This document shows, piece by piece, positions 1 to 64,000 of a stretch of 64,000 nt of DNA. Under the pieces are notes generated by a model, which did not search any database, was not told the DNA's origin, and saw only the letters and a list, made by a program, of their open reading frames with translations. How positions within the stretch are numbered: position 1 is the first letter of the stretch; each line of letters opens with the position of its first letter. The position numbers were made by a program, and so were the translations under genes. Source of the DNA: Cryphonectria parasitica EP155 (Eukaryota > Ascomycota > Sordariomycetes > Diaporthales > Cryphonectriaceae); the NCBI RefSeq assembly GCF_011745365.1, contig NW_024468913.1:2480001-2544000 (forward strand), read 5' to 3'.

Positions 1-623
1 CATGACAATAATCCGATCAAATAAGATCCATTGATTCAAATGAAGCCCTGGTAAGGACGCGGTGGTTGCGGGAAACCCTGTCAACGACACCTCCCGAAAA
101 TAATGATATTAATGAACCGTCAAAGTTCAGCGCCCAAGAGTCTCTCTCCAAGCCAGCCCTGTCTGCCTTGCCTGTCCATTCGTATCCCAGGTATAAACTC
201 GTATCAAGCTGGAGATGAAAGCTCTCCCTTCCCGCAAATCTCCCTTCTCAAATCGATGAGTAGTCGTACAAGTATAACGGCGTTCATTCACGCCAACGTA
301 AAACCCCTCGCAGATTATCGTTGCGCTTGGTCCACTGACAAGAACAAAACGCCGCAAGATTTCCTTCCCACTTCTTCTCCCACTCGCGGACCGTCCTTCG
401 CCCAGCTCGCCTCCGGGCAGCAACCTTGCGACGACTCTGGCATCAACGAATCGTTTCCAAGGTCCCTACTTGACCCAGCGAAGAAAAGAAGAAAATTGAC
501 TGGGTAATAATATCTCGCGTCGCTAGAAAAGTGGTCGATGGTGGAAATGAAAGTCGTAACGTCGTCAATTAGGTATTCTTTTTTTTAATTTTATGTTGAG
601 GTTTGTGATATCCGCGTCAGTGA
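1..623. other. Intergenic, no supported gene
   Basis: Open frames of about 100-130 codons exist on both strands, but none has recognisable domain sequence or splice structure. It is probably the 3' flank of the rax1-like gene plus spacer. Confidence 0.5.
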
Positions 624-1875
624 TCACAGACGCTTGCCGGGCACGAAGATGAAAAGGACTGATAAGGCTGCATCAACCAGTGCTGTCACGGCTAGAACCA
701 TGATTGCTCGCTTCGCGAGCAACTTTCGGACATAGGGCTCTCGAACACGGGAGAAGTTGAAGGGCGTATACTCGCTGAGGCCTATCAGAGCAAGCACAGG
801 ATCCAAGGAGTACTGGTAGGAGGCGAGGAAATAGATGCCCAGGGTGAAGGGCAGAATGAGCTGCAAATATACGTCAGTGAAAACATATCTCGGTGATCTT
901 GAAGTGGATCGCAACGTACCCAGCACCTTGTCAACCTCGATTTGTCGAGGAAGATCAAAACGAAGCCAGCCCAGAACGCGCCGAACATCGACACCAGCCC
1001 GATGATCAGCCTCATGATCAAGGTTGGTGGGATCAGGTTCCCCAGCGCCTTCATCCGCAGAAAACCTGGGAAAGCGTCCCTCTCCATGGCCTGGAACACG
1101 TAATCCTTAGCCAGGTCGAACACTTCAGGGTCATCCCTGCCCTCCTCCTCAATCGCCCTCGTGACGTCCTCGGTGATGTGCCCCGGTAGCACGATTTCTC
1201 TCTCGGCGCCAGGAAGCAAGAACGTGTACAGAATCTTCTCGGCCGATGCGCGTATGTCCTGTCGCGCCACAGTGTGCGCTGGCGAGTTCGAATCCGTAAT
1301 CAGTTCTCGCGGGGTGCTACCGTGGCTGGGACGGGGCCCCTCGGTGGTGCTCTGGCGTGGAGAGTCGTAGAAAGCCGCGCCGGGCGTATTCTGAGTACCA
1401 GGTCCCGCTCGTTCCTCCCGCAAGTATGCTGACATTTGAGCGTCCTGATCGCGCTCCTTCTCAGTCGCGTACATCGATGGGCCAGGCGCGGAGAAGCTCA
1501 TGTCGCCCATGCTCTCCAGGATCTGAGACGAACGCTTCGAGGCGTGTTCGGGGTCGGGTGTGCCAATCAGGACGGATCTGCGGAGCTCGCGGACGTAGTG
1601 TCGACATAATGTCATATGCTGGGCGACGTCGAGCCTATGATACATGGGTCAGAGGGATAATTCGGGATGGGGAAGGGACGGGCTTTCATTTATCGCTCGT
1701 CGGGTTCTTCGTACCAGAAGTCCAGATAGTCCACCGATCTTTGCTGGTCTCGCATAAAAATATAGAAGGAGAACAGGTCGACAGGAGGAAGAGTTCGCCG
1801 GCTCAACACTTCGAAAAGCGTTGGAAGTCGGTTCCTGTTGAGATCAGGAACGGGGGATGGTGAAAGGTCCCCCAT
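624..1875 (-). CDS. rax1: Rax1-like RGS-domain membrane protein
   Basis: Three exons are joined in phase: 1715-1875, 920-1634 and 624-860, giving 370 aa. Introns are 1635-1714 and 861-919. The N-terminus (LPTLFEVLSRRTLPPVDL onward) reads as the start of an RGS fold that is interrupted by a long polar, disordered stretch. It resumes around AEKILYTFLLPG and ends near GFLRMKALGNL. Three hydrophobic segments follow in the last 120 residues. An RGS fold plus three C-terminal membrane spans is the architecture of fungal Rax1, which in yeast marks bud sites; filamentous homologues are linked to G-protein signalling, growth and stress. I chose the ATG at 1875 because the RGS segment starts about 15 residues later; an in-frame ATG further upstream is possible. 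The gene is divergent from the ribosomal protein gene 1.5 kb away. Confidence 0.82.
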
Positions 1876-3361
1876 CTTGAACTCGTCTGTTTCCAACTCG
1901 CAGGAACGGCAGGTGGGTGGACGGTACGAAGATGCAAACAAGGCGAAAATGGAGCGGTGCACTGGCGAAAATAGATTGATACGGGGTTCGACTCGCGATT
2001 GATGGGCTTGTCAATTGGGCGATGGTGACGGCTCGATAGAAATAAGGGGCGGGCGGGCGGTCGATCGATCGATTACGAAATAGGCTTGAGAGACTTGAAA
2101 GGTCAAGGTAGAATGAAGGAAAGAAGAAGGAAGGGAGAAAAACGAGTGGCAGGGTAATCTGAAAACCCAGGAATGAGGTGGATGGCCAGACGAAGGCGAA
2201 CAATCGTGACTCCGTAGTGGTAAGAGGCTCGGAAGCAGTCTGGCTTGCTCGTGTTGACAGACGGCGCTTGACAATCGTCTCCGAGATTCAGAAGAGGCTG
2301 CAGCTGCACGGACCATACTCCCTCTGCCGTGACGCAGCGTGATATTTGCTCCACGCGAAACCGTTAGGGCGCTTCTGATTTGATGTCGAAAAGTGGGGCC
2401 TACGACTTGCTCATTTCACTACGTACCACGGCATGTACCACCACTGACTTCGGAAGATAATAATGAGCGCCTACTATAAAATTCGTGCTTTTAGGTGCTA
2501 CATTTTCAGTTTCAGCCCCATTGCGTACATGCCACACATTTTCTCAGTAGCTATCTCAGTGGCTGTGCGTCACAATGACTTAACATTCAGCGCTTCAGCA
2601 TTGATGTCTTTCGCAGACAGTCTCTCGTGTCTCTCTTCAAGCACCTGGAAGTTCCTAGAGTACAATTGAGCAGCGGAACATGATCACTGCCTCTGCCATC
2701 ATGTCACGTATAATTCAACCTCTCATACACCAATCGAAACTCTCTACAATTGCTGCTCAACATTAAATCAATTTACTAGTTTCTGCACATGTTTGTCCAG
2801 ACCTTGTTTGATGCAGTTCTCGCGGTGTCCTCGTCCATAAGCCTGTTGTCTTCTCTGTTCATGCGTAAACAGGAACTGGCTGCAGATGTTCCTATTACCT
2901 GTTCGGCAGGTACATGGGTACCCGCATGGTCGCAGTGATGATGGAAGTATCCCTTAGCCTAGCAGGAGCAGCTACAGTCAATCTTTCGCAACTTCTTGCT
3001 ACAGAATCCTCGCAGTAGATATTCATTTTAATAACAACAGCGGCTTCATGATATCCAATATTATGACTGTTTATCTAATTCCAATTTGCCCTCAAATTTT
3101 CGTTTTGAACGTTGTTGAGTAGAGCCAGCAGCACCGGCCTCTTTGGGGGGGAAAACAAGTCACACACGTGATTGGTCAGTTCTGGTTCCTGCTCCGGCCC
3201 TGAAAATTCTGCCACCTTTGCCTACCGCCTTGCTAATTTCGAGCCCCCACACAATTTCGCATTGCAGGTCAAATCGTCCTCCCGACACCTACCACGAGCA
3301 TCTCTGCAACTCCGACCACCACCACCACAATTTCTACGAATCCCCTCACCAATTCGCAGAG
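1876..3361. promoter_or_regulatory. Divergent intergenic region between rax1 and eL31
   Basis: This 1.5 kb spacer separates two genes transcribed away from each other and must hold both promoters. Short frames on both strands show no family signature. A CAC-rich, pyrimidine-rich stretch lies just before the eL31 start codon, as expected for a ribosomal-protein leader. I see no other defined element. Confidence 0.4.
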
Positions 3362-4024
3362 ATGTCGTCCACCAAGAAGACCACCAAGACAGGCCGCTCC
3401 GCCATCCAGGACGTGGTCGCTCGCGAGTACACTATCCACCTCCACAAGAGGGTACGTTTTGCACAGCTCAAACGAGCCAAAATTCGCAGCTCGGCCCCGT
3501 TCATGCCCGGTTGATAGCAGCACGGCGGGGTATTGAAAAAGTTCGGAATGCTGACCGATTGAATTCGAAAAATTAGCTGCACGGTGTCACCTTCAAGAAG
3601 AGAGCTCCCCGCGCCATCAAGGAGATCAAGGACTTCGCCACTAAGTCGATGGTATGCATTTGACCACTTCCTTTTCCCCGGATCCGACAGTTGAAACTAC
3701 ATCTCCACTCCCCACGGCCGAACATTGCGAACATCACCAACGTGAAGCCGAGGGGAGCATGAGAATCAGGGTTGCATGGGAGATGGGCAGAAACAGACGC
3801 TGACTAGAGCTCACCTGCAGGGCACCTCCGATGTCCGCCTCGACCCCCAGCTGAACAAGAAGGTGTGGGAGCAGGGTGTCAAGGGCTGCCCATACAGACT
3901 CCGCGTCCGCATCTCTCGGCGCAGAAACGATGAGGAGGGTGCCAAGGAGAAGCTGTACAGCTACGTCCAGGCCGTCAACGTCAAGAACCCCAAGGGCCTG
4001 GTCACCCAGGTCGTTGAGGAGTAA
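3362..4024 (+). CDS. rpl31: 60S ribosomal protein eL31 (L31e)
   Basis: Three exons (3362-3451, 3577-3651, 3821-4024) join in phase to 122 aa, the normal length for eukaryotic L31. The protein starts MSSTKKTTKTGRSAIQD, contains REYTIHLHKRLHGV and KKRAPRAIKEI across the first junction, and ends in the conserved region RLRVRISRRRN and KNPKGL. L31e is a component of the large ribosomal subunit near the peptide exit tunnel. Introns of 125 and 169 bp sit early in the gene, which is common for fungal ribosomal-protein genes. It converges on the ubiquitin-conjugating enzyme gene downstream. Confidence 0.97.
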
Positions 4025-4750
4025 ACACGTCTGTGTTTCTGATGATGACGGGCGCGTTGGATGATGGGTAACCCCGCTAGGTTGGCGCAGCTGTGTGCGG
4101 CGGCGCTTCTCCCCGCGGGCGAAACGACGGGACGGCAATCCTTTGGTGTTTTTCTTGAGGGTGTGAGGGTCGGTCGATGACACTCAAAACTGGTTCCCTT
4201 GTCTGGTCATGGTGGCAATTGGGCTTTCCGGAGTTTTTTTCGACGGCGTCTAGCTTCGCATTATCGAGACCACATAGGTCACATGAGGAAGCAGCAAAAA
4301 ATGGGAAAAGAACATTCAAGACATCTCGAATCCATACCCCGAGGGCGGCCACCGTCCAGTCTCGCGAGGCATCACCGAACTCGTAACTCCCTATGAAGAC
4401 TGCCACTGACCCAGAGGAGAGCGGAAGCCTCATGTCTCTGGTTGTGGCAAATCCTCCTTTGTAGATACACTCAAGGTCATATGTCGAAAACAAACCAAGG
4501 TGGTATGTGCAATTTTGTGGAAAACAACAAAGTGCCTATGCTTGATGATTGGGTAGAACTGAACAAGACGACAATTCTGTGTCCCTTTGATCCATCCTTA
4601 CCCGAAAATGCAATAATGCCATCCCCTCCCTTCTTCTTCAATCCTGCAGTGTCCTACCCTGAAAGTGCATTATGATCATTCTACGCGTTGACTCCATGCT
4701 CCCAAGTGAAAAAATGCAGTCAAATCCCCAACAACCTTCCAGTGCATCAC
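4025..4750. other. Convergent intergenic region
   Basis: This spacer lies between the 3' ends of the eL31 gene and the E2 gene. I see no gene; short frames on both strands lack family features. It probably holds both 3' untranslated regions. Confidence 0.5.
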
Positions 4751-5494
4751 TCACTCGTCGTCAAGATCCTTGTGACGGGCCAACACCTTGCGCTTGAACT
4801 CCTCAGGGTCCTTGTCCCAGAGCTCGGCAGCCTCAGCATTCAGCGGCGAGTCACTGCAGTATCAAAATGTCAGTTACCATCCTACAAGCTGGCCCTGCTT
4901 TCTTTGATCTTGCAGTTGTTGCCCATCCAATGTTTACCCTCTTGTAGTGGACAAAGAACTCGGCTTACTTATTCGGCTCTCCCAGCAGGCTCTGCAGGCT
5001 CAACAGCACAGTCCGGATGTTGTAGGCCGCAGACCACTTAGATTTGAGGATGTCCAGACAGATCCGGCCGGAGAAGTCGACGTTCGGGTGATAAATGGGA
5101 GTGCGGAACAGCACCTCAGGCGGCTTGTAGGGGTAGTCGGAGGGGAAGTTGAAGGTCAGCTTGAAGATCAGCCCGGCGTAGGGCGTGTCGTCGACGCCGT
5201 TGATCGTCGCGTGCCACTTGGTCAGGTCGCCGTCGGCTGAAGGAAAGGCGGAAATGCCGGGTGCGGGCGAGGTCATGAGCTGCATCAACTCGGTCTGGAG
5301 CCTGTCGTGCGAAGCGGCAGAAATAAATGATCAGCAGGTCGTTCCTTGGAGCAGGGCATCATGATTTTTTGTGGGACATAACATTACGAAGTCTCACTTC
5401 TCTTGGGGATGACTTACCTCTTGGTAACATTTGCGGACTCGGCGGCCTTTCTAGTACCGCCAAGGGGAGCACCGGCTGCCTGAGGGCCCTCCAT
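4751..5494 (-). CDS. ubc11: APC/C-type ubiquitin-conjugating enzyme E2 (UBE2C/Ubc11-like)
   Basis: Exons 5418-5494, 4969-5301 and 4751-4853 join in phase to 170 aa. The UBC fold is complete: the front motif GISAFP and [16 protein letters not shown], the HPN motif in YHPNV, the catalytic cysteine at about residue 107 in [16 protein letters not shown], and SLLGEPN followed by DSPLN and AAELW after the second junction. The [15 protein letters not shown] and GEPNNDSPLN stretches match the UBE2C/UbcH10 subfamily, which charges the anaphase-promoting complex to build Lys11 chains on cyclins and securin. The start codon is in the first exon (MEGPQAAG), giving the short flexible N-tail typical of this subfamily. 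It is divergent from chk1 with an 878-bp shared upstream region. Confidence 0.92.
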
Positions 5495-6372
5495 AATGTG
5501 TACAAGTTACGAGAGGAGAATGTCTGGGTCGGAACACAGTCCTGGGGAGAGAAAGCTGTAACCTCGAGGGCGGGAAAGTCCAGTACGGAAGATTGCCAGC
5601 TGAGAACCAATAGCAGGCCGGCCAACGCAGCCGATGTCAGCTCTGTATCGATTGAAAGAACAGGTGAGCTTCTCGGCGGAAGAGGGAGAGGGGAAACGAC
5701 ATAAAAGATCCCGGGTCTTGTGCTGTCCAGTGCATAAAGAGGTTGGTGGGAGAGAAAAAGTAAAGAGGAAAAACGAGGCTGGTCGTCAGGCAAGCAGGTC
5801 TCACCCAGGACCCCTGCGGCGGCGGCTCAAGCTGCCCTTCTGAAGGTCGATTGTTTACTGCACGATCTGCTGCGGGGGGGTCGCCCCACTTGACACCTAG
5901 CAACCACCAGGTTTCTTCTACAGCAGTGGATTAGCGGCTCTCACTTACCCGCCGGCCTGTGCCCCTGCAGCCAACAGCGTTGCTCAGTCAATCGACGCGG
6001 CTGGGGCCTTTAGCTTCTGAGACAAACAAAAGAAGCCCCCAATTTTCAACCACTCAATTTGGACGACAAAGACTCGCCGCGCGATCAGACCAGTGCCACG
6101 CGACCTAATTTACGCGAACAGCACGCGACCTCTCTCTTCTTTTGTGATTTTCCGAGTTCGTGTTGATATTTTCGTGGTTCTGGATTTAAGAGGAAAAAAA
6201 GAAGAAAAGGAATTGGACCAAAGCAAAAATCGATTTCCGATTGTCTCATCTTGGATGCCGTTCAACTTCGTACCGTGTTGACTTGGGTGTGCACCCTGGT
6301 CTCACTTCACTTACACACATAAGTCCTGAACTGAACCGTTGAATGAGAGGATCTCTTGGTTTCTAGGCCAAT
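5495..6372. promoter_or_regulatory. Shared upstream region of ubc11 and chk1
   Basis: This 878-bp spacer lies between two divergent genes with cell-cycle roles. I see no confident additional gene and no canonical TATA box. The segment next to the chk1 start is AT-richer and probably is its leader. Confidence 0.4.
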
Positions 6373-8052
6373 ATGCAACACTCTCAGCTAGATCCTTTAC
6401 CAAGTGATCTACCGTTCAGGGTGGTGTCCAAGACCATCGGTAGAGGGGCCTATGCATCGTGAGCTCAGGCTGCCCCCACACCAGTCCCTCTCGGAGGTTC
6501 ATGCGTACTGATGCGGACCCACAGGATCCGGAAGGCCATTCCCCTAGACGCTCACACACCAGTCTTTGCAGTCAAGTTCATACACAAGGGTTATGCTATC
6601 AAGAATGGCAGGATATCAGCAAAGCAGATCTCCATGGAGGTTTCCCTCCACTCGCACATTGGCCAGCATCCCAACGTCATCGAGTGGTTTGCTACTGGCG
6701 AGGATGCCATCTGGAGATGGATAGCCATGGAGTTCGCCGAGGGAGGAGACCTGTTTGACAAGATCGAGGCGGATAAGGGCGTGGCCGAGGATATCGCCCA
6801 TCTATACTTCTTGCAGCTCATCAGTGGCGTCAGTTTCATGCACTCCAAAGGCGTCGCGCACCGAGACCTGAAGCCGGAGAACATACTGCTCAACGACACT
6901 GGTAATCTGAAGATTGCAGACTTCGGGATGGCGACCCTCTTCCAGTACAAGGGGCAAGTGAAGATGAGCTCTACCATGTGTGGCAGCCCACCCTACATCG
7001 CCCCTGAAGTGCTTCGCTGCGCGACAGGAGACAAGTCCATGAAATACAGGGCAGATCTGGTGGATATATGGTCATGCGGGGTCATCTTGTTCGTCCTGCT
7101 GGTCGGAAATACACCATGGGAGGAGCCTACAGAAAAGAAATGGGAATGGCGCGAGTATCTTCGGACCAACGGCCGGAGCACCGACGAGTTATGGGACGGG
7201 GTACCTCCAGAGGCGCTGTCTCTGCTGCGAGGCATGATGAATGTCGACGTGGACAAGCGCTTTTCGTTCGCGCAGATACGCCAGCATCCATGGTACACAC
7301 GTCACAACCCGCTCCTCACCTCTGATGGAAAGATCCTAGACCCCATACAGCTCGCCACCCAGATGCTGGCCAGCCTTCGCATCGATCTCACACAAGAGCC
7401 TTCACCCTCTCAGCGGTCCGACGTAATGGACCTCGACTCGCAGCCGACAGCCGCAAGTTTCCCCTCTAGGATCTCTGCCACTCAGCCCGTGAACCCGATC
7501 AGCGATGTCGCCTTCGACTGGGAGCGGCCCTCCATGAGATCGATTGGCGCGATTGCGTCCACCCAGCCCGTCGCAGGCATCGACCTCTCCACCGCCGGAC
7601 GGCCCATCCACGCGCTGGACGCCCTCGCCGACGAGCCCACCATGAGCCAGTTCTCGCAGGCGCCCGGTGTACCCCTCAGCCTGACGCAGCATGCAAGACG
7701 ATTTAGGGACATCGTGCCGTCGTACAGCCTGACGCGCTTCTACTCCCACGTCCCGCCGCAGCTGTTGGTGCAGATGCTCAGCGATGCTCTGCACCAGCTG
7801 AACGTTCCCCTCCAGCCGCCTGCCGTCAAGCTCGATGCGGACCACATCAGCACGCTGCGGGTCAAGACCGCAGATGGGCGGGGCCAGAGCCTTCATGGGG
7901 AGATCATGGTGGACAAGTACGTCCTTCCGGATGGATCTGCCGAGGTGCTCGAGGTGCGGTTCGTCAAGATCAAGGGAGACCCGCTGGAGTGGCGGCGGTT
8001 CTTCAAGAAGGTGGCTCTATTGTGCAAAGATGGCATCTACAAGGATGTGTAA
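6373..8052 (+). CDS. chk1: Checkpoint kinase Chk1
   Basis: Two exons (6373-6458 and 6525-8052, intron 66 bp) give 537 aa. The glycine loop GRGAYAS is encoded at the exon 1/2 junction, followed by AVKFIHK with the catalytic lysine, HRDLKPEN near residues 141-148, DFGMA near 161, and CGSPPYIAPEVL in the activation segment. The CGSPPY and DIWSCGVILFVLLVGNTPWEEP stretches are characteristic of Chk1. After the kinase domain come a Ser/Thr/Gln-rich linker with TQP and SQ/TQ sites and a C-terminal KA1-like regulatory region (LEVRFVKIKGDPLEWRRFF). Chk1 is phosphorylated by ATR-type kinases on DNA damage and blocks mitotic entry. Without the first exon the protein would lack its nucleotide loop. It is divergent from the APC/C E2 gene. 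Confidence 0.93.
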
Positions 8053-8966
8053 AGTAAGCATCACACTTTCGGCGGGACAGCATGGGGAGATTTCGTAGCT
8101 GCCCAGTGTTGGAAAGGTAGGGAGGAAGATAGAGAGAGGCAGAGTTGCATCAGAATGCATTCATGATTTGATGCGCAGCATGATTAGATGGGATATTAGA
8201 TTACTTGGACTTTAGACAATAATTGCATGATGTAATCATGGCATGCCTGAATTGCACGTCTGTGGTAATGCCCTGTGCGTGGAGATGGGTCTACGAATAT
8301 TGTGCTCCTTGTGCCGAAATATATATTTGCCGCTCCTCGCAATGAGCATCTTTATTTACTTTTTCATGGCAGGGGCCGTCACGGCTATAGAGAGCAAATC
8401 AAGGTCAGCAATCTGTTGTTGTTTTTTTAGCCTAGAAGAATGACGACTCGACGATTTAGATGTGTCCCATGATGTGCAAATATCGCGCGCCAGATCTATC
8501 AAGATCCCACAAGATACCACATATCCTTCAATTAATAATAATTATTGATCCCATCATAACATTGGTTACGTTTTGATACGCAGTCGAGACAGTAGACAAA
8601 CAACTTTTGACTGCTATTGATGGTATCTTGGAAACGGGATCCATATAGACTGTGATAAATGAGCACGAAGTCTTATATTAATCTTTGAACATGGTGCTAT
8701 TGTCATCGTTGTTGCGTTAGACTACTAGTGCTGTGTTTTTAGGAGAGATTCCCGTGTGAGCTTGTTTATAAGACTTTGCTCTATGTATGCTTTTCGAAGT
8801 TATACATCTAAGAGACGCCATAATTTACGAGCTCTGTGCTCTCGCCCTCCTCGAGAGGTTCGGATTTTGTATCCTGAACTTCGAGAAGCGACAATTGGGA
8901 CGTAACTAGTCTGTCCTTGCATGTCAAGCACCCAATGCATATTCCATGTCTATCATGTACGCCAAA
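8053..8966. other. Convergent AT-rich spacer
   Basis: This is the 3' flank of chk1 facing the 3' end of the glycosyltransferase gene. It is AT-rich with many stops in all frames, and I see no gene. Confidence 0.5.
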
Positions 8967-10055
8967 TCAAAAGCTCGGAAGTATCCCATCCCGTTCATCG
9001 ATAAGCCCTTCCTTGGTCCCCTGCATCACAAGCGGCCACGCAGCCAAAGCATAGTTCGATCTCCTCCTCAAGATATAAGGAACAGTAATCCCCTCAAACC
9101 GCGGCAAAGACTTCCCCGCGGGACTGAACGCATGCAAGAAATACGTCTGGCTAAAATCCATCTCCCAGCTTGCCCCCTTGGCCCGCTTGTTCCATCTGTC
9201 CAGCGCATCGAGCGTGGCGACGTTGGCCTGCTCGCCCAGCGTGACCAGCTTCTCGCCGGGCCGTCTCTCGGAGAACAAGTCGTAGGTGCTCCTCTCGTCG
9301 GACCAGTCCGTGGGCGCGAAGGCCTTGTAGTCCATGATGAGCACCTCGCCGGGGACGTAGGCGATCCTCTCGGCGATGGAGGTGATGAGGCCGGTGCTGT
9401 GTGTTTGCCGCTCCCCCGTGAAGACGGTGGGCATGTCTTGTATCATCAGCTGCACGAGCGCTGAGGTTTTCTTGGCCATGAAGCAGCCGTTGTTGATGTT
9501 CCCGTCGACCTGCCGTCCGACGATCGCGGCGAATCCCGCACGAAGGAGAGGTAAGGGAGAGCGTAATGTCAGGACGTCCCAGTCGAGATAGATTCCGCCA
9601 TATATCGCCATCTGCTCCATGCGTATGAAATCTAATTTGTGTTCGATGAAGTCAAAAGGTAGGCCGTTGGCGGTCGAGGTTGGTGGAGTGATATGGTTGA
9701 TCTTGACCGTATCCGAGAATGTGGTGAGGATCTTTCGGGTCCATGATGAACCATATCTAATAGCTCGATGAACCTCGCTTTGGCTGTAGTCTGTATGAAT
9801 AAAGATTACGGATGGTTGAATGAACTGGTAGGCTGAGTACATGCAGAGAAAAGACTGGAATGAGAACTCCATCTCAGACTCCTCAGCTGGTTTCAGTGTA
9901 ATGAGGTGGACTATGCGAGGAATTTCATCATGATATGTGTGCTGTTTGGCTGGTTCGAGGACCCCCCTCAGAGCTGTCCCATGACAGGATGGCAGGCAAC
10001 CCACCAAGAGCAGGGCCAGCATGCTGAGAACAGACACATGCTTTCGACGTGACAT
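8967..10055 (-). CDS. Glycosyltransferase with DXD motif (GT32-like)
   Basis: Single-exon frame of 362 aa. A basic start followed by a hydrophobic stretch (about residues 8-27) reads as a signal peptide or type II anchor, so the enzyme should act in the secretory pathway. The core motif is IYLDWDVL (D158, D160), preceded by MEQMAIYGG and followed by NGCFMAKK. This is the layout of the Gly_transf_sug/GT32 family (Och1-like and capsule-type sugar transferases), in which the DXD aspartates bind a metal and the nucleotide sugar. PRIVHLI near residue 46 matches the usual first strand of the fold. The donor sugar and acceptor cannot be told from sequence. The family is known for N-glycan and glycolipid extension, but no closer assignment is made. 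Confidence 0.8.
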   Translation of the reverse strand: MSRRKHVSVLSMLALLLVGCLPSCHGTALRGVLEPAKQHTYHDEIPRIVHLITLKPAEESEMEFSFQSFLCMYSAYQFIQPSVIFIHTDYSQSEVHRAIRYGSSWTRKILTTFSDTVKINHITPPTSTANGLPFDFIEHKLDFIRMEQMAIYGGIYLDWDVLTLRSPLPLLRAGFAAIVGRQVDGNINNGCFMAKKTSALVQLMIQDMPTVFTGERQTHSTGLITSIAERIAYVPGEVLIMDYKAFAPTDWSDERSTYDLFSERRPGEKLVTLGEQANVATLDALDRWNKRAKGASWEMDFSQTYFLHAFSPAGKSLPRFEGITVPYILRRRSNYALAAWPLVMQGTKEGLIDERDGILPSF

Positions 10056-10635
10056 CTGTCGAAGGGGGGCACTCTGAATAGATTTGCGTTAAACGCTATT
10101 AAATGCGTGTGGTGAGCACTGGATAATGATCAGGACACATTTGGGTTTGCGTGTCGAAAGAAATATGTTAAATGTAAACAAAATCCTTCACGCGAAATAA
10201 ATCATCAAAAGTACACATCCCTTACCAAGGGTTGGAATGTTGGAATGTCGGTGTCTCGGCTCGATTTGACCACAAAACTGAGGCGAGAGTTAACCTATCT
10301 TGAAGGGCAGCTCAATAGGCCCCTGGCAACCACCTGCTCAGCTCGCTCACCTGGTACCTATACCGCACAGCATGTGAGGCGCCGACGAGAAGACAAGGGC
10401 CGGTACAATTTCATGGTCGTTAAACACACGAAGTAAAGTGCCCGGATGCTGTTCGGGGGGGGGGGGGGTGGATATGATGATTGACGGATAAAATGCGGCG
10501 ATGATTAGTCTGTATATATTCAACTCCTGATAGCCTTTATGGAAAAGAAAGAAAGGAAATTGCAAATATAAACGGCGTGTCGTTTTGCAAGCAATGATCT
10601 AGGTCGACAGCTTATTCTCCCGAAGCCCACCTCCC
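10056..10635. other. Intergenic spacer with a poly-G tract
   Basis: No gene is supported here. A run of 14 G lies at 10455-10468. The region is the promoter side of the glycosyltransferase gene and the 3' flank of the CYSTM gene. Confidence 0.5.
10455..10468. repeat. Poly-G homopolymer (14)
   Basis: A run of 14 G on the + strand in intergenic DNA. It is one of six runs of 11-14 G in this window, all on the same strand. Confidence 0.9.
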
Positions 10636-11087
10636 TTAACAGCAACAGCAGTCATCAACGCCCTTGATGCAAGCCTCGCAGCACTCGCAACAGATGAAAC
10701 AGGCGCAGCTGAGTGGTTTTCGGTTAGTAAGGATGGAATATAAGGACATTCCGATTTCGATAAACATACAGATCGACTATCGAGACGTTAGTTAACACGC
10801 CAGATGATTGGGAAAATTAGAATGATGTTTTCATAGGGTTACTCACATATAAGACCTCCTCCCCTGAGACCCAGACGTGACTGGATTGATTTAGGCTCGG
10901 TTGAATTCTATACCGGCCAACAGTTAGGAAGAGGCTATGCCCCATAGCATGGAAAAAAGTAAGCAAGCAGTCCAAAACTTACCTCGTCCTGGGGTGGCGA
11001 CGGGGCTGTGGACTCCATCTCAATGTCAGCGGCTGGGCGCGGTGCCATCTGTGCCTGAGAGTGGGGTTGCGACTGAACGGGCGACAT
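10636..11087 (-). CDS. Small cysteine-rich CYSTM-type protein with a 7-nt exon
   Basis: Four exons join in phase to 81 aa: 10983-11087, 10847-10907, 10770-10776 (7 nt) and 10636-10708. Each intron has a GT donor, a CTAAC branch site close to the 3' end, and an AG acceptor. The protein has a polar Q/P-rich N-terminus (MSPVQSQPHS), a LGLRGGGLIFD linker, and a C-terminal cysteine cluster CACFICCECCEAC ending in CCCC. This layout matches fungal CYSTM-like tail proteins (LRGGG then a Cys-rich helix), which are thought to sit on membranes and to be stress linked. The LRGGG...FDLC reading only works if the 7-nt exon is included. The exons are too short to show up as one open frame. Confidence 0.75.
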
Positions 11088-13546
11088 GATTTCAGTGATT
11101 TATGAGGATATATCTCTTTTTTGGGGGAGGTAAATGTTGAAGATGGCTGTATCTGGTTCAGGAAGAAAGACAAGAAGGACTTGAGCCTCCCAAAAATTCA
11201 GCAACACGAAAAGACCGAGAAGCTTCGAAATATAAAGCAGGTTGAAGGGAGAGTCGTCTTTACCTGAACGGCTATTCGGCATTGACCTGAAGCAAGATAA
11301 AACAAGCTTTCTGTCAACCCACTGTAGATCTAGAGGGGCCCGCCAGCGGCTCTCGGTGCTAGAGCAAGGTCCAGCCAATCTGCGCGTCCTCTACTGGGCC
11401 GTCCCAAGGTCATTGATTTGGTTTTTGAGGCTGGCCGCCTCATTTCATCTCTACGTCATTACATGAATAAAAGTTGCACGGCAAGGGATATAGCTGCGTC
11501 TCTGGGCAGCCCACTCGGTTGGGGTCGCAGCAGCATCCTCGTATTCAAGAGGCACAATGCTACGTCGTTAGCTAACGCTCCATTCACAGGCATAGTACCG
11601 AAGATCCTGAACCTATCTGCCAGGACCACGGCTTCCGTGGTCGGAGCAGCGAGAGGGATTGCTACATGCAGGAGGGGGTGAAATTGATTGATATCTACCT
11701 TGGTATGCAGTAGGCTAATTGATTCTTGGCTCAGACGTATACACAAGTCGATGCACATGCAGGACAAATAAGTAACCCGGCCCGGAGACAATTACGTGAC
11801 GATAAGTAAAATGTCCTCTGCGCCCGAAGTCTGTGTCTTTCCCGGTTCCTGAGAAGGGTGCCTGCTTAATTACTTACTCAAGGATCTACAATATGCAGCT
11901 CATAAGCCTCATGTGCACCTCGCATAAAGCTGCAGATAAACATTGACACCCTGCTAAGCATGTAGTTGCTCGTGATAATTTCAATTCGGAGTGACAGGCC
12001 TCCTAAGTCGGTTCATGTAAGCTAAAAAATCTGAAACATCTCATCAATTAGCTATTGGATGAGAGATTCGACCATGTCATTGTCACCACAGTCTGCTAAT
12101 TTACTTGTTTGGCAACTTCTCTCATGCAAGTCAAGCCGAATCCGAACAGGGAAAAAAAGAAGAAGACCCGAGAAGAAGGAAAGCTTCTAGATGTGGCGCA
12201 AAGGCTCCCTCCCTCCTTGATTCTCAGCTCATGGTCAAATGCGGCACTTCCTCCCATCTGTTTGGAATCTTCAGAAGTGGGTGTAGTCGATCCCAATACT
12301 CCATGCAGTCAATCAGGACGTGATGCTGCCTATGCACCTTGATGTCCACGTGCCATCAACACCGCTCCCATCTCTATTCACCCAGGGGGGTTGTATCCGA
12401 GCCCCACCTGAACCAACACAGTTCTTCTCACCCCCTCCATCAGCAGTGTCCCTTTTTTCCTTTTCTTTTCTCCGCAGCGCCCAAAGGTTCAATCTAGTGT
12501 TTTGGATAAGAGGTGCATCATTCGATGGTGCGTGCACCGGCTACCACGGAAGCACGCAGTGTATTCCCTGTCCTGGTGGCCTGAGCTACGTTAATTAGTC
12601 GTCCTGCGAGAACAAAAAACCGGCGGGCCACAGAGCTGCGCCGCTGCCTACAGTTGTCTAGTGCTGATGATGGTGGGCGCTGTGCTTACTGGCTTCCTTA
12701 GACTGGCTACTGCAAACGGGTTAATCTTCTTTGTAGCAAAACAGAGCAATGATGTTCGCATGAAATATATGCTCTCTACTACAAAATGCCTGATAAGGCA
12801 CCGGTGTGCCTTGCCCCGGGCCCCTTCTTCGAAGACAAGGAGACCATGAGGAATTATTATGTAGCATTGGGAGGATCAATTTAATGCCTTGTCGACGCAT
12901 GTTGGTTTTCGGTGCAGTAAGACGCCAGCCCATCACCCAAGCGACAACGTTGGAACTTGTACCCGCATAGACACCCCCGCATGCTTCTTGGCCTAAACCA
13001 GGGCAAAAAACATGGTCGCCTGTTCAGCTCGTTAGTGGTGATCACTCTAGGAATACTAGTCCACCCCCCTGGTGCTGGATGCAGATGCCGATTCTCTCCT
13101 TCATCAATGCTCAAAGTAATATCAAGTGATGCATGCGACTCTGTTATGACATGTAAAAGCGGAATGTGTTTGTTGCACTGGAGCCAGTCTTGAAACGCTC
13201 ATCTCCATGCGGAAGGCCAAGAAAGTCATTCCCACTCCTTGAGCGAGTACAAAGCTACGTCGGTCCATAGTATTTTTAAGGCCAGGACAGGACCATGCCG
13301 GGCGATCGCCAAGTGTGGAGGCTTACTACCTACCAACCTTAAATTCCGTGGAGCGCTATCTTATTTGGGAAGGTCGCATAATTGTGGCTCGCATCATCAA
13401 TATAACGCGTAGTGATGTACATTGTACGTTATGGAAATGGGTTTGTAAGAGAGAAAAGACAGCAGGAGGAAGACCTGGATGTTTGGATACTTCCGCCTCG
13501 GAAGTTCGGGGGCTTTTCACAGTGTAAGTAAGCAAAGAATCCTGAG
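11088..13546. other. Long intergenic region, no supported gene
   Basis: About 2.5 kb without a convincing gene. Frames of 60-110 codons occur on both strands but have no family features. A pyrimidine-rich stretch lies around 12420-12480. The distal end is the promoter of the sedolisin gene. Confidence 0.45.
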
Positions 13547-13555
13547 TATAAATAA
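13547..13555 (+). promoter_or_regulatory. TATA box of the sedolisin gene
   Basis: TATAAATAA lies about 150 bp before the start codon, followed by a GT repeat and a long pyrimidine tract. TATA plus a CT-rich tract is a typical strong, regulated fungal promoter layout. Confidence 0.6.
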
Positions 13556-13581
13556 GTATCTTCTTCCTCCTACTTGAGTGA

Positions 13582-13585
<4 letters not shown>

Positions 13586-13612
<27 letters not shown>
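13586..13612. repeat. (GT)n microsatellite
   Basis: About 13 GT units lie between the TATA box and the CT-rich leader of the sedolisin gene. Length changes here could alter promoter spacing. Confidence 0.9.
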
Positions 13613-13613
<1 letters not shown>

Positions 13614-13617
13614 CTGG

Positions 13618-13663
13618 ATCTCTCTGCCTACCTCCTCCCCCTCCCCCTCCTCCTCCTTCTTGG
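13618..13663 (+). promoter_or_regulatory. Pyrimidine-rich leader tract
   Basis: A run of CT-rich triplets lies directly upstream of the sedolisin start. Such CT tracts usually lie just before or at transcription starts in filamentous fungi. Confidence 0.45.
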
Positions 13664-13703
13664 TAGCAATAGGCTCTTCCTCCTCCTCAAGGCTACCATC
13701 AAC

Positions 13704-16124
13704 ATGCGTTTCTTGATTGCCGCGGCCTCAGCGGCCATCCTGCTGACTTGCTCGGCAGCCCCTGCAACGTCGTCGAGCAAGCATGTGCTTCACGAGAAGC
13801 GAGAGGGACGACCTCACTCGTGGCAGAAGCGGAGTCGTGCCGATGCTGAGCATGTCATGCCTATCCGGATTGCCCTGCGTGAACGCAACATTGAGAATGC
13901 CGAAAAGTACATTTATGATGTTGCCGATCCCAGGTCGCCCAATTTTGGTGAGATAGATGCTTTTCATTTATATAGTCTTGAACATATCTCTCTATTATCA
14001 ATCTTGGCAGAGATGCTTTTTCTTTCTCTATTTTTTTTTGTTCTTTTTCTTCATTTCTACAAGTAGATCAAGACAATGTGGCTAATCAGCAATCATGATA
14101 TGGCCAACAGGCAAGCACTGGTCCGCGGAAAAGGTTGCGAATACATTCGCTCCGCATCCAGAGACCAAGAACACCGTGATGAACTGGCTCGAGGAATCTG
14201 GCATTGAGAAATCTAGGATGTCACTCTCGACAGGTATGATTGATCACCAACTATGTTCCTGTTGAGGGCTCATGCTTTATGCACTTGCTAACGTTTATAT
14301 TTCAGGGCACAACTGGGTACAATTCGAGGGCACGGTAGAGGAGGCAGAAAGGCTCTTTGCAACAGAGTACTGGCACTACCAGCACCTCGAGACGGGCGGA
14401 TCTCGCCTGGCCTGCGACCACTACAGCCTCCCCGAGCACATCCAGGAGCACGTCGACTTCGCCATGCCCACCATCCAGCTCGAGGGTCTCCAGCCCGTGG
14501 CCAACGCCATCACCAGCCGTGACCTCATGACCGAGATCACCGACGGCGCCGTCCTGGGCACGTATCCCTGCGGCGAGCTGGTCACCATCGACTGCCTGCG
14601 CGCCCTGTACAACTTTGGGCCCGGAAACACCTCGGCAGCAGGCAACAAGATGGGCATCGGCGAGTGGGCAGACTACCTGTACGAGCCGGACCTGCCCATC
14701 TTCTTCAAAAACTTCACGTCGCCGCAGATCCCCGCCAACGTGACGCCCGAGTTCATCTCCATCGACGGCGGGCTCACGGCCAACCTGACGACCGTCTCGC
14801 AGGACTCGGGGATAGAGTCTGCGCTGGATTTCCAGTCTGCTTACTCCATCATCTACCCGCAACAGCTGAGGCTGTACCAGGTTGGGGATGGTGTGAATGT
14901 CGACAGTGTGGGCACTTTTAACATCTGGCTGGATGCTCTGGATGCTAGCTATTGCACGTATGAGGGTGGAGATCAACCTTATGTCGGTGAGTTGAATCAA
15001 TTACGTCGGAACTCTGTGTGGACGTTACTACAATCACGTCACGGCTAGAGAGGAGAAACAGGACAAGGAGATAAAGAGAGAGAAAATAATAACTGACACT
15101 CGAGAGACAGATCCCGCATATCCTGACCCGAATGACAACGAGGGTGGCTACACAGGACCGCTGCAATGCGGTGGCGCTCCCATCTCCAATGTCTTGTCAG
15201 TGAGCTATGGGCAGATCGAAGTAAGTCAACACAAGATGGCCACTGAGTCTCACTACCCAACAGAAGCCACTGCTGACGTATTACATCGTTCCCAGGGTGC
15301 CCTGCCATACTTCTATCAAGTCCGTCAGTGCAACGAGTGGATGAAGCTCGCCCTGCAGGGCGTGAGCGTCTTGTTCGCCAGCGGAGACTCGGGCGTGGCC
15401 AACAGATACAATGCTGGCTATCCCAACTCGTGTCTGAATTCCGAGGAGTTATACGTTGATATCAACGGCACTCGCTACTCTCCGTCGTTCCCTGGAAACT
15501 GCCCATACATCACCACAGGTGCGTCTTCCTGAGCTCCTCCTTTACCTCTCTTTCTATCGTTTGAGTGCCTTCTTGCTAATCACTAGAAAAAAAAATCCAG
15601 TGGGAGCCACACAGCTCATCACCAATGACACCAGCGACGGAGAGTCGGCAACAACAGACTTCGGCTCCGGAGGCGGTTTCTCCAACGTCTTCCCCCTGCC
15701 TTCCTACCAGAGCACCGCCGTGGGCAAGTTCATGGAGAAGTACGCGCCCGACTACGGCCCCAATGTATACAACGACACGGGCAACGCGCGCGGGTTCCCA
15801 GACGTGTCGGCCGTCGGGTGGCAGGTCGTGACGGTCTTCAACGGCTCCACGTACGGCGTGGGCGGCACCAGCGCCAGCGCGCCCATCTTCGCGGGCATCG
15901 TGACGCTGCTGAACGAGGACCGCATCGCGGCGGGCAAGGGGCCCATTGGGTTCCTGAACCCGACCTTGTATGCGAACCCGGATGCATTTAATGATATTAC
16001 TATTGGGAACAACGCGGGTTGTGGCTCGGGCGGGTTCAATGCCACGCCTGGGTGGGACCCCGTGACTGGGCTGGGGACGCCTGATTACGAGAAGTTGAAG
16101 GCAGTCTTCCTGGCTCTTCCTTGA
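13704..16124 (+). CDS. Secreted sedolisin-family (S53) peptidase, tripeptidyl-peptidase-like
   Basis: Six exons (13704-13947, 14111-14233, 14306-14986, 15111-15220, 15296-15518, 15601-16124) join in phase to 634 aa. The N-terminal 18-20 residues form a signal peptide (MRFLIAAASAAILLTCSAAP). A pro-domain of about 180 residues follows (HVMPIRIALRERN, KHWSAEKVANTFAPH). The catalytic Glu and Asp are in IESALDFQ (about E293, D297), the oxyanion Asp is in FASGDSG, and the nucleophile is in GGTSASAP (about S551). A C-terminal calcium-site region follows (GWDPVTGLGTPDYEKL). Several NxS/T sites suggest glycosylation. S53 enzymes are acid-active and cleave secreted or vacuolar protein. The MKLALQGVSVLFASGDSG stretch and length fit fungal tripeptidyl peptidases. 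Endo- versus tripeptidyl activity cannot be settled here. Confidence 0.93.
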
Positions 16125-16551
16125 GGTACTTTTGAGGTGTCTTTGAAGAGGAGGCATGGTCGGAAGACAAGTATATAATGAAGCCTGTATTGAGGAATGA
16201 ATCGATATGGCCCCACCACTTTGCATACTGCTTGTCTTGGTTCACTTTGCACAGGATAAGAGGTGTAATTGGCAGTATTCGGAGTGAGATTGCGCGCACT
16301 TTCATTGGTGTCCTGCCTTGTAGAGTCCCTTTTACCTAAATCCTTTCAACCTCAGTCTCCCAGCTTCATATGAGCAAACCACACTGTCCATCCACCTCCA
16401 GAATATCTCCTACACCCACTCTAGTCTGTATGTATATATGAACGTCTTTGTGCGCCGTCAAAGGCTCGGGGTTGGCGGGTGGTGTCGTTCTCCGCATTAC
16501 GGTGGGATGTAGCTTGGAGCAAGGTGACCTGTCTAACATTAGCTATGAATA
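16125..16551. other. 3' flank of the sedolisin gene
   Basis: No gene is supported. It probably includes the sedolisin 3' untranslated region. Confidence 0.4.
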
Positions 16552-17007
16552 TTAATACTTCGCAGCCCGAATGCCGTGATCATACGCCGCTGAGAAATCA
16601 TCACCTTCAATCTCATCCATGCGAATTGATACGACCTGGAAGAAGACATCTCGGCCGAGAGCCGGTATTGAGACGAACTGGACATGTATGTCAATCGTAG
16701 AATGGTGCTGCCATGAGAATGGACGACATGTACTTACCAGAATTGATCAATCAAAAGGTTGACCTGCTGTGTTAAGAGTGGACCGTTCGTGATTCCGATG
16801 GGGGGCGGGGGGGGGGGGGGCTGGTACTTACAGGACCTTCAACGAACTACCTCATCGCATGGTACTCAACTCGTGGTCGAGATTCTTCATCTCTTCGCAA
16901 ATCGGTGATGCCTTCAAGCTGCCGCCATACCTGATCTGCAATTGAAGACAAGAAGCAAGAAATGTAGTACTCACAAGAAAGAAAATGTTGTCGTCTTGAG
17001 AAGGCAT
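16552..17007 (-). pseudogene. Possible degenerate multi-exon gene
   Basis: The minus strand has several strong splice-donor look-alikes (GTGAGT, GTAAGT, GTAAGT) and acceptor-like sites. Short peptide-like pieces are readable: MPSQDDNIFFL, VWRQLEGITDLRRDEES, VNLLIDQF and VSIPALGRDVFFQVV, the last ending at a TAA. The pieces cannot be joined in one frame with ordinary splice sites: the second and last exons need phases that the donors do not provide. A 14-G run also sits inside an expected intron. It may be a decayed gene, or a real gene with splice sites I misplaced. I do not recognise the family. Confidence 0.3.
16807..16820. repeat. Poly-G homopolymer (14)
   Basis: G5-C-G14 on the + strand in gene-poor DNA, inside the possible degenerate gene. 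It belongs to the set of same-strand G runs in this window. Confidence 0.9.
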
Positions 17008-17931
17008 CTTGGTGTAGTCACAAGACAAAATCCAACGACTGCGGCCCAAAAAAGGACAGCGCCCGAAGACACAGTATGTGGCCTCTTTGGCAAACCCTCG
17101 GAGGGTAATTACCTCCGCATAACAACAATACTGGTCCCACAATGCTTAATTGTCTTCGCGGCAAGACTGGTGGCGTCTGTCGGTGACCTGTGATTCCCTT
17201 ACACCGAAGTGAAGGGCAGGCCCCTACTGGAAAACTGCCCCTTCAAGCCGGTCAGTCCGTTCGGCACAACGCAAATGAGCTTCCCCTGTGCAAAATAACC
17301 CGCTGAACCAAAAGGCACCAAAAACGCACGAGTCGGCATACGTTGTGGTGCATGGTTGGTGCAGAACAGGCGAGCGGGCTCTTTCGAGTCCGCAGGGAGT
17401 TTTTTTTTAATACACCTCCCCAGCCCCGTTACCTGTCCTTCGACGCAGACAACAGCGGGCCTAAGCAGGTAAACTACCCTTTCCAGGTAAAAGACGACAG
17501 CATCCCAAACACACCAGCTGCTGGACGCAGGTCGGCCGGAGCGGATAAAAATTTGTTGGTGCGGGTTGGAACAGCCCGACCTCACCGCGATGAAAAATTT
17601 GCTGTCCGAGAGGTCGTGATCCCATAAGGTGTTTTTTTCGAACCTCCCCGCCGAAGCAGAGAGAGACGAAAAAGTCCAGAACGCTACAGGGACTCTCGGG
17701 TGCAGCCCGGCCTGGTTGCTTTGTGTCCTGGAGAGACGATTGTGCCATTCCCCGGAGGTGATACCGCGCGATGCAGAGACACCGCCCTCCACAGCCTCGC
17801 AGAGTGCCCCGTCTGGAACGGAACACTCACCCCCGTGGGATGGGATGGGTGTGATGAGCCTGTACTCGGTTTTTGTAACACTCAAATGAGGCAGTTGGAT
17901 GGGGCCGAAGCCTCCTGTCAAGTGATGGCGG
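17008..17931. other. Gene-poor GC-rich stretch
   Basis: Overlapping open frames of 60-240 codons occur on both strands, but none has conserved motifs, and composition explains their length. No gene is called. Confidence 0.45.
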
Positions 17932-18219
17932 TTATAGTTGCTGTGTTGTCGATGTGCTGTGCTGTTGTCGTTCCCTAAATGTTAGCATGGCAATATCTGT
18001 GAAGACACTGGATGTTAGTTGTTCGCTGATGTCAAATTTGATGATAGGGTCAGTGTGATCTGAGGGCAGGGTGTCAAGGGCTTGCCCATGTTTTTGGTCT
18101 TCATTCAACGCCACCTTACGCGTGGCAGCAGCTCTAGGGCAGGTCTTTGGATGACGCGTCTTAGGAAGATGGCTGAGGCAAAGGTGACGCGTGGGATATG
18201 ATAATACTTACCGAATCAT
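17932..18219 (-). CDS. Possible 69-aa two-exon protein
   Basis: An ATG at 18219 opens an 8-nt exon that ends at a GTAAGT donor. Splicing to the acceptor CCCTAG at 18134 (exon 17932-18133) keeps frame and gives 69 aa: MIRAAATRK, then ALNEDQKHGQ, DPIIKFDISEQ and FTDIAMLTFRERQQ. The composition looks protein-like rather than random. No canonical branch site is visible in the 78-bp intron and no family is recognised. Upstream minus-strand sequence has stops in all frames, so it would be an untranslated leader. Treat it as a candidate only. Confidence 0.28.
18118..18192. promoter_or_regulatory. Cluster of three ACGCGT boxes
   Basis: ACGCGT occurs at 18118, 18154 and 18187, with spacings of 36 and 33 bp. 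This hexamer is the core of the MluI cell-cycle box bound by MBF-type factors in yeasts. No certain target gene is adjacent, so function is open. Confidence 0.3.
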
Positions 18220-18602
18220 TGGAATAGGGACTTGCTGTTGAATCTCTGTTGGTTGCTTGGTGTTGCTTTGATGGGTCAGCGCTCAGGTTCAGGTCAGGCT
18301 ATGGTCGCCGCAAGCAGCTGCAGGCATGGAGGCAGCTTGAAGGGCGGCGCAAGGTCGATTGATTTGTTGTTTCTGAAGTTGAGGCAGTCAGTATCGAGAA
18401 TTCAATAGAAATATTAATCCTAGGATGCTGAGTATGCTCACTGGAGGCATGCATGGAGATAAGCTGCTCTAGGGATCATCTGATCGGCAGGTAGCAGAAA
18501 TGAGGATGAGGGAACGGAAAGGTTGTGTTGCTGGCGAGTCTGCGATGGGAGAAGGAACGGTAGACGCGAAGACTGATAGATGGTAAGATGATGGATGGAG
18601 AA

Positions 18603-18762
18603 GGTGGATGGAAAGGTAGGTGGATGGAAAGGTAGGTGGATGGAAAGGTAGGTGGATGGAAAGGTAGGTGGATGGAAAGGTAGGTGGATGGAAAGGTAGG
18701 TGGATGGAAAGGTAGGTGGATGGAAAGGTAGGTGGATGGAAAGGTAGGTGGATGGAAAAATA
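18603..18762. repeat. 16-bp minisatellite, nine exact units plus one variant
   Basis: The unit GGTGGATGGAAAGGTA repeats nine times without change from 18603, then a tenth copy diverges. A long minus-strand frame runs through it only because the unit contains no stop in that phase; it is not a gene. Confidence 0.95.
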
Positions 18763-18923
18763 ATTGGGTTGGGAGACCTGGGGAAAAGACGCCAGCAAGG
18801 GTACGAGAAGAAGTTGGGCTTGAGGCCGCTGGATGTGGAAATAGGATCTGAGAATCAAAGGAAAGGGTATAGAGATGGGAGGAGAGGTGCGTGAGGATAC
18901 GGTCAGCAGGATTTAGGAGAAGC

Positions 18924-19027
18924 AGGTGGGAGAAGGAGGTGGGAGAAGGAGGTGGGAGAAGGAGGTGGGAGAAGGAGGTGGGAGAAGGAGGTGGGAGAAG
19001 AAGGTGGGAGAAGGAGGTGGGAGAAGC
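18924..19027. repeat. 13-bp minisatellite, about eight units
   Basis: The unit AGGTGGGAGAAGG repeats about eight times with single-base changes in the last copies. It is unrelated in unit length to the array 160 bp away, but both are purine-rich on the + strand. Confidence 0.92.
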
Positions 19028-20725
19028 TAGGAGAAGGTAGGAGAAATCAGATCAGGGCAGCTTGCAGACGACGCGGTGAAAGTTGCAGACGCGCCCTCGC
19101 GTGGCCGAAATCAACAACAGACCTGCACGCGTTGAGAAGCCTGCCACAGGATCTCAACGCCCTCCACTGTGCAGCGGCAAAGCCATGAGAAGAAGCACAA
19201 GGTCTGGCAGGTCTGAGCAAGGTGTGTGCGCCCTTAGGAATTAGCGAGGCACTCGCACGCTGTCTTGTGGCCAGGCACCCTCAAACGAGTTTGAAGTTTC
19301 TATTCGAGGTTGGATTGAGAAGAAATATTGAATGATGACTTACCTCATATTCGAGAGATTCCTGTGATTCGAGTGGCCCTTGATGAAGTTGACCTGTGAT
19401 GCCAAAACAACACGAAGTTCGTTGTGATCTGAGACCCCGCGATCAGCCAAAACAAAGTTTTTCATCTGGGAGAGAGCGGTGGTAGATAAACATCAAAACA
19501 GCCTCCTCAAGTCACTCACCTGTAGAATACAGCTGTGGACGATTGCTCGAGACGCAAGTTGAGGAGTTGCCTGCATGTAACAAGGCTCGATCTGCTTGGA
19601 GGGTAACGCGAGGCAGGGAAGGAAAAGAGAGAGCGCGAGAAGAATTGGGAGAGAGACATTGAATGATCTCAAGGAACTTAGAAATACTTGAGCGTGACGT
19701 ATTTATGGATTTTGAGGAGAGAAACCATGCTTTGCTGTTCTTGGGGCTGTTGCGTGTAAGGAGGAGGGTGGTTTGTATGGAAGGGTTGGGGCTCGACGTG
19801 TTGGGAAGGTTGATGCCAAAAGAAAGGAAATAGTACGAGAGATGGTGCTGATCTTGCAGATGGAGGTGTTGAAAAGTTGACTGATTGCTTATCGAGTTCA
19901 AGAGTCATCTTCCTGTGATATTTACTGACTGATTTTAAGCAACTTGGTGGTGATTCTGGCGAGATGTCTACAGGGTTAGGGTCGGTGTAAGTCAGCACCG
20001 AACGTAGTGGAGGGTTTGTCTCCTGGGCACGCTGGCTCCTAGAGAGGGGACCTGAATTGCAACCTTCAGACCAACATCTGTGACCAACCTCGTCCCTTGC
20101 GAGCTGCTACATTGCCAAGCGAACATTTGAGAATCATTGGCAGGTGTCTTATGTGAGCCCATGACATTTTTTGAGGAGATACGGCTGATATCTACCTATC
20201 CACAACACTCTGACTGTAATCTGTTTTGCCGACAACCATTTCGTAGACCTCGACTAAGAAATGTCCACGAGCATCCTAAGAGATCATATTCGCGCCTCCA
20301 CCAGGCAAAATGCGAGATGCTACATTCGGTAACAGGGACTTGGGCCTGCAGCCTGGTCTCCATCAACCACTCGTTATCGTGAGGCAGCCGCTGCGTCTTG
20401 GCTGCTCAAGGCACCCGAACGACATTATTGAAGTTGCGAAACTAGGCCGCAGTCCCGGGCCATGTCAGCAAGCTGTGAGAGGCGCAGCTGGCGGCACAAC
20501 AAGTCGATGAGGCCTCACCCGTTCCACCTCAGCCATTCCAGACAAGTGTTAGCGCTGATGTCAGAAGTGTTACTTTCTAGAGAGAAATTGCTATATCTTT
20601 TCTTTATTAAAGGTGGCACCAGCGACCCAGAGTCTCTCTGGCAACCTCATTGCCTTTCGAACAACCACATCCAAACCACTGTACTTGCTTCTACTAGGAC
20701 ATATCAAAAAGCCACTTTAATCATC
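19028..20725. other. Gene-poor region with splice-like signals on the minus strand
   Basis: Minus-strand donor-like GTGAGT (about 19519) and GTAAGT (about 19343) and acceptor-like CAG (about 19394) suggest a spliced transcript. Joining the exons gives only a short frame of about 60 codons from the ATG at 19659 (MSLSQFFSRS...), which ends soon after the junction. A non-coding or leader RNA is as likely as a protein. The last part is the promoter of the CVNH gene. Confidence 0.3.
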
Positions 20726-21661
20726 ATGCAAATTCCATATAACAACGGTAGCCCAGAGCCGTACGGCCAGCCAAATGGGCCCCGCGGGTCCTCGCCTTAC
20801 TCCCAGTCGCCATCTCATCACCACACTCCTTCCCAACCCCCATACGGTCCTCCTTCCCAAGGTTATGGGCAGCAGGGTTATCAGCCGTACACGCCGCCGC
20901 CTCAGCAGACGTACGGTCGATACGACGACTATCAGCCGCCGGCACAGTATGGAGGACCTAGGCCCTCCCAGGGCCAATACGAGCCGCCATATCAGAGCCA
21001 CTCGCCTTACTACTCTCCCGGCTCACAGCCGCCAGTTCAGCAGGGTGCTGCAGCGGACTACTTGAGCCAGGGACAACAAGGTCCTCCTCCTCCGGGCAGT
21101 AATTCTGAGGAGGACCGTGGAGTGATGGGTGCTCTGGCCGGCGGAGCAGCCGGCGCCTGGGCAGGCCACAAAGTCCACCACGGGTTCCTGGGGGCTCTAG
21201 GCGGTGCTTTTGCCGGCCACAAGCTCCAGGACGCCGTGCAAGACCACAACAAGCACAAGAAGGACGAGGAGAAGTATCACAAGCACTCACCCTCCCCGCC
21301 TCCGCAGCACCAACAGCAGCAGCACCAGCACCAGCAGAGGTCTTACGCAGGCAACTTCACGGCATCATGTACGCAGATGAGCCTGGACGGGGACTTGGAT
21401 CTCATCGCGTCCTGCGGGCGGGTCGACGGCAGTCGAAAGTTGAGCTCCATCAGCCTGAACCGCTGCCTGACGAACGCGGATGGGCATCTGTACTGGGAGA
21501 GGGACGGGAACTTTGCTGCGTCGGCGAGGAACGTGCGCCTCGTGGACGGGGGACGGGTGCTGGAGGCTGAGTTGAAGAACTGTGGGGGACAGTGGGTATG
21601 GGATCGAATTGTGCTGGATGAGAAGATCTCGAACGACAACGGGAACCTGGTGATGCTCTGA
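20726..21661 (+). CDS. Proline/glutamine-rich glycine-zipper protein with a C-terminal CVNH lectin domain
   Basis: Single exon, 311 aa from the ATG at 20726; the frame is open further upstream, but this ATG begins the P/Q-rich protein and lies in good context. Residues 1-115 are rich in Pro, Gln, Tyr and Gly (SQPPYGPPSQGYGQQGYQP). Residues about 128-165 are a Gly/Ala zipper (GVMGALAGGAAGAWAGHK, GALGGAFAGHKLQD), then a charged and His/Gln-rich spacer. The last 105 residues are a CyanoVirin-N homology domain (GNFTASCTQMSLDGD, ASCGR, SSISLNRCL, NCGGQW). CVNH domains bind mannose-type glycans in some members. The zipper suggests membrane association. The domain order matches CVNH proteins seen in filamentous fungi. 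Confidence 0.88.
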   Translation: MQIPYNNGSPEPYGQPNGPRGSSPYSQSPSHHHTPSQPPYGPPSQGYGQQGYQPYTPPPQQTYGRYDDYQPPAQYGGPRPSQGQYEPPYQSHSPYYSPGSQPPVQQGAAADYLSQGQQGPPPPGSNSEEDRGVMGALAGGAAGAWAGHKVHHGFLGALGGAFAGHKLQDAVQDHNKHKKDEEKYHKHSPSPPPQHQQQQHQHQQRSYAGNFTASCTQMSLDGDLDLIASCGRVDGSRKLSSISLNRCLTNADGHLYWERDGNFAASARNVRLVDGGRVLEAELKNCGGQWVWDRIVLDEKISNDNGNLVML

Positions 21662-22322
21662 AAGCTCACGAAGACCTATGGTCTGAGATCCTTTGGGGAC
21701 AGGAAGTCGTCAGCGCGGGATCACTTGTATCAGGTCGAATTGTATAGCGTTCTTCACAGGCCTCCAATATACTCAATATACTGGCTAACTGTGATTGTGG
21801 GGCTCTCAGTGCTTATTTATAGGTGCATGGCGCTGTAGCGTTGTGCTGTGATGCGCCATAGCTGCTGCTACCGCTGCGGCCGCTAAACTGTTTAGCGACG
21901 TCATGTGTTACTGAGGGCTGCATGCTGCATTATTGCACCATCTCGCTGCTGGCCAGCTCGGTGGCTTTTCAACCACATGACGCAACCACACACAAACACA
22001 AATCGATGCTCAATTCGCAGACAGTGCTGGCACGTCGAGTCTATCACTGTCTTGTTGTTGCAGTCTCAAAAAATCCGGTAGAGATGCCAGCGAAATAGCA
22101 ACCAAGAACCGTCTGCACGAGTCTTCCTGCACCTCGCCTTATCTTCAAGAGGAGGTGAAGTGGGCCCTCGACCCCGCCTCATATCTCTGGCATGAGCTTC
22201 GTTGTTACTCAAAGCGTTGAAACCACAACTAACAGTCTCATCTACGAGGGCACGTGGAGCTCGTTCGAACCATATCTTGGGCCGACCTCTCTGACACAAG
22301 CGCACCCGTTCCTTGACACGAA
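21662..22322. other. Intergenic spacer, no gene seen
   Basis: It is the 3' flank of the CVNH gene and the upstream region of the MFS transporter gene. Short frames only. Confidence 0.45.
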
Positions 22323-24055
22323 ATGCCTGCGGAACCAGACCCTGCGCAGGAGCCCCTCCTCGGATCTCCCAGCAGAGAGGCTGGGTATGGCGTCCATAAC
22401 AGCAACAAGGCCCATGACACGGCTTCTGGCGAGGCCAAGATTGTGCATTTTTCTGCCGGTGACGCAGAGGATCCCCGAAACTGGCCACGGTGGAAGAAAT
22501 GGCTTATGATCGGACCTATTTTGCTGATCGACTTGTCCGTGAGCTGGGGCGCATCGGGCTTCTCACCGGCGAGCAAGAAGTTCGCCCTCGACTTTGGCCT
22601 GCCAGCCGGCATGGGAACGCTGGGTCTGTCTTCATACGTGCTCGGCTTGGCTTTTGGGCCCATGACACTGGCGCCGCTTTCAGAGGTTTGTTGTCACTGG
22701 TGGGAGAGAATTGTTACCTCAGGTGTGCTCTTTGCTAACTCTTGTTGCGTGTGCCCAGTACTATGGACGACGCCCCGTCTATATCTACTCGTACTTCATC
22801 TATCTATGTCTGCTGGCTGCGTCCGCCGTCTCACCTAACCTTGCCGTTTTCCTCCCCGTCCGGCTGCTGTCCGGCTACTTTGCGTCTGTTACGATTGCCA
22901 ACTTCGGAGGTACTATCGCTGACTTGTATCACCCTCACGATACCGGCCCTGCTATGTCTTTGTATTTATGGGCCGCGACGTGCGGCTCGCCCAGCGGATT
23001 CTTCCTCATGTCCTTTGTTGCTCATTACAAGGGCTGGAGAGACGTCTTCTGGGCTCTGTTGGCCATCTGCGGCACCCTCTGGGCCATCATGACGCTATCT
23101 CTGATCTACTGTGGAGAGACACGGCACAGTATCATCCTCGAGAGGAAGGCCGAGCGAGAGCGGAAGTCAAGCAGTCCGGGTGAAGCAGTCGACATCCCAG
23201 AGCACTTGCGGAAGCGGAGTGTCAAGCAACTCCTTCAACTCACACTGTCCAGACCATTCAGGTTCCTGGGAACCGAAGCGATCATCATGTTTGCAGCTTT
23301 GTATAACGGATACCTGTACGGGCTGAGCTTTCTCTTCAACACGGCCTTCACGCTTGTTTTTGGCCACGGACATGGCTTTCACACCATCGGAATTGGCGTG
23401 TGCTTCCTGGGTCTTTGTTTCGGGATCAGCCTCGGCCCAGTTACCAACATCTTGCAGGAGAGGTACTATCAGCGCATGGTACATCAGTCTGGTGGCAAGA
23501 ACGTCCCTGAAGCTCGGGTCCAGCCTATGGGGAAGATCGCAGCTATTCGTGAGTCAATATTTCTTGATATTTCTTCTTTTTTCCCCTTTTGAGGCAAGGA
23601 GGCTTCTAGCAGGCTGACAGAAAACAGTTCTCCCAGTATCCCTCCTTTGGTTTGCTTGGACGACCGATCCCAGCATCCATCCCATTGTGCCTGTCCTCGC
23701 CTCAGCACTCTGGGGCTGGAGTTTCTATTCACTGATTCTCATGACCTTCACATACACTGAGGATTCGTACAAGCAGTACTCTGCCTCTGCGCTAGCAGGC
23801 ATTGGTCTCATCCGGAATCTGTTTGGAGCAGGCTTCCCGCTGTTTGCGCATAGCCTTTTTACGAATTTGGGTTACGAATGGGCAGGCACGCTACTTGCTG
23901 GGCTTGCGCTGGTTCTTGTGCCCATACCATTTGTGTTGAGTCGATATGGGCGGCTCTTGCGGGAGAAGAGTCCTTGGGCGAGGGAGCACATGGATGACCT
24001 GGAAGATGAAGACGAAGCCGGACCGTCTGCTGCCGCGGGTGTGGGGGCAGCCTGA
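22323..24055 (+). CDS. MFS transporter, DHA1-type
   Basis: Three exons (22323-22685, 22759-23548, 23628-24055) join in phase to 526 aa. A polar N-terminus leads into AEDPRNWPRWKKW, the entry motif common in fungal drug:H+ antiporters of the polyamine/fluconazole type. About twelve hydrophobic segments follow. The loop after the second span is YYGRRPVY, a variant of the MFS signature. A charged central loop (ERKAERERKSSS) separates the two halves, and the C-terminus is acidic. Family knowledge suggests proton-coupled export of small molecules at the plasma membrane; the substrate cannot be predicted. It converges on the permease gene only 117 bp downstream. Confidence 0.9.
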
Positions 24056-24172
24056 TATTATCATTATATTCCTCCTTGCATATCTGTTTTGCCTTTTCTA
24101 TTTCATACCTTTCTGCCTTGCAATTTTGGATATCGTACACACGGTGCCTTATAGGCGTCCAAGTTAGGCGTC

Positions 24173-26495
24173 TTAATGGTCGACTACCAGTCCATCCGAC
24201 TCTGGTGGTCCTTGGTAGACTGAGTCAAGATGTTCGTGTCAGCTTCAAAATTGCAGCATGTGCCTGGGTCGAAGGTGATTGTTTGGAGGGAGAGGATGAA
24301 GAAGTTGCTTACCCTTGTGAGCATAAACGGCATACCAAACGGCACTCAGAGCCATGAAGCCAAAGAAGACCACAACCGCATAATTCATGCTGACGTCTGT
24401 CACTGGCAGCACGGTCGGCATGGAGAACAAGACCGTCTCGAAGAGGATCCACAACAACGCCACGATGTTGACAGTCCAACCAACCAGCCCTCCCATCGTC
24501 CACCGAGCCGCATTGACGTCCCTGCGCCGGTGGAACAGCGAGATGGCAATCGGGATCCCATACGACACAGCCAGCGATATGACGCCCACGCTCACAAACG
24601 CGAGGAAGGCCGACGAGGAGCCCAGGTTGATCAGGCCCAGCAGCATCTGGATGACCGTCGTCAGGACGAGCGCCCAGATGGGGGTGCCGTGGCGGGTATC
24701 GACGCGGGACCACAGGTGGCCGAGCGGGATGGCCTTGTCGCGCGAGAAGGCCCACGTGCACCGGGAGGCGGCAACGGTGATGGAGATGGAGCAGAAGAGG
24801 GTGATGATGAGCACGAGGAAGGTCAGGCCGAAGCCGCCGCCTGGCGAGTCCATCACGACACCGAAGATGTAGGGCAGGGCCTGCGCTATGGGTGCCTCGA
24901 GGATGTCCTCTAAGGGTGGGAGGGTGGCACAGATGGGTCTGGCAAAGTCATCGGGTCGTATGGTCAGCGTACAGTTTGTTCTAGGTCTCCCTTGAAGAGA
25001 GAAAGGGGGGGGGGGGGGACACGTGGGTTGGCTCTTGACTAACATGATGAAAAAGAGGCCTGCGATGCCTCCTACGGGCACACAGAGGGAGATGGCCTTG
25101 GGCAGCTTGGTTGTTGGGTCGCCGCACTCTTCAGCCATGGAGGTGATCATGCCAATTGCTGAGAATCTGCGTTCTGGGTTAGAGGATTTCTCAACAGGTC
25201 TGGACCTGATGTTATTAAATCAGTTCACTTACGTGTACGCCGAGGGCTAATCAAGACTGCGTGTTAGCAATGACTCTTTTGTTTCTCCAGACATGTTGCC
25301 CGCACTCGGGAATATATATCAAAACGTGGGTGACTTGTCATCGAATCCAGGAATGGGACTTACCAGCATGCCGATGAAGAAGGAAAATCCTCCCCAGCCA
25401 GAGAGAGATGTGTCGTAGGCGCCCTGTAATATTTCAACTCTTCTTGTCAGCCGCAAGTATTCTCATTCATAGGTATGTCATCTTGATAAGTAGTCGGGAA
25501 CTTTGAAAGAAATTAAAAAGTCCTACCAAGGTCTCCCGCGCAGAATGTCTCCCCACCGCCGCCTTGGACGACAGGCAGATGAGCGTGATAAGGATGCTAA
25601 CAGCCGTAAAGGCAGCACAGATGGTATCCACCATCGGCAGGACCTTGTTCCCATACGCGACAATGACAAAGGTGATGAGGCAGATGGCATAAAAGATGAG
25701 CAGGACCTGCCAGGACGAGGGGGCCCAGTCCGGGTGGTACAGGGCGACGGTGGCGGCGATGAGCGAGGCGAAGCCGAAGTTGACGGACAGGGTGATGGTC
25801 CAGTTGCCGATGAGCCAGGTCCAGCCCGTGATGAAGGACAGCACGGTGCGGTAGCGGGGGCTGGCGAGCTGGAAGGACCAGTAGTACGGGCCGGCGGAGG
25901 TCGGGTAGCGGGAGGCGAACTCGCCCAGGGAGAGGGCTACGCACTCGTCGACGATGCAGACGACGACCCAGCCTAGGAACATGGGGAGGGCGCCTGTTTT
26001 TTTTTGTTTTTTTCCAAAGAAAAAAAGGGTTAGTAGCCGTAGAGAGAAGACAAGACAGAGGGAGCCTGAACTTTCTTGGAGGGAGGAGGGGGGTTTTGGA
26101 AAGGGAAATGACTTGCCTCCGCCGTAGACGGCACTGATCAGAGGACTTCCGAAGCCATAGGGTATCTAAGTGGTGATATAAATCGTCAGAATAAAAATAT
26201 GCTGTGTTGGTGGATGAGCAGGAGGAGAAGGCACTGAAGAAACCGAGGGGGGGGGGGGGTGGTTCTTGGAACGTTAGATGGTGCACCTGGTTTGGGAACT
26301 CACAGCTGCGATGGCCAGCGACTGGAACAGGAGCGTGATCATCGACCGGTTCCGCTGCAGCTCAGGTTTGTACCCCAGGACCGAAAGGTCTTGCAGCTCC
26401 GAGACGGTGCCCTTTTCTGGGAACGGGGCCTCCTCATCGCCACCACCGGCCGAGCCGGAGGAGGGTTTCTTTTCCACCACGTCGGAAGAAGCCAT
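24173..26495 (-). CDS. APC-superfamily permease, choline/GABA permease-like
   Basis: Eight exons join in phase to 525 aa: 26304-26495, 26117-26165, 25527-25993, 25364-25423, 25233-25246 (14 nt), 25044-25166, 24313-24938 and 24173-24219. About twelve membrane spans are visible. Family stretches include FASRYPTSAGPYYW, TGWTWLIGNW, PICATLPPLEDIL and ITVAASRCTWAFSRD. This matches fungal choline (Hnm1-type) and GABA permeases, which import their solute with protons at the plasma membrane. The second intron uses a GC donor (GCAAGT), because only this keeps the conserved YGGGALP stretch. The intron after GLFFI uses GTTAGT. Two introns hold runs of 13-14 G on the + strand (poly-C in the transcript). 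The short last exon supplies the tail VYQGPPESDG. Confidence 0.88.
25005..25018. repeat. Poly-G homopolymer (14) inside a permease intron
   Basis: The run lies in intron 24939-25043, so it is a poly-C tract in the sense strand of the permease transcript. Confidence 0.9.
26247..26259. repeat. Poly-G homopolymer (13) inside the first permease intron
   Basis: The run lies in intron 26166-26303 and is poly-C in the sense strand. Confidence 0.9.
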
Positions 26496-27843
26496 GGTTA
26501 TATTGACTAGTGATGGGCGATGATACGTCACGAGTATCCCCTCTTTCTTACTCTCACTATGTTGTGCGTATAATATGTCTTACTCGCCCTATACCGTGGA
26601 TGTCTGCAAAAAGGGGAGGGGGCATATAATGTTATTATCAGATCCAGACTTTCCGTCTTCTCTGTAAATTACAACTTCCCGAGGCTGGCCCGAAGATCAG
26701 TTACTTAGTCACACCTCAGGGGGAATTATATAAAAGCATATCTACGCCATTTATGGTTGATGCGGCAGAGAGAAAGAGGAGAACGGAGATAAGCTCTTCT
26801 TATCTCGTCCTATCATTAAGCATTTGTGTAGATCAAAGGACGGACGGGCCTCACGGAACGAAAGAGGAGGCAGGGCAGATTAAGACCAGGTCCCCGCTGG
26901 CCCCCTCTCTCTCATGGATAGTACTCTATCCATGGGTATGGTGGAGGTGGTGGGAGGTGGAGTGAGACACGCAGCAGGGCAGGAGTATTGGGGGAGTGCA
27001 CTAGTCGTGTATACCACCTCGTTATAGTCAGTCATATACTTAGTTGCTTACTCTCGTAGTACTTTAGTAGTTACAGCCATGATAAAGAACCCGGCTCGCA
27101 GGACACTAATAAGCCATGGCGTTCTCTTGGCCTTGGCCAAGAGGTCTGTGTTTTTTCCCTTCTAGGCGTGTTTAAGGTCCCTCGAGCGTTGGCACACAAG
27201 TACAGAAGACTGATAGGCAATTTTGCAATGATTGGGCTGTAATAATATTGTAGGTAATAAATTAATTATCAAAGCTGGGAGGGAGGGGGCGTTAGATACG
27301 ATATAGGTTGGTTGATCAGCTTGCCGAGCGGCAAAATTTACCCTTGGAAGATGGTACTACTTACTAGCTATCTGCTTGCTGGCCCTCCGTCTTTTATTAT
27401 TCTCAGGGTCGTACGAGCAGAGAAGGGGAGCGAGGGGTTCTTTCTGGGTCCTGCACAGTCTGCATCTATCTGATGAATCATTCATGTGCGTGCGAAATAT
27501 CTCACTTGGCGGGAATTTATCAATGTTTGCTTTACTTGGCCAATCCACTAAGCTGGCATCACGGCCATTGATTTTAAGCTTTTGAGTGTGCGAGTCCTTG
27601 AACCGAATGCATTTGGGAGCTGAGAAGTGGTCACTCCAGTGCTACAAGGGCAATTTCGCGCTTCTTCCTGAAATCAAAATTGACTGCATATCAATAATTC
27701 TGCTGACTCCCAATGCTCCAGTAACATGCCATCCATCCGTCCTTTTCCCGATACCATTCACGAGCTGTCCTCTCTTAGCAGAGACCAGCCCGCCCATTAC
27801 CCTATCCATCACAATTAGAGAAAAGGTGGCCGCGTGGACATGA
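26496..27843. other. Intergenic region between the permease promoter and the iks1 3' end
   Basis: About 1.3 kb with no convincing gene. The first part is the permease promoter. Confidence 0.45.
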
Positions 27844-30114
27844 TCAGGGCTGATCGTCAAACGCAGGATTCCACTCCCACCCCCCATGGCTGCCAGGCTC
27901 ATAACAGAGCTTGGCCTTGCCCGGAAACACAAAGATGAAGATGAAGTGGCCCAAGAGCAGGAAGATGGTCTTGTACAGCTCCAGGCTCCAGGACAGATCG
28001 ACGGCCGCGGCAACGACCAGACCACCACCGACAGCCAAAGAGCTGCCTGGCCAGCAAGCACGGGCCAGCACGCCCATCTTGACGACGAAGAGCAAGAACC
28101 GGAAGGTGGAGGAAGTCGACCGATTCATTGTGTGCATGAACTGATAACAGATCATCTGCAAAGAGCCGAGCCACGTCGTGGGAGGGGCCATCAGGAGAGG
28201 AGGGGCGGCGGCACCGTTCACATGACGAATGGGGCTAGTATGTCGGCGCCTGGGAGACATGGCTCGAAACGGGCTCTCTGGGCTCCGCGATGGTGACATG
28301 GTGGGCGCCCGGTGCCGGGGCGTGGAGGGCGTTATCGGGAGTTTCTGCAGGCTATTGCGAATGGTCGGTTGGGGTGAGTCGTCCTCCCTGCGTGAGGGCA
28401 CAAGGTCTTCTTGCGATGCCGACTGTACTGTGGTGCGCTTCGTAGGCTCTGTGATGCGGTCAGAGTGCGGTTCCGCGTTCCATTGGGACCAAGACGCATT
28501 TTTACCTGGTACGGGAGTGCTGGGAGGCGCCGGAGAGTCCAGACTCTGAATTCTGCGGCCTGGGATGTTGAGCGAGGCTCCTGACGCCGCTCTCGACATG
28601 CTTTCCAGGTTTGTCCCGTTTTTGAGCGCACTTAGAACCTCATTGGCGCTTGGCCGATCCGTGGGGTTGAGTGCCAACAGCTGCTTCAGGAGCATGTAGA
28701 GCTTGTCGGGAAGCTCTGGCCGTTCCCGCCTCTCATCTTCGAACCCTTTCCAATCCGTAATCTCGGCTCGCAGCGTATCAATATCTTCTAGCTCCTCGTG
28801 GATGGTATTTGCAGCCTGGTAAGGGAGGCGTCCGAAGCACATGAAATAGAGAATCATGCCGAGCGAGAAGATGTCAGATTTCGTGGTAAAGTTCCCATAC
28901 CTGCCCGTGGCGTCCTGTCGTAGGACCTCTGGCGCGCAGTATGAAATCGTGCCAGTAGAGCCCGTCGACTTACGCACGACATTCTCGGCCTGCACCTCGC
29001 CGAAGTCGCTGATGAGGCAGATCGTCTTGCCTCTCTCCTCATGCAAAAGGCAGTTGCTCGGCTTCAGATCGCGGTGGATATAATTTGCTGCGTGCAGATA
29101 GGCCAGGCCGGAAGTAATGTCGCGGAAGTATGAGTAAATCTCCTCGGGCAGAAGCTGCGACTGGGCGGACCATGAGTTGGTCGGCTTCTCGGCCTGTCCC
29201 TTGGACCGTCGCCGCATCTGCGCCTTGAGCTCCTCCTTGGTGGCCTCTCCAGGAACCCTGCCCACAACCTTCCTCCACAGATCGCCCCCGTTGCAATATT
29301 GTTGCAGGATGAAGGCGCAGGCAACGGGAGGGCTGAACCGGCCGAGCTGGACATCTTCCAGCCAGACGTGCCGGTACGAGACTAAGTTCGGATGCGACAA
29401 CTTGGCGAGCAGCTCGACCTCCAGAAGCACCTTTTCCAGCCATGCATGGTCGTCACCTACAGGGACACGCTTGCATGCAAAGTATCCCAGGTGACAGCCG
29501 TCAATCTCATGTCTCACAAGCAGCACCACGCCCTTGCCACCCCTACCAAGCTCGCTCTCCTCGACGAAGAAGGTCTTGAAGTAATTGGGCTGGAACGCTG
29601 TCCTCCGGATGCGCGAGCCGTCCTGCACAGCAGGCGTGCTCGACACGAACTCGGCGTCCTGGACCTCGTCGGGCAGGCTCTCGTCGTCATCGTGGAATGG
29701 CTGTACTAGCCTGCGGATGGGGCTCGAAGGGGGGAGGTCGGACCGGAAGAAGTCGTTGCCGCGAAGCATGCGGAAGTATTCCGGGTCGACGTATGAGTCA
29801 CTATCGGAGGAGGCATCGAAGGCTCTGTCGGGCGAGGAGGGCCTCAGCGGTTGGTGGCACGCTGGGCATTCGGTCAGGGCGCGGTCGAGCTGGAGGCGCT
29901 GCGAAGAAGGGTCGCGGACGACGACTGCATTTTGGTGACGCCTAGAAAAAGGGAGAGAGGGTGTTAACGAAACTTCAACACCGTAGAGAGGCAGCAGAGA
30001 CGATAGTACGTCTAGGGGTACTAGACGATTGCATCATCATGAGAGCTTGTGAGACGAGGGGCGAGCGTACAGGACAATCTCGCGACCTCGCGAGTGGTAT
30101 GGAATCATCGACAT
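27844..30114 (-). CDS. iks1: Iks1-type serine/threonine protein kinase
   Basis: Two exons (30071-30114 and 27844-29941, intron 129 bp) give 713 aa. The 44-bp first exon encodes MSMIPYHSRGREIVL, which continues as RHQNAVVVRDP, the conserved Iks1 start. A CPACHQPL pair follows. The kinase domain has GRGGKGVVLLV, the Lys in FACKRV, HRDLKPSN near residue 310, DFGEVQ in place of DFG-hydrophobic, and STGTISYCAPEVL. After it comes a long Ser/Pro-rich region, and the C-terminal 100 residues have two or three hydrophobic segments (VVKMGVLARACWPGSSLAVGG, TIFLLLGHFIFIFVF), as in other fungal Iks1 proteins. The yeast homologue is poorly characterised, so the role is unknown. Confidence 0.9.
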
Positions 30115-31115
30115 CACTGCTTGGCCAGATCAGGACGCATCAGGATGTAAAAGAGAAGCCAGCATTGTGAGAAGGAGCCCGCCGCTCGGAGAAGGCATAC
30201 GGACAAAACTGCAGAAACGAATGAAGCAGTCAGCGGAGAGAGAAAGGTTGCCGTCTTTGTGTTCTTTGTTGTTGTAGCATGTTCCTGAAGGAAAGTGGGA
30301 TGTTCAGGAACATTCAAGAATCATCGTCATACTCGGTAGCCTTCGGCTTACACGCCAGGCAATTCAGTGAGTGCAGTGCTAAGCATAATCAGCAGGTCAA
30401 TCCACAGTGGCAGGGATGGTCGAGTCACGCTATCTTTCCTATAAGCGGGCTGCGGGGGGTGATTCTCTGGAGCAACGCCACTAACCAGAACCCTGTAGGC
30501 CTGTGTAGATCATCAAACTAGCACCTGTTGGGGGGCATTACCCGCCTGAGTGGCATCAATTATGTCTACTTAAGTAGGTAAATACTTCAAGGTGAACAAC
30601 CTCTCGCCTTAGCCCTCTCGTGCTTGCTCATGAAACAACCCAGAACTCTGCACGAGGTAGCCTCTCATGCTTTCTGATCCGACTCGCTGCATCGCGAGAC
30701 ATGTGGACAGTCAACTTTATTAAGGGTCATGAACTGCTTGGTGTCATCGTTCATACTCTTGAACACGACTCCTCGCAGCATATCATCACTATTCTTTAAA
30801 CCACAATGTAGTTCCCTCCTCTTGGATGACAGTGCACCATCCATCATCTGGAAGTAGACCTATTAGCATACTCGTCTTGTGACCAGCAGTGGTTGTAAAG
30901 TACCTTATCTGACCCCACCATCTGAACGTATCCCCACTTGAAATACGGCAGTATCGATGATATGGACAGCAGCATCTCGTTGTCAAGTAGTGACACTCAA
31001 CACTGGAAGAAGACTGACTACATGATCAGAATCAGTAAGGGCAAGCCGAGTTGTAAATAAGAGAATAGACTTAACTGGTAAACTCGCTAAAGGTAGAGCG
31101 TTGGGAAGGACAGGC
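30115..31115. other. Intergenic region, no gene seen
   Basis: This is the promoter side of iks1 and the 3' flank of the Zn2Cys6 gene. Only short frames without family features are present. Confidence 0.45.
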
Positions 31116-32321
31116 TCAATCCCCGAGAAAGTCCATTTTCAGCAGAAACTCCTCGATGAGTCCGACCTGCGCAGTATTCTTCGACTGTCTCTTGGCGAGC
31201 AACTCATGCTGCATCCTCAGAATATCCCCCTCCAAGCTCGCCTCCGCAGCCCCGCCCCCGGCCCACGACGCGATCCGCTCGCCAAAAGCCCCCAGCCGGT
31301 CCGTCAGCCGAGCCACCAGATGCCTCATCAGGGCAATTTGCATCAACACAGCTGCTGTGCGCTGCGGCACAAAGGAGCCCACCCGCATCTCAGACACATC
31401 AAAATCTGGCTCCCGCCGGCTGGCGATGGTGACGCGGACGCACGAGGTCATGAGCTGGAACATGCCGTCGAGGATGTCCAGGAGGCGCGTGTGGCACGCA
31501 AAGAGGAGGTTGGCCAGCGCCATGTCGGCGGTGCTGGGGTAGAGGTGCTGTTCGATCTCGCGCGCGGCGGGGGGCAGCTCGACGGTGTGCGTGCAGTCTG
31601 GCTGGGTACAGGCTGCTGCTGCTGCTGCCGCCGCCGCCGCCGCGCCTGACTGTGGATCTGGAGTCGTGGCGGCACTCACAGCGGCTGGATAAACATCGAC
31701 GAGCTGCTGGGCGACGACGAAAAAGTCTTCTAGTAGGGACTTGGTGGACATCTTCTCGGCGAGCACCTTTAAAGAGGCCTCTTGCAAGTCGTTTTTGGAG
31801 ATGTGCAGGCTCGGCCTGAAGGGGAGCCTGGCAGAAAGCGATTCTGCTTCTGCGAGCAGGCCTGTCAACTTTCGCAGGCAGGTAGATCTCGTACTGGCGG
31901 GCTCATCAAATGATACATCCTTTGTCGAGCCAAGATGTGTCGTAGGTGGGCGAGACGCAGTTGAAGGCTGGACTAAGGCTGGGTCTTGTTGAGCCACACT
32001 CGGGGGCGTAACGGCCGAGAAGAAGTTGTTAAAGTCGAAATTGGCCGCGGTGCTGCCCCAGTCAAACGCACCCGCGAACGGAGACGACACCTGTCCCTCG
32101 CCTGCCTCACACATAGCGTCTTCCTCTAAGGATATGATACCAGTAGCAGCCCTGGGGAGCAGCACACTTGTGCCTGGCGGGCTGTAGGTGCATGGGGTGC
32201 CGGCCTTGAGGCAGCGAGCGCAGACGATGCTCCCCGCCTGCTTCGGACATCGCAGCTTCTGAGAGTGGCAGCGATCGCAGGCTGCCCGAGTTCTTGGTCG
32301 ACAAGAAGACATAACTCGCAT
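31116..32321 (-). CDS. Zn(II)2Cys6 transcription factor, AflR-like
   Basis: Single exon of about 401 aa. The binuclear zinc cluster is at the N-terminus: ACDRCHSQKLRCPKQ, then CARCLKAGTPCTY (six cysteines in the C-x2-C-x6-C ... C-x2-C-x6-C order). It is followed by a Ser/Pro-rich linker, the region STCLRKLTGLLAEAESLSARLP, a run of ten alanines from GCN triplets (about 31615-31647), and a helical C-terminal region (ADMALANLLFACHTRLLDIL). The layout resembles the AflR-type regulators often tied to secondary-metabolite clusters. No cluster enzymes are adjacent, so a local target is not shown. The start is either the ATG at 32321 or the next at 32312; both precede the zinc cluster. Confidence 0.88.
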   Translation of the reverse strand: MRVMSSCRPRTRAACDRCHSQKLRCPKQAGSIVCARCLKAGTPCTYSPPGTSVLLPRAATGIISLEEDAMCEAGEGQVSSPFAGAFDWGSTAANFDFNNFFSAVTPPSVAQQDPALVQPSTASRPPTTHLGSTKDVSFDEPASTRSTCLRKLTGLLAEAESLSARLPFRPSLHISKNDLQEASLKVLAEKMSTKSLLEDFFVVAQQLVDVYPAAVSAATTPDPQSGAAAAAAAAAAACTQPDCTHTVELPPAAREIEQHLYPSTADMALANLLFACHTRLLDILDGMFQLMTSCVRVTIASRREPDFDVSEMRVGSFVPQRTAAVLMQIALMRHLVARLTDRLGAFGERIASWAGGGAAEASLEGDILRMQHELLAKRQSKNTAQVGLIEEFLLKMDFLGD

Positions 32322-33055
32322 AAAATAAAAACAAAAAAAGAATATTCTCCTCCCAGGGTTTTCCTTTCTTTTTCTTCTTCTTCTCCCTTTGGATAGTCGG
32401 TATTGTGTAGGAGGATGAAAAGGGGACTGGTGGTTAGTAATAAGGCGGTTCAGCTGCATCTGACCAGTCGCATCGGGCTCAGCGTTATCTTCCAATGTGG
32501 GCTTAAGTACTTACTTAGTGTAAGTAACGTGTCGAGGGATCCAAATCCTTTCCCCTTGACCTGTCTAATACCACACTTTGATAGCTTTAAGATGCCATAC
32601 TCACATAAATTCGTCTCTGCCTATAAATAAAACAATTCCTCAAGAAAGTCTATATAGATGTGAAGATGTACAATCTCTTTCTATCGGATACTCCAGTAAG
32701 TAGTTTCTGCGTGCGAATTCAGTCTGGACTTTTCAACGAGTTTAACATTAGAAACAAATACATATATACCATTTTATAAATTATGCACAATAGACCAACT
32801 TGGCTATGATTTTATCTACCACAGAAGTATTGAAGGCAATTTTGGCTTTTTCTCTCTCTTCACATTGGACTTACAGTGCTGGGACTATAGGATACATCCT
32901 ACGAAAACAAAGTTATACTTACGCTCTATACTTACCTAGTGTTTGTGTTCGACATCTCATGCATGATTCCTTAAGCAAGTTTGAATATATTCCAATCCTA
33001 ACCGAGACTATCACAACCTTTAGTCACTTGAGAATACATTTCAGGCTTCTTCTAT
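32322..33055. other. AT-rich intergenic spacer
   Basis: The region is AT-rich with many stops and no gene. It combines the promoter of the Zn2Cys6 gene and the 3' flank of the GH79-like gene. Confidence 0.5.
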
Positions 33056-34671
33056 TTACTGCAGGTAAACCACCAACGCCTCGCTCGCCGCCACAGTAAA
33101 TGTCGCCTGCCCACCCGACACGCTCGTCGTCTCATACGTCTCGGTGCCCCCCACCACACACGTCCCGTTGGCATAATACTGCTCGCCCCAAGAAGGGTTC
33201 CCGCCCTCATCCTGCCTCGACAGCGCATTCGCAGCCGTCAGCCTCTTGGCCTTGACGCTGGACGCGCTCAGGCCCGTGAGCACAAAGGACGTGCTGCCCC
33301 GCGTGCCCGAGCCGTCAAAGTAGTCCGAGTTGTACAGCAGCACGCGGAGGGGCGCGCCCGAGGCGTCAAAGGTGACATAGCCAGCGTAGTCGGTGCTCCC
33401 GCTGTCGAGGGCGGTCAGGTGCGAGCCCCCGGCGAGAAAAGCGGTGGCGGCGGTGGCGCCGTAGTAAGGGGCGCCCATGTCGTAGCGGCCCCAGAAGCAG
33501 TAGTAGCAGTTGCCGATGGTGCCCTGGTGGAAGTAGGTGCGGGTGATGTTGAGGTAGGTGGCGCGGACGGTGTAGTCGAGGGTCCAGAGGGCGGCCCCAA
33601 AGGTCGGCGAGACGGTCGCCGCGCCGCCCCCAGAGACGGAGTTGGTCTCGCCCAGGACGTAGGGCTTCCCCACGCTCACGGCGGCTGCTATGTCGGCGGG
33701 GAACTGGTTCAGGTTGCTGACGATGTCCGAGTGGCTCATGAGGCTCTCGACTGTGCCGCCGGGGTAGTTGTGGTGGGCGTAGGTGGCGACGTACTGCTTT
33801 ACTGTTGTGTTCTCCGTCGCGATGAGCTCGGCTGCACCCCATGTGGGCGGCGCCGAGTTCGAGTTGCCCGCCTGGATGATGTCGGTTCTGCCGATGGCGC
33901 TGCCTACCTCGATATCCCAGTTGTCCTGCGAGGCGGCGTCTGTAGCTGGCGTCCATGTTCCGGACGCGATGGGCTGGTCATCTGAAGCCCAGTCTGAATA
34001 ATCAAGACAACCAATCCTCGTGGTCAGCCTTCCGTTCGTTGGGTGGAAATTGAATTGCTCGACGGAACACTTACACTCAGGTTCGTTTCCCAGCTCGATG
34101 GCCAGCAGATTTCCCATCTCCGAGACCGCAACCTTGGCAGCAGCAATCGTGTTGGTGATGTTGTCCTTGCCACGATCCAGGCCGAGCACCACGCTGCCCT
34201 CATACTTTCCAGCCAGGCTCATGAAGCTGGACCCAAAGGTCAGGCTGTCTGGGGCATCGGTGGCAGCCGCAACGGTGTAGACGACGTAGGCCGACGTGGT
34301 GGGATCATACAACGCCCTGTCCTGTGTCGTCCCGCCAATGCGTATCGGGGGCCATGTCCCAGTCAGAGCCTCCCAGTTGGCGAGGCATTGTGTGGTGGCG
34401 GTGACATTTGTGAAGTAGGAAGGGAAGGTGAAGAACTCGAAGCTAATAGAGAATTAGTTGCCATGAGACAATTGCTACCTCTTACAGTTGTACGCAGCAG
34501 GAGGAGTATCCATCAGGGCTGCACTTACGAGATGCCAACTGGTGCTGGTGCCAACGATGCATATGCATATCCGCTGACGCCTGTCTTGGTAGGCACTGCG
34601 AATGTAACGGCCGACACCAGCTGTGCGCCCGTCGCGAGGGCAGCAATGAGGCTGACGACCATGTGTGTCAT
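33056..34671 (-). CDS. Secreted glycoside hydrolase, GH79-like (beta-glucuronidase family)
   Basis: Three exons (34529-34671, 34075-34442, 33056-33993) give 482 aa. Residues 1-21 form a signal peptide (MTHMVVSLIAALATGAQLVSA). The acid/base glutamate is in ELGNEPE (about E168) and the nucleophile in VLGETNS (about E286), the arrangement of the GH79/clan-A TIM barrel. A beta-rich C-terminal domain follows (VLLYNSDYF onward). GH79 enzymes remove glucuronic acid or related residues from glycans such as arabinogalactan. The second intron (33994-34074) is 81 bp, free of stops and in frame, so an unspliced reading would add 27 residues inside the NEPE loop. Splicing is preferred because it gives NEPEYWASDDQPI and has canonical GTAAGT and CAG ends. 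Confidence 0.83.
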
Positions 34672-37600
34672 CTTTCTCTTCCAGGGCTTCTTTACAACTA
34701 TGTAATGCCCTCACACACAAAACGTCCCTGTATTTTGTCTTCCCGCGGTGCTGGGGCAACGGGAATTTTGTGCTCTTCTTATCCCTACCCAAGGATTAAA
34801 TTATGAGCCATCACGACGAACGAGAACACCCTCGGTGCTTCCAACCCGAGTGTGACCCCAACAAGCGTCGGTAGAAAACACTTGAGACAACCCATGTCGA
34901 GTCTAGTTTTCCCGGGTCTGATGCCTTCATGAACCAAGTCAGTCAGTGCACCACAATAGTTTGGTCGGGGTCGAAAACCTTGGCTGCCATCCCGTTGGCG
35001 CGCCAGAGCCACTGTACAGTATTAGGCTCAATTTCCCCTCCTCCCCCCCGTCTTTTGGAGGCGTCTGGTGGAACCCGTGATCATTAATTGAAGCGCGTGG
35101 CCTTTGATTGGCGCCCCTTTGTGTCATTCATGCCTTTTCTCCCTTACCCATGGCTTCCGAAGCGGGCCGAGCAGGTCACGAACTGCCGTATTTGTCGACC
35201 AAGATTGGTAGGACGAGTTTATAAGCCGCCCTGAAGCTTGGTTGCATTTACACACGCTTTTGATAAAGATAATTCTTGTGAACGGGAAACTGAAGAATGG
35301 AGCCTCGGCTCGAGTCTGCGTCCTGCTCTGTTTTCTGCTGTGCAAAAAGCTCTCTCGCATAACTTTAATCTCTCACAAAGCTGTCATCGCCAAATTGGCA
35401 CACAAACACACAGACACACAAACAGAAGTGCAATTTGCTAATTAATGGGCAGGTAGAGCGGATGATTGACTTCCGCCTCCTCCCAAATTCGCAATGGTCG
35501 TGCACACTAGTAGAGCGCCACCTTTTGTGTTTATTGATCCTTCAGCTTCTTGTGTGCTGGGCCATCGGCCAGAACAGCCCGACACATACTCTGAAATATC
35601 GACCGACCAGTTTCCTGTCCAAGCGGCCCACCTGGGGTGAACTTGAATATGACTTCTCTCGGAGGTTTTGGTGTTTTGCCCCCGGTCGTGTCGTGAAGCC
35701 GGGGCAACAGCACTGAACCTTGCGGGGTTTTTGTGTCGTTCTTTCCATTTTTTTTCTTTTCTTTTTCTTTTCAACATTCTCTTCTTCCTACATTTCAAAG
35801 AAGAATGTTACTTCCAATTCCAAAGGCTTCATTCGAAAAGGAGCTGACTGGTCGCCATCAGAGCAGTCTGCACGACCATGAATCCCCCTACTTGGCTGAG
35901 CCCTCCAGTGCTGCTAATATTGAACTACAGCCGTTTTCTCATTATTCTGTCAAAGAAAACGTCAACAAACAACTCCTGTCCCAGAGAGCTAGAGCTGGAT
36001 TTGACGGCAGGAGACCACCGACTCCATACAAGAACACGCCTTCATGAACGGTCTTCATGAACGGTCCTCATCTTTGAGACAATTTCTCGAGAGTGTGATA
36101 CCCATCTGTTGGCGCGGCTCGACCAAGAAGACATCGGTACCCCAGATGAGGCACTGCTGAAATGCAATGCATGCATGTTGAAACGACTTGATCCGCATAG
36201 ACACCAGTGGGATCCAGGAAAGATATCTGATGCTTTCCGTATCATGTTTCAGCGCCTTTCTTGTCGGTGTCCCGCCAAGGGAGCGCAAAGCTCTTCCCCA
36301 GGACGACCATGCCTGATGAATTTCTGAGTCCTCGGAGGTAAGCAACAGACATCCTGCCTCATCACCTTAAGGATCTCATCTTGAAGGCTAAGAGTCAAAC
36401 AGAAGAGGCGAAGGCGCTCGCAAGTATGAAAGCAACGATGATTTCCTCCCAAGGTTTATGCCGCTGGGTATTTGAAGCACCTCCGTCGACAAACTCGTCA
36501 AGGACAGCGGGGCATCATCACCGCAGGCAATGTCCATTGTTGCAAAGCGCTGGGTCCAAGTCCTGGCTCTCGGGCTGAGGGACGGTCTGAAATCAAGTCT
36601 CGAAACCGAACAGGGTCAGTCATGCTTTCTCGTCAATGCCACAACAAATGTGAACAACCACAAGGAGAGGCAAGAACTCTTCTACACATGATCGCCACAA
36701 AGGTCGTTGGCCTGTGAAGGCCACCAAAATAGTCAAGGAATGTCGAGTCAGTATTGATGTGGAACTAAGGGAAGGCGGTGTGCGGCGTCCATGATCATAC
36801 CTCTCAAAACCTCGGACATAAGACCAGGACAAGATATGATAGTCCGGAAGGCTTGTTGAAGTTCCCTGGTGGTGTTATGCCTCGTCATCCATCACGCTTT
36901 GCGACAAGAAAAGTCTGAAGGGAGTGTTTGAGAAACTACACCGACTCCTCCAGAAGCCGTTTGAGGGCCACGACGTCAGGCGGAGGACTCGGAATCTTTG
37001 GGAGGGGTTGGAGGCTTCAGCCCTCGACCGCTCATTGCCAGTCCTCCCCGAAGAACATCCGCTCGGCGCGGGCCGAAGTGCCAACTTGGGTTGGTCTGTT
37101 CTGGGCTGAGGGACGAGCCACGACGAAAAATGACACTGAAAAAGGGGGTGGGATTTGTTTTCCCCCTCAAGGAACCGACGGACAAATTTTTAAAAATAGA
37201 AAAACCCGTCTGCCGTTTGGTTGGGGCGGGCCAGTGGCCCTCCTCCTTCTTGTCGGCGGCGGCGGTGTCAAGTTCCGGCAGCAGAAGGGGGAAAGGAAGG
37301 GATACCCTCTGTCCAGTGCTGAGGATGCGCCAACCTGCATCGGCCGTGCTAGGAGAATTTCCTCGATCGAGCTTGTCTCCGAGACAGCGGTGGGCGGGAT
37401 CTGAGGGAATTCTTCAAGGGGATCTGATTATGCCGCGTCGACTGATCGGCATGGGATATGTTATACTTTGACGAGAATTGGAAAAAACCTTGGGAGGAAT
37501 GAATTCTTTTTGGGCAAATATTCTGCCCATCCCCAGCGTGTTGCTGTCTGTGTCCGTGCATGTGCACAAAGGACGCCATCTGCAAGAGACAGACGCATCG

Positions 37601-38525
37601 GGCTCCGCCCCCCTATTTTCTGCCACTCAGTTGAGCCCAGCCTCCGTGTCGGGTCGTGAGTTGTATAATCGGGAAGGCCGACTGTCATTGTATTGTTTTT
37701 TATATATACAATATATATATTGTATAGCGGGGACTGACAGTAAGCATGAGCTTTCAAGGGCTGGGCGACGGTAAAAGTCGGCCGGAGTTCCACTGCAGCA
37801 AACGTCATACAACGATCCAATCTGCAGTTCGGGGGATTTTTAATTCTTAAACACAACTTGACAGGCCAGGGGGCCCGGGATCCGCTGGTGCACCCTCCGA
37901 GGTTTTGATACAAGTTGCATTTTACAGGAAAGAAAATCCATGGGAATGGATGACTCAAAAGTTGATCTGTCAGAATTTGGCGTGTGTCGTTCCCGGGCTA
38001 GTCTTCCTGTTTAAGGCTCTCGGCCGATCGGGGAGCAGGTCTTCGAAAACAAACCCCCAATGCACAGCCGGTGCCCGACGCATCCGTGGCACCAAGGCGT
38101 CCACCGCTGGCGGACAAGAGTCCGGTCCGGCCGGAATGGTTGCTGTTTCAGTCTGATTTTGCGCCCGGTGGACCGACTAAAAAAATATAACAAAGCTGCC
38201 TCGGCTTGTGGTCCACTTGGGGGCCCCCAGAAAAACCCGCCCACCGTCCTCCGCGTTGGGCCCAGTAGGCAGGAGAGCATTGATACTGATTGCGCCATGA
38301 AACGCCGTGACGATATGGGACATGATTGACCTAGCTTAGCTGGCGCCGGATTGTACATAGTATAATATACGTCCTGAGTCGTCCGCATGAAAGTCGTGCC
38401 ATGAGTAGTGATCCTCATCTCTCAGACAATCTCTTGTGACGTCGTCCTGCCGCTATTTTGGACAATTCCTCCCCTCCCCCCCAAAATACACATAACAGAC
38501 AGGCTGAACAGAGGAAGAAACAGCC
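34672..38525. other. Long gene-poor region
   Basis: Almost 4 kb without a supported gene. Frames of 60-160 codons are scattered on both strands and none shows family motifs. A palindrome at 37705 and a small direct repeat (CTTCATGAACGGT, about 36043-36066) are the only structures noted. The distal end is the promoter of the MDR gene. Confidence 0.45.
37705..37726. repeat. Perfect 22-bp AT-rich palindrome
   Basis: TATACAATATA is followed at once by its reverse complement with no spacer. It can form a cruciform, or a hairpin in RNA. Confidence 0.9.
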
Positions 38526-40020
38526 ATGGCCAAAGACACAAGCCTAACGTACGTCTTCGCCAAGAGGCCGACGGGCCAGATCGTGCCGGGGGAGACCTTC
38601 CGCGCAGAGACCACGCCTGCACCGACTGAGGCAGATCTGCAGGAGGGCGATGTCTTGCTCGAGACGCACTACATCAGCCTCGACCCTTCGATGAGGGTGT
38701 GGCTGAAAGGTAAGTCAACCGCGGTGTGTGGGACGCTGGGTCTAACTGGGCACACTGCTGACCCTCGACAACCACTAGACAAGGCTAGCTACCTGCCACC
38801 GCTGCAGATTGGCGAGACCATGCGCAGCGTCGGCGCTGGCGTCGTCCTGGCGTCCAAGAACCCAATGTTCAAGGCCGGCGATTGGGCGACGGGGTTCACC
38901 GGCTGGCGGGAGATCGCGAAGCTTGGCCCGCGGGAACTCATGCCTGTAGCACGGCTGCCAGGCGTAGAGATGCCCGACCTGCTCGGCGCCATTGGGCCGA
39001 CGGGCCTGACGGCGTACCTGGGCCTGGAGAAGATCGGTCTGCCCCAGGCCGGCGAGCTGGTGGTTGTGTCCGGAGCGGCGGGCGCGACGGGCTCGATTGT
39101 TGGACAGATCTGCAAGCTCAAGGGCTGCCGCGTGGTCGGCATCGCCGGCAGCAAGGACAAGTGTGCCTGGCTGAAGGAGCTCGGCTTCGATGCGGCGCTG
39201 AACTACAAGGACTCGGATTTCCGTGAGCAGTTCATCGAGGCAACCAAGGTAGGAAGATCTCGACTTCTTTTCTGCTGAGTCCTGAGTGTGTGTGTGTGTG
39301 TGGCTGGCGCAGCGCTGACTGGATTCGCAGGATAAAATCGACATGTACTGGGACAATGGTGGGTTGTAGCACACAGATCTCATGGGAATGGCTGATGAGG
39401 CTGACTTGATTTGCAGTTGGTGGTGAAATACTTGATCTCGCCTTGGGACAGGCCAAGCTTCGCGGCCGTATCGTGGCGTGTGGATGTGAGTAACGAGGAG
39501 CAACCGGAGGAGCTGTGAGGTTACTAACACGTTGACAAAAGCTATCAGCACTTACAACGACGAGGGAGACACGGCAAAGCAGACCTTCAGCGTGAGACCG
39601 CCTCCTTGGACAGGAACGTGTGCATGAGCCAGAACGCTGACTAGCGACTCCAGAACCTTGGGATGATTACGTCGTTCCGGCTGCGGTAAGATATACAAGT
39701 CCTGGTTCAGTGTTCGGTTCATTTGGGCTGACAGTGAACAACAGCATGGAGGGTTTCATCGTCATAGATTATGCAGCAGAGTGGCCAGCAGCGGCCAAGC
39801 AGCTGGCTGTGTGGGTGTCAGAAGGAAAGCTCAAGTCCAAGAACACCATTGTCAAGGGAGGCCTGCAGCAGGCAGAGCATGCTTTGGTTGATCTCTTCAA
39901 GGGTGTCAACACAGGTAAGGAATTTCCATGTTTCCCTTCCCTGATTGTTTCTTCAGTGTATCGAAGACTGACATGATCCTAGGCAAACTCGTGGTCGAGG
40001 TCAAGGAGCTGAAGGCGTAG
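38526..40020 (+). CDS. Zinc-independent MDR oxidoreductase (NADP-dependent, LTB4DH/CurA-like)
   Basis: Eight exons (38526-38709, 38779-39248, 39331-39358, 39417-39485, 39542-39591, 39654-39685, 39745-39914, 39983-40020) join in phase to 346 aa. The substrate domain has ETHYISLDPSMRVWL, diagnostic of the zinc-free medium-chain reductases. The cofactor site is VVSGAAGATGSIVGQICK, followed by GCRVVGIAGS. The end is KLVVEVKELKA. These enzymes use NADPH to reduce the C=C bond of alpha,beta-unsaturated aldehydes and ketones in the cytosol. Three short exons (28, 50 and 32 nt) encode the stretch DNVGGEILDLALG and nearby loops. The 5' part of the gene is GC-rich and well conserved in feel; no partner pathway gene is adjacent. 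Confidence 0.9.
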
Positions 40021-40861
40021 GGGAAAATTCCGACCTTGCGCAGCAGCAAGCCGCGCAAAACGTGTCATGTTATGTCCTCTGGCACGAGCAATAAGGCTCG
40101 GAACAAGCTCAGGACTTGAACCGTAGGATAGGGGATATTCTGATGGCGTCAAAGGAGGAGGCCTGAAACATCCGAATTGATAGGTCGTTGGAGGCTTTTC
40201 GTGCGTGATGAATGCGCCAGATAGACAGTCATATACACGCAGACGTGGTGGGCCAATCGTGTATAGACAGTGAAATGAACTTGTCAATGACAGAACAAGC
40301 ACGTTTGATTGATTGTGGTGAACTATTGTCGATCGATGCTGCGATTGGGTGTCGGCCGGTGGGAAACCCTACAGTAAATTGGTGGTGGCTGCGTACCGTA
40401 GGTATCCAGTTATGTACAGACCCCACTTCAGATAGACCCTCCTTGACAGAGACCCCTCTTCCCCGTTCCCACGCAGGGGAGGGGGGGGGGGCCAGTCGCA
40501 ACTACTCTCGCGTCGCATGAATCTTAATTTTCCGACGACGCGCCGCGTCTTGCCCAGCACATACGTGACGGCCAGCCAATTTGCGAGCACTGCATGTGAT
40601 GATTGCCAGCCGATCACGCCAGGCAGAGATTCGCGGCTTGCATTCATGCGACCCGAAGATGACTCTGAGTTGATCCTCAACCTGTTGTTGGCCTGACCAA
40701 ATTCTTGAATACTGTCTTTGCACAATTGTCGCTCGCTTGCCTCTATATTCACAGCTTGCTTGGATCGAAGACATTGGCCACGCAGTCGAAGTCAGAGCTC
40801 GTGGTTTCGCAAAACTCATGACAACAGGACGCAACAGCAAATAAACAGAAATACGTTCAAG
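40021..40861. other. Intergenic spacer with a poly-G tract
   Basis: No gene is seen. A run of 11 G lies at 40481-40491. Confidence 0.5.
40481..40491. repeat. Poly-G homopolymer (11)
   Basis: Another same-strand G run, in intergenic DNA. Confidence 0.9.
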
Positions 40862-41778
40862 ATGTCACGACTTGTACTGGGAAGACATATGCTGCCCAGA
40901 TGTGGAAGCAGGTGGATGATGGCCGGCCCCGCCATGGCTCCTATGGGAACTCCCACTGCTGGTCCTTTCTACCAGTTCGTACGAGAGGTCTCTACTACAC
41001 GACCGAAAAAGGCACAGGCCACGAAGGAAGCTACGAAAGAGAAGAGCGTGCCGCTGTCCAAGGCAAAGGTTCCTGCAGCCACGAAGACGAGGAAAGCGTC
41101 TGTCAAGGCGACTGAGCAGGACGTGGAGGCGACAAAGACGGTCAAGAAGGTGCGCGCAGCGAAGGCAAAACCAACCACCAGCACTGTCACGGAAGTGAAG
41201 ACACCAGTAAAGGGGAAGAAGACGGTGGCGGCCAAGGGCACTGCAGGGGGTGCAGCCAAAGCCACTATGGCCGCTGCCGCTCCAGAGCCGACAGTCAAGA
41301 AGAACGCAGAACCAGTGGCTTCAACGCCTCCACCACAGCAACGAGACAATGCGTCCAGCTCGATACGCTTCACTGCGCCACAGCAGAGCTCATCGTCGAG
41401 TGCATCAACAGCTGCAGCAGCACCTGCCTCTAATCCGACATCCTCGCCGACTCCGACACCCAGCCCAGTTCCTCCTCGCTCGCCAGGCAACTTGAAGCCC
41501 AAAGTGGACACCAACAGCCCTGAATACAAGCAAGCTGCGCGGAAATGGACGGCCACAATGATAGCGTTGCCTATCTTGTTGGTCACGTCCTACTTCCTCT
41601 TTGAAAGATGTGAGTGTCACTTTCGCCCTGGCGCACGCTACGCTTTGAGTTATGTAGACCAATTGCTGACTCGGCCTTTTCTCCAGTGGCCCTGGGCAAG
41701 CACTCCAGCCTCGAAGAGATTCGAGAACAAATTCGAGCCAAGACTTCGCGCGAAACGAAGACGAACGACGCATCATAA
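40862..41778 (+). CDS. Putative mitochondrial single-span membrane protein
   Basis: Two exons (40862-41609, 41687-41778) join in phase to 279 aa. The first 45 residues are rich in Arg, Met and Gly and lack acids (MSRLVLGRHMLPRCGSRWMM), consistent with a mitochondrial targeting sequence. Residues about 50-220 are low complexity: Lys/Ala/Thr-rich, then Ser/Pro-rich, likely disordered. A single membrane span follows (WTATMIALPILLVTSYFLFER), then a short charged tail (LEEIREQIRAK) from the second exon. Topology suggests anchoring in the inner membrane with the Ala/Lys region on one side. I do not recognise the family by name. The span plus tail is the part most likely to be conserved. Confidence 0.7.
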
Positions 41779-42663
41779 GTGGACGAAGTTACGAAATATC
41801 AGACTGAACTTTTGCAATCTACACTCAAACCACAATGACCTACCGTGCTTTTACTGGGACAGCGAGGTGTTTGCGGCTTTCGTACTGCCTTGGAGGCTGG
41901 AATAACCCAATAAACATACCCAATGAGCGTGTAGACCCCAGCGGCCCGTGGAATGTATCACTCGGTGACGCAATCTACCCGATCGTCACCCCCCGGGGAG
42001 AGGGCTCAGCCAGCAAACATACCTGCATGGCCCAAAAAGTAGACGATAGCGACCACACATCGGGGCTCGCCTTGACTCAAGCTGACATGTTTGCCCAGTC
42101 AAGCCGACTCTATCATCACAACAGCCACCATTCAAATGGGCACGCAGCGTCGACCACTTGGCCATTGGTGGCCCGCACATACTCATCTAGGTTCGTTTCT
42201 TGTTGGTATAACCTCATAGTATCCTCAACGACATATCCACTGAATTTGATGACTCATTTTGTCTTTAGGAATGCACCCCTCATGACAAAACTCCGTCCTG
42301 CGTTCGCGCCGGCTTATTACCACACATTGCCCGTAGTGTAAGGTCGGCACCGACTCGGCCAAAACTTCAGCCCCCTGTACCATAGTACACTTGAGGTCCA
42401 TAAAAGGAAGGCAAGCAGGGGGTTGGCGCCGGATAATCGGCACGCTGTCGGCGAACGTCATTTTGCAGACCGCAACAAGAGAAAGAAAGACCAACGGAGT
42501 TTTACAACTGGATAGTGATTGGTCAAAGTTTTCCTCTGCAGGGCGAATATTTAATGCTGGCCTGCTTGTGGCCTTCTTCCCCCGCCTCTGCTGGCGCGAT
42601 CGGTCCTCCTCTTTTCTGCAAAAGGTTGCCTTCTCGTCTTGTTCGACATACGAACTAATAACC
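41779..42663. other. Intergenic spacer, promoter of the QDR-type gene
   Basis: No gene is supported. A frame continues upstream of the QDR start codon, but without motifs, so it is taken as leader. Confidence 0.45.
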
Positions 42664-44385
42664 ATGGAGAAGACGGATACAGAACAGGGGCAGGCCGCCG
42701 AAACGCAGAGTGTCCGGGGACAGGAATCTGGCGAGAGATCGAGCGAAGAGGTCCCGACCAACGCTGATGACCTCGCTGCTGAAGTAATGGAAGATAGAGG
42801 GATGCCCGACGACGAAAGCGACGACAACAACGGAATGGCGGTTGCTGGGAGCCCGGGTCACAAAGTCCCTTCAGAAAAGGCTGGAGAGTTGGGCCGGCCG
42901 GCGACGAACGAGGAGGCTGTCTACTCTGTCATCCCGAAGGCGCAAAAGGTCCAGATCATTATGCTGGTGGCCTTCTCAGGCGTACTTTCGCCCCTCACCG
43001 GCTCTATCTACTTACCTGCCCTCAACCAAATTGCTGAGGACCTAAAAGTCAAGACATCACTTGTCAATCTCAGTATCACCACGTACCAGATTGTGCAGGG
43101 AATCGCACCGTCGTTCATCGGCACGCTTTCCGACGTCAAGGGCCGCCGCCCTGCGTATGTGGTCACCTTCTCCATATATCTCGTTGCCAACCTCGCCCTC
43201 GCCCTACAGAATAGCTATCCTGCACTCATGGTACTGCGCTGCTTGCAGTCTGCAGGCAGCTCGGCCACCATAGCCCTGGGCGCAGCAACAGTGTCAGATC
43301 TGGTCACGAGAGCGGAGAGGGGTTCATGGCTCGGATACACTACCCTAGGGATCTCGCTTGGCCCTGCGCTCGGCCCGGTCATTGGCGGGCTGCTAAACGA
43401 ATATTTGGACTGGCACTCGATCTTTTGGTTCCTACTCATCTTCAGTGCCATCGTCACAATCCTAATGATTGTTATCCTCCCGGAGACAGGTCGGGCTGTC
43501 GTAGGCAACAATACTATACAGCCGCCGAAGTGGAACCTTAGCGTGTTGCAGTGGTGGCGGCTCAGGCACGGCAAGCCACTCAATGGTGGCCAGGTCTACG
43601 CAGAGGACAGGTCTACGATCATGAAGCCGAGGAAAAGACCGAGTCCGCTGTCGTCACTGCTGATCCTCACCGAGCGAGAGGGTGGCATCACTCTGGGATT
43701 CGGCGCCGTCTTCTTTGCCGGTTACTTTATGGTGCTGACGACATTGTCTGAGCAACTGACTGCCCGCTTCGGGTTCTCATCGGCCATCACCGGTCTCTGT
43801 TATCTCCCCCTCGGCACAGGATCCCTGCTGTCTCGATTCCTGGCAGGTCGACTATTTGATTACAATTTTCGACGGCACGCACGGCGCCTCGGCCTCTCAC
43901 TCGATCTGTCACGCCAGCAAAAGATCGAAATCTTCCCAATCGAAAAGATCAGGCTCGAGGTTTGCATACCGTTAGTCTACATCTCCTGTGGCACCGTGAT
44001 GGCCTATGCCTGGACCATGGAGTCGAAATCCAGCCTCGCCGGGATCGAGGTGTCTCTTTTCTTTCTAGGTCTGTTCTTCAGCGGGGCGCAGCAGGGCTTC
44101 AACACCTTGGTCGTGGATACGCACGCAGATATCCCAGCTACGGCCACGGCGGCCAACAACCTATTCCGGTGCCTGTTGAGTGCAGGGGCTGTGGCCGTGG
44201 CTCCTTTTATGATTGAGAAGATAGGCATCGGTTTCACTGGTGTCTTTATCAGCGGTGTCTGGTTCTGCTTCAGCCCACTGCTCTGGCTGGTCCTGCTCAG
44301 GGGGAAGAAGTGGAGAGAGGAGAAAAGGGCGAGGCAGGAGAAGAAGGACGCAGAAAGAGAAAAGGCAGCAAAACAAACAGTATAA
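42664..44385 (+). CDS. MFS drug:H+ antiporter, QDR-type
   Basis: Single exon, 573 aa from the ATG at 42664. An acidic, polar N-terminus of about 90 residues precedes twelve membrane spans. Motifs include SGVLSPLTGSIYLPALNQI (family-specific first span), GTLSDVKGRRPAYV (MFS loop 2-3 signature), LGISLGPALGPVIGG (antiporter motif C) and ILPETGR. The C-terminal tail is strongly charged (Lys/Glu-rich). Yeast Qdr relatives export quinidine and other drugs and also polyamines and amino acids, at the plasma membrane. The in-frame region upstream of 42664 has no transporter features. Confidence 0.93.
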   Translation: MEKTDTEQGQAAETQSVRGQESGERSSEEVPTNADDLAAEVMEDRGMPDDESDDNNGMAVAGSPGHKVPSEKAGELGRPATNEEAVYSVIPKAQKVQIIMLVAFSGVLSPLTGSIYLPALNQIAEDLKVKTSLVNLSITTYQIVQGIAPSFIGTLSDVKGRRPAYVVTFSIYLVANLALALQNSYPALMVLRCLQSAGSSATIALGAATVSDLVTRAERGSWLGYTTLGISLGPALGPVIGGLLNEYLDWHSIFWFLLIFSAIVTILMIVILPETGRAVVGNNTIQPPKWNLSVLQWWRLRHGKPLNGGQVYAEDRSTIMKPRKRPSPLSSLLILTEREGGITLGFGAVFFAGYFMVLTTLSEQLTARFGFSSAITGLCYLPLGTGSLLSRFLAGRLFDYNFRRHARRLGLSLDLSRQQKIEIFPIEKIRLEVCIPLVYISCGTVMAYAWTMESKSSLAGIEVSLFFLGLFFSGAQQGFNTLVVDTHADIPATATAANNLFRCLLSAGAVAVAPFMIEKIGIGFTGVFISGVWFCFSPLLWLVLLRGKKWREEKRARQEKKDAEREKAAKQTV

Positions 44386-45013
44386 ATTTTTTTTTATATG
44401 ATAGACTAGACCGTGACAACAGCACTGTTGCTGTGGTTAGCATCCATACTTCAAGAGAGGATTTCATTTTTTCATATCAGATTAGGCCTAGATGTCCTGT
44501 TCTACCAAATCGACAATTGGAGATAGAATCACTACCTCTCGCTAAAAAGAATGGACTCATTGCTGTTGGCAGTGACGTTGATGAGAAGGAAAAGTCTTCC
44601 TAGTCAGGCTAGCCTCAGCATAATTTCTTTGTATGCACTATAAACTCTGGTGTGTTGCACTTGTACACGATCCCTAAAGGAGCAGACTGACTGCTAATCA
44701 AAGTAAAGTTATGGCAGAACTGGTGTAGTAAGTCTAAGTCTTGCTCTAAAACAATGTCCTTTGTCAGGCTACCATGCCAATAGTGCCAACATTGAATTTC
44801 ACATGCACTGACGCCTTGCTTGGAAAGTTCACAGTAGCTGGAGCTTACTTCTTCTTAAGCAGAGGAACCCCCGCCTTTAAACCTCCAACCGGTCAAGTTC
44901 CTTTTCTTCCAATACAAACTTCGAGAGGTGTGCATAATCTCGTGCCTTTGTCTTTTGCTGACAACACAGCCCTGTTAATCCTTTCACCGACGCTTCCAGA
45001 AAGTTAATAGAAG
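44386..45013. other. Intergenic spacer, no gene seen
   Basis: Short frames only. It is the 3' flank of the QDR-type gene and upstream region of the trefoil-like gene. Confidence 0.45.
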
Positions 45014-45611
45014 ATGGCTCGAAGTATGCCGACCATTCCTTCACTACATAGATATGCCTTGAGCTAACCTCCAGATAGGTACTTTTTCCGAGTCAACCAT
45101 CAGCAGCGGTCTCATAACGCCCGGCTCAAGTGAAGACGAAAAGCTAATAAACCATGCCACCCCAACCGCTGGCCTAGAAGCCCACGGCTACGAAGCTGCC
45201 ATCCCTCAGCCCGGCAAGACCTACAAGATCCATCACCACGACACGAACGAGCTGATCACGCTCGACGAAGGACAAGTCAAGCTCGCGCTGGAGGAGAGTG
45301 CAGAGCAAGTGGGAGGGTGGCTCTGGGTCTGCGAGGAGAACATGGAGGGGTGGCTTGGGTTCCGGAACCGCGTGTCGGGGGACTACCTAGGCTGCGACCA
45401 GAAGGACCACTGGTTTCAGCGGACTGTAATCGTTGCTCATGATCGGGTGCATCAGTCTCTGTGTGTGCGGCCGGACGCGCGTGGGGGGAACCTGATTCTT
45501 GTGAAGTATCATGAAGGGGATGAATTGCGGAAGTTATCAAGGAGCCCGGATGGAAAGGGCCTGGTTGGGAGTCGTATCATTAGGGATCAGTGGGAGTTTG
45601 AAGAGGTGTAG
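45014..45611 (+). CDS. Small fascin/beta-trefoil-like fungal protein
   Basis: Two exons, 45014-45023 (10 nt) and 45079-45611, join in phase to 180 aa. The 55-bp intron has a GTATGC donor, GCTAAC branch and TAG acceptor. Without the tiny first exon there is no ATG near the start of the domain; the longest open frame begins at a GTG. The protein runs MARSTFSESTISSG, then a Tyr/His-rich strand region (KTYKIHHHDT), WLWVCEENMEGWLGFRNRVSGDYLGCD, LCVRPDARGGNLILVKY and WEFEEV. The GWLGFRN-x-x-SGxYLG motif and the repeated strands fit fungal fascin-like trefoil proteins of unknown role. The exon 1 assignment is inference from phase and splice signals. Confidence 0.68.
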
Positions 45612-46061
45612 GTCAGTGGTATGTTCTTGCTATGTTCGATTATATTTAGAATCAATACTATCGGCTCCTTGCCATAGAAGTTTTTGAAGAAGTAATTACC
45701 CAGGGGCATGTGACACACTCGTTTATATCGCTACAGGCAAGAAACTCATACCGAAACTGCGCGACTCATGATTGTATGAGCTTGTTGTTCGGCTCTGTAG
45801 ATGATCATCAAGACTTCTTGTTCAGAAAGTGATTACTGCTCTTCACATGTGCAATCAGTTCAGCGCCAAGCCTCTAGAAATGAACAGATCAGCTGACACA
45901 CTCATCCTTCTAGTCCGTCAACTAACACAAAGACAGCAGGTCATTTTGTTCTCTTAGTCCAATTGTATTTGTACGGATTTTGATTAATTAACCCTTTTCT
46001 TGAGAGGCTGGACAGAGTATCGACATGGGGTTTTATATACAACACATGCGACCATCCTCAA
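45612..46061. other. Convergent spacer
   Basis: It lies between the 3' ends of the trefoil-like and NUP-family genes. No gene is seen. Confidence 0.5.
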
Positions 46062-47492
46062 CTAGGCCGTGGGGGCCCGGACCTTCATCACAGGCACGCC
46101 TCGGGTTCCCTTCCAAGCTTGCAGGCCCCTGTTCTTCTTCATCCCGGCCGTCCTCTTCACCTTGATGTCCTCGAGGGCATCAGCGTCCCGCTTCTCGAGA
46201 TCGCCCGTCTCTCCATCAGGCAGGACACCCTCGCCGTCAGTGATGCTTCCAGGGCCAAAGTCGGGCTCGCCGCCGAGGGAGCCAAAGACGTCGCCAATGT
46301 AGTTGGAGGGCTCGACGCCGTTCTTGAAGGTGCAGTTCCAGTCGTCCAGGATGCCCTTGACGATCTCGACACCGGCGTTGTAGATGTTCTCGATGGCGAT
46401 CTCGAAACCATTCTGGTCCATGATGAGCAGGTGGTCGTAGGCCGAGACGCCTGGGGGCGGGCGGTCAAAGTCGGAACCGGTGCGCATGAGGATGATGCGG
46501 GTAAAGTCGACCAGGCCCTCGATGGCCATGCGCACCATGACCTCGAGGGTGGCGTTGTCCTCCTGGGCGGTCATGCAGTAGTTGCCGGAGCCGTTGGTCC
46601 ACAGCGTGGTGGTGTTGTCGAAGGCGCCCGAGAGCAGGTTGCCAGAGTAGTACACATCGCTGGTGGCGGTGTCGCAGAGCACCACGCTGGGAGGCGAGGC
46701 GCCGGCGGTGTAGTTCTCGGTGCTGGCGGCGTAGCGCTCACGGTAGGCCGCGGCGATGGTATTGTCGGTCAGGTTGGCCTCGGAGGCGTACTCGTAGGCA
46801 ATCTGCCGCAGGTCCTCGTTCAGCTCAAACACCTCGGAGCCGTACCACTCTCCTGGGAAGGTGTTGGGCAGGTACGTGTCGAAGCCAAAGTAGCCGGTGG
46901 TGAAGTTCTCGGGCATCTCTCGGGCGTCAAACTCGTACTGGAGGGCGACCTGCACGGCGTACCGCGACAGGGCCACGCCGCCGAGGGTGCTCCACTGCGG
47001 GCTCACACCTGCGATACCCGCGATCATGAAGTACGTCGACGTCAGATCGAACTTGCCGGACAGCACAACCGAGGTGACGGTGGTGGCGGCGTTGATCTCG
47101 GACTCGCCGGTCGTGACCTGGCAGATCTCATAGTCGGCTGTGCAGTGGACATGAGGGAACAGCATAGACAGGCCCGGGGCTGAGATGTTGACGGCCAGGA
47201 GATCACCCAGGCCGCTGCTGGGCAGGTTCTCATACCAGATGTCTGCCTCAGGGCTGAACTATAATGATAATCAATGAGATATTAGCGCCAGATTCTCCCC
47301 TCGCGGACTAGTATTGTTGTTTGCCGGCAGCAGGCTCCAAAGAATCAAACTTACCATGCTGATGATGAAGACCTTGGGAGCAATCTTCTGGTTGCGAACC
47401 TTTACAGGGCTTTTGGGGCTCTGCACAGTGGCAGCGCTGGCCATCTGGCCAACGGCCAGCAGCGCTGAAGCCGCTATAGACAGGAAACGCAT
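46062..47492 (-). CDS. Secreted NUP-family protein (purine nucleoside permease-like)
   Basis: Two exons (47355-47492 and 46062-47258) give 444 aa. Residues 1-20 form a signal peptide (MRFLSIAASALLAVGQMASA). The mature start KVFIISMFSPEADIWYENL spans the junction and matches the NUP family, as do YEICQVTTGESEINAATTV, YFMIAGIAGVSPQWSTLGGVALSRYAVQVAL and the Asn-rich mid region with several glycosylation sites. The C-terminus is Lys/Arg-rich. NUP was first described as a nucleoside transporter in a yeast, but the fold resembles nucleoside phosphorylases and there are no membrane spans here. An extracellular binding or nucleosidase-like role is therefore as likely as transport. The opposite strand is also open over most of its length because of GC-rich codon use; that frame is not a gene. 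Confidence 0.88.
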
Positions 47493-49707
47493 GCTGATTA
47501 CCGGGTATAACGCTGGCTGGAAACGAGAAGGGAAAGACGACTCCGACCCGCTGAACACTCAAGGTCTCAACAGCTGGGGACGAAACAAGCTGCTGCTGGC
47601 TGAGGAACAACAAAGGTTAGAAGAAAAGAAGTCATATTTCCCCCCCGGGACAAAGACCTAGTCCATAATATATATAGATATACATATATGTACACAAGAG
47701 AGGACGGCCTGTTGAGAAAAATTACTTGCGTAGGATTCGTGGGGCTAGTGGTGGGTGGCGGGCTGACTTGGACATGGGGAGAAGGTTGACAAGGCCAAAT
47801 GATAGACGATAGGGGACGCGTCGTATTGGCGGAGACCGCCGTGATGGAATCCACTTGGACTGCAGGAATATGCAAGATATCGGGTCCACCCTCTAGGGGC
47901 GGGATAGATGCTGTCAGCAGTGAAGAAAAAAAAAAGCAGGGCCAAGAACAAAACTAGAGCTCGGAGGAAGCTGGAGAAGTGGAAAACTACTCAAGGCGGA
48001 CACAACACCCCCAGCCTCTGCCTTGATAGCGTGCAAACAGCTGGGCCGCTTGCAGGGGAACGATCAAAGTTAATGACGAAGACTGGGACGGAGACGGTAA
48101 ACCGAGGTCCTCAAGTTCAAAGATAACGTCAAAGTCGGCAGCGTTGCCCCTTATTTGCGCTAGCCATAAGGCTCGTCTAGAATTCGGGATGAACAGGAGA
48201 GCAGGGCTGCCAGAAGATAAGGAAAGGGAAGTAGGAAAAGAGAAAAGATAAAAACAAAAAAAGGCCATACCATAACTGGTGAGAACAAAATATTGGTCAA
48301 CGCAGTTGACCAGATTCAAAGAGATGACGTTGGGTGGGAACAGGCTGCATGCCTGGATCCACCGCCTGTTGACTCGAGATCCTACAGTAACTATATGGAT
48401 GGACTCGACAGAGTTTCATTGTGTCACCTCATCTTATACCTATTGTGTTTATTGACTCAGTTGGATACTCACAGTCCAAGACTCACTGTCTTCTTTTCTC
48501 TTCTGTTTCCCCTCCCTCCCAAATCCCGAGGCGCAGGTTTACGCTGATGTCAGCCACCAACAACTTGGCAACAAGAACTATGATGACGCCTGCCACACAC
48601 TTACCTGCAGTGTTCCTTTGTTGGGAAGGTCCCTGTTGTCGATCCGCACTATAACCGGCACGGCAATTAATTAAGGGAACAAGCAAGGGATGTTGATAAG
48701 AAAATTACTCACCGAGATTTCGGCATCAACAACAACAACAAGTCTTCCATCCCATTGAGAGCTGACCGGTAGGGGAAAGAAAGTTGTCCTGCCAACTTTG
48801 TCACCACCCAATAGCCCTACACCCCTTTGAAGCTGTTCTAGGAGGTTATGCAGGTGCGCGGCGATGTTGCTTTTCGAACTTCTCGAAACATTCGAATTCC
48901 ACCTGCAGGGCTGCAGATCTCCCTCAAAGAAATGAACTGGGCATCCAGGACCCTTTTGCATTTACTGTACTACTGTGGCAGTCCCCACACACACACAAGC
49001 ATATGGTATGTAAGGTACAAGTTTGTATGCGCCCGTTTCCCCACCTGCGTGCGAACCGCTCGTCACGCATGAGCTCGCAAGTCGGAACCTTGATCGACTT
49101 GTGAAAGACGAGAGGTGTGTCGTGTGTCTTGTGTGTCTCAAAGATTTTACGTAGGTCATGAGTTGTTTTCCTTCTTTTTCTTTTCTTTTCTTTTTCCTAA
49201 GATAATCAGCCGACAAGAAGGATTGAGATCGCCTACAGCATAATGTGTGAGGATCCTCGCACGACATTGTCGCCGTGTCAGCACGCCAAAATCTCGGATC
49301 AAGAACTGATAGGCCCGAGGCGAGGATTGACAGCTTCACGCTTTTGCGACAGTCTCGGGAACAGACCCGCCATGTTTTGAATCTATTGACAGCCTGCAAG
49401 CCACATGCTACACGCCATTCTGTTCGTGGTATTGTATCTCGAGAACAGAGTCTTTTCGTGAGCCTGAGATTTCGAAAAATATGACGCATAGTTGTACGTC
49501 ACTATCTCTGGGGTGTCTTATCATCATGTTTTGCAGGGAGGCTCGCCGGGTCGTCCATCGATCAACGATTGTGCCTCGTGTATCTGCCTTCGTCTACCAA
49601 CAACGATCGAATTTGAACGCAAACTTGCCACTGACAATAGCGTCTATCTAGATAATCTAATTCAGAACTATCCAGGCGAAGTTGGACGAGATAACCACTC
49701 TCACTAA
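47493..49707. other. Long intergenic region
   Basis: About 2.2 kb; no gene is supported. It includes the promoter of the NUP-family gene and the 3' flank of the MRJP-like gene. Confidence 0.45.
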
Positions 49708-50970
49708 TTATATGGCTGGTCCTGCTCCTATTTTCACTCGGTACGACCTGAACGGGCCCTTCCTGGCGTCCACATTGTTGTACTGTCTCGCAGGGGCCAG
49801 ACTCAATTGGTTGGTGCAGAAATACAAATACCCATCCAAAATGGCCGCGCTGTCCGCATGCTGAATGAGGCCGCTTCGTACCAGCGTCTTGACATAATAG
49901 TTCTTCGCCGCTACAGGTCCCGAGCCTCCAGGGGCAACACCATTCACCTCCTCGGTGACCCTCGCCTGGTCCGTCTGCACATAGAAGATGGCATTCTGCT
50001 CGCTCGCCAGCATAAACACCCGGCCCTGGTCGTCGGCCGTGAACCCAGCCTGTTCCGAGCCGAGCTCGCCCGGGTCCTGCACAGCCGCCAGCACCTCGGC
50101 GTCGGTGGCGTTGAAGTCCTGCAGGATGGCCTGGGCAACGTAGTAGAAGCGCCGGGACGCCAGGTTGCCCCAGTAAACATTGCCGCTCTGGAGCGCGATC
50201 CCGTCCGAAGCCGTGTTGCAGAAGCTCTTGGTCGTCCCGTTCCAGCAGTAGATCGACTGCCCGTCGTAGACGCCTACGAAGGTCGGGTCCGCCATCACCA
50301 CATGTGTGCCGTTGAGCCGCTTCACGACGCCGCCCGTTGCGAGGTCCATGGCCACCACACCGCCTCCGGGAGACTCATCGGTCAAGAAAGCAAAGCCGCC
50401 AGTGCCGGCTGTGTTGTTGATGCGTACATCGTTTAGGTTCGTCTTGTTGAACAGGATGCCGTCCGGGAACACATATGTCCTGATCAGCGCTCGCGTGGTC
50501 ACGTTGAACGACATGATCTTGGCGCCACCGCCCGATATAGCCTGGCCGCTGGACCCGTATACGATACCGCTGTCGACGATCCACATCTGGCCCAGCGAGT
50601 CCAGCACGACGTTTTGGACGTTGATGAAGCAAGTGGAAGGGTCCTGCCCGTCTGCACACCGCTGGATCTCGGCGGAGGGCCAGGGCTCCTCGTCTTCAAA
50701 GCTGGTGCAGATGACCACGTTGTTGGTGGAGTTTTCGGCATTGCGAGGGTATGTCAGGTACACGTTCAGGTCATGATCCACCGCCAGGCCGGTTGGTGCG
50801 TCGGTGCTCTGGTGGACAGCCTCCAGCGGGTCGCCGATGATGGTGAAGTCTTGCGGGCAGACGCCGTTCGTGGAGTTGGAACTTGACAGGGCTGGGTTGG
50901 GACAGGTGGTGGGGAAGACGGCGCCTGCTGTAGTAGCAAGACTGACGAGGGCGACGAGCGTAGGCCACAT
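49708..50970 (-). CDS. Secreted yellow/major royal jelly protein-like protein
   Basis: Single exon, 420 aa from the ATG at 50970. An in-frame GTG at 50994 is not needed, because the ATG begins the signal peptide MWPTLVALVSLATTAGA. The protein has the yellow/MRJP beta-propeller repeats: PTGLAVDHDLNVYLTYPR, LDSLGQMWIVDSG, RTYVFPDGILFNKTNLNDVRIN, GFAFLTDESPGGGVVAMDL and GYLYFCTNQL near the end. Several NxS/T sites suggest glycosylation. Insect Yellow proteins act in melanin pathways; fungal and bacterial members are mostly uncharacterised, so enzymatic role is unknown. It is the only MRJP-like gene in the window. Confidence 0.88.
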   Translation of the reverse strand: MWPTLVALVSLATTAGAVFPTTCPNPALSSSNSTNGVCPQDFTIIGDPLEAVHQSTDAPTGLAVDHDLNVYLTYPRNAENSTNNVVICTSFEDEEPWPSAEIQRCADGQDPSTCFINVQNVVLDSLGQMWIVDSGIVYGSSGQAISGGGAKIMSFNVTTRALIRTYVFPDGILFNKTNLNDVRINNTAGTGGFAFLTDESPGGGVVAMDLATGGVVKRLNGTHVVMADPTFVGVYDGQSIYCWNGTTKSFCNTASDGIALQSGNVYWGNLASRRFYYVAQAILQDFNATDAEVLAAVQDPGELGSEQAGFTADDQGRVFMLASEQNAIFYVQTDQARVTEEVNGVAPGGSGPVAAKNYYVKTLVRSGLIQHADSAAILDGYLYFCTNQLSLAPARQYNNVDARKGPFRSYRVKIGAGPAI

Positions 50971-52622
50971 CTTGATATTGGGAATCCGCGGCACGATGAT
51001 GCTTGTTCTGCGCCTCAGGTCGTCCTTCTTGTGACTTCTCTTGTCGGAATGATGAAAAGTTCACAAAAGTGCTACCAGCACACTGTCATAGGTGACCTGA
51101 AGGTTGTAGGATCATCTATCTAGATCAATTAAAATAAAAACAGAGTCATCAGCATCATTATTCCGCTGTGCAAAAGTAACTTCAACACCCATAGTCGAAT
51201 TAACCCCCCCGCACCTTAGTATGATGTCAAGCATTTCAACGTCGTACCGGCAGTTCACTCAAGACGATAAATACTCCGGACAAGTTCCTGATGAAGTTGA
51301 TATTCCCGTGAACCTTGGAAATACCGGAAGCACCCCCGCAGTTCCATTTGTAACCTGGACTCACAAACGTCCAATTGCAACGCAGGTTGGCAGATTGACT
51401 TTTGAGATCACCGTATATACCCAGACCGCCCTTAACAAAGTCTATTGAAGTTGATTAATCAAAACAAGCTGCGAACTGGTGGCGTCCCAAAGACCACGCT
51501 CATTGTTTGCGGCTGATTGACCTCATGTGGTCCAATCCATCCAGATGAGGATATTCGCATTCCACCTATCAGCATGAAGACTCTTGAGTGAGAAATGACT
51601 GGATTACTCCGACTGCATAAACATCATTTTTGAGATCAAAGAAGATTTTGCCTTCTTGGACGAGTCCTCCCTCCATAAGTAAGTACTTACTTGCTTTTGA
51701 AAAAGTAACGAAAAGTGGATATAAATTACGCCCAAAATCCTCCTAACCCTGGTTCATTATCCCGGCACTGCCACGAGCGCTCACCTCGGCGCGAACACTT
51801 CACATGAGCGCATTTGGTTTGATGAGTGCTTGAGATAAATAAGGAAAAACTGCATTTTATGGGCTGTAAATTCTCCGATGGAATTAAGACTCGTGAGGGT
51901 TCTCAAAGGTTGATTTGCGACCTATTGCCCAAGAAGAAAGTCAAGTACTGCCGCTCGGACCGCGCTTTATTCGCGTCCGTGCCCCTGCCTATTTCATCCC
52001 GACGCGCAGGTAGCAACCACGCGCAGCTCATGTCTTCTCAGTCCACTTCAACGGCCAGCTTCGGATACTCCCATTGAAAGGCAGTGGTCAGTACACCCTG
52101 CTATATCGTTTCATACAAACATTCATGCTGATTCAGTTCGCAGCGTCCACAATGTATCGTGACTGTTAGCTGTGTTGAGTCCCCGATGGCGGTGAACGAA
52201 CTGCATCCTCTGCAACAAACTCTGACCAGGACTGCGACATATGAGTCCGACGAAGGTCTTTGCTAGAGGTCGTCTAAGATTCTGAGCCTCACATGGTGCG
52301 GAGCACAAACGCGTACTTCTGCTCACCGCTGTCGTCTGTCTCATCACGCGGAATCTCGGCACCACCACAAACTCTTTCAGGCCACGAACATCTCCTGCAT
52401 CTTGATGAATCGAGTATATCTCCTTCAAATCGCTGGCTTTCCGCAAACGGGCTTTTATGTCCTTCATAGCGCGTAGGAAGGACTAGAGATAGCTCTCGGA
52501 GCAAGCTGAACCAGTCAACGGCAGGCCGAAAGCCGTACAGAGGAACATTTCCCAGCGATCCTCCAGCACACAGCCGCATCACGCCCAGGACTGTTCGCTT
52601 CGCAATCGAGCCGGTGCCCAGA
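50971..52622. other. Divergent intergenic region
   Basis: About 1.65 kb between the MRJP-like gene and the C2H2/DUF3716 gene. No gene is supported. Confidence 0.4.
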
Positions 52623-55600
52623 ATGCCACAAGCTGCCGTGCCCTTCTCAGCTCTCGGTGTTCCACCTGCTGCGGTGGTGCCCTCCATGTCGGACGATGTT
52701 CCTGCGGACAGTGCCAACGTTGACCCTGCGGTGTCTTCCATGGATCTTGAGAGCCATCGACCTGCCTTGATGAGACGCGGCAGGCCCGAAGACAATCTTT
52801 CTGGGCTAGATATCCAGCAACTCTCTGGGAAAAGAGCTTTGAGCGGCGGCGATATCTCGAGAAAGAGGCAGAAAATCACACTGGGTGAAGACCATGTCAG
52901 CCCAAAGGATGCAGCAGCGCCCATTTCCAGACCTCTGGACGGCAGCAACAGAGATCACTCGGCTTCATCTGCATCACTCGAGGTACTTGGACATGCTCTC
53001 TATCCTCTCTCCCTTTTGTTTTGCAGGCGGGAACTGCAGATACTATGATGTGTTCATTCACTGACTCCAGTCATTTGCACACAGCCTCTTCGGAAGCACA
53101 CCGGTATTGCAACCCAGCTCAACCCGCTCTACGAGCATCTACAAGGACTAAAGACCATGATTGAAAGTGATGACCGGACAACAACAGATCCGGGGTCAGC
53201 TGCAGGACGCAGCAACAGTCTGAACAACTTGACGACAACTTCAAAGTCCAAGAATAACGAGCCATACCATCGTAAAGCCGGTGAAGGGGAGAATATTCGG
53301 GATCAAATCGAGAAAGTGAGTTTTCCCAACCTGTTAAAAGGAAACGGAAAAGGAAAAGAGAAAAATAGAGCAAAAGTAAAGAAAGAAAAGAAGAAGAAAA
53401 TCCACGCTTGTTCATCTACTAATGTCAACGCTGCGATCGATGCAGGTCTTCAATCACTACAAAGACCAGGATCAAAGTATAATGAACCCCGATCTAGCCA
53501 CTTCGTCAAAGCCAGATGAAATGTCCCAGAACAACGGCAAGTCGCGTGATTCCCGAGGTCACACCATGAGGCAGATGAATGCCGCGAGCCATTGGGGAAA
53601 TGACCAGGACGATACATCGGTCCAGCGACGACTCGTGCGGGCACGAAACTCATACCCAAACATCTACTCCAGGAATCTAGACGGAAACCCATATCGAGTG
53701 GAAGGTAAGGTGATGCTCTGATCACAGTTGCCCGAGACTCCATCTTGTGCCTGTTGTTTAACCCTCCTTGTTCTTGATGTGCTGACCAGTATATGAGATG
53801 TGTTGGGCGGACTCATGCTCCCTGGACACTACGAAATGACGAAGGCTGTAGGCACTGGCATGCCTTGGGTCTGTCCCATTCGATCCTGCCCAAGTCATTT
53901 CAAGAGAAAGACCACTCTGGGCAAGCATTGGAAGGTTTGTCACAATCATCCCAGCGGCGCAGCGTATCATTGCCCTGACATATAGCAGAAGAAACACCGG
54001 AAATGCCTCCTGAACGACAACAACGATGGGACCTTTTCTATCAAAGGACAGTACCGCCCGAAAACCCCCAGAAAGGAAAATGCCCTCGTTATTAGTCAGG
54101 AACCATCGGATCCGTTCGATGCCCCAGTAGCTCCTCCTCTTGAATTGTCTCGCAGCTTGCAGCCCAACACGGCTAATTCACAGTGTAATGTTGATGTTCC
54201 GAGAGAAGCTGAGTTTGGTAAGGAGCCTGCTGCTGAAGCCCCACCAAATGCATCCGTAACTGCAGATGCCGAATCTGTTACCTACTTCAGACCGGGACTT
54301 GTCATGATCTCAGATGATCTTGAGATGGCCACGAACTTTCGGGCATACAATACATGGCCAGGTGCGACCCAATCACCACTCAAGAAGCATTTGACTTCCT
54401 TCGTAAGCCGTCGTCTCGGCTAACCATTTGATCTGGCAGATCACGCAGGAAATCCGGTCAAGACTGCTGGAGCGCTTCTGCCTGCCAACTACAGACTCTG
54501 TGGGTATCCTGATTTCGAATGGATCTGTCCAGTTCGATCCTGCAGATGCGCAACGAAGTCTATCGAGGCCCTTTCCAACCATTTCGAGGCAAGTCATTTT
54601 TTGGTGCTTCATTATTCCTGGCATTTCTTCTGTACGTGCCTGTGAATATTAATGTCAACCAGCGTCAACATTCGTTTGCTCTATTTAACGACAATAGGGA
54701 TGGCACATTCACTGAGATCGGGCACCACACTGGAGGTCGCGCACCCATTATCAAGTCCAAGAATCCAATCGACCCAATCATTCCAATGAAGGAGCCAAAT
54801 GTCGATCCTGGAGACATCAGGCTCCAACATGACTTTGCCGCAAGTCGAGCGTTATGGTGCACAGATCAACTCAAGCGGTTACTCGCGAACAAGCCTCTAG
54901 AGAAAGTGAGAACGGTCGACGAAGTCATGGCCGAAGGAGGTAACGCGGAAGACCTGAAAATCATGGAAAACGCGCCACAATCTATCCAACGATCGCTGCT
55001 TTCCACCCCGACTCCTGAGCCGTCCCTGCCCGACTCCGAGGTTTCTTCCAATGCCTCTTCGGAGGACATGGATGATTCGGAGAAGGTGTATGACAAAGAA
55101 GCGGTCAATGGAGCAGAAGCAACGCACGAGAGAGGAGCTCCCAACCCTGCAAAGCAGGAGAGCAAGACTTCGGATATGACGACTACAGCAGTGAAAGAGA
55201 ACTGGGCGACTATTGAGGCTCTCTTCACCGGAAAGAAATTCCCGCCACCCCAGTCAGACCCGATGCGAACACTCCTATCTCTTCCCCGCGTCCGAGAGCT
55301 TGAATTCCCCACAAGTCAGATGTTCTCCGTGGCCTGGCCCAAGGACGTGTCTCTCCTTATCGTACAGCTTGTTGGTGAGGAATCGCCGGAACCATGCAAC
55401 AGATGTGCCAAGGGTTCAGGTATTTTCAAAGGCTGCGTCATGGTGAGCGATAATGTAGCCCAAGCTACCCAACAGGGCAGTTGTACTTGCGTCAATTGTG
55501 CATGGAAGAGCTGTAACCTTGGCGTGTGTGACCTCCGGCTGAAGCTGCGCGAGCGCGAGCGCGAGCGCGAGCAAGCGGCAGACGAGCAGACTTCCTCGCC

Positions 55601-56168
55601 GCTTTCAGACTCGCAACCTTCTATACGGACTCAAGACAAGGATGGTCACTCCGACGTCGTGGAGAACGGCTCAGAAGATCGCCTTCGTTCGTTGCGTGCT
55701 CGTCGGTCTGAGCGGCTTCTGACCGAAAAACAGACGAAGAATGATGAGAAGTCGAGGCCACAGCCTACATCTCATGATGACGTCCCGCCTGCGACAGCTC
55801 CAACTCAGCCACGCGCAGTCGCCCCGGAGGAGCACAGTGTGGAAGTGCAGGAGACTGGAGTGGGAGCTTCAGCAGCTGCGTCCAACATGGCTAACGGGTC
55901 CAGGTCCGTACAGGTTGATGAGCGCTTTACCTTTGGGACTCATATCATATCACCGGGCGCATCTCTTCAGTTAGATGTGGATTCTGCAAGCCTTCGCACC
56001 TGCACTCTGGCCGTAGGAAAGGTGACTGTCAAGGTGCACGGGGAGCCGGCCTTCCGAACGGGAATTCAGGGCATGTTCAAGATCATGCCTGGAAGAAGTG
56101 GGGAGGTTGTCAACACCTCTGGAATGGATGCCATACTGCATGTGTATACTATGAGGCTGGGTCGATAA
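52623..56168 (+). CDS. Duplicated C2H2-like module protein with DUF3716 domain
   Basis: Seven exons (52623-52982, 53085-53315, 53446-53704, 53798-53934, 53989-54361, 54440-54588, 54663-56168) join in phase to 1004 aa. Two copies of one module are present. Copy 1 (about residues 275-375) has a GGLMLPGHY lead, C309-x4-C314-x12-H327-x4-H332, then LLNDNNDGTF. Copy 2 (about 455-545) has GALLPANY, C483-x4-C488-x12-H501-x4-H506, then LFNDNRDGTF. An intron interrupts both copies at the same point, between the two histidines. The second uses a GC donor (GCAAGT). Residues about 746-800 carry CNRCAKGSGIFKGC and CTCVNCAWKSC, which match the fungal DUF3716 cysteine pattern. A Ser/Arg-rich linker and a beta-rich end follow. 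A nuclear or chromatin role is plausible, but not shown. The start could be further upstream. Confidence 0.72.
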
Positions 56169-56517
56169 GCATAAGGTGTGACATTACCACTTCACATAGG
56201 AAATAATATTGCCATGTTCAAGTCTATTTAGAAAGACAGCATTGAGATCTTGAACACGTAACTGGTCCAGATTGGTCTCAGCACAGCATTGTTTCCACAT
56301 GCCAGACAGACTTAATAGGTCTGTGTGACCATGGTTCAAAGCCCTTGTGACTTTCCCATGTGGCTCTTTGTCACAAGCATGAAGTGTCGTGGGCAGGCTC
56401 TCCATGCCTGATCCACCAATGGCTGGCATCAATCAGCTGCTGCGGACGGCCGCTGCAGGGAGCTCACTTCATCACCCCTGTTCTTTATGAGAAAGTCACC
56501 CCAACAAAGCAACACAA
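56169..56517. other. Spacer upstream of the tRNA gene
   Basis: No gene is seen in these roughly 350 bp. Confidence 0.5.
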
Positions 56518-56669
56518 ACCGGTATGGTGCAGTGGTGAGTGTTCATGGTGTCTTCTCTCGACACAATCCATTACCTCTGAGCTAACATAATCAAAACCAG
56601 GTTTAGCATATTGGATTTTCAGGGCTGCGAAAACTTCCAAAGACCGGAGTTCGAACCTCCGTGCCGGTG
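56518..56669 (+). tRNA. tRNA-Glu(UUC): tRNA-Glu (anticodon UUC) with a D-loop insert and a normal anticodon-loop intron
   Basis: The parts fold as a complete tRNA. The acceptor ACCGGTA (56518-56524) pairs with TGCCGGT (56662-56668), followed by discriminator G. The D-stem GTGC/GCAT, anticodon stem TTGGA/TCCAA and T-stem CGGAG/CTCCG all pair; the T-loop is TTCGAAC. The anticodon is TTC at 56618-56620. A 13-nt intron (56622-56634) lies in the usual place after position 37 and contains GAAAA, able to pair with TTTTC of the anticodon loop as in ordinary tRNA introns. The A box (TGGTGCAGTGG) and B box (GTTCGAACC) are intact. The odd part is 56535-56600: 66 nt between the two conserved D-loop guanines, starting GTGAGT, with GCTAAC 15 nt before the end, ending CCAG. 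Taking it out gives an ordinary D-loop, AGTG then GTTTA. Confidence 0.8.
56535..56600 (+). other. Spliceosomal-type intron inside the tRNA D-loop
   Basis: 66 nt with GTGAGT donor, GCTAAC branch (56581-56586) and CCAG acceptor, the same signals and size as protein-gene introns in this window. It lies between G18 and G19 of the tRNA. Inside it, GTGTC...GACAC forms a 5-bp stem with a 7-nt loop. The ends can slide by one base because a G repeats at both junctions. Confidence 0.6.
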
Positions 56670-56672
56670 AAC

Positions 56673-56678
56673 TTTTTT
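56673..56678 (+). terminator. Pol III terminator
   Basis: A run of six T begins four bases after the tRNA end, the usual stop signal for RNA polymerase III. Confidence 0.75.
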
Positions 56679-57092
56679 GTTTCTTTCTTTTTGCACCTTT
56701 CTGTTCTGACTGCTGAAGCTTGCGAACTGAGTTTGTGACTATGTACTTTTTGAACTTCCCTGGAATCTAATAGAGCATACTTCTGAACGCCCAGCTGGCC
56801 TGATTAGTCTAAAACCTCCCTCAGTTTTTAGATAATCAGGGCTGCATATGTCCCTCTCATATGCAATATTTTGAACCAGGGGGACCATACTCTTCAGGTG
56901 TTGACAGCGTCAATTCTGGTCTTCTGTGCATATTCCCTCTTGATACTCATGTGGAGGGGCATGAGTGTTGTTGAAAGTTGGTATTGAGAAAGAAAAGAAT
57001 ACCTTGTCTTCCTAATTTGCAAATGGGGACTATGATGAGAAGTCCTGCGCACGTCTCTACGCACTGATGCAATATTTAGAAGGGTGCTTACT

Positions 57093-57257
57093 TATGTGAG
57101 GGCAAAAGGCTTGGATTGAAGTGTGCTGAAGAGAAAAGAGAAAAGAAGAGAAACGCCACGAGGCCAGCTATCTGAGGCTATCAACAGGTCTGGCTGTTGG
57201 CTGGCTGGAGGGGCCGTGCACGGCCCTGGGCCAGTGACTCACTGGCCCTCGCACATT
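57093..57257. repeat. Diverged direct repeat, copy 1
   Basis: It shares TATGTGAGGGCAAAA, the GAAAGAG-rich stretch, CCACGAG, CTGAGGC and ATCAACAGG...CTGGCTG...GGCTGGCTGGA with a copy 480 bp downstream. This copy has an extra GC-rich insert holding the perfect 16-bp palindrome GGGCCGTGCACGGCCC (57211-57226). Confidence 0.8.
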
Positions 57258-57576
57258 ACTCGATTGTCGGAACAAGCAGTCGTCAAAGAGAAACAGGACA
57301 CAAATGAGTTGGGTTCAAGCCAGGCCGGACTCTGTTGGTCATTGACTGGCCTCCGAGGTGCTGGGCGAAGATCTTGATCATACAGAATCAACCAACCTCG
57401 AAACTGTATAAAGAGCTCTCGAGCCACAACTCAAGGATGATTTGATTTATTTGGATCCGATAGGGGCTGACAATCCTAGACCTTCTAGCTCTATCAACAT
57501 TTTAGCCCGCCCTGCGACGACGTGACAGATAACTCGGGGTACCACGGCTTAGTAATGATGGACTGGGAACGTATAA

Positions 57577-57713
57577 TATGTGAGGGCAAAAAAGCTCATA
57601 TTGCTGTGCGCTAAAGAGAAAGAGAAAGGAAGAGGCAAGCCACGAGAGCAAGTAACTGAGGCCATCAACAGGCCTGGCTGCTGGCTGGCTGGACTCACTG
57701 GCTCGCGCACATA
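57577..57713. repeat. Diverged direct repeat, copy 2
   Basis: Same order of blocks as copy 1 and same orientation, without the palindromic insert. The pair may be remnants of a mobile element or solo terminal repeats near the tRNA gene; no coding remnant is visible. Confidence 0.8.
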
Positions 57714-58306
57714 TAATCCTCATTTTTGGTAAGGTACTTTAGCCATGGGCTTTCGCCTAACGTTGGGTTCTGACCCCTTCACCCATGATTGCCTGTGGCT
57801 GATTTCGTGACCTGCATGTTGAACGACCCAATAGTTGGCCCTTCAGACCCAGCAACTCCGGGCATAACATTCATTGGTGTCAAATCTACGGCGACTACAC
57901 CTGTCCTTCCCCTCTTTCTGGTTTTTTGGGGGGGGGGGGGTCGGAGGCTCTCACTGGCCTGTTTTCGTGATTTCGTGGCCTGCATATCTATGGGTTACAC
58001 TGTATCACTGCAGCCTATGAGAATACAGACTGCTGCTGCTGATGAGTCTCTATCAATGGAGGCGGCCTCCCAGGACTGCAGCGGCCCAGGTGAGGCGTAG
58101 CCCCCGTAGCGGTTCAGGCAATGACTGCTCAGAAGATCATAACAACGGATTCGCGCACCACAATTTATGCGAGCATAGTAAACTCTGCCTAGCACCGACA
58201 CGACCTCTACGACCACTACATTCCTAAGGACAAGTTTCCGAAACTACTCCTTCTATACAACATCGCTCGATCAATCCTCCACCTCATCCAGCAACGAACT
58301 CGTACG
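57714..58306. other. Intergenic stretch with a short repeat and a poly-G tract
   Basis: An 18-base block (TGATTTCGTGACCTGCAT and a one-base variant) occurs near 57800 and again near 57968. A 13-G run lies at 57928-57940. No gene is seen before 58307. Confidence 0.6.
57928..57940. repeat. Poly-G homopolymer (13)
   Basis: Sixth long G run on the + strand of this window. Confidence 0.9.
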
Positions 58307-59572
58307 ATGTTTGGCGAACGCAGCGCGTCACCGGCGGGCGCCGGAGCATATACTGAGGCTATCGACGAAGGCAACAAGACCTTCAGCCTGTTTAAGGAAG
58401 TTGATGCATATTTTGGAAACCCTATTCTGAGCCTGTTCGCCTCTAAAGCAAGGGCTAGAAGACTGAAGACGGAGCTTGACCAATGGTACGACTTCCTCTA
58501 CGACAGGAACCGCAGAGTTTACTACACGCCCATCCTCTCCGCGACGAACTTTAAGAAGCACATTCGAACATGCAAGGGGGTTTTCAAACCCGCCGGGGAA
58601 TGTCTCGCTACAGCACCATGGGTCCAGTTCGTACACGGCCTGGGAATCACGCCCGAAAACAACGTTATAACCAAGAGGTCGTTGGCTGGTAAGGGGGACC
58701 CTAAGATCGTGCTAGAGGTCGACGGGGAAGTAATATGCCACGTTGTGAATATGCTAGGGGGGGACGACGCCGTGGCTGGCAAGCCAGGTCTGTCAGGGGC
58801 AGGAAAGTCATACACCACAGCCATCGGGGGGATCACGTACACGCCAAGTTGTGGTGACACTAGAGCTGCAACTCTTCGGTACCAACCCTCCAGCACAAGC
58901 GAAATCGCCCAACCGCACTTCTTCTTTTCCTCGTCTCAGCGGTCCGGTAAGGCCTGGGATCCGGACAACTTGTTGACGCGGTATGAATTGGCTCTGGAAG
59001 TCGGCACATCTGACGGATCCATGATGTGGCTGATACCCTCCACCCATATTTCTAGAAGGCTGGACATATTTATCGAGTCCCTCAAAAAGCTGAGAAATCC
59101 TTCGCACATACCCTTGCGCGACAGACCAGTCTTCATGACACCTAGTTGGCTTCACGATGCAGAACGCGTTCGCCGCCGAGCAAGCGGCGGTGACCAGGCA
59201 GATCAGCTCCTTCAAGATTGCGAATCGCGGGCAGGTCATGCCCTTGAGGAATCGGCACGTATACTCCAATTCCTTCACGACTGGATCAAACCCCGCCAAC
59301 AGCTTTACTTTTTGGTACCTGGCGGGATCTCACCCGAGGCTGTGTGGGAACGTGAAAAGGCTCATGAAATACTGAATAAAACCGTTAAGTCCTACGAATG
59401 GGAAGTGCCAGGTACATGGAAGCATGACCTCTTTCTCTCAGGAGATAAGGTGGACTCGGTTTTGACAAGTGGCCCCAGTGTCTGCATTATTCCAGGTGCT
59501 GTGTATGTGTTACCTTTCGATTCCTCCAGCGAGTTGTGGCAGACGAGGCCACTTCAGCTGGAGGGGGAATAA
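58307..59572 (+). CDS. Orphan 421-aa protein
   Basis: Single exon with a good ATG and protein-like composition; the family is not recognised. No signal peptide or membrane span is evident. Residues 161-168 read GLSGAGKS, which fits the Walker A pattern GxxxxGK[ST]; however, the preceding residues are not a typical hydrophobic strand and no clear Walker B follows, so nucleotide binding is uncertain. The middle is Ser/Gly-rich, then a more helical region (IFIESLKKLRNPSHIP, HALEESARILQFLHDWIKP), and a hydrophobic end (SVCIIPGAVYVLPFD). It lies next to repeats and a tRNA gene, a setting typical of accessory genes. Introns are not needed to keep the frame open. Confidence 0.6.
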   Translation: MFGERSASPAGAGAYTEAIDEGNKTFSLFKEVDAYFGNPILSLFASKARARRLKTELDQWYDFLYDRNRRVYYTPILSATNFKKHIRTCKGVFKPAGECLATAPWVQFVHGLGITPENNVITKRSLAGKGDPKIVLEVDGEVICHVVNMLGGDDAVAGKPGLSGAGKSYTTAIGGITYTPSCGDTRAATLRYQPSSTSEIAQPHFFFSSSQRSGKAWDPDNLLTRYELALEVGTSDGSMMWLIPSTHISRRLDIFIESLKKLRNPSHIPLRDRPVFMTPSWLHDAERVRRRASGGDQADQLLQDCESRAGHALEESARILQFLHDWIKPRQQLYFLVPGGISPEAVWEREKAHEILNKTVKSYEWEVPGTWKHDLFLSGDKVDSVLTSGPSVCIIPGAVYVLPFDSSSELWQTRPLQLEGE

Positions 59573-60070
59573 CAACATGTTTGGGAGCTTTGGGCAAGGT
59601 GTGAAAGTGGGTAGCAGATTCCGGGCCAGATGGATCAAAGATTCGGTGTGGCCATAGCCTGCTTCAATTCAAATATTCTTCCTTATTGTCTCTAGTGGCT
59701 TCGCGATTTGTACACCACAAAGAAGATGGAGTTCAAGAGGCGGCCATATCGTGTAAGTCCGGACTAACCCCGACGCTTGAGATGTATTGATATCGGCATA
59801 CGACGATCTTCCATGGCTTTATGTTTCACGCTGCTCGCTTTCTTTTGTGATTCCGAACAGTGTCAACGTCAGCCATTTTATATGGCAACATAAAGCTAAA
59901 CTCCGTTTCGATACCAATATATAATCGTAGTCGACCACCACCCAATCTTCTTTATAGCCCTGCAGATAATCACTGCCAGACCCATCAGAATAACCACCTT
60001 TTTTTACTACTACGACTACTTACCAAGCTACTTACGGACTTTTAAGTTTCAGTTCACCAAGTTCTACAAC
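59573..60070. other. Intergenic spacer, no gene seen
   Basis: It holds the promoter of the SDR gene; the part near the start is AT-rich. Confidence 0.5.
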
Positions 60071-61102
60071 ATGTTTAACCCTGAGATAAACTTCCACCCT
60101 ACCTTCACCACGCCCTCCCGCCCCCTCACCTGGCTCATAACAGGCTGCTCCTCAGGCCTCGGCCTCGCCCTCGCCCGCCAGGTCCAAGCATCCGGCCACA
60201 CCGTCATAGCCACCTCGCGCAACCCTTCCCGCACGCCCGAGCTCGTGGAGGAGATCACCAAGGGCGCCTCGGCAGGCAGCCCAGGCAGGTGGATCACCCT
60301 CGACGTCGACGACCCGCACGCGGGCAAGGTCATCGCGGACCTCGAGGCCGAGGGCGTGGCGATCGATGTGCTGTGCAACAACGCCGGGTATTCCATCCAC
60401 CACACGGTGGAGCAGTTCACAGAGGATGAAATCCGTGCGCAGTTCGAGACGGTGTTTTTTGGGCCGTACAGGCTTATGCGAGCCGTCTTGCCGGGTATGA
60501 GGAGGCGGCGCTTTGGGGTGGTGGTGAATATGAGTACTGGCGCCAGTCTCGAAGGGCGAGATAGCATGGGCATATATGCTGCTTCTAAAGCCGCGATGGA
60601 TGGTCAGTCCCTCCTTTTGTCTTGTTTGCATTTCCTCAAAAACGGAAAATGCAGAGTATGCTTCTGAATGTGGGGCTGACAGCCACCCTTCGCCCCCGGG
60701 GCTAAAACAACAATAGGCCTCACTAAAGTCCTGGCCAAGGAAGTTGCGGCATTCAACATACGTACACACACAATTCTGCTGGGTGCATTTCGCACAGATA
60801 TGGGGAACAGGGCGCGTGTGGGCAGTGCAACATTGGCAGAGGATTACAAGGGTAGCCTGGTGGACCAGACTCTCCAGTTCATGACCACCGGGAAGTTCGT
60901 CGGTGACGGGGATCCCAAGAAGGCAGCCCGGGCGATCTATCAGCTGGTTGCGGGCGAAGGCTTGGGTGCCGGTAAGGAAGCTGAGCTGCTTATGCCTCTC
61001 GGCCGAGACATGGAGGCAAGAGTTCAGTTGTGTCGGAATCGTCTGGACCATTGCTGGGAGGTATTTGGTGATATTGCGATGAATGTGCGTGCTGATTCGT
61101 GA
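60071..61102 (+). CDS. Short-chain dehydrogenase/reductase (SDR)
   Basis: Two exons (60071-60602 and 60717-61102) join in phase to 305 aa. The cofactor motif is TGCSSGLG (near residues 25-32), followed by ATSRNP, the strand motif LDVDD, NNAG, the catalytic Ser in NMSTGASLEG and the YAASK active-site motif. This is a classical SDR using NAD(P)(H); an Arg after the second strand (ATSRNP) favours NADP. The second exon carries GLTKVLAKEVAAFNIRT, the standard helix after the active site. Fungal members with this GLG/YAASK layout often act on small alcohols or ketones; the substrate is unknown. Confidence 0.92.
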
Positions 61103-62360
61103 GAAGGGCCGGCGAAAGCCTCACCCCAGGCCTTTTTCCTTTTGGATCTCTTGGTATGCACAATGTCGCAACTGGTACTATCGTGTGCCTACTTGCTATT
61201 GAATACTAAGACAACGTGGCCCCCCAAAATAATGGTCTCAGGAACAACCCAGGCATTACAGTCACCCATAGACTATAAATACCCAGTCAGTGAGCCCCTC
61301 TGATAATTACCTCCAATACGGTTCCAAGCCTTTCCTAAGCCCACCCAAGTTTCTGCAAGCGCCCCTTAGGGTAGGAAGATGTAATCTAAGCACACTAGTG
61401 AGTGAAATAGCACATATATTACCAAATTGCAGTAAATGCTGGTATTCGAACTGTCGCCTGACTCTCGAAAAATCCATCATGGCCTTGTGGAAATCTCCAG
61501 GCAATCAATACGGTCTTCTCCCGAATCAATGAATGTTGCCTTGTGGTCGTTATCATAGGTCGTCTCTGGAACCCTCTCGACTTGATCGTGCCAATACCCC
61601 AGGTAACAAGTCTGTCGTGTATACCTGTCCAAGGGCTCACTGAAGGAGCTCTGGGACCTGAGAACGTCGCTGACGAGTACTGGATAGGATAAATCGTAGG
61701 TCATTTTCCAGTTGATGGAATCGAAGCTCAGGTGGCAGCTGGGGGAAAAAAGTGGAACGGTTATTGCGTATTGTGCAGATGGATGGACTCGCATGGCACT
61801 TGAACAGGTGCTACAAGAGCTGACGCGGTGGGGGGATGCATCATTTCAGTGATTGCTGCAGGTGGCAGTGAGCACTGTTCCATTGTCAGCTTGGCGCGTA
61901 AGTAATTTCCAGATGGGGGGAGACAAAAGAGAGGATATCAATATCTCAGACCTTCGGCGAACAAATGAGTGCTATCGAAAAAGTAAGAAAAAAGTTGCTG
62001 CTCGAGATACTCGTTCTCGGTATGAAGTGTGAGATCATGGGTCATGTCTAAATTATGAAAGTACCTGAGCACTTGTCCTTTCAAGCCCAGAAGCTGCGCA
62101 AATGGCTGCTTCCTCTATCATGTTGTCGCTGCCATGCTGGCTAGCAAGGGAAGAAGGAACTCTTAGGAATTATGCTACTTGAGCCTTCCGTTCGAGTTGA
62201 ATAAGTACAAGATGGGCAAGCGCGGTGTAGACCAACACTAATAATTAGGCAATCGAGCCTGTATTTCGCAAGAAGCTTCCTTGGCAGCGAGTGCAAACCA
62301 GAATTGCAAGTCCATTCAGGCTGGTCAAAATTACTTCTTTGCGCTCTCCTCTTGCGTCTC
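61103..62360. other. Intergenic region with one uncertain minus-strand frame
   Basis: A 105-codon minus-strand frame at 61477-61794 begins with ATG and has protein-like composition, but no family motif and no neighbouring exon to join. I do not call it. The rest has no gene. Confidence 0.4.
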
Positions 62361-63006
62361 TCAACCCTCCACCGGCGACCGACAAGTAAACGCATTCACC
62401 TGTGGGGTCTCAAACGCCGCAATCAGAGACTTAATCGCAGAATAGCAGCCCAGACCACTGACGACCAAAGAACACAGTGTGTAGAGCGTAAGCAAGATAC
62501 AGAGCCACCAGTACCGGCCCATATACCCCCTGACAATCCTCTTGAGACCGTGATCCTGGCGTTGCACCTCGCCCGTGTGCGGGTCGAACGGTGTCTCTCC
62601 TCGCATCGCCTCCCTCTGCACAAAGAACCCCAGTCCAATAAGGGCAGGGAATGTGTAGGTGAACTGCACGAAAAAGAGAGCGGCGGTGAGACCGATCAAG
62701 CCATAGAAATCCGGGATGGCGGCAGAGATGATGAAGGCGACGGACCAGAAGACGGGCACCACGGCTGCCCAGCACCATTTGCCTCGCTTGGTGGTCAGAG
62801 GGGGGAAATCGAAGAACTCGATCAGGACGTTGTTGTAGATAACCTTGATGCCGATGTTGCCGTAGAGAGTGGCGGCGATAATGCCTGTGATGACTGCCAG
62901 GACATTGCAGACGGTCTGCCAGGCGTAGGGGGACAGGCCTTGGTAGGAGAGCTGTGGGAAAGCGACAATTAGTCAAGTCTCCTGAATGTACTTTTACCTC
63001 ATTTGC

Positions 63007-63044
<38 letters not shown>

Positions 63045-64000
63045 AAGGTGTACAACGAACCTGGTTCGCATATTGTCCTTGGAAGTAGTACTGATATGAC
63101 CCGTAGATCATATAGACCGAGTAAATGAAGAACTGCGCTCCCCACATCACCTTGAGAAAGTCGCGAGGCCGCTGCAACTCAGCCATGAACTCGATAAACA
63201 GCTGCGCGCCAGCATACGCATAGACACCCTGCATAAGACCCACAACGGAGCCGATAAACCCATTGTCGGACGGCGGCACGGACGCGTAAGTCACGACAGG
63301 AGGATACGAGCCGTCGGGGAGCTGCGTCACAGAAGCTGACAACGTCGCAGCACCCGAGGAGCCAGCTTGTGCTGCGGCATAGTTGGGCGGGCTGTGGGCA
63401 AAGACGCCCATCGAGATGAACATGATCAAGAGGTTGATGAAGACGGCCCAGTTGGCCAGCCACGTGAAGCGGGACAGCGTCCGGATCTGCCCCATCACGT
63501 AGCCGACGATGGCCCAGATCAGACAACAGATACAATAGCAGAGGCGGAACTTGGAGATCTGGGAGATGGACTGTCTGCAGAGAAGGTCGTCAGTATAGGT
63601 TGTCGGTAATTCTATGTCCGCCGACGATGCGTGCAAGCCATGAAGGAAAGAAAAGAAGGAGGAGAAGGAAAGGAAATTGCACACACATACCCATTGCTGA
63701 TGATGATATTTCCTACAGACAGCAGAAGCAGGAGGGCCTGGGACCCGTTGACCAACCAGCGAAAGTATTTCCCATAGGTGCGGTAAGCCAGGTCGCCATA
63801 GTTCTTGGCGGGGAATTCATAAGAATCAAGGTTGAACTTGATGTCCTCTTCCCCGTCATCCCAGAAGGTGTTGGCATCAAGAGCATCATTGCTGAAGTGG
63901 CCATTCACGTCGCCCTCCGGGCTGATAGAGTGCAGATCACCGCTGTGGTTCGTGCCATTCAGCGGCTCTCCCTTGTAGTCGGTGTGGTTCGGGACTCTCA
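62361..64000 (-). CDS. AAAP-family amino-acid transporter, 5' end beyond the window
   Basis: Three exons are visible: 63691 to the window end, 63061-63574 and 62361-62951, joined in phase. The 5' end is missing. The visible protein starts in a polar N-terminus (RVPNHTDYKG...), then DLAYRTYGKYFRWLVNGSQALLLLLSVGNIIIS and about nine to ten further spans (LSRFTWLANWAVFINLLIMF, VITGIIAATLYGNIGIKVIYNN, IPDFYGLIGLTAALFFVQFTYTFPALI). This is the Aa_trans family, which moves amino acids with protons across the plasma or vacuolar membrane. The intron at 62952-63060 holds a CA/GA microsatellite next to its GTTCGT donor. The substrate cannot be told. Confidence 0.88.
63007..63044. repeat. Compound (CA)n(GA)n microsatellite in an intron
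   Basis: It lies a few bases from the 5' splice site of the AAAP transporter intron (in the sense strand, TC then TG repeats). Length changes could affect splicing. Confidence 0.9.

What the first reader, a model, noticed from the sequence alone, without database searches (positions are those of the whole stretch)
56518..56669. tRNA-Glu gene split in its D-loop by what looks like a spliceosomal intron
The tRNA pairs completely (acceptor, D, anticodon and T stems) only if 56535-56600 is removed. That 66-nt insert starts GTGAGT, has GCTAAC 15 nt before its end, and ends CCAG, the same signals and length as protein-gene introns here. It sits exactly between the two conserved D-loop guanines, leaves the A and B boxes readable, and the gene keeps a T6 terminator. 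Nuclear tRNA introns are normally only at 37/38 and cut by the tRNA endonuclease. Spliceosomal introns in another Pol III product, U6 snRNA, are known in fungi and are explained by reverse splicing; the same event in a tRNA would be striking. Alternatives: an inactive copy, or an insert removed by another route. A 5-bp stem with 7-nt loop inside the insert should be kept in mind.
Basis: partly seen in the sequence, partly recalled or inferred. Interest (0 to 1): 0.9.

Follow-up and report, generated by a model that had tools for sequence, protein, structure and literature searches.

The report
Spliceosome-type introns inside fungal tRNA genes
A chestnut-blight fungus carries several tRNA genes that are interrupted in the D-loop by what look like ordinary messenger-RNA introns, on top of the usual tRNA intron, which suggests that the spliceosome takes part in making some tRNAs.

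Summary
With both removed, 21 of 21 cloverleaf pairs form. The genome is Cryphonectria parasitica EP155. At least four more of its tRNA genes have a 58-65-nt GT-AG insert in the D-loop: two of four tRNA-Pro(AGG) and two of three tRNA-Tyr genes found; insert-free paralogs show the empty sites. All five inserts have GTNAGT, CTAAY with its A 11-15 nt before the end, and YAG, and fold no better than shuffles. The two interrupted Tyr genes share all 73 exon letters, while their D-loop inserts, canonical introns and flanks differ: the pattern of spliced introns in genes under selection. Best reading: spliceosomal introns in Pol III tRNA genes, removed before the tRNA endonuclease acts. Splicing is inferred; no RNA data were available. 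Each isoacceptor also has an uninterrupted gene, so inactive copies remain possible. Ten library searches listed no report of such introns.

The parts
56518..56534 (+). tRNA-Glu(UUC) exon 1: acceptor 5' strand, T8-G9, D-stem 5' strand, A14-G18
   Evidence: ARAGORN on spliced sequence; 21 of 21 pairs
56535..56600 (+). 66-nt GT-AG insert between G18 and G19 of the D-loop (proposed spliceosomal intron)
   Evidence: same kind of insert in four other tRNA genes
56535..56540 (+). 5' splice-site-like GTGAGT
56581..56586 (+). branch-site-like GCTAAC, A 15 nt before the insert's end
   Evidence: fungal consensus RCTRAY, distance 6-36 nt (PMC5832005 passage)
56598..56600 (+). 3' splice-site CAG
56601..56621 (+). 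tRNA exon 2: G19 to A37, anticodon TTC
56622..56634 (+). canonical 13-nt tRNA intron at 37/38 (GGGCTGCGAAAAC)
56635..56669 (+). tRNA exon 3: position 38, anticodon-stem 3' strand, variable loop, T arm, acceptor 3' strand, discriminator G73
56525..56535 (+). A box TGGTGCAGTGG, kept intact because the insert begins with G
   Evidence: consensus recalled
56649..56657 (+). B box GTTCGAACC
   Evidence: consensus recalled
56673..56678 (+). T6 terminator-like run, beginning 4 nt after the discriminator

Best explanation
The 66-nt insert is a U2-type spliceosomal intron in the D-loop of a Pol III-transcribed nuclear tRNA-Glu(UUC) gene, one of at least five such genes in this genome. Proposed working: (1) Pol III reads the whole gene from its A and B boxes to the T-run (inferred from anatomy). 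(2) The spliceosome recognises GTGAGT, GCTAAC and CAG in the precursor and removes the insert, joining G18 to G19 (inferred). (3) Only then can the D-arm form and dock on the T-loop, so the end-processing enzymes and the tRNA endonuclease, which normally reads the folded tRNA body, act afterwards; the endonuclease and ligase remove the 13-nt canonical intron (inferred order). (4) A normal 73-nt tRNA-Glu results. The introns were probably gained at AGT|G by rare insertion of an excised intron (reverse splicing), as proposed for U6; this origin is speculation. Shown: anatomy, recurrence, empty sites, conserved exons, differing inserts. Not shown: transcription and splicing.
For: Removing the insert gives tRNA-Glu(ttc) with 21 of 21 pairs. 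Against uninterrupted tRNA-Glu(UUC) L071, 8 of 21 pairs changed on both sides, 1 on one side, none broken. Recurrence: Pro L134 (AGTG|GTAAGT..CTAAC..CTCAG|GTA), Pro L135 (GTTAGT..CTAAC..CTCAG), Tyr L163 (CAGT|GTCAGT..CTAAC..CAACAG|TGG), Tyr in L063 (GTGAGT..CTAAT..AATAG). Tyr in L063 was found with an exon-only pattern free of splice signals. Empty sites: Pro L133 and L136; spliced L134 equals L133 at 88 of 89 positions. The two interrupted Tyr genes share 73 of 73 exon letters and differ from uninterrupted L046 at 7 of 73; their inserts align at 43 of 66 and canonical introns at 14 of 40, and their flanks at 48 of 88 and 32 of 80 against shuffle means of 43.5 and 33.2. Full donor+branch+acceptor set in mononucleotide shuffles: 0, 0, 1 and 0 of 100,000 for Glu, Pro L134, Pro L135 and Tyr L163, 0 of 100,000 for Tyr L063. 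Three protein-gene introns of the window, placed with homologous proteins and bounded by eye: GTGAGC/GTATGT/GTTCGT, a CTRAY 13-17 nt from the end, CAG, 66-116 nt. Precedent: U3 and U6 introns in fungi (passages).
Against: No RNA evidence at all. Every isoacceptor concerned also has an uninterrupted gene: Glu L071; Pro L133, L136; Tyr L046. Three of the five (both Pro, Tyr L163) were found with patterns that required CTAAY and AG, so for them those two signals are not independent; only the donor is. The patterns themselves are not enriched over their reversed controls (7 against 31, 19 against 53); the identification rests on the tRNA structure. Common descent of the paired inserts is not proven: Tyr inserts 104 of 1000 shuffles align as well, interiors 598 of 1000; Pro interiors 125 of 500. 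GTTAGT and GTCAGT depart from the fungal consensus GTRWGT at one position. In dinucleotide shuffles the signal set appears in 11, 36, 30 and 3 of 20,000. Pro L135 has no T4 run until +40 and Tyr L163 none until +21. No other species could be examined. A review holds that D- and T-arm insertions in eukaryotic tRNA genes are mostly taken for pseudogenes (PMC4090602 passage).
Confidence: 0.76

Rival explanations
1. The five genes are inactive or dispensable copies: tRNA genes disrupted by intron-like insertions, tolerated because uninterrupted genes supply the tRNA.
For: Uninterrupted genes exist for all three isoacceptors. A review says that D- and T-arm insertions in eukaryotic tRNA genes are mostly in one of many synonymous genes and supposed to be pseudogenes (PMC4090602 passage). 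Pro L135 lacks a near terminator.
Against: No pair is broken in the Glu gene; the two Pro and two Tyr genes show only the one mismatch (T-T, A-C) that an insert-free paralog also has. The two interrupted Tyr genes have identical exons while introns and flanks differ. Decay would not be expected to keep GT, CTAAY, AG and their spacing in all five while the rest differs (with the search bias noted above for three of them).
Confidence: 0.16
2. The D-loop inserts are removed by the tRNA endonuclease through a bulge-helix-bulge fold, as for non-canonical introns of archaea and Cyanidioschyzon.
For: D-loop tRNA introns exist in nucleomorphs, Cyanidioschyzon and archaea (PMC4090602 passages; PMC3978253 passages).
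Against: None of the four inserts tested forms the strict motif at any allowed boundary; the best are (4,0,2) in Glu and (3,2,2) or (2,2,3) in Pro L134 out of (4,3,3), and Tyr L163 has (1,1,0) (Tyr L063 was not tested). The test is weak because the canonical introns used as positive control also fail the strict form. The inserts fold no better than shuffles. Yeast endonuclease is reported to cut only at 37/38 (PMC4033280 passage).
Confidence: 0.04
3. The loci are parts of Pol II transcripts (for example a 3' UTR downstream of the DUF3716 gene at 54519-56168) with ordinary UTR introns, and the tRNA shape is a relic.
For: The tRNA lies about 350 nt downstream of that ORF on the same strand; Pol II transcripts are the normal spliceosome substrates (general knowledge).
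Against: The insert sits in the tRNA D-loop in five genes at separate places; in the Tyr pair, letters are identical within the tRNA exons and not beyond; T-runs follow closely in Glu and Pro L134.
Confidence: 0.04

Closest known systems
mRNA-type intron of U6 snRNA (Schizosaccharomyces pombe)
   Same: A spliceosomal intron in a small structured Pol III RNA, with reverse splicing proposed as the origin (PMC10484740 passage)
   Different: U6 is itself part of the spliceosome, which explains insertion into it; a tRNA is not. The one U6 match over the cut-off in this genome spans 106 nt for a 105-position model, that is, no intron
Introns of fungal U3 snoRNA genes
   Same: Short GT-AG introns with RCTRAY branch sites in a small structured RNA, in some genomes present in one paralog and absent in another, found in most Pezizomycotina surveyed (PMC5832005 passages)
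   Different: snoRNA, not tRNA; no second splicing system is described for U3
Canonical eukaryotic tRNA introns at 37/38
   Same: The same gene also carries one (13 nt, 56622-56634); many tRNA genes of this genome do
   Different: The D-loop insert is at another position and has splice signals
Non-canonical D-loop tRNA introns of nucleomorphs, Cyanidioschyzon and archaea
   Same: Insert in the D arm of a tRNA gene, sometimes with a second intron (passages)
   Different: Those of Cyanidioschyzon and archaea are BHB introns and those of Guillardia are 3-24 nt with unknown mechanism; the inserts here are 58-66 nt, unstructured and GT-AG
Group I introns in tRNA genes
   Same: Interrupt tRNA genes (PMC4033280 passage)
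   Different: 58-66 nt is too short for a self-splicing core (general knowledge); no Rfam match in the window at the gathering score

Membership tests
U2-type spliceosomal intron (fungal) | GT...AG ends at the exact exon boundary | tested here: met
   5 of 5 inserts; boundary ambiguous by 4 positions in Glu, 5 and 4 in the two Pro, not ambiguous in Tyr L163
U2-type spliceosomal intron (fungal) | Donor near GTRWGT | tested here: met
   3 of 5 fit; 2 of 5 (GTTAGT, GTCAGT) differ at one position. In fungal U3 introns 88 of 136 fit and almost all others differ at one position (PMC5832005 passage)
U2-type spliceosomal intron (fungal) | Branch site RCTRAY 6-36 nt before the acceptor | tested here: met
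   CTAAY in 5 of 5 at 11-15 nt, full RCTRAY in 3 of 5; for three genes CTAAY or CTAAC was part of the search pattern
U2-type spliceosomal intron (fungal) | Removed by the spliceosome, lariat intermediate | not testable with these tools
   no RNA data
Functional tRNA gene | Complete cloverleaf, A and B boxes, terminator | tested here: met
   21 of 21 pairs once inserts are removed, boxes and T6, ARAGORN Glu(ttc)
Functional tRNA gene | Expressed and charged | not testable with these tools
   no RNA data
Canonical 37/38 tRNA intron | Located between positions 37 and 38 | tested here: not met
   the 66-nt insert lies at 18/19; the separate 13-nt intron 56622-56634 does meet it
BHB non-canonical tRNA intron | 3-nt bulge, 4-bp helix, 3-nt bulge at the junctions | tested here: inconclusive
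   strict form absent in 4 of 4 inserts tested, but canonical introns used as control fail it too
tRNA pseudogene | Broken pairs relative to intact paralogs | tested here: not met
   0 of 21 broken in Glu; 1 of 21 in each Pro and Tyr gene, the same as in an insert-free paralog
Introner-like element | Many near-identical copies at different sites | tested here: not met
   the window insert matches only itself at E <= 10 (that search skips very common words); no pair of the five inserts is near-identical
Self-splicing group I/II intron | Conserved catalytic core | tested here: not met
   no Rfam match in the window at the gathering score, no intron family at 56000-57200 up to E 5; 66 nt long

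The most novel reading that the evidence does not exclude
In this fungus, and perhaps its order, the spliceosome is a regular tRNA-processing machine. Precursors of tRNA-Glu, -Pro and -Tyr pass through two unrelated splicing systems in turn, spliceosome then endonuclease and ligase, and the tRNA D-loop is a recurrent landing site for new spliceosomal introns, a further mechanistic class of tRNA intron that eukaryotic tRNA gene finders overlook.
Probability: 0.6. Interest if true: 0.96.

Novelty: new variant of a known kind. Interest (0 to 1): 0.9.

Why it matters
tRNA introns are held to be removed by the tRNA endonuclease or, in bacteria and organelles, by self-splicing; a 2017 survey names U3 and U6 as the only small structured RNAs known to be often interrupted by introns (PMC5832005 passage). 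Spliceosomal introns in working tRNA genes would couple tRNA supply to the spliceosome, show that Pol III transcripts are open to it more widely, and give short, countable target sites to test reverse splicing as the source of new introns. They would also tend to be missed by standard annotation: the tRNAscan-SE 2.0 paper describes its non-canonical intron step for archaeal tRNAs (PMC8450103 passages), and ARAGORN misses the window gene.

Tried and rejected
Tried: ARAGORN on the window (0 genes); Rfam on the window (0 at gathering); fold of the unspliced gene (z -1.02). De novo intron finding from coding scores gave mostly noise and is not used. The reversed-sequence control for CTAAC-with-donor patterns gave more hits than the real sequence (40 against 19); CTAAC words are not equally common in reversed DNA, so I hold it unsuitable and use neither number. 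BHB test: not discriminating. Introner hypothesis rejected; one pair of interiors, Pro L135 and Tyr L163, aligns better than most shuffles (11 of 500 reach it), which I put down to C/A-rich composition. The five-gene alignment cut some gene ends and misaligned the Tyr genes; not used.

Pattern searches, with reversed-pattern control counts in brackets. (A box + GTRNGT): 54 places [123], 51 with sequence in hand; by the B-box and acceptor test only the window Glu and Pro L134 are tRNA genes; 3 not fetched; 7 places [31], 3 tRNA genes; of the other four, three were seen with flanks, one only as matched text; 19 places [53], judged by eye from at most 80 letters each, 3 known, 1 new (Tyr L163); 42 places [43], 24 with letters, none recognised as a tRNA with a D-loop insert, 16 of the 24 belonging to one dispersed repeat; 18 unread; 10 places [68] without letters: 3 known, 1 inside Glu gene L064, 1 is L080, 1 (C1:4000609) read in held locus L066 as an uninterrupted tRNA-Ser-like gene, 4 unread; 7 places [2]: 3 exact Tyr places, all read; 4 places with 3 mismatches unread; 159 places in all [136]: 4 exact Pro places, all read; the 4 one-mismatch places are not tRNA genes by eye; the 2-mismatch places were not checked. 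The survey is therefore a lower bound: 5 interrupted of about 75 tRNA genes seen (61, in which I noticed no D-loop insert by eye; 6 further Glu; 2 Pro; 1 Ser; 5 interrupted).

Literature: 10 searches, judged by listings; six papers read in passages only. Not found there does not mean not in print.

Full report
What is there. The window lies at 2480001-2544000 of the 4,337,670-base contig C5 of a 43.8-Mb genome. A protein recorded for Cryphonectria parasitica EP155, on a contig of exactly that length, matches the window at 100% over 197 residues (P0128), and the window's Chk1 has its closest named relatives in Discula and Cytospora, of the Diaporthales (order recalled for these two). The organism is therefore the chestnut-blight fungus (Diaporthales). 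At 56518-56669 lies a tRNA-Glu(UUC) gene with two inserts. The 66-nt insert 56535-56600 lies between G18 and G19; the 13-nt insert 56622-56634 is a canonical intron after A37. With both removed ARAGORN calls tRNA-Glu(ttc); with the D-loop insert in place it does not. Of 21 stem pairs, 19 are Watson-Crick, 2 are G-U and none is broken. A box, B box and a T6 run are present. Rfam's tRNA model alone sees only the 3' part, below its cut-off.

Is it alone? No. The gene's DNA has no second match, but an uninterrupted tRNA-Glu(UUC) gene exists (L071), so the interrupted gene is not the only source of that tRNA. A search for a branch site, an acceptor and a 3' half-tRNA gave 7 places (31 with the pattern reversed, so the pattern itself is not enriched), of which 3 are tRNA genes: the window and two tRNA-Pro(AGG) genes. 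Both Pro genes carry an insert at the same place, AGTG|GTAAGT..CTAAC..CTCAG|GTATG and AGTG|GTTAGT..CTAAC..CTCAG|GTATG. A second pattern (19 places, 53 reversed) gave a tRNA-Tyr gene with CAGT|GTCAGT..ACTAAC..CAACAG|TGG (L163). An exon-only pattern for tRNA-Tyr then gave three exact places: the uninterrupted L046, L163, and a gene inside locus L063 with CAGT|GTGAGT..ACTAAT..AATAG|TGG. That last gene was found without any splice signal in the query. So at least five tRNA genes carry such an insert: 1 Glu, 2 of the 4 exact Pro(AGG) places, and 2 of the 3 exact Tyr places. A structure-only scan of all DNA held found 62 distinct tRNA-like hits: 56 with a normal D-loop, these five, and one false pairing upstream of a normal tRNA-Ser (L048); reversed sequence gave none (loci under 400 bases and eight overlapping loci were left out of that control). 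Held loci are not a random sample of the genome.

Empty sites. The uninterrupted Pro genes L133 and L136 read straight through AGTGGTATG. L134 without its insert equals L133 at 88 of 89 positions, canonical intron included; L135 at 84 of 89. Tyr L046 reads CAGTTGG, which is what the GT-AG boundary of L163 and L063 restores. The boundaries inferred from GT-AG thus agree with the paralogs, within the ambiguity left by repeated bases in Glu and Pro (4, 5 and 4 positions).

What the inserts are like. Lengths are 66 (Glu), 62 and 58 (Pro L134, L135), 65 and 63 nt (Tyr L163, L063); donors GTGAGT, GTAAGT, GTTAGT, GTCAGT, GTGAGT; branch sites CTAAC four times and CTAAT once, with the A 15, 12, 12, 12 and 11 nt before the end; acceptors CAG four times and TAG once. 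None folds better than its own shuffles (95, 97, 92, 59 and 110 of 200 fold as well). The full signal set appears in 0, 0, 1, 0 and 0 of 100,000 mononucleotide shuffles; in dinucleotide shuffles, which fix the end letters, in 11, 36, 30 and 3 of 20,000 for the first four. Three protein-gene introns of the window, placed with homologous proteins and bounded by eye, have GTGAGC, GTATGT and GTTCGT, a CTRAY 13-17 nt from the end, and CAG, at 66-116 nt. Fungal U3 introns have GTRWGT in 88 of 136, RCTRAC in 129 of 138 and a mean branch distance of 15 nt (PMC5832005 passages). Ascertainment: for both Pro genes and Tyr L163 the branch site and AG were part of the query; their donors were not.

Evidence of selection. 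The two interrupted Tyr genes share all 73 exon letters (canonical-intron boundaries assumed the same) and differ from the uninterrupted L046 at 7 of 73, with one pair changed on both sides and kept. Their inserts align at 43 of 66 (104 of 1000 shuffles do as well; the first 13 letters agree at 12), their canonical introns at 14 of 40, and their flanks at 48 of 88 and 32 of 80 (shuffle means 43.5 and 33.2). Conversion from L046 cannot explain the exon letters that the two share against it, and conversion between the two would be expected to even out the insert that splits them. The Pro pair shows the same picture with 85 of 89 in the gene, canonical intron included, and 42 of 64 in the inserts, above shuffles for the whole insert (2 of 500 reach it) but not for the interior (125 of 500). 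The Glu gene differs from L071 at 8 pairs on both sides with none broken. Each Pro and Tyr gene has one non-standard pair, the same as in an insert-free paralog. Whether the inserts of a pair descend from one gain or two is open; if from two, the identical exons say less about selection, but the repeated gain at one site says more about site preference.

Mechanism. The simplest account is a spliceosomal intron in a Pol III transcript. The D-loop insert begins with G, so the A box stays readable in Glu and Pro, and with one mismatch at its last base in Tyr (letters; consensus recalled). Until the insert is gone the D-arm cannot form, so I place spliceosomal removal before end processing and before the endonuclease step; this order is inference. 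[quoted passage not shown] The one U6 match over the cut-off in this genome spans 106 nt, hence no intron (a second match of 27 bits lies below the cut-off of 44).

Alternatives. [quoted passage not shown] exon conservation speaks against it. Removal by the endonuclease is unlikely: no strict BHB in the four inserts tested (a weak test because canonical introns fail it as well), no notable fold, and yeast endonuclease is reported to be limited to 37/38 (PMC4033280 passage). An introner family is not seen.

Novelty and limits. Ten full-text searches, judged by their listings, showed no report of spliceosomal introns in nuclear tRNA genes. No RNA data, no related genomes and no complete tRNA census were available; the count of five is a lower bound. 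I file the inserts as spliceosomal introns by sequence features; dependence on the spliceosome is untested.

Noticed in passing
L010-L073 (G000): Canonical anticodon-loop introns are very common in this genome's tRNA genes, including some genes for Ala, Asp, Gln, Gly, Glu and Val.
   Followed up: no
G000:C1:3268311-3271364 (L063-L065): A small cluster of tRNA genes on one strand: the interrupted tRNA-Tyr followed by three tRNA-Glu(CUC) genes with different canonical introns.
   Followed up: partly
Pro L133 and L134: The 19-nt canonical introns of the uninterrupted L133 and the interrupted L134 are identical, while both interrupted Pro genes share a variable-loop T where both uninterrupted ones have C; this may reflect gene conversion among tRNA-Pro genes.
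   Followed up: partly
16 of the 24 readable places: A dispersed repeat family with the motif CTAACTATAGCATATCAGAAGAAGTAATCTC..AGAAAGTTCAAYTC, probably a transposable element.
   Followed up: no
window 54519-56168: Single-exon ORF of 549 aa with a DUF3716 domain, about 350 nt upstream of the tRNA on the same strand.
   Followed up: partly
L027-L029 (tRNA-Val UAC): Three tRNA-Val(UAC) genes on different contigs share a 15-nt 5' flank, identical in L027 and L028 and similar in L029.
   Followed up: no
   Followed up: yes
L066, G000:C1:4000560-4000780, - strand: A tRNA-Ser-like gene that the tRNA family search did not list, a reminder that the census is incomplete.
   Followed up: no
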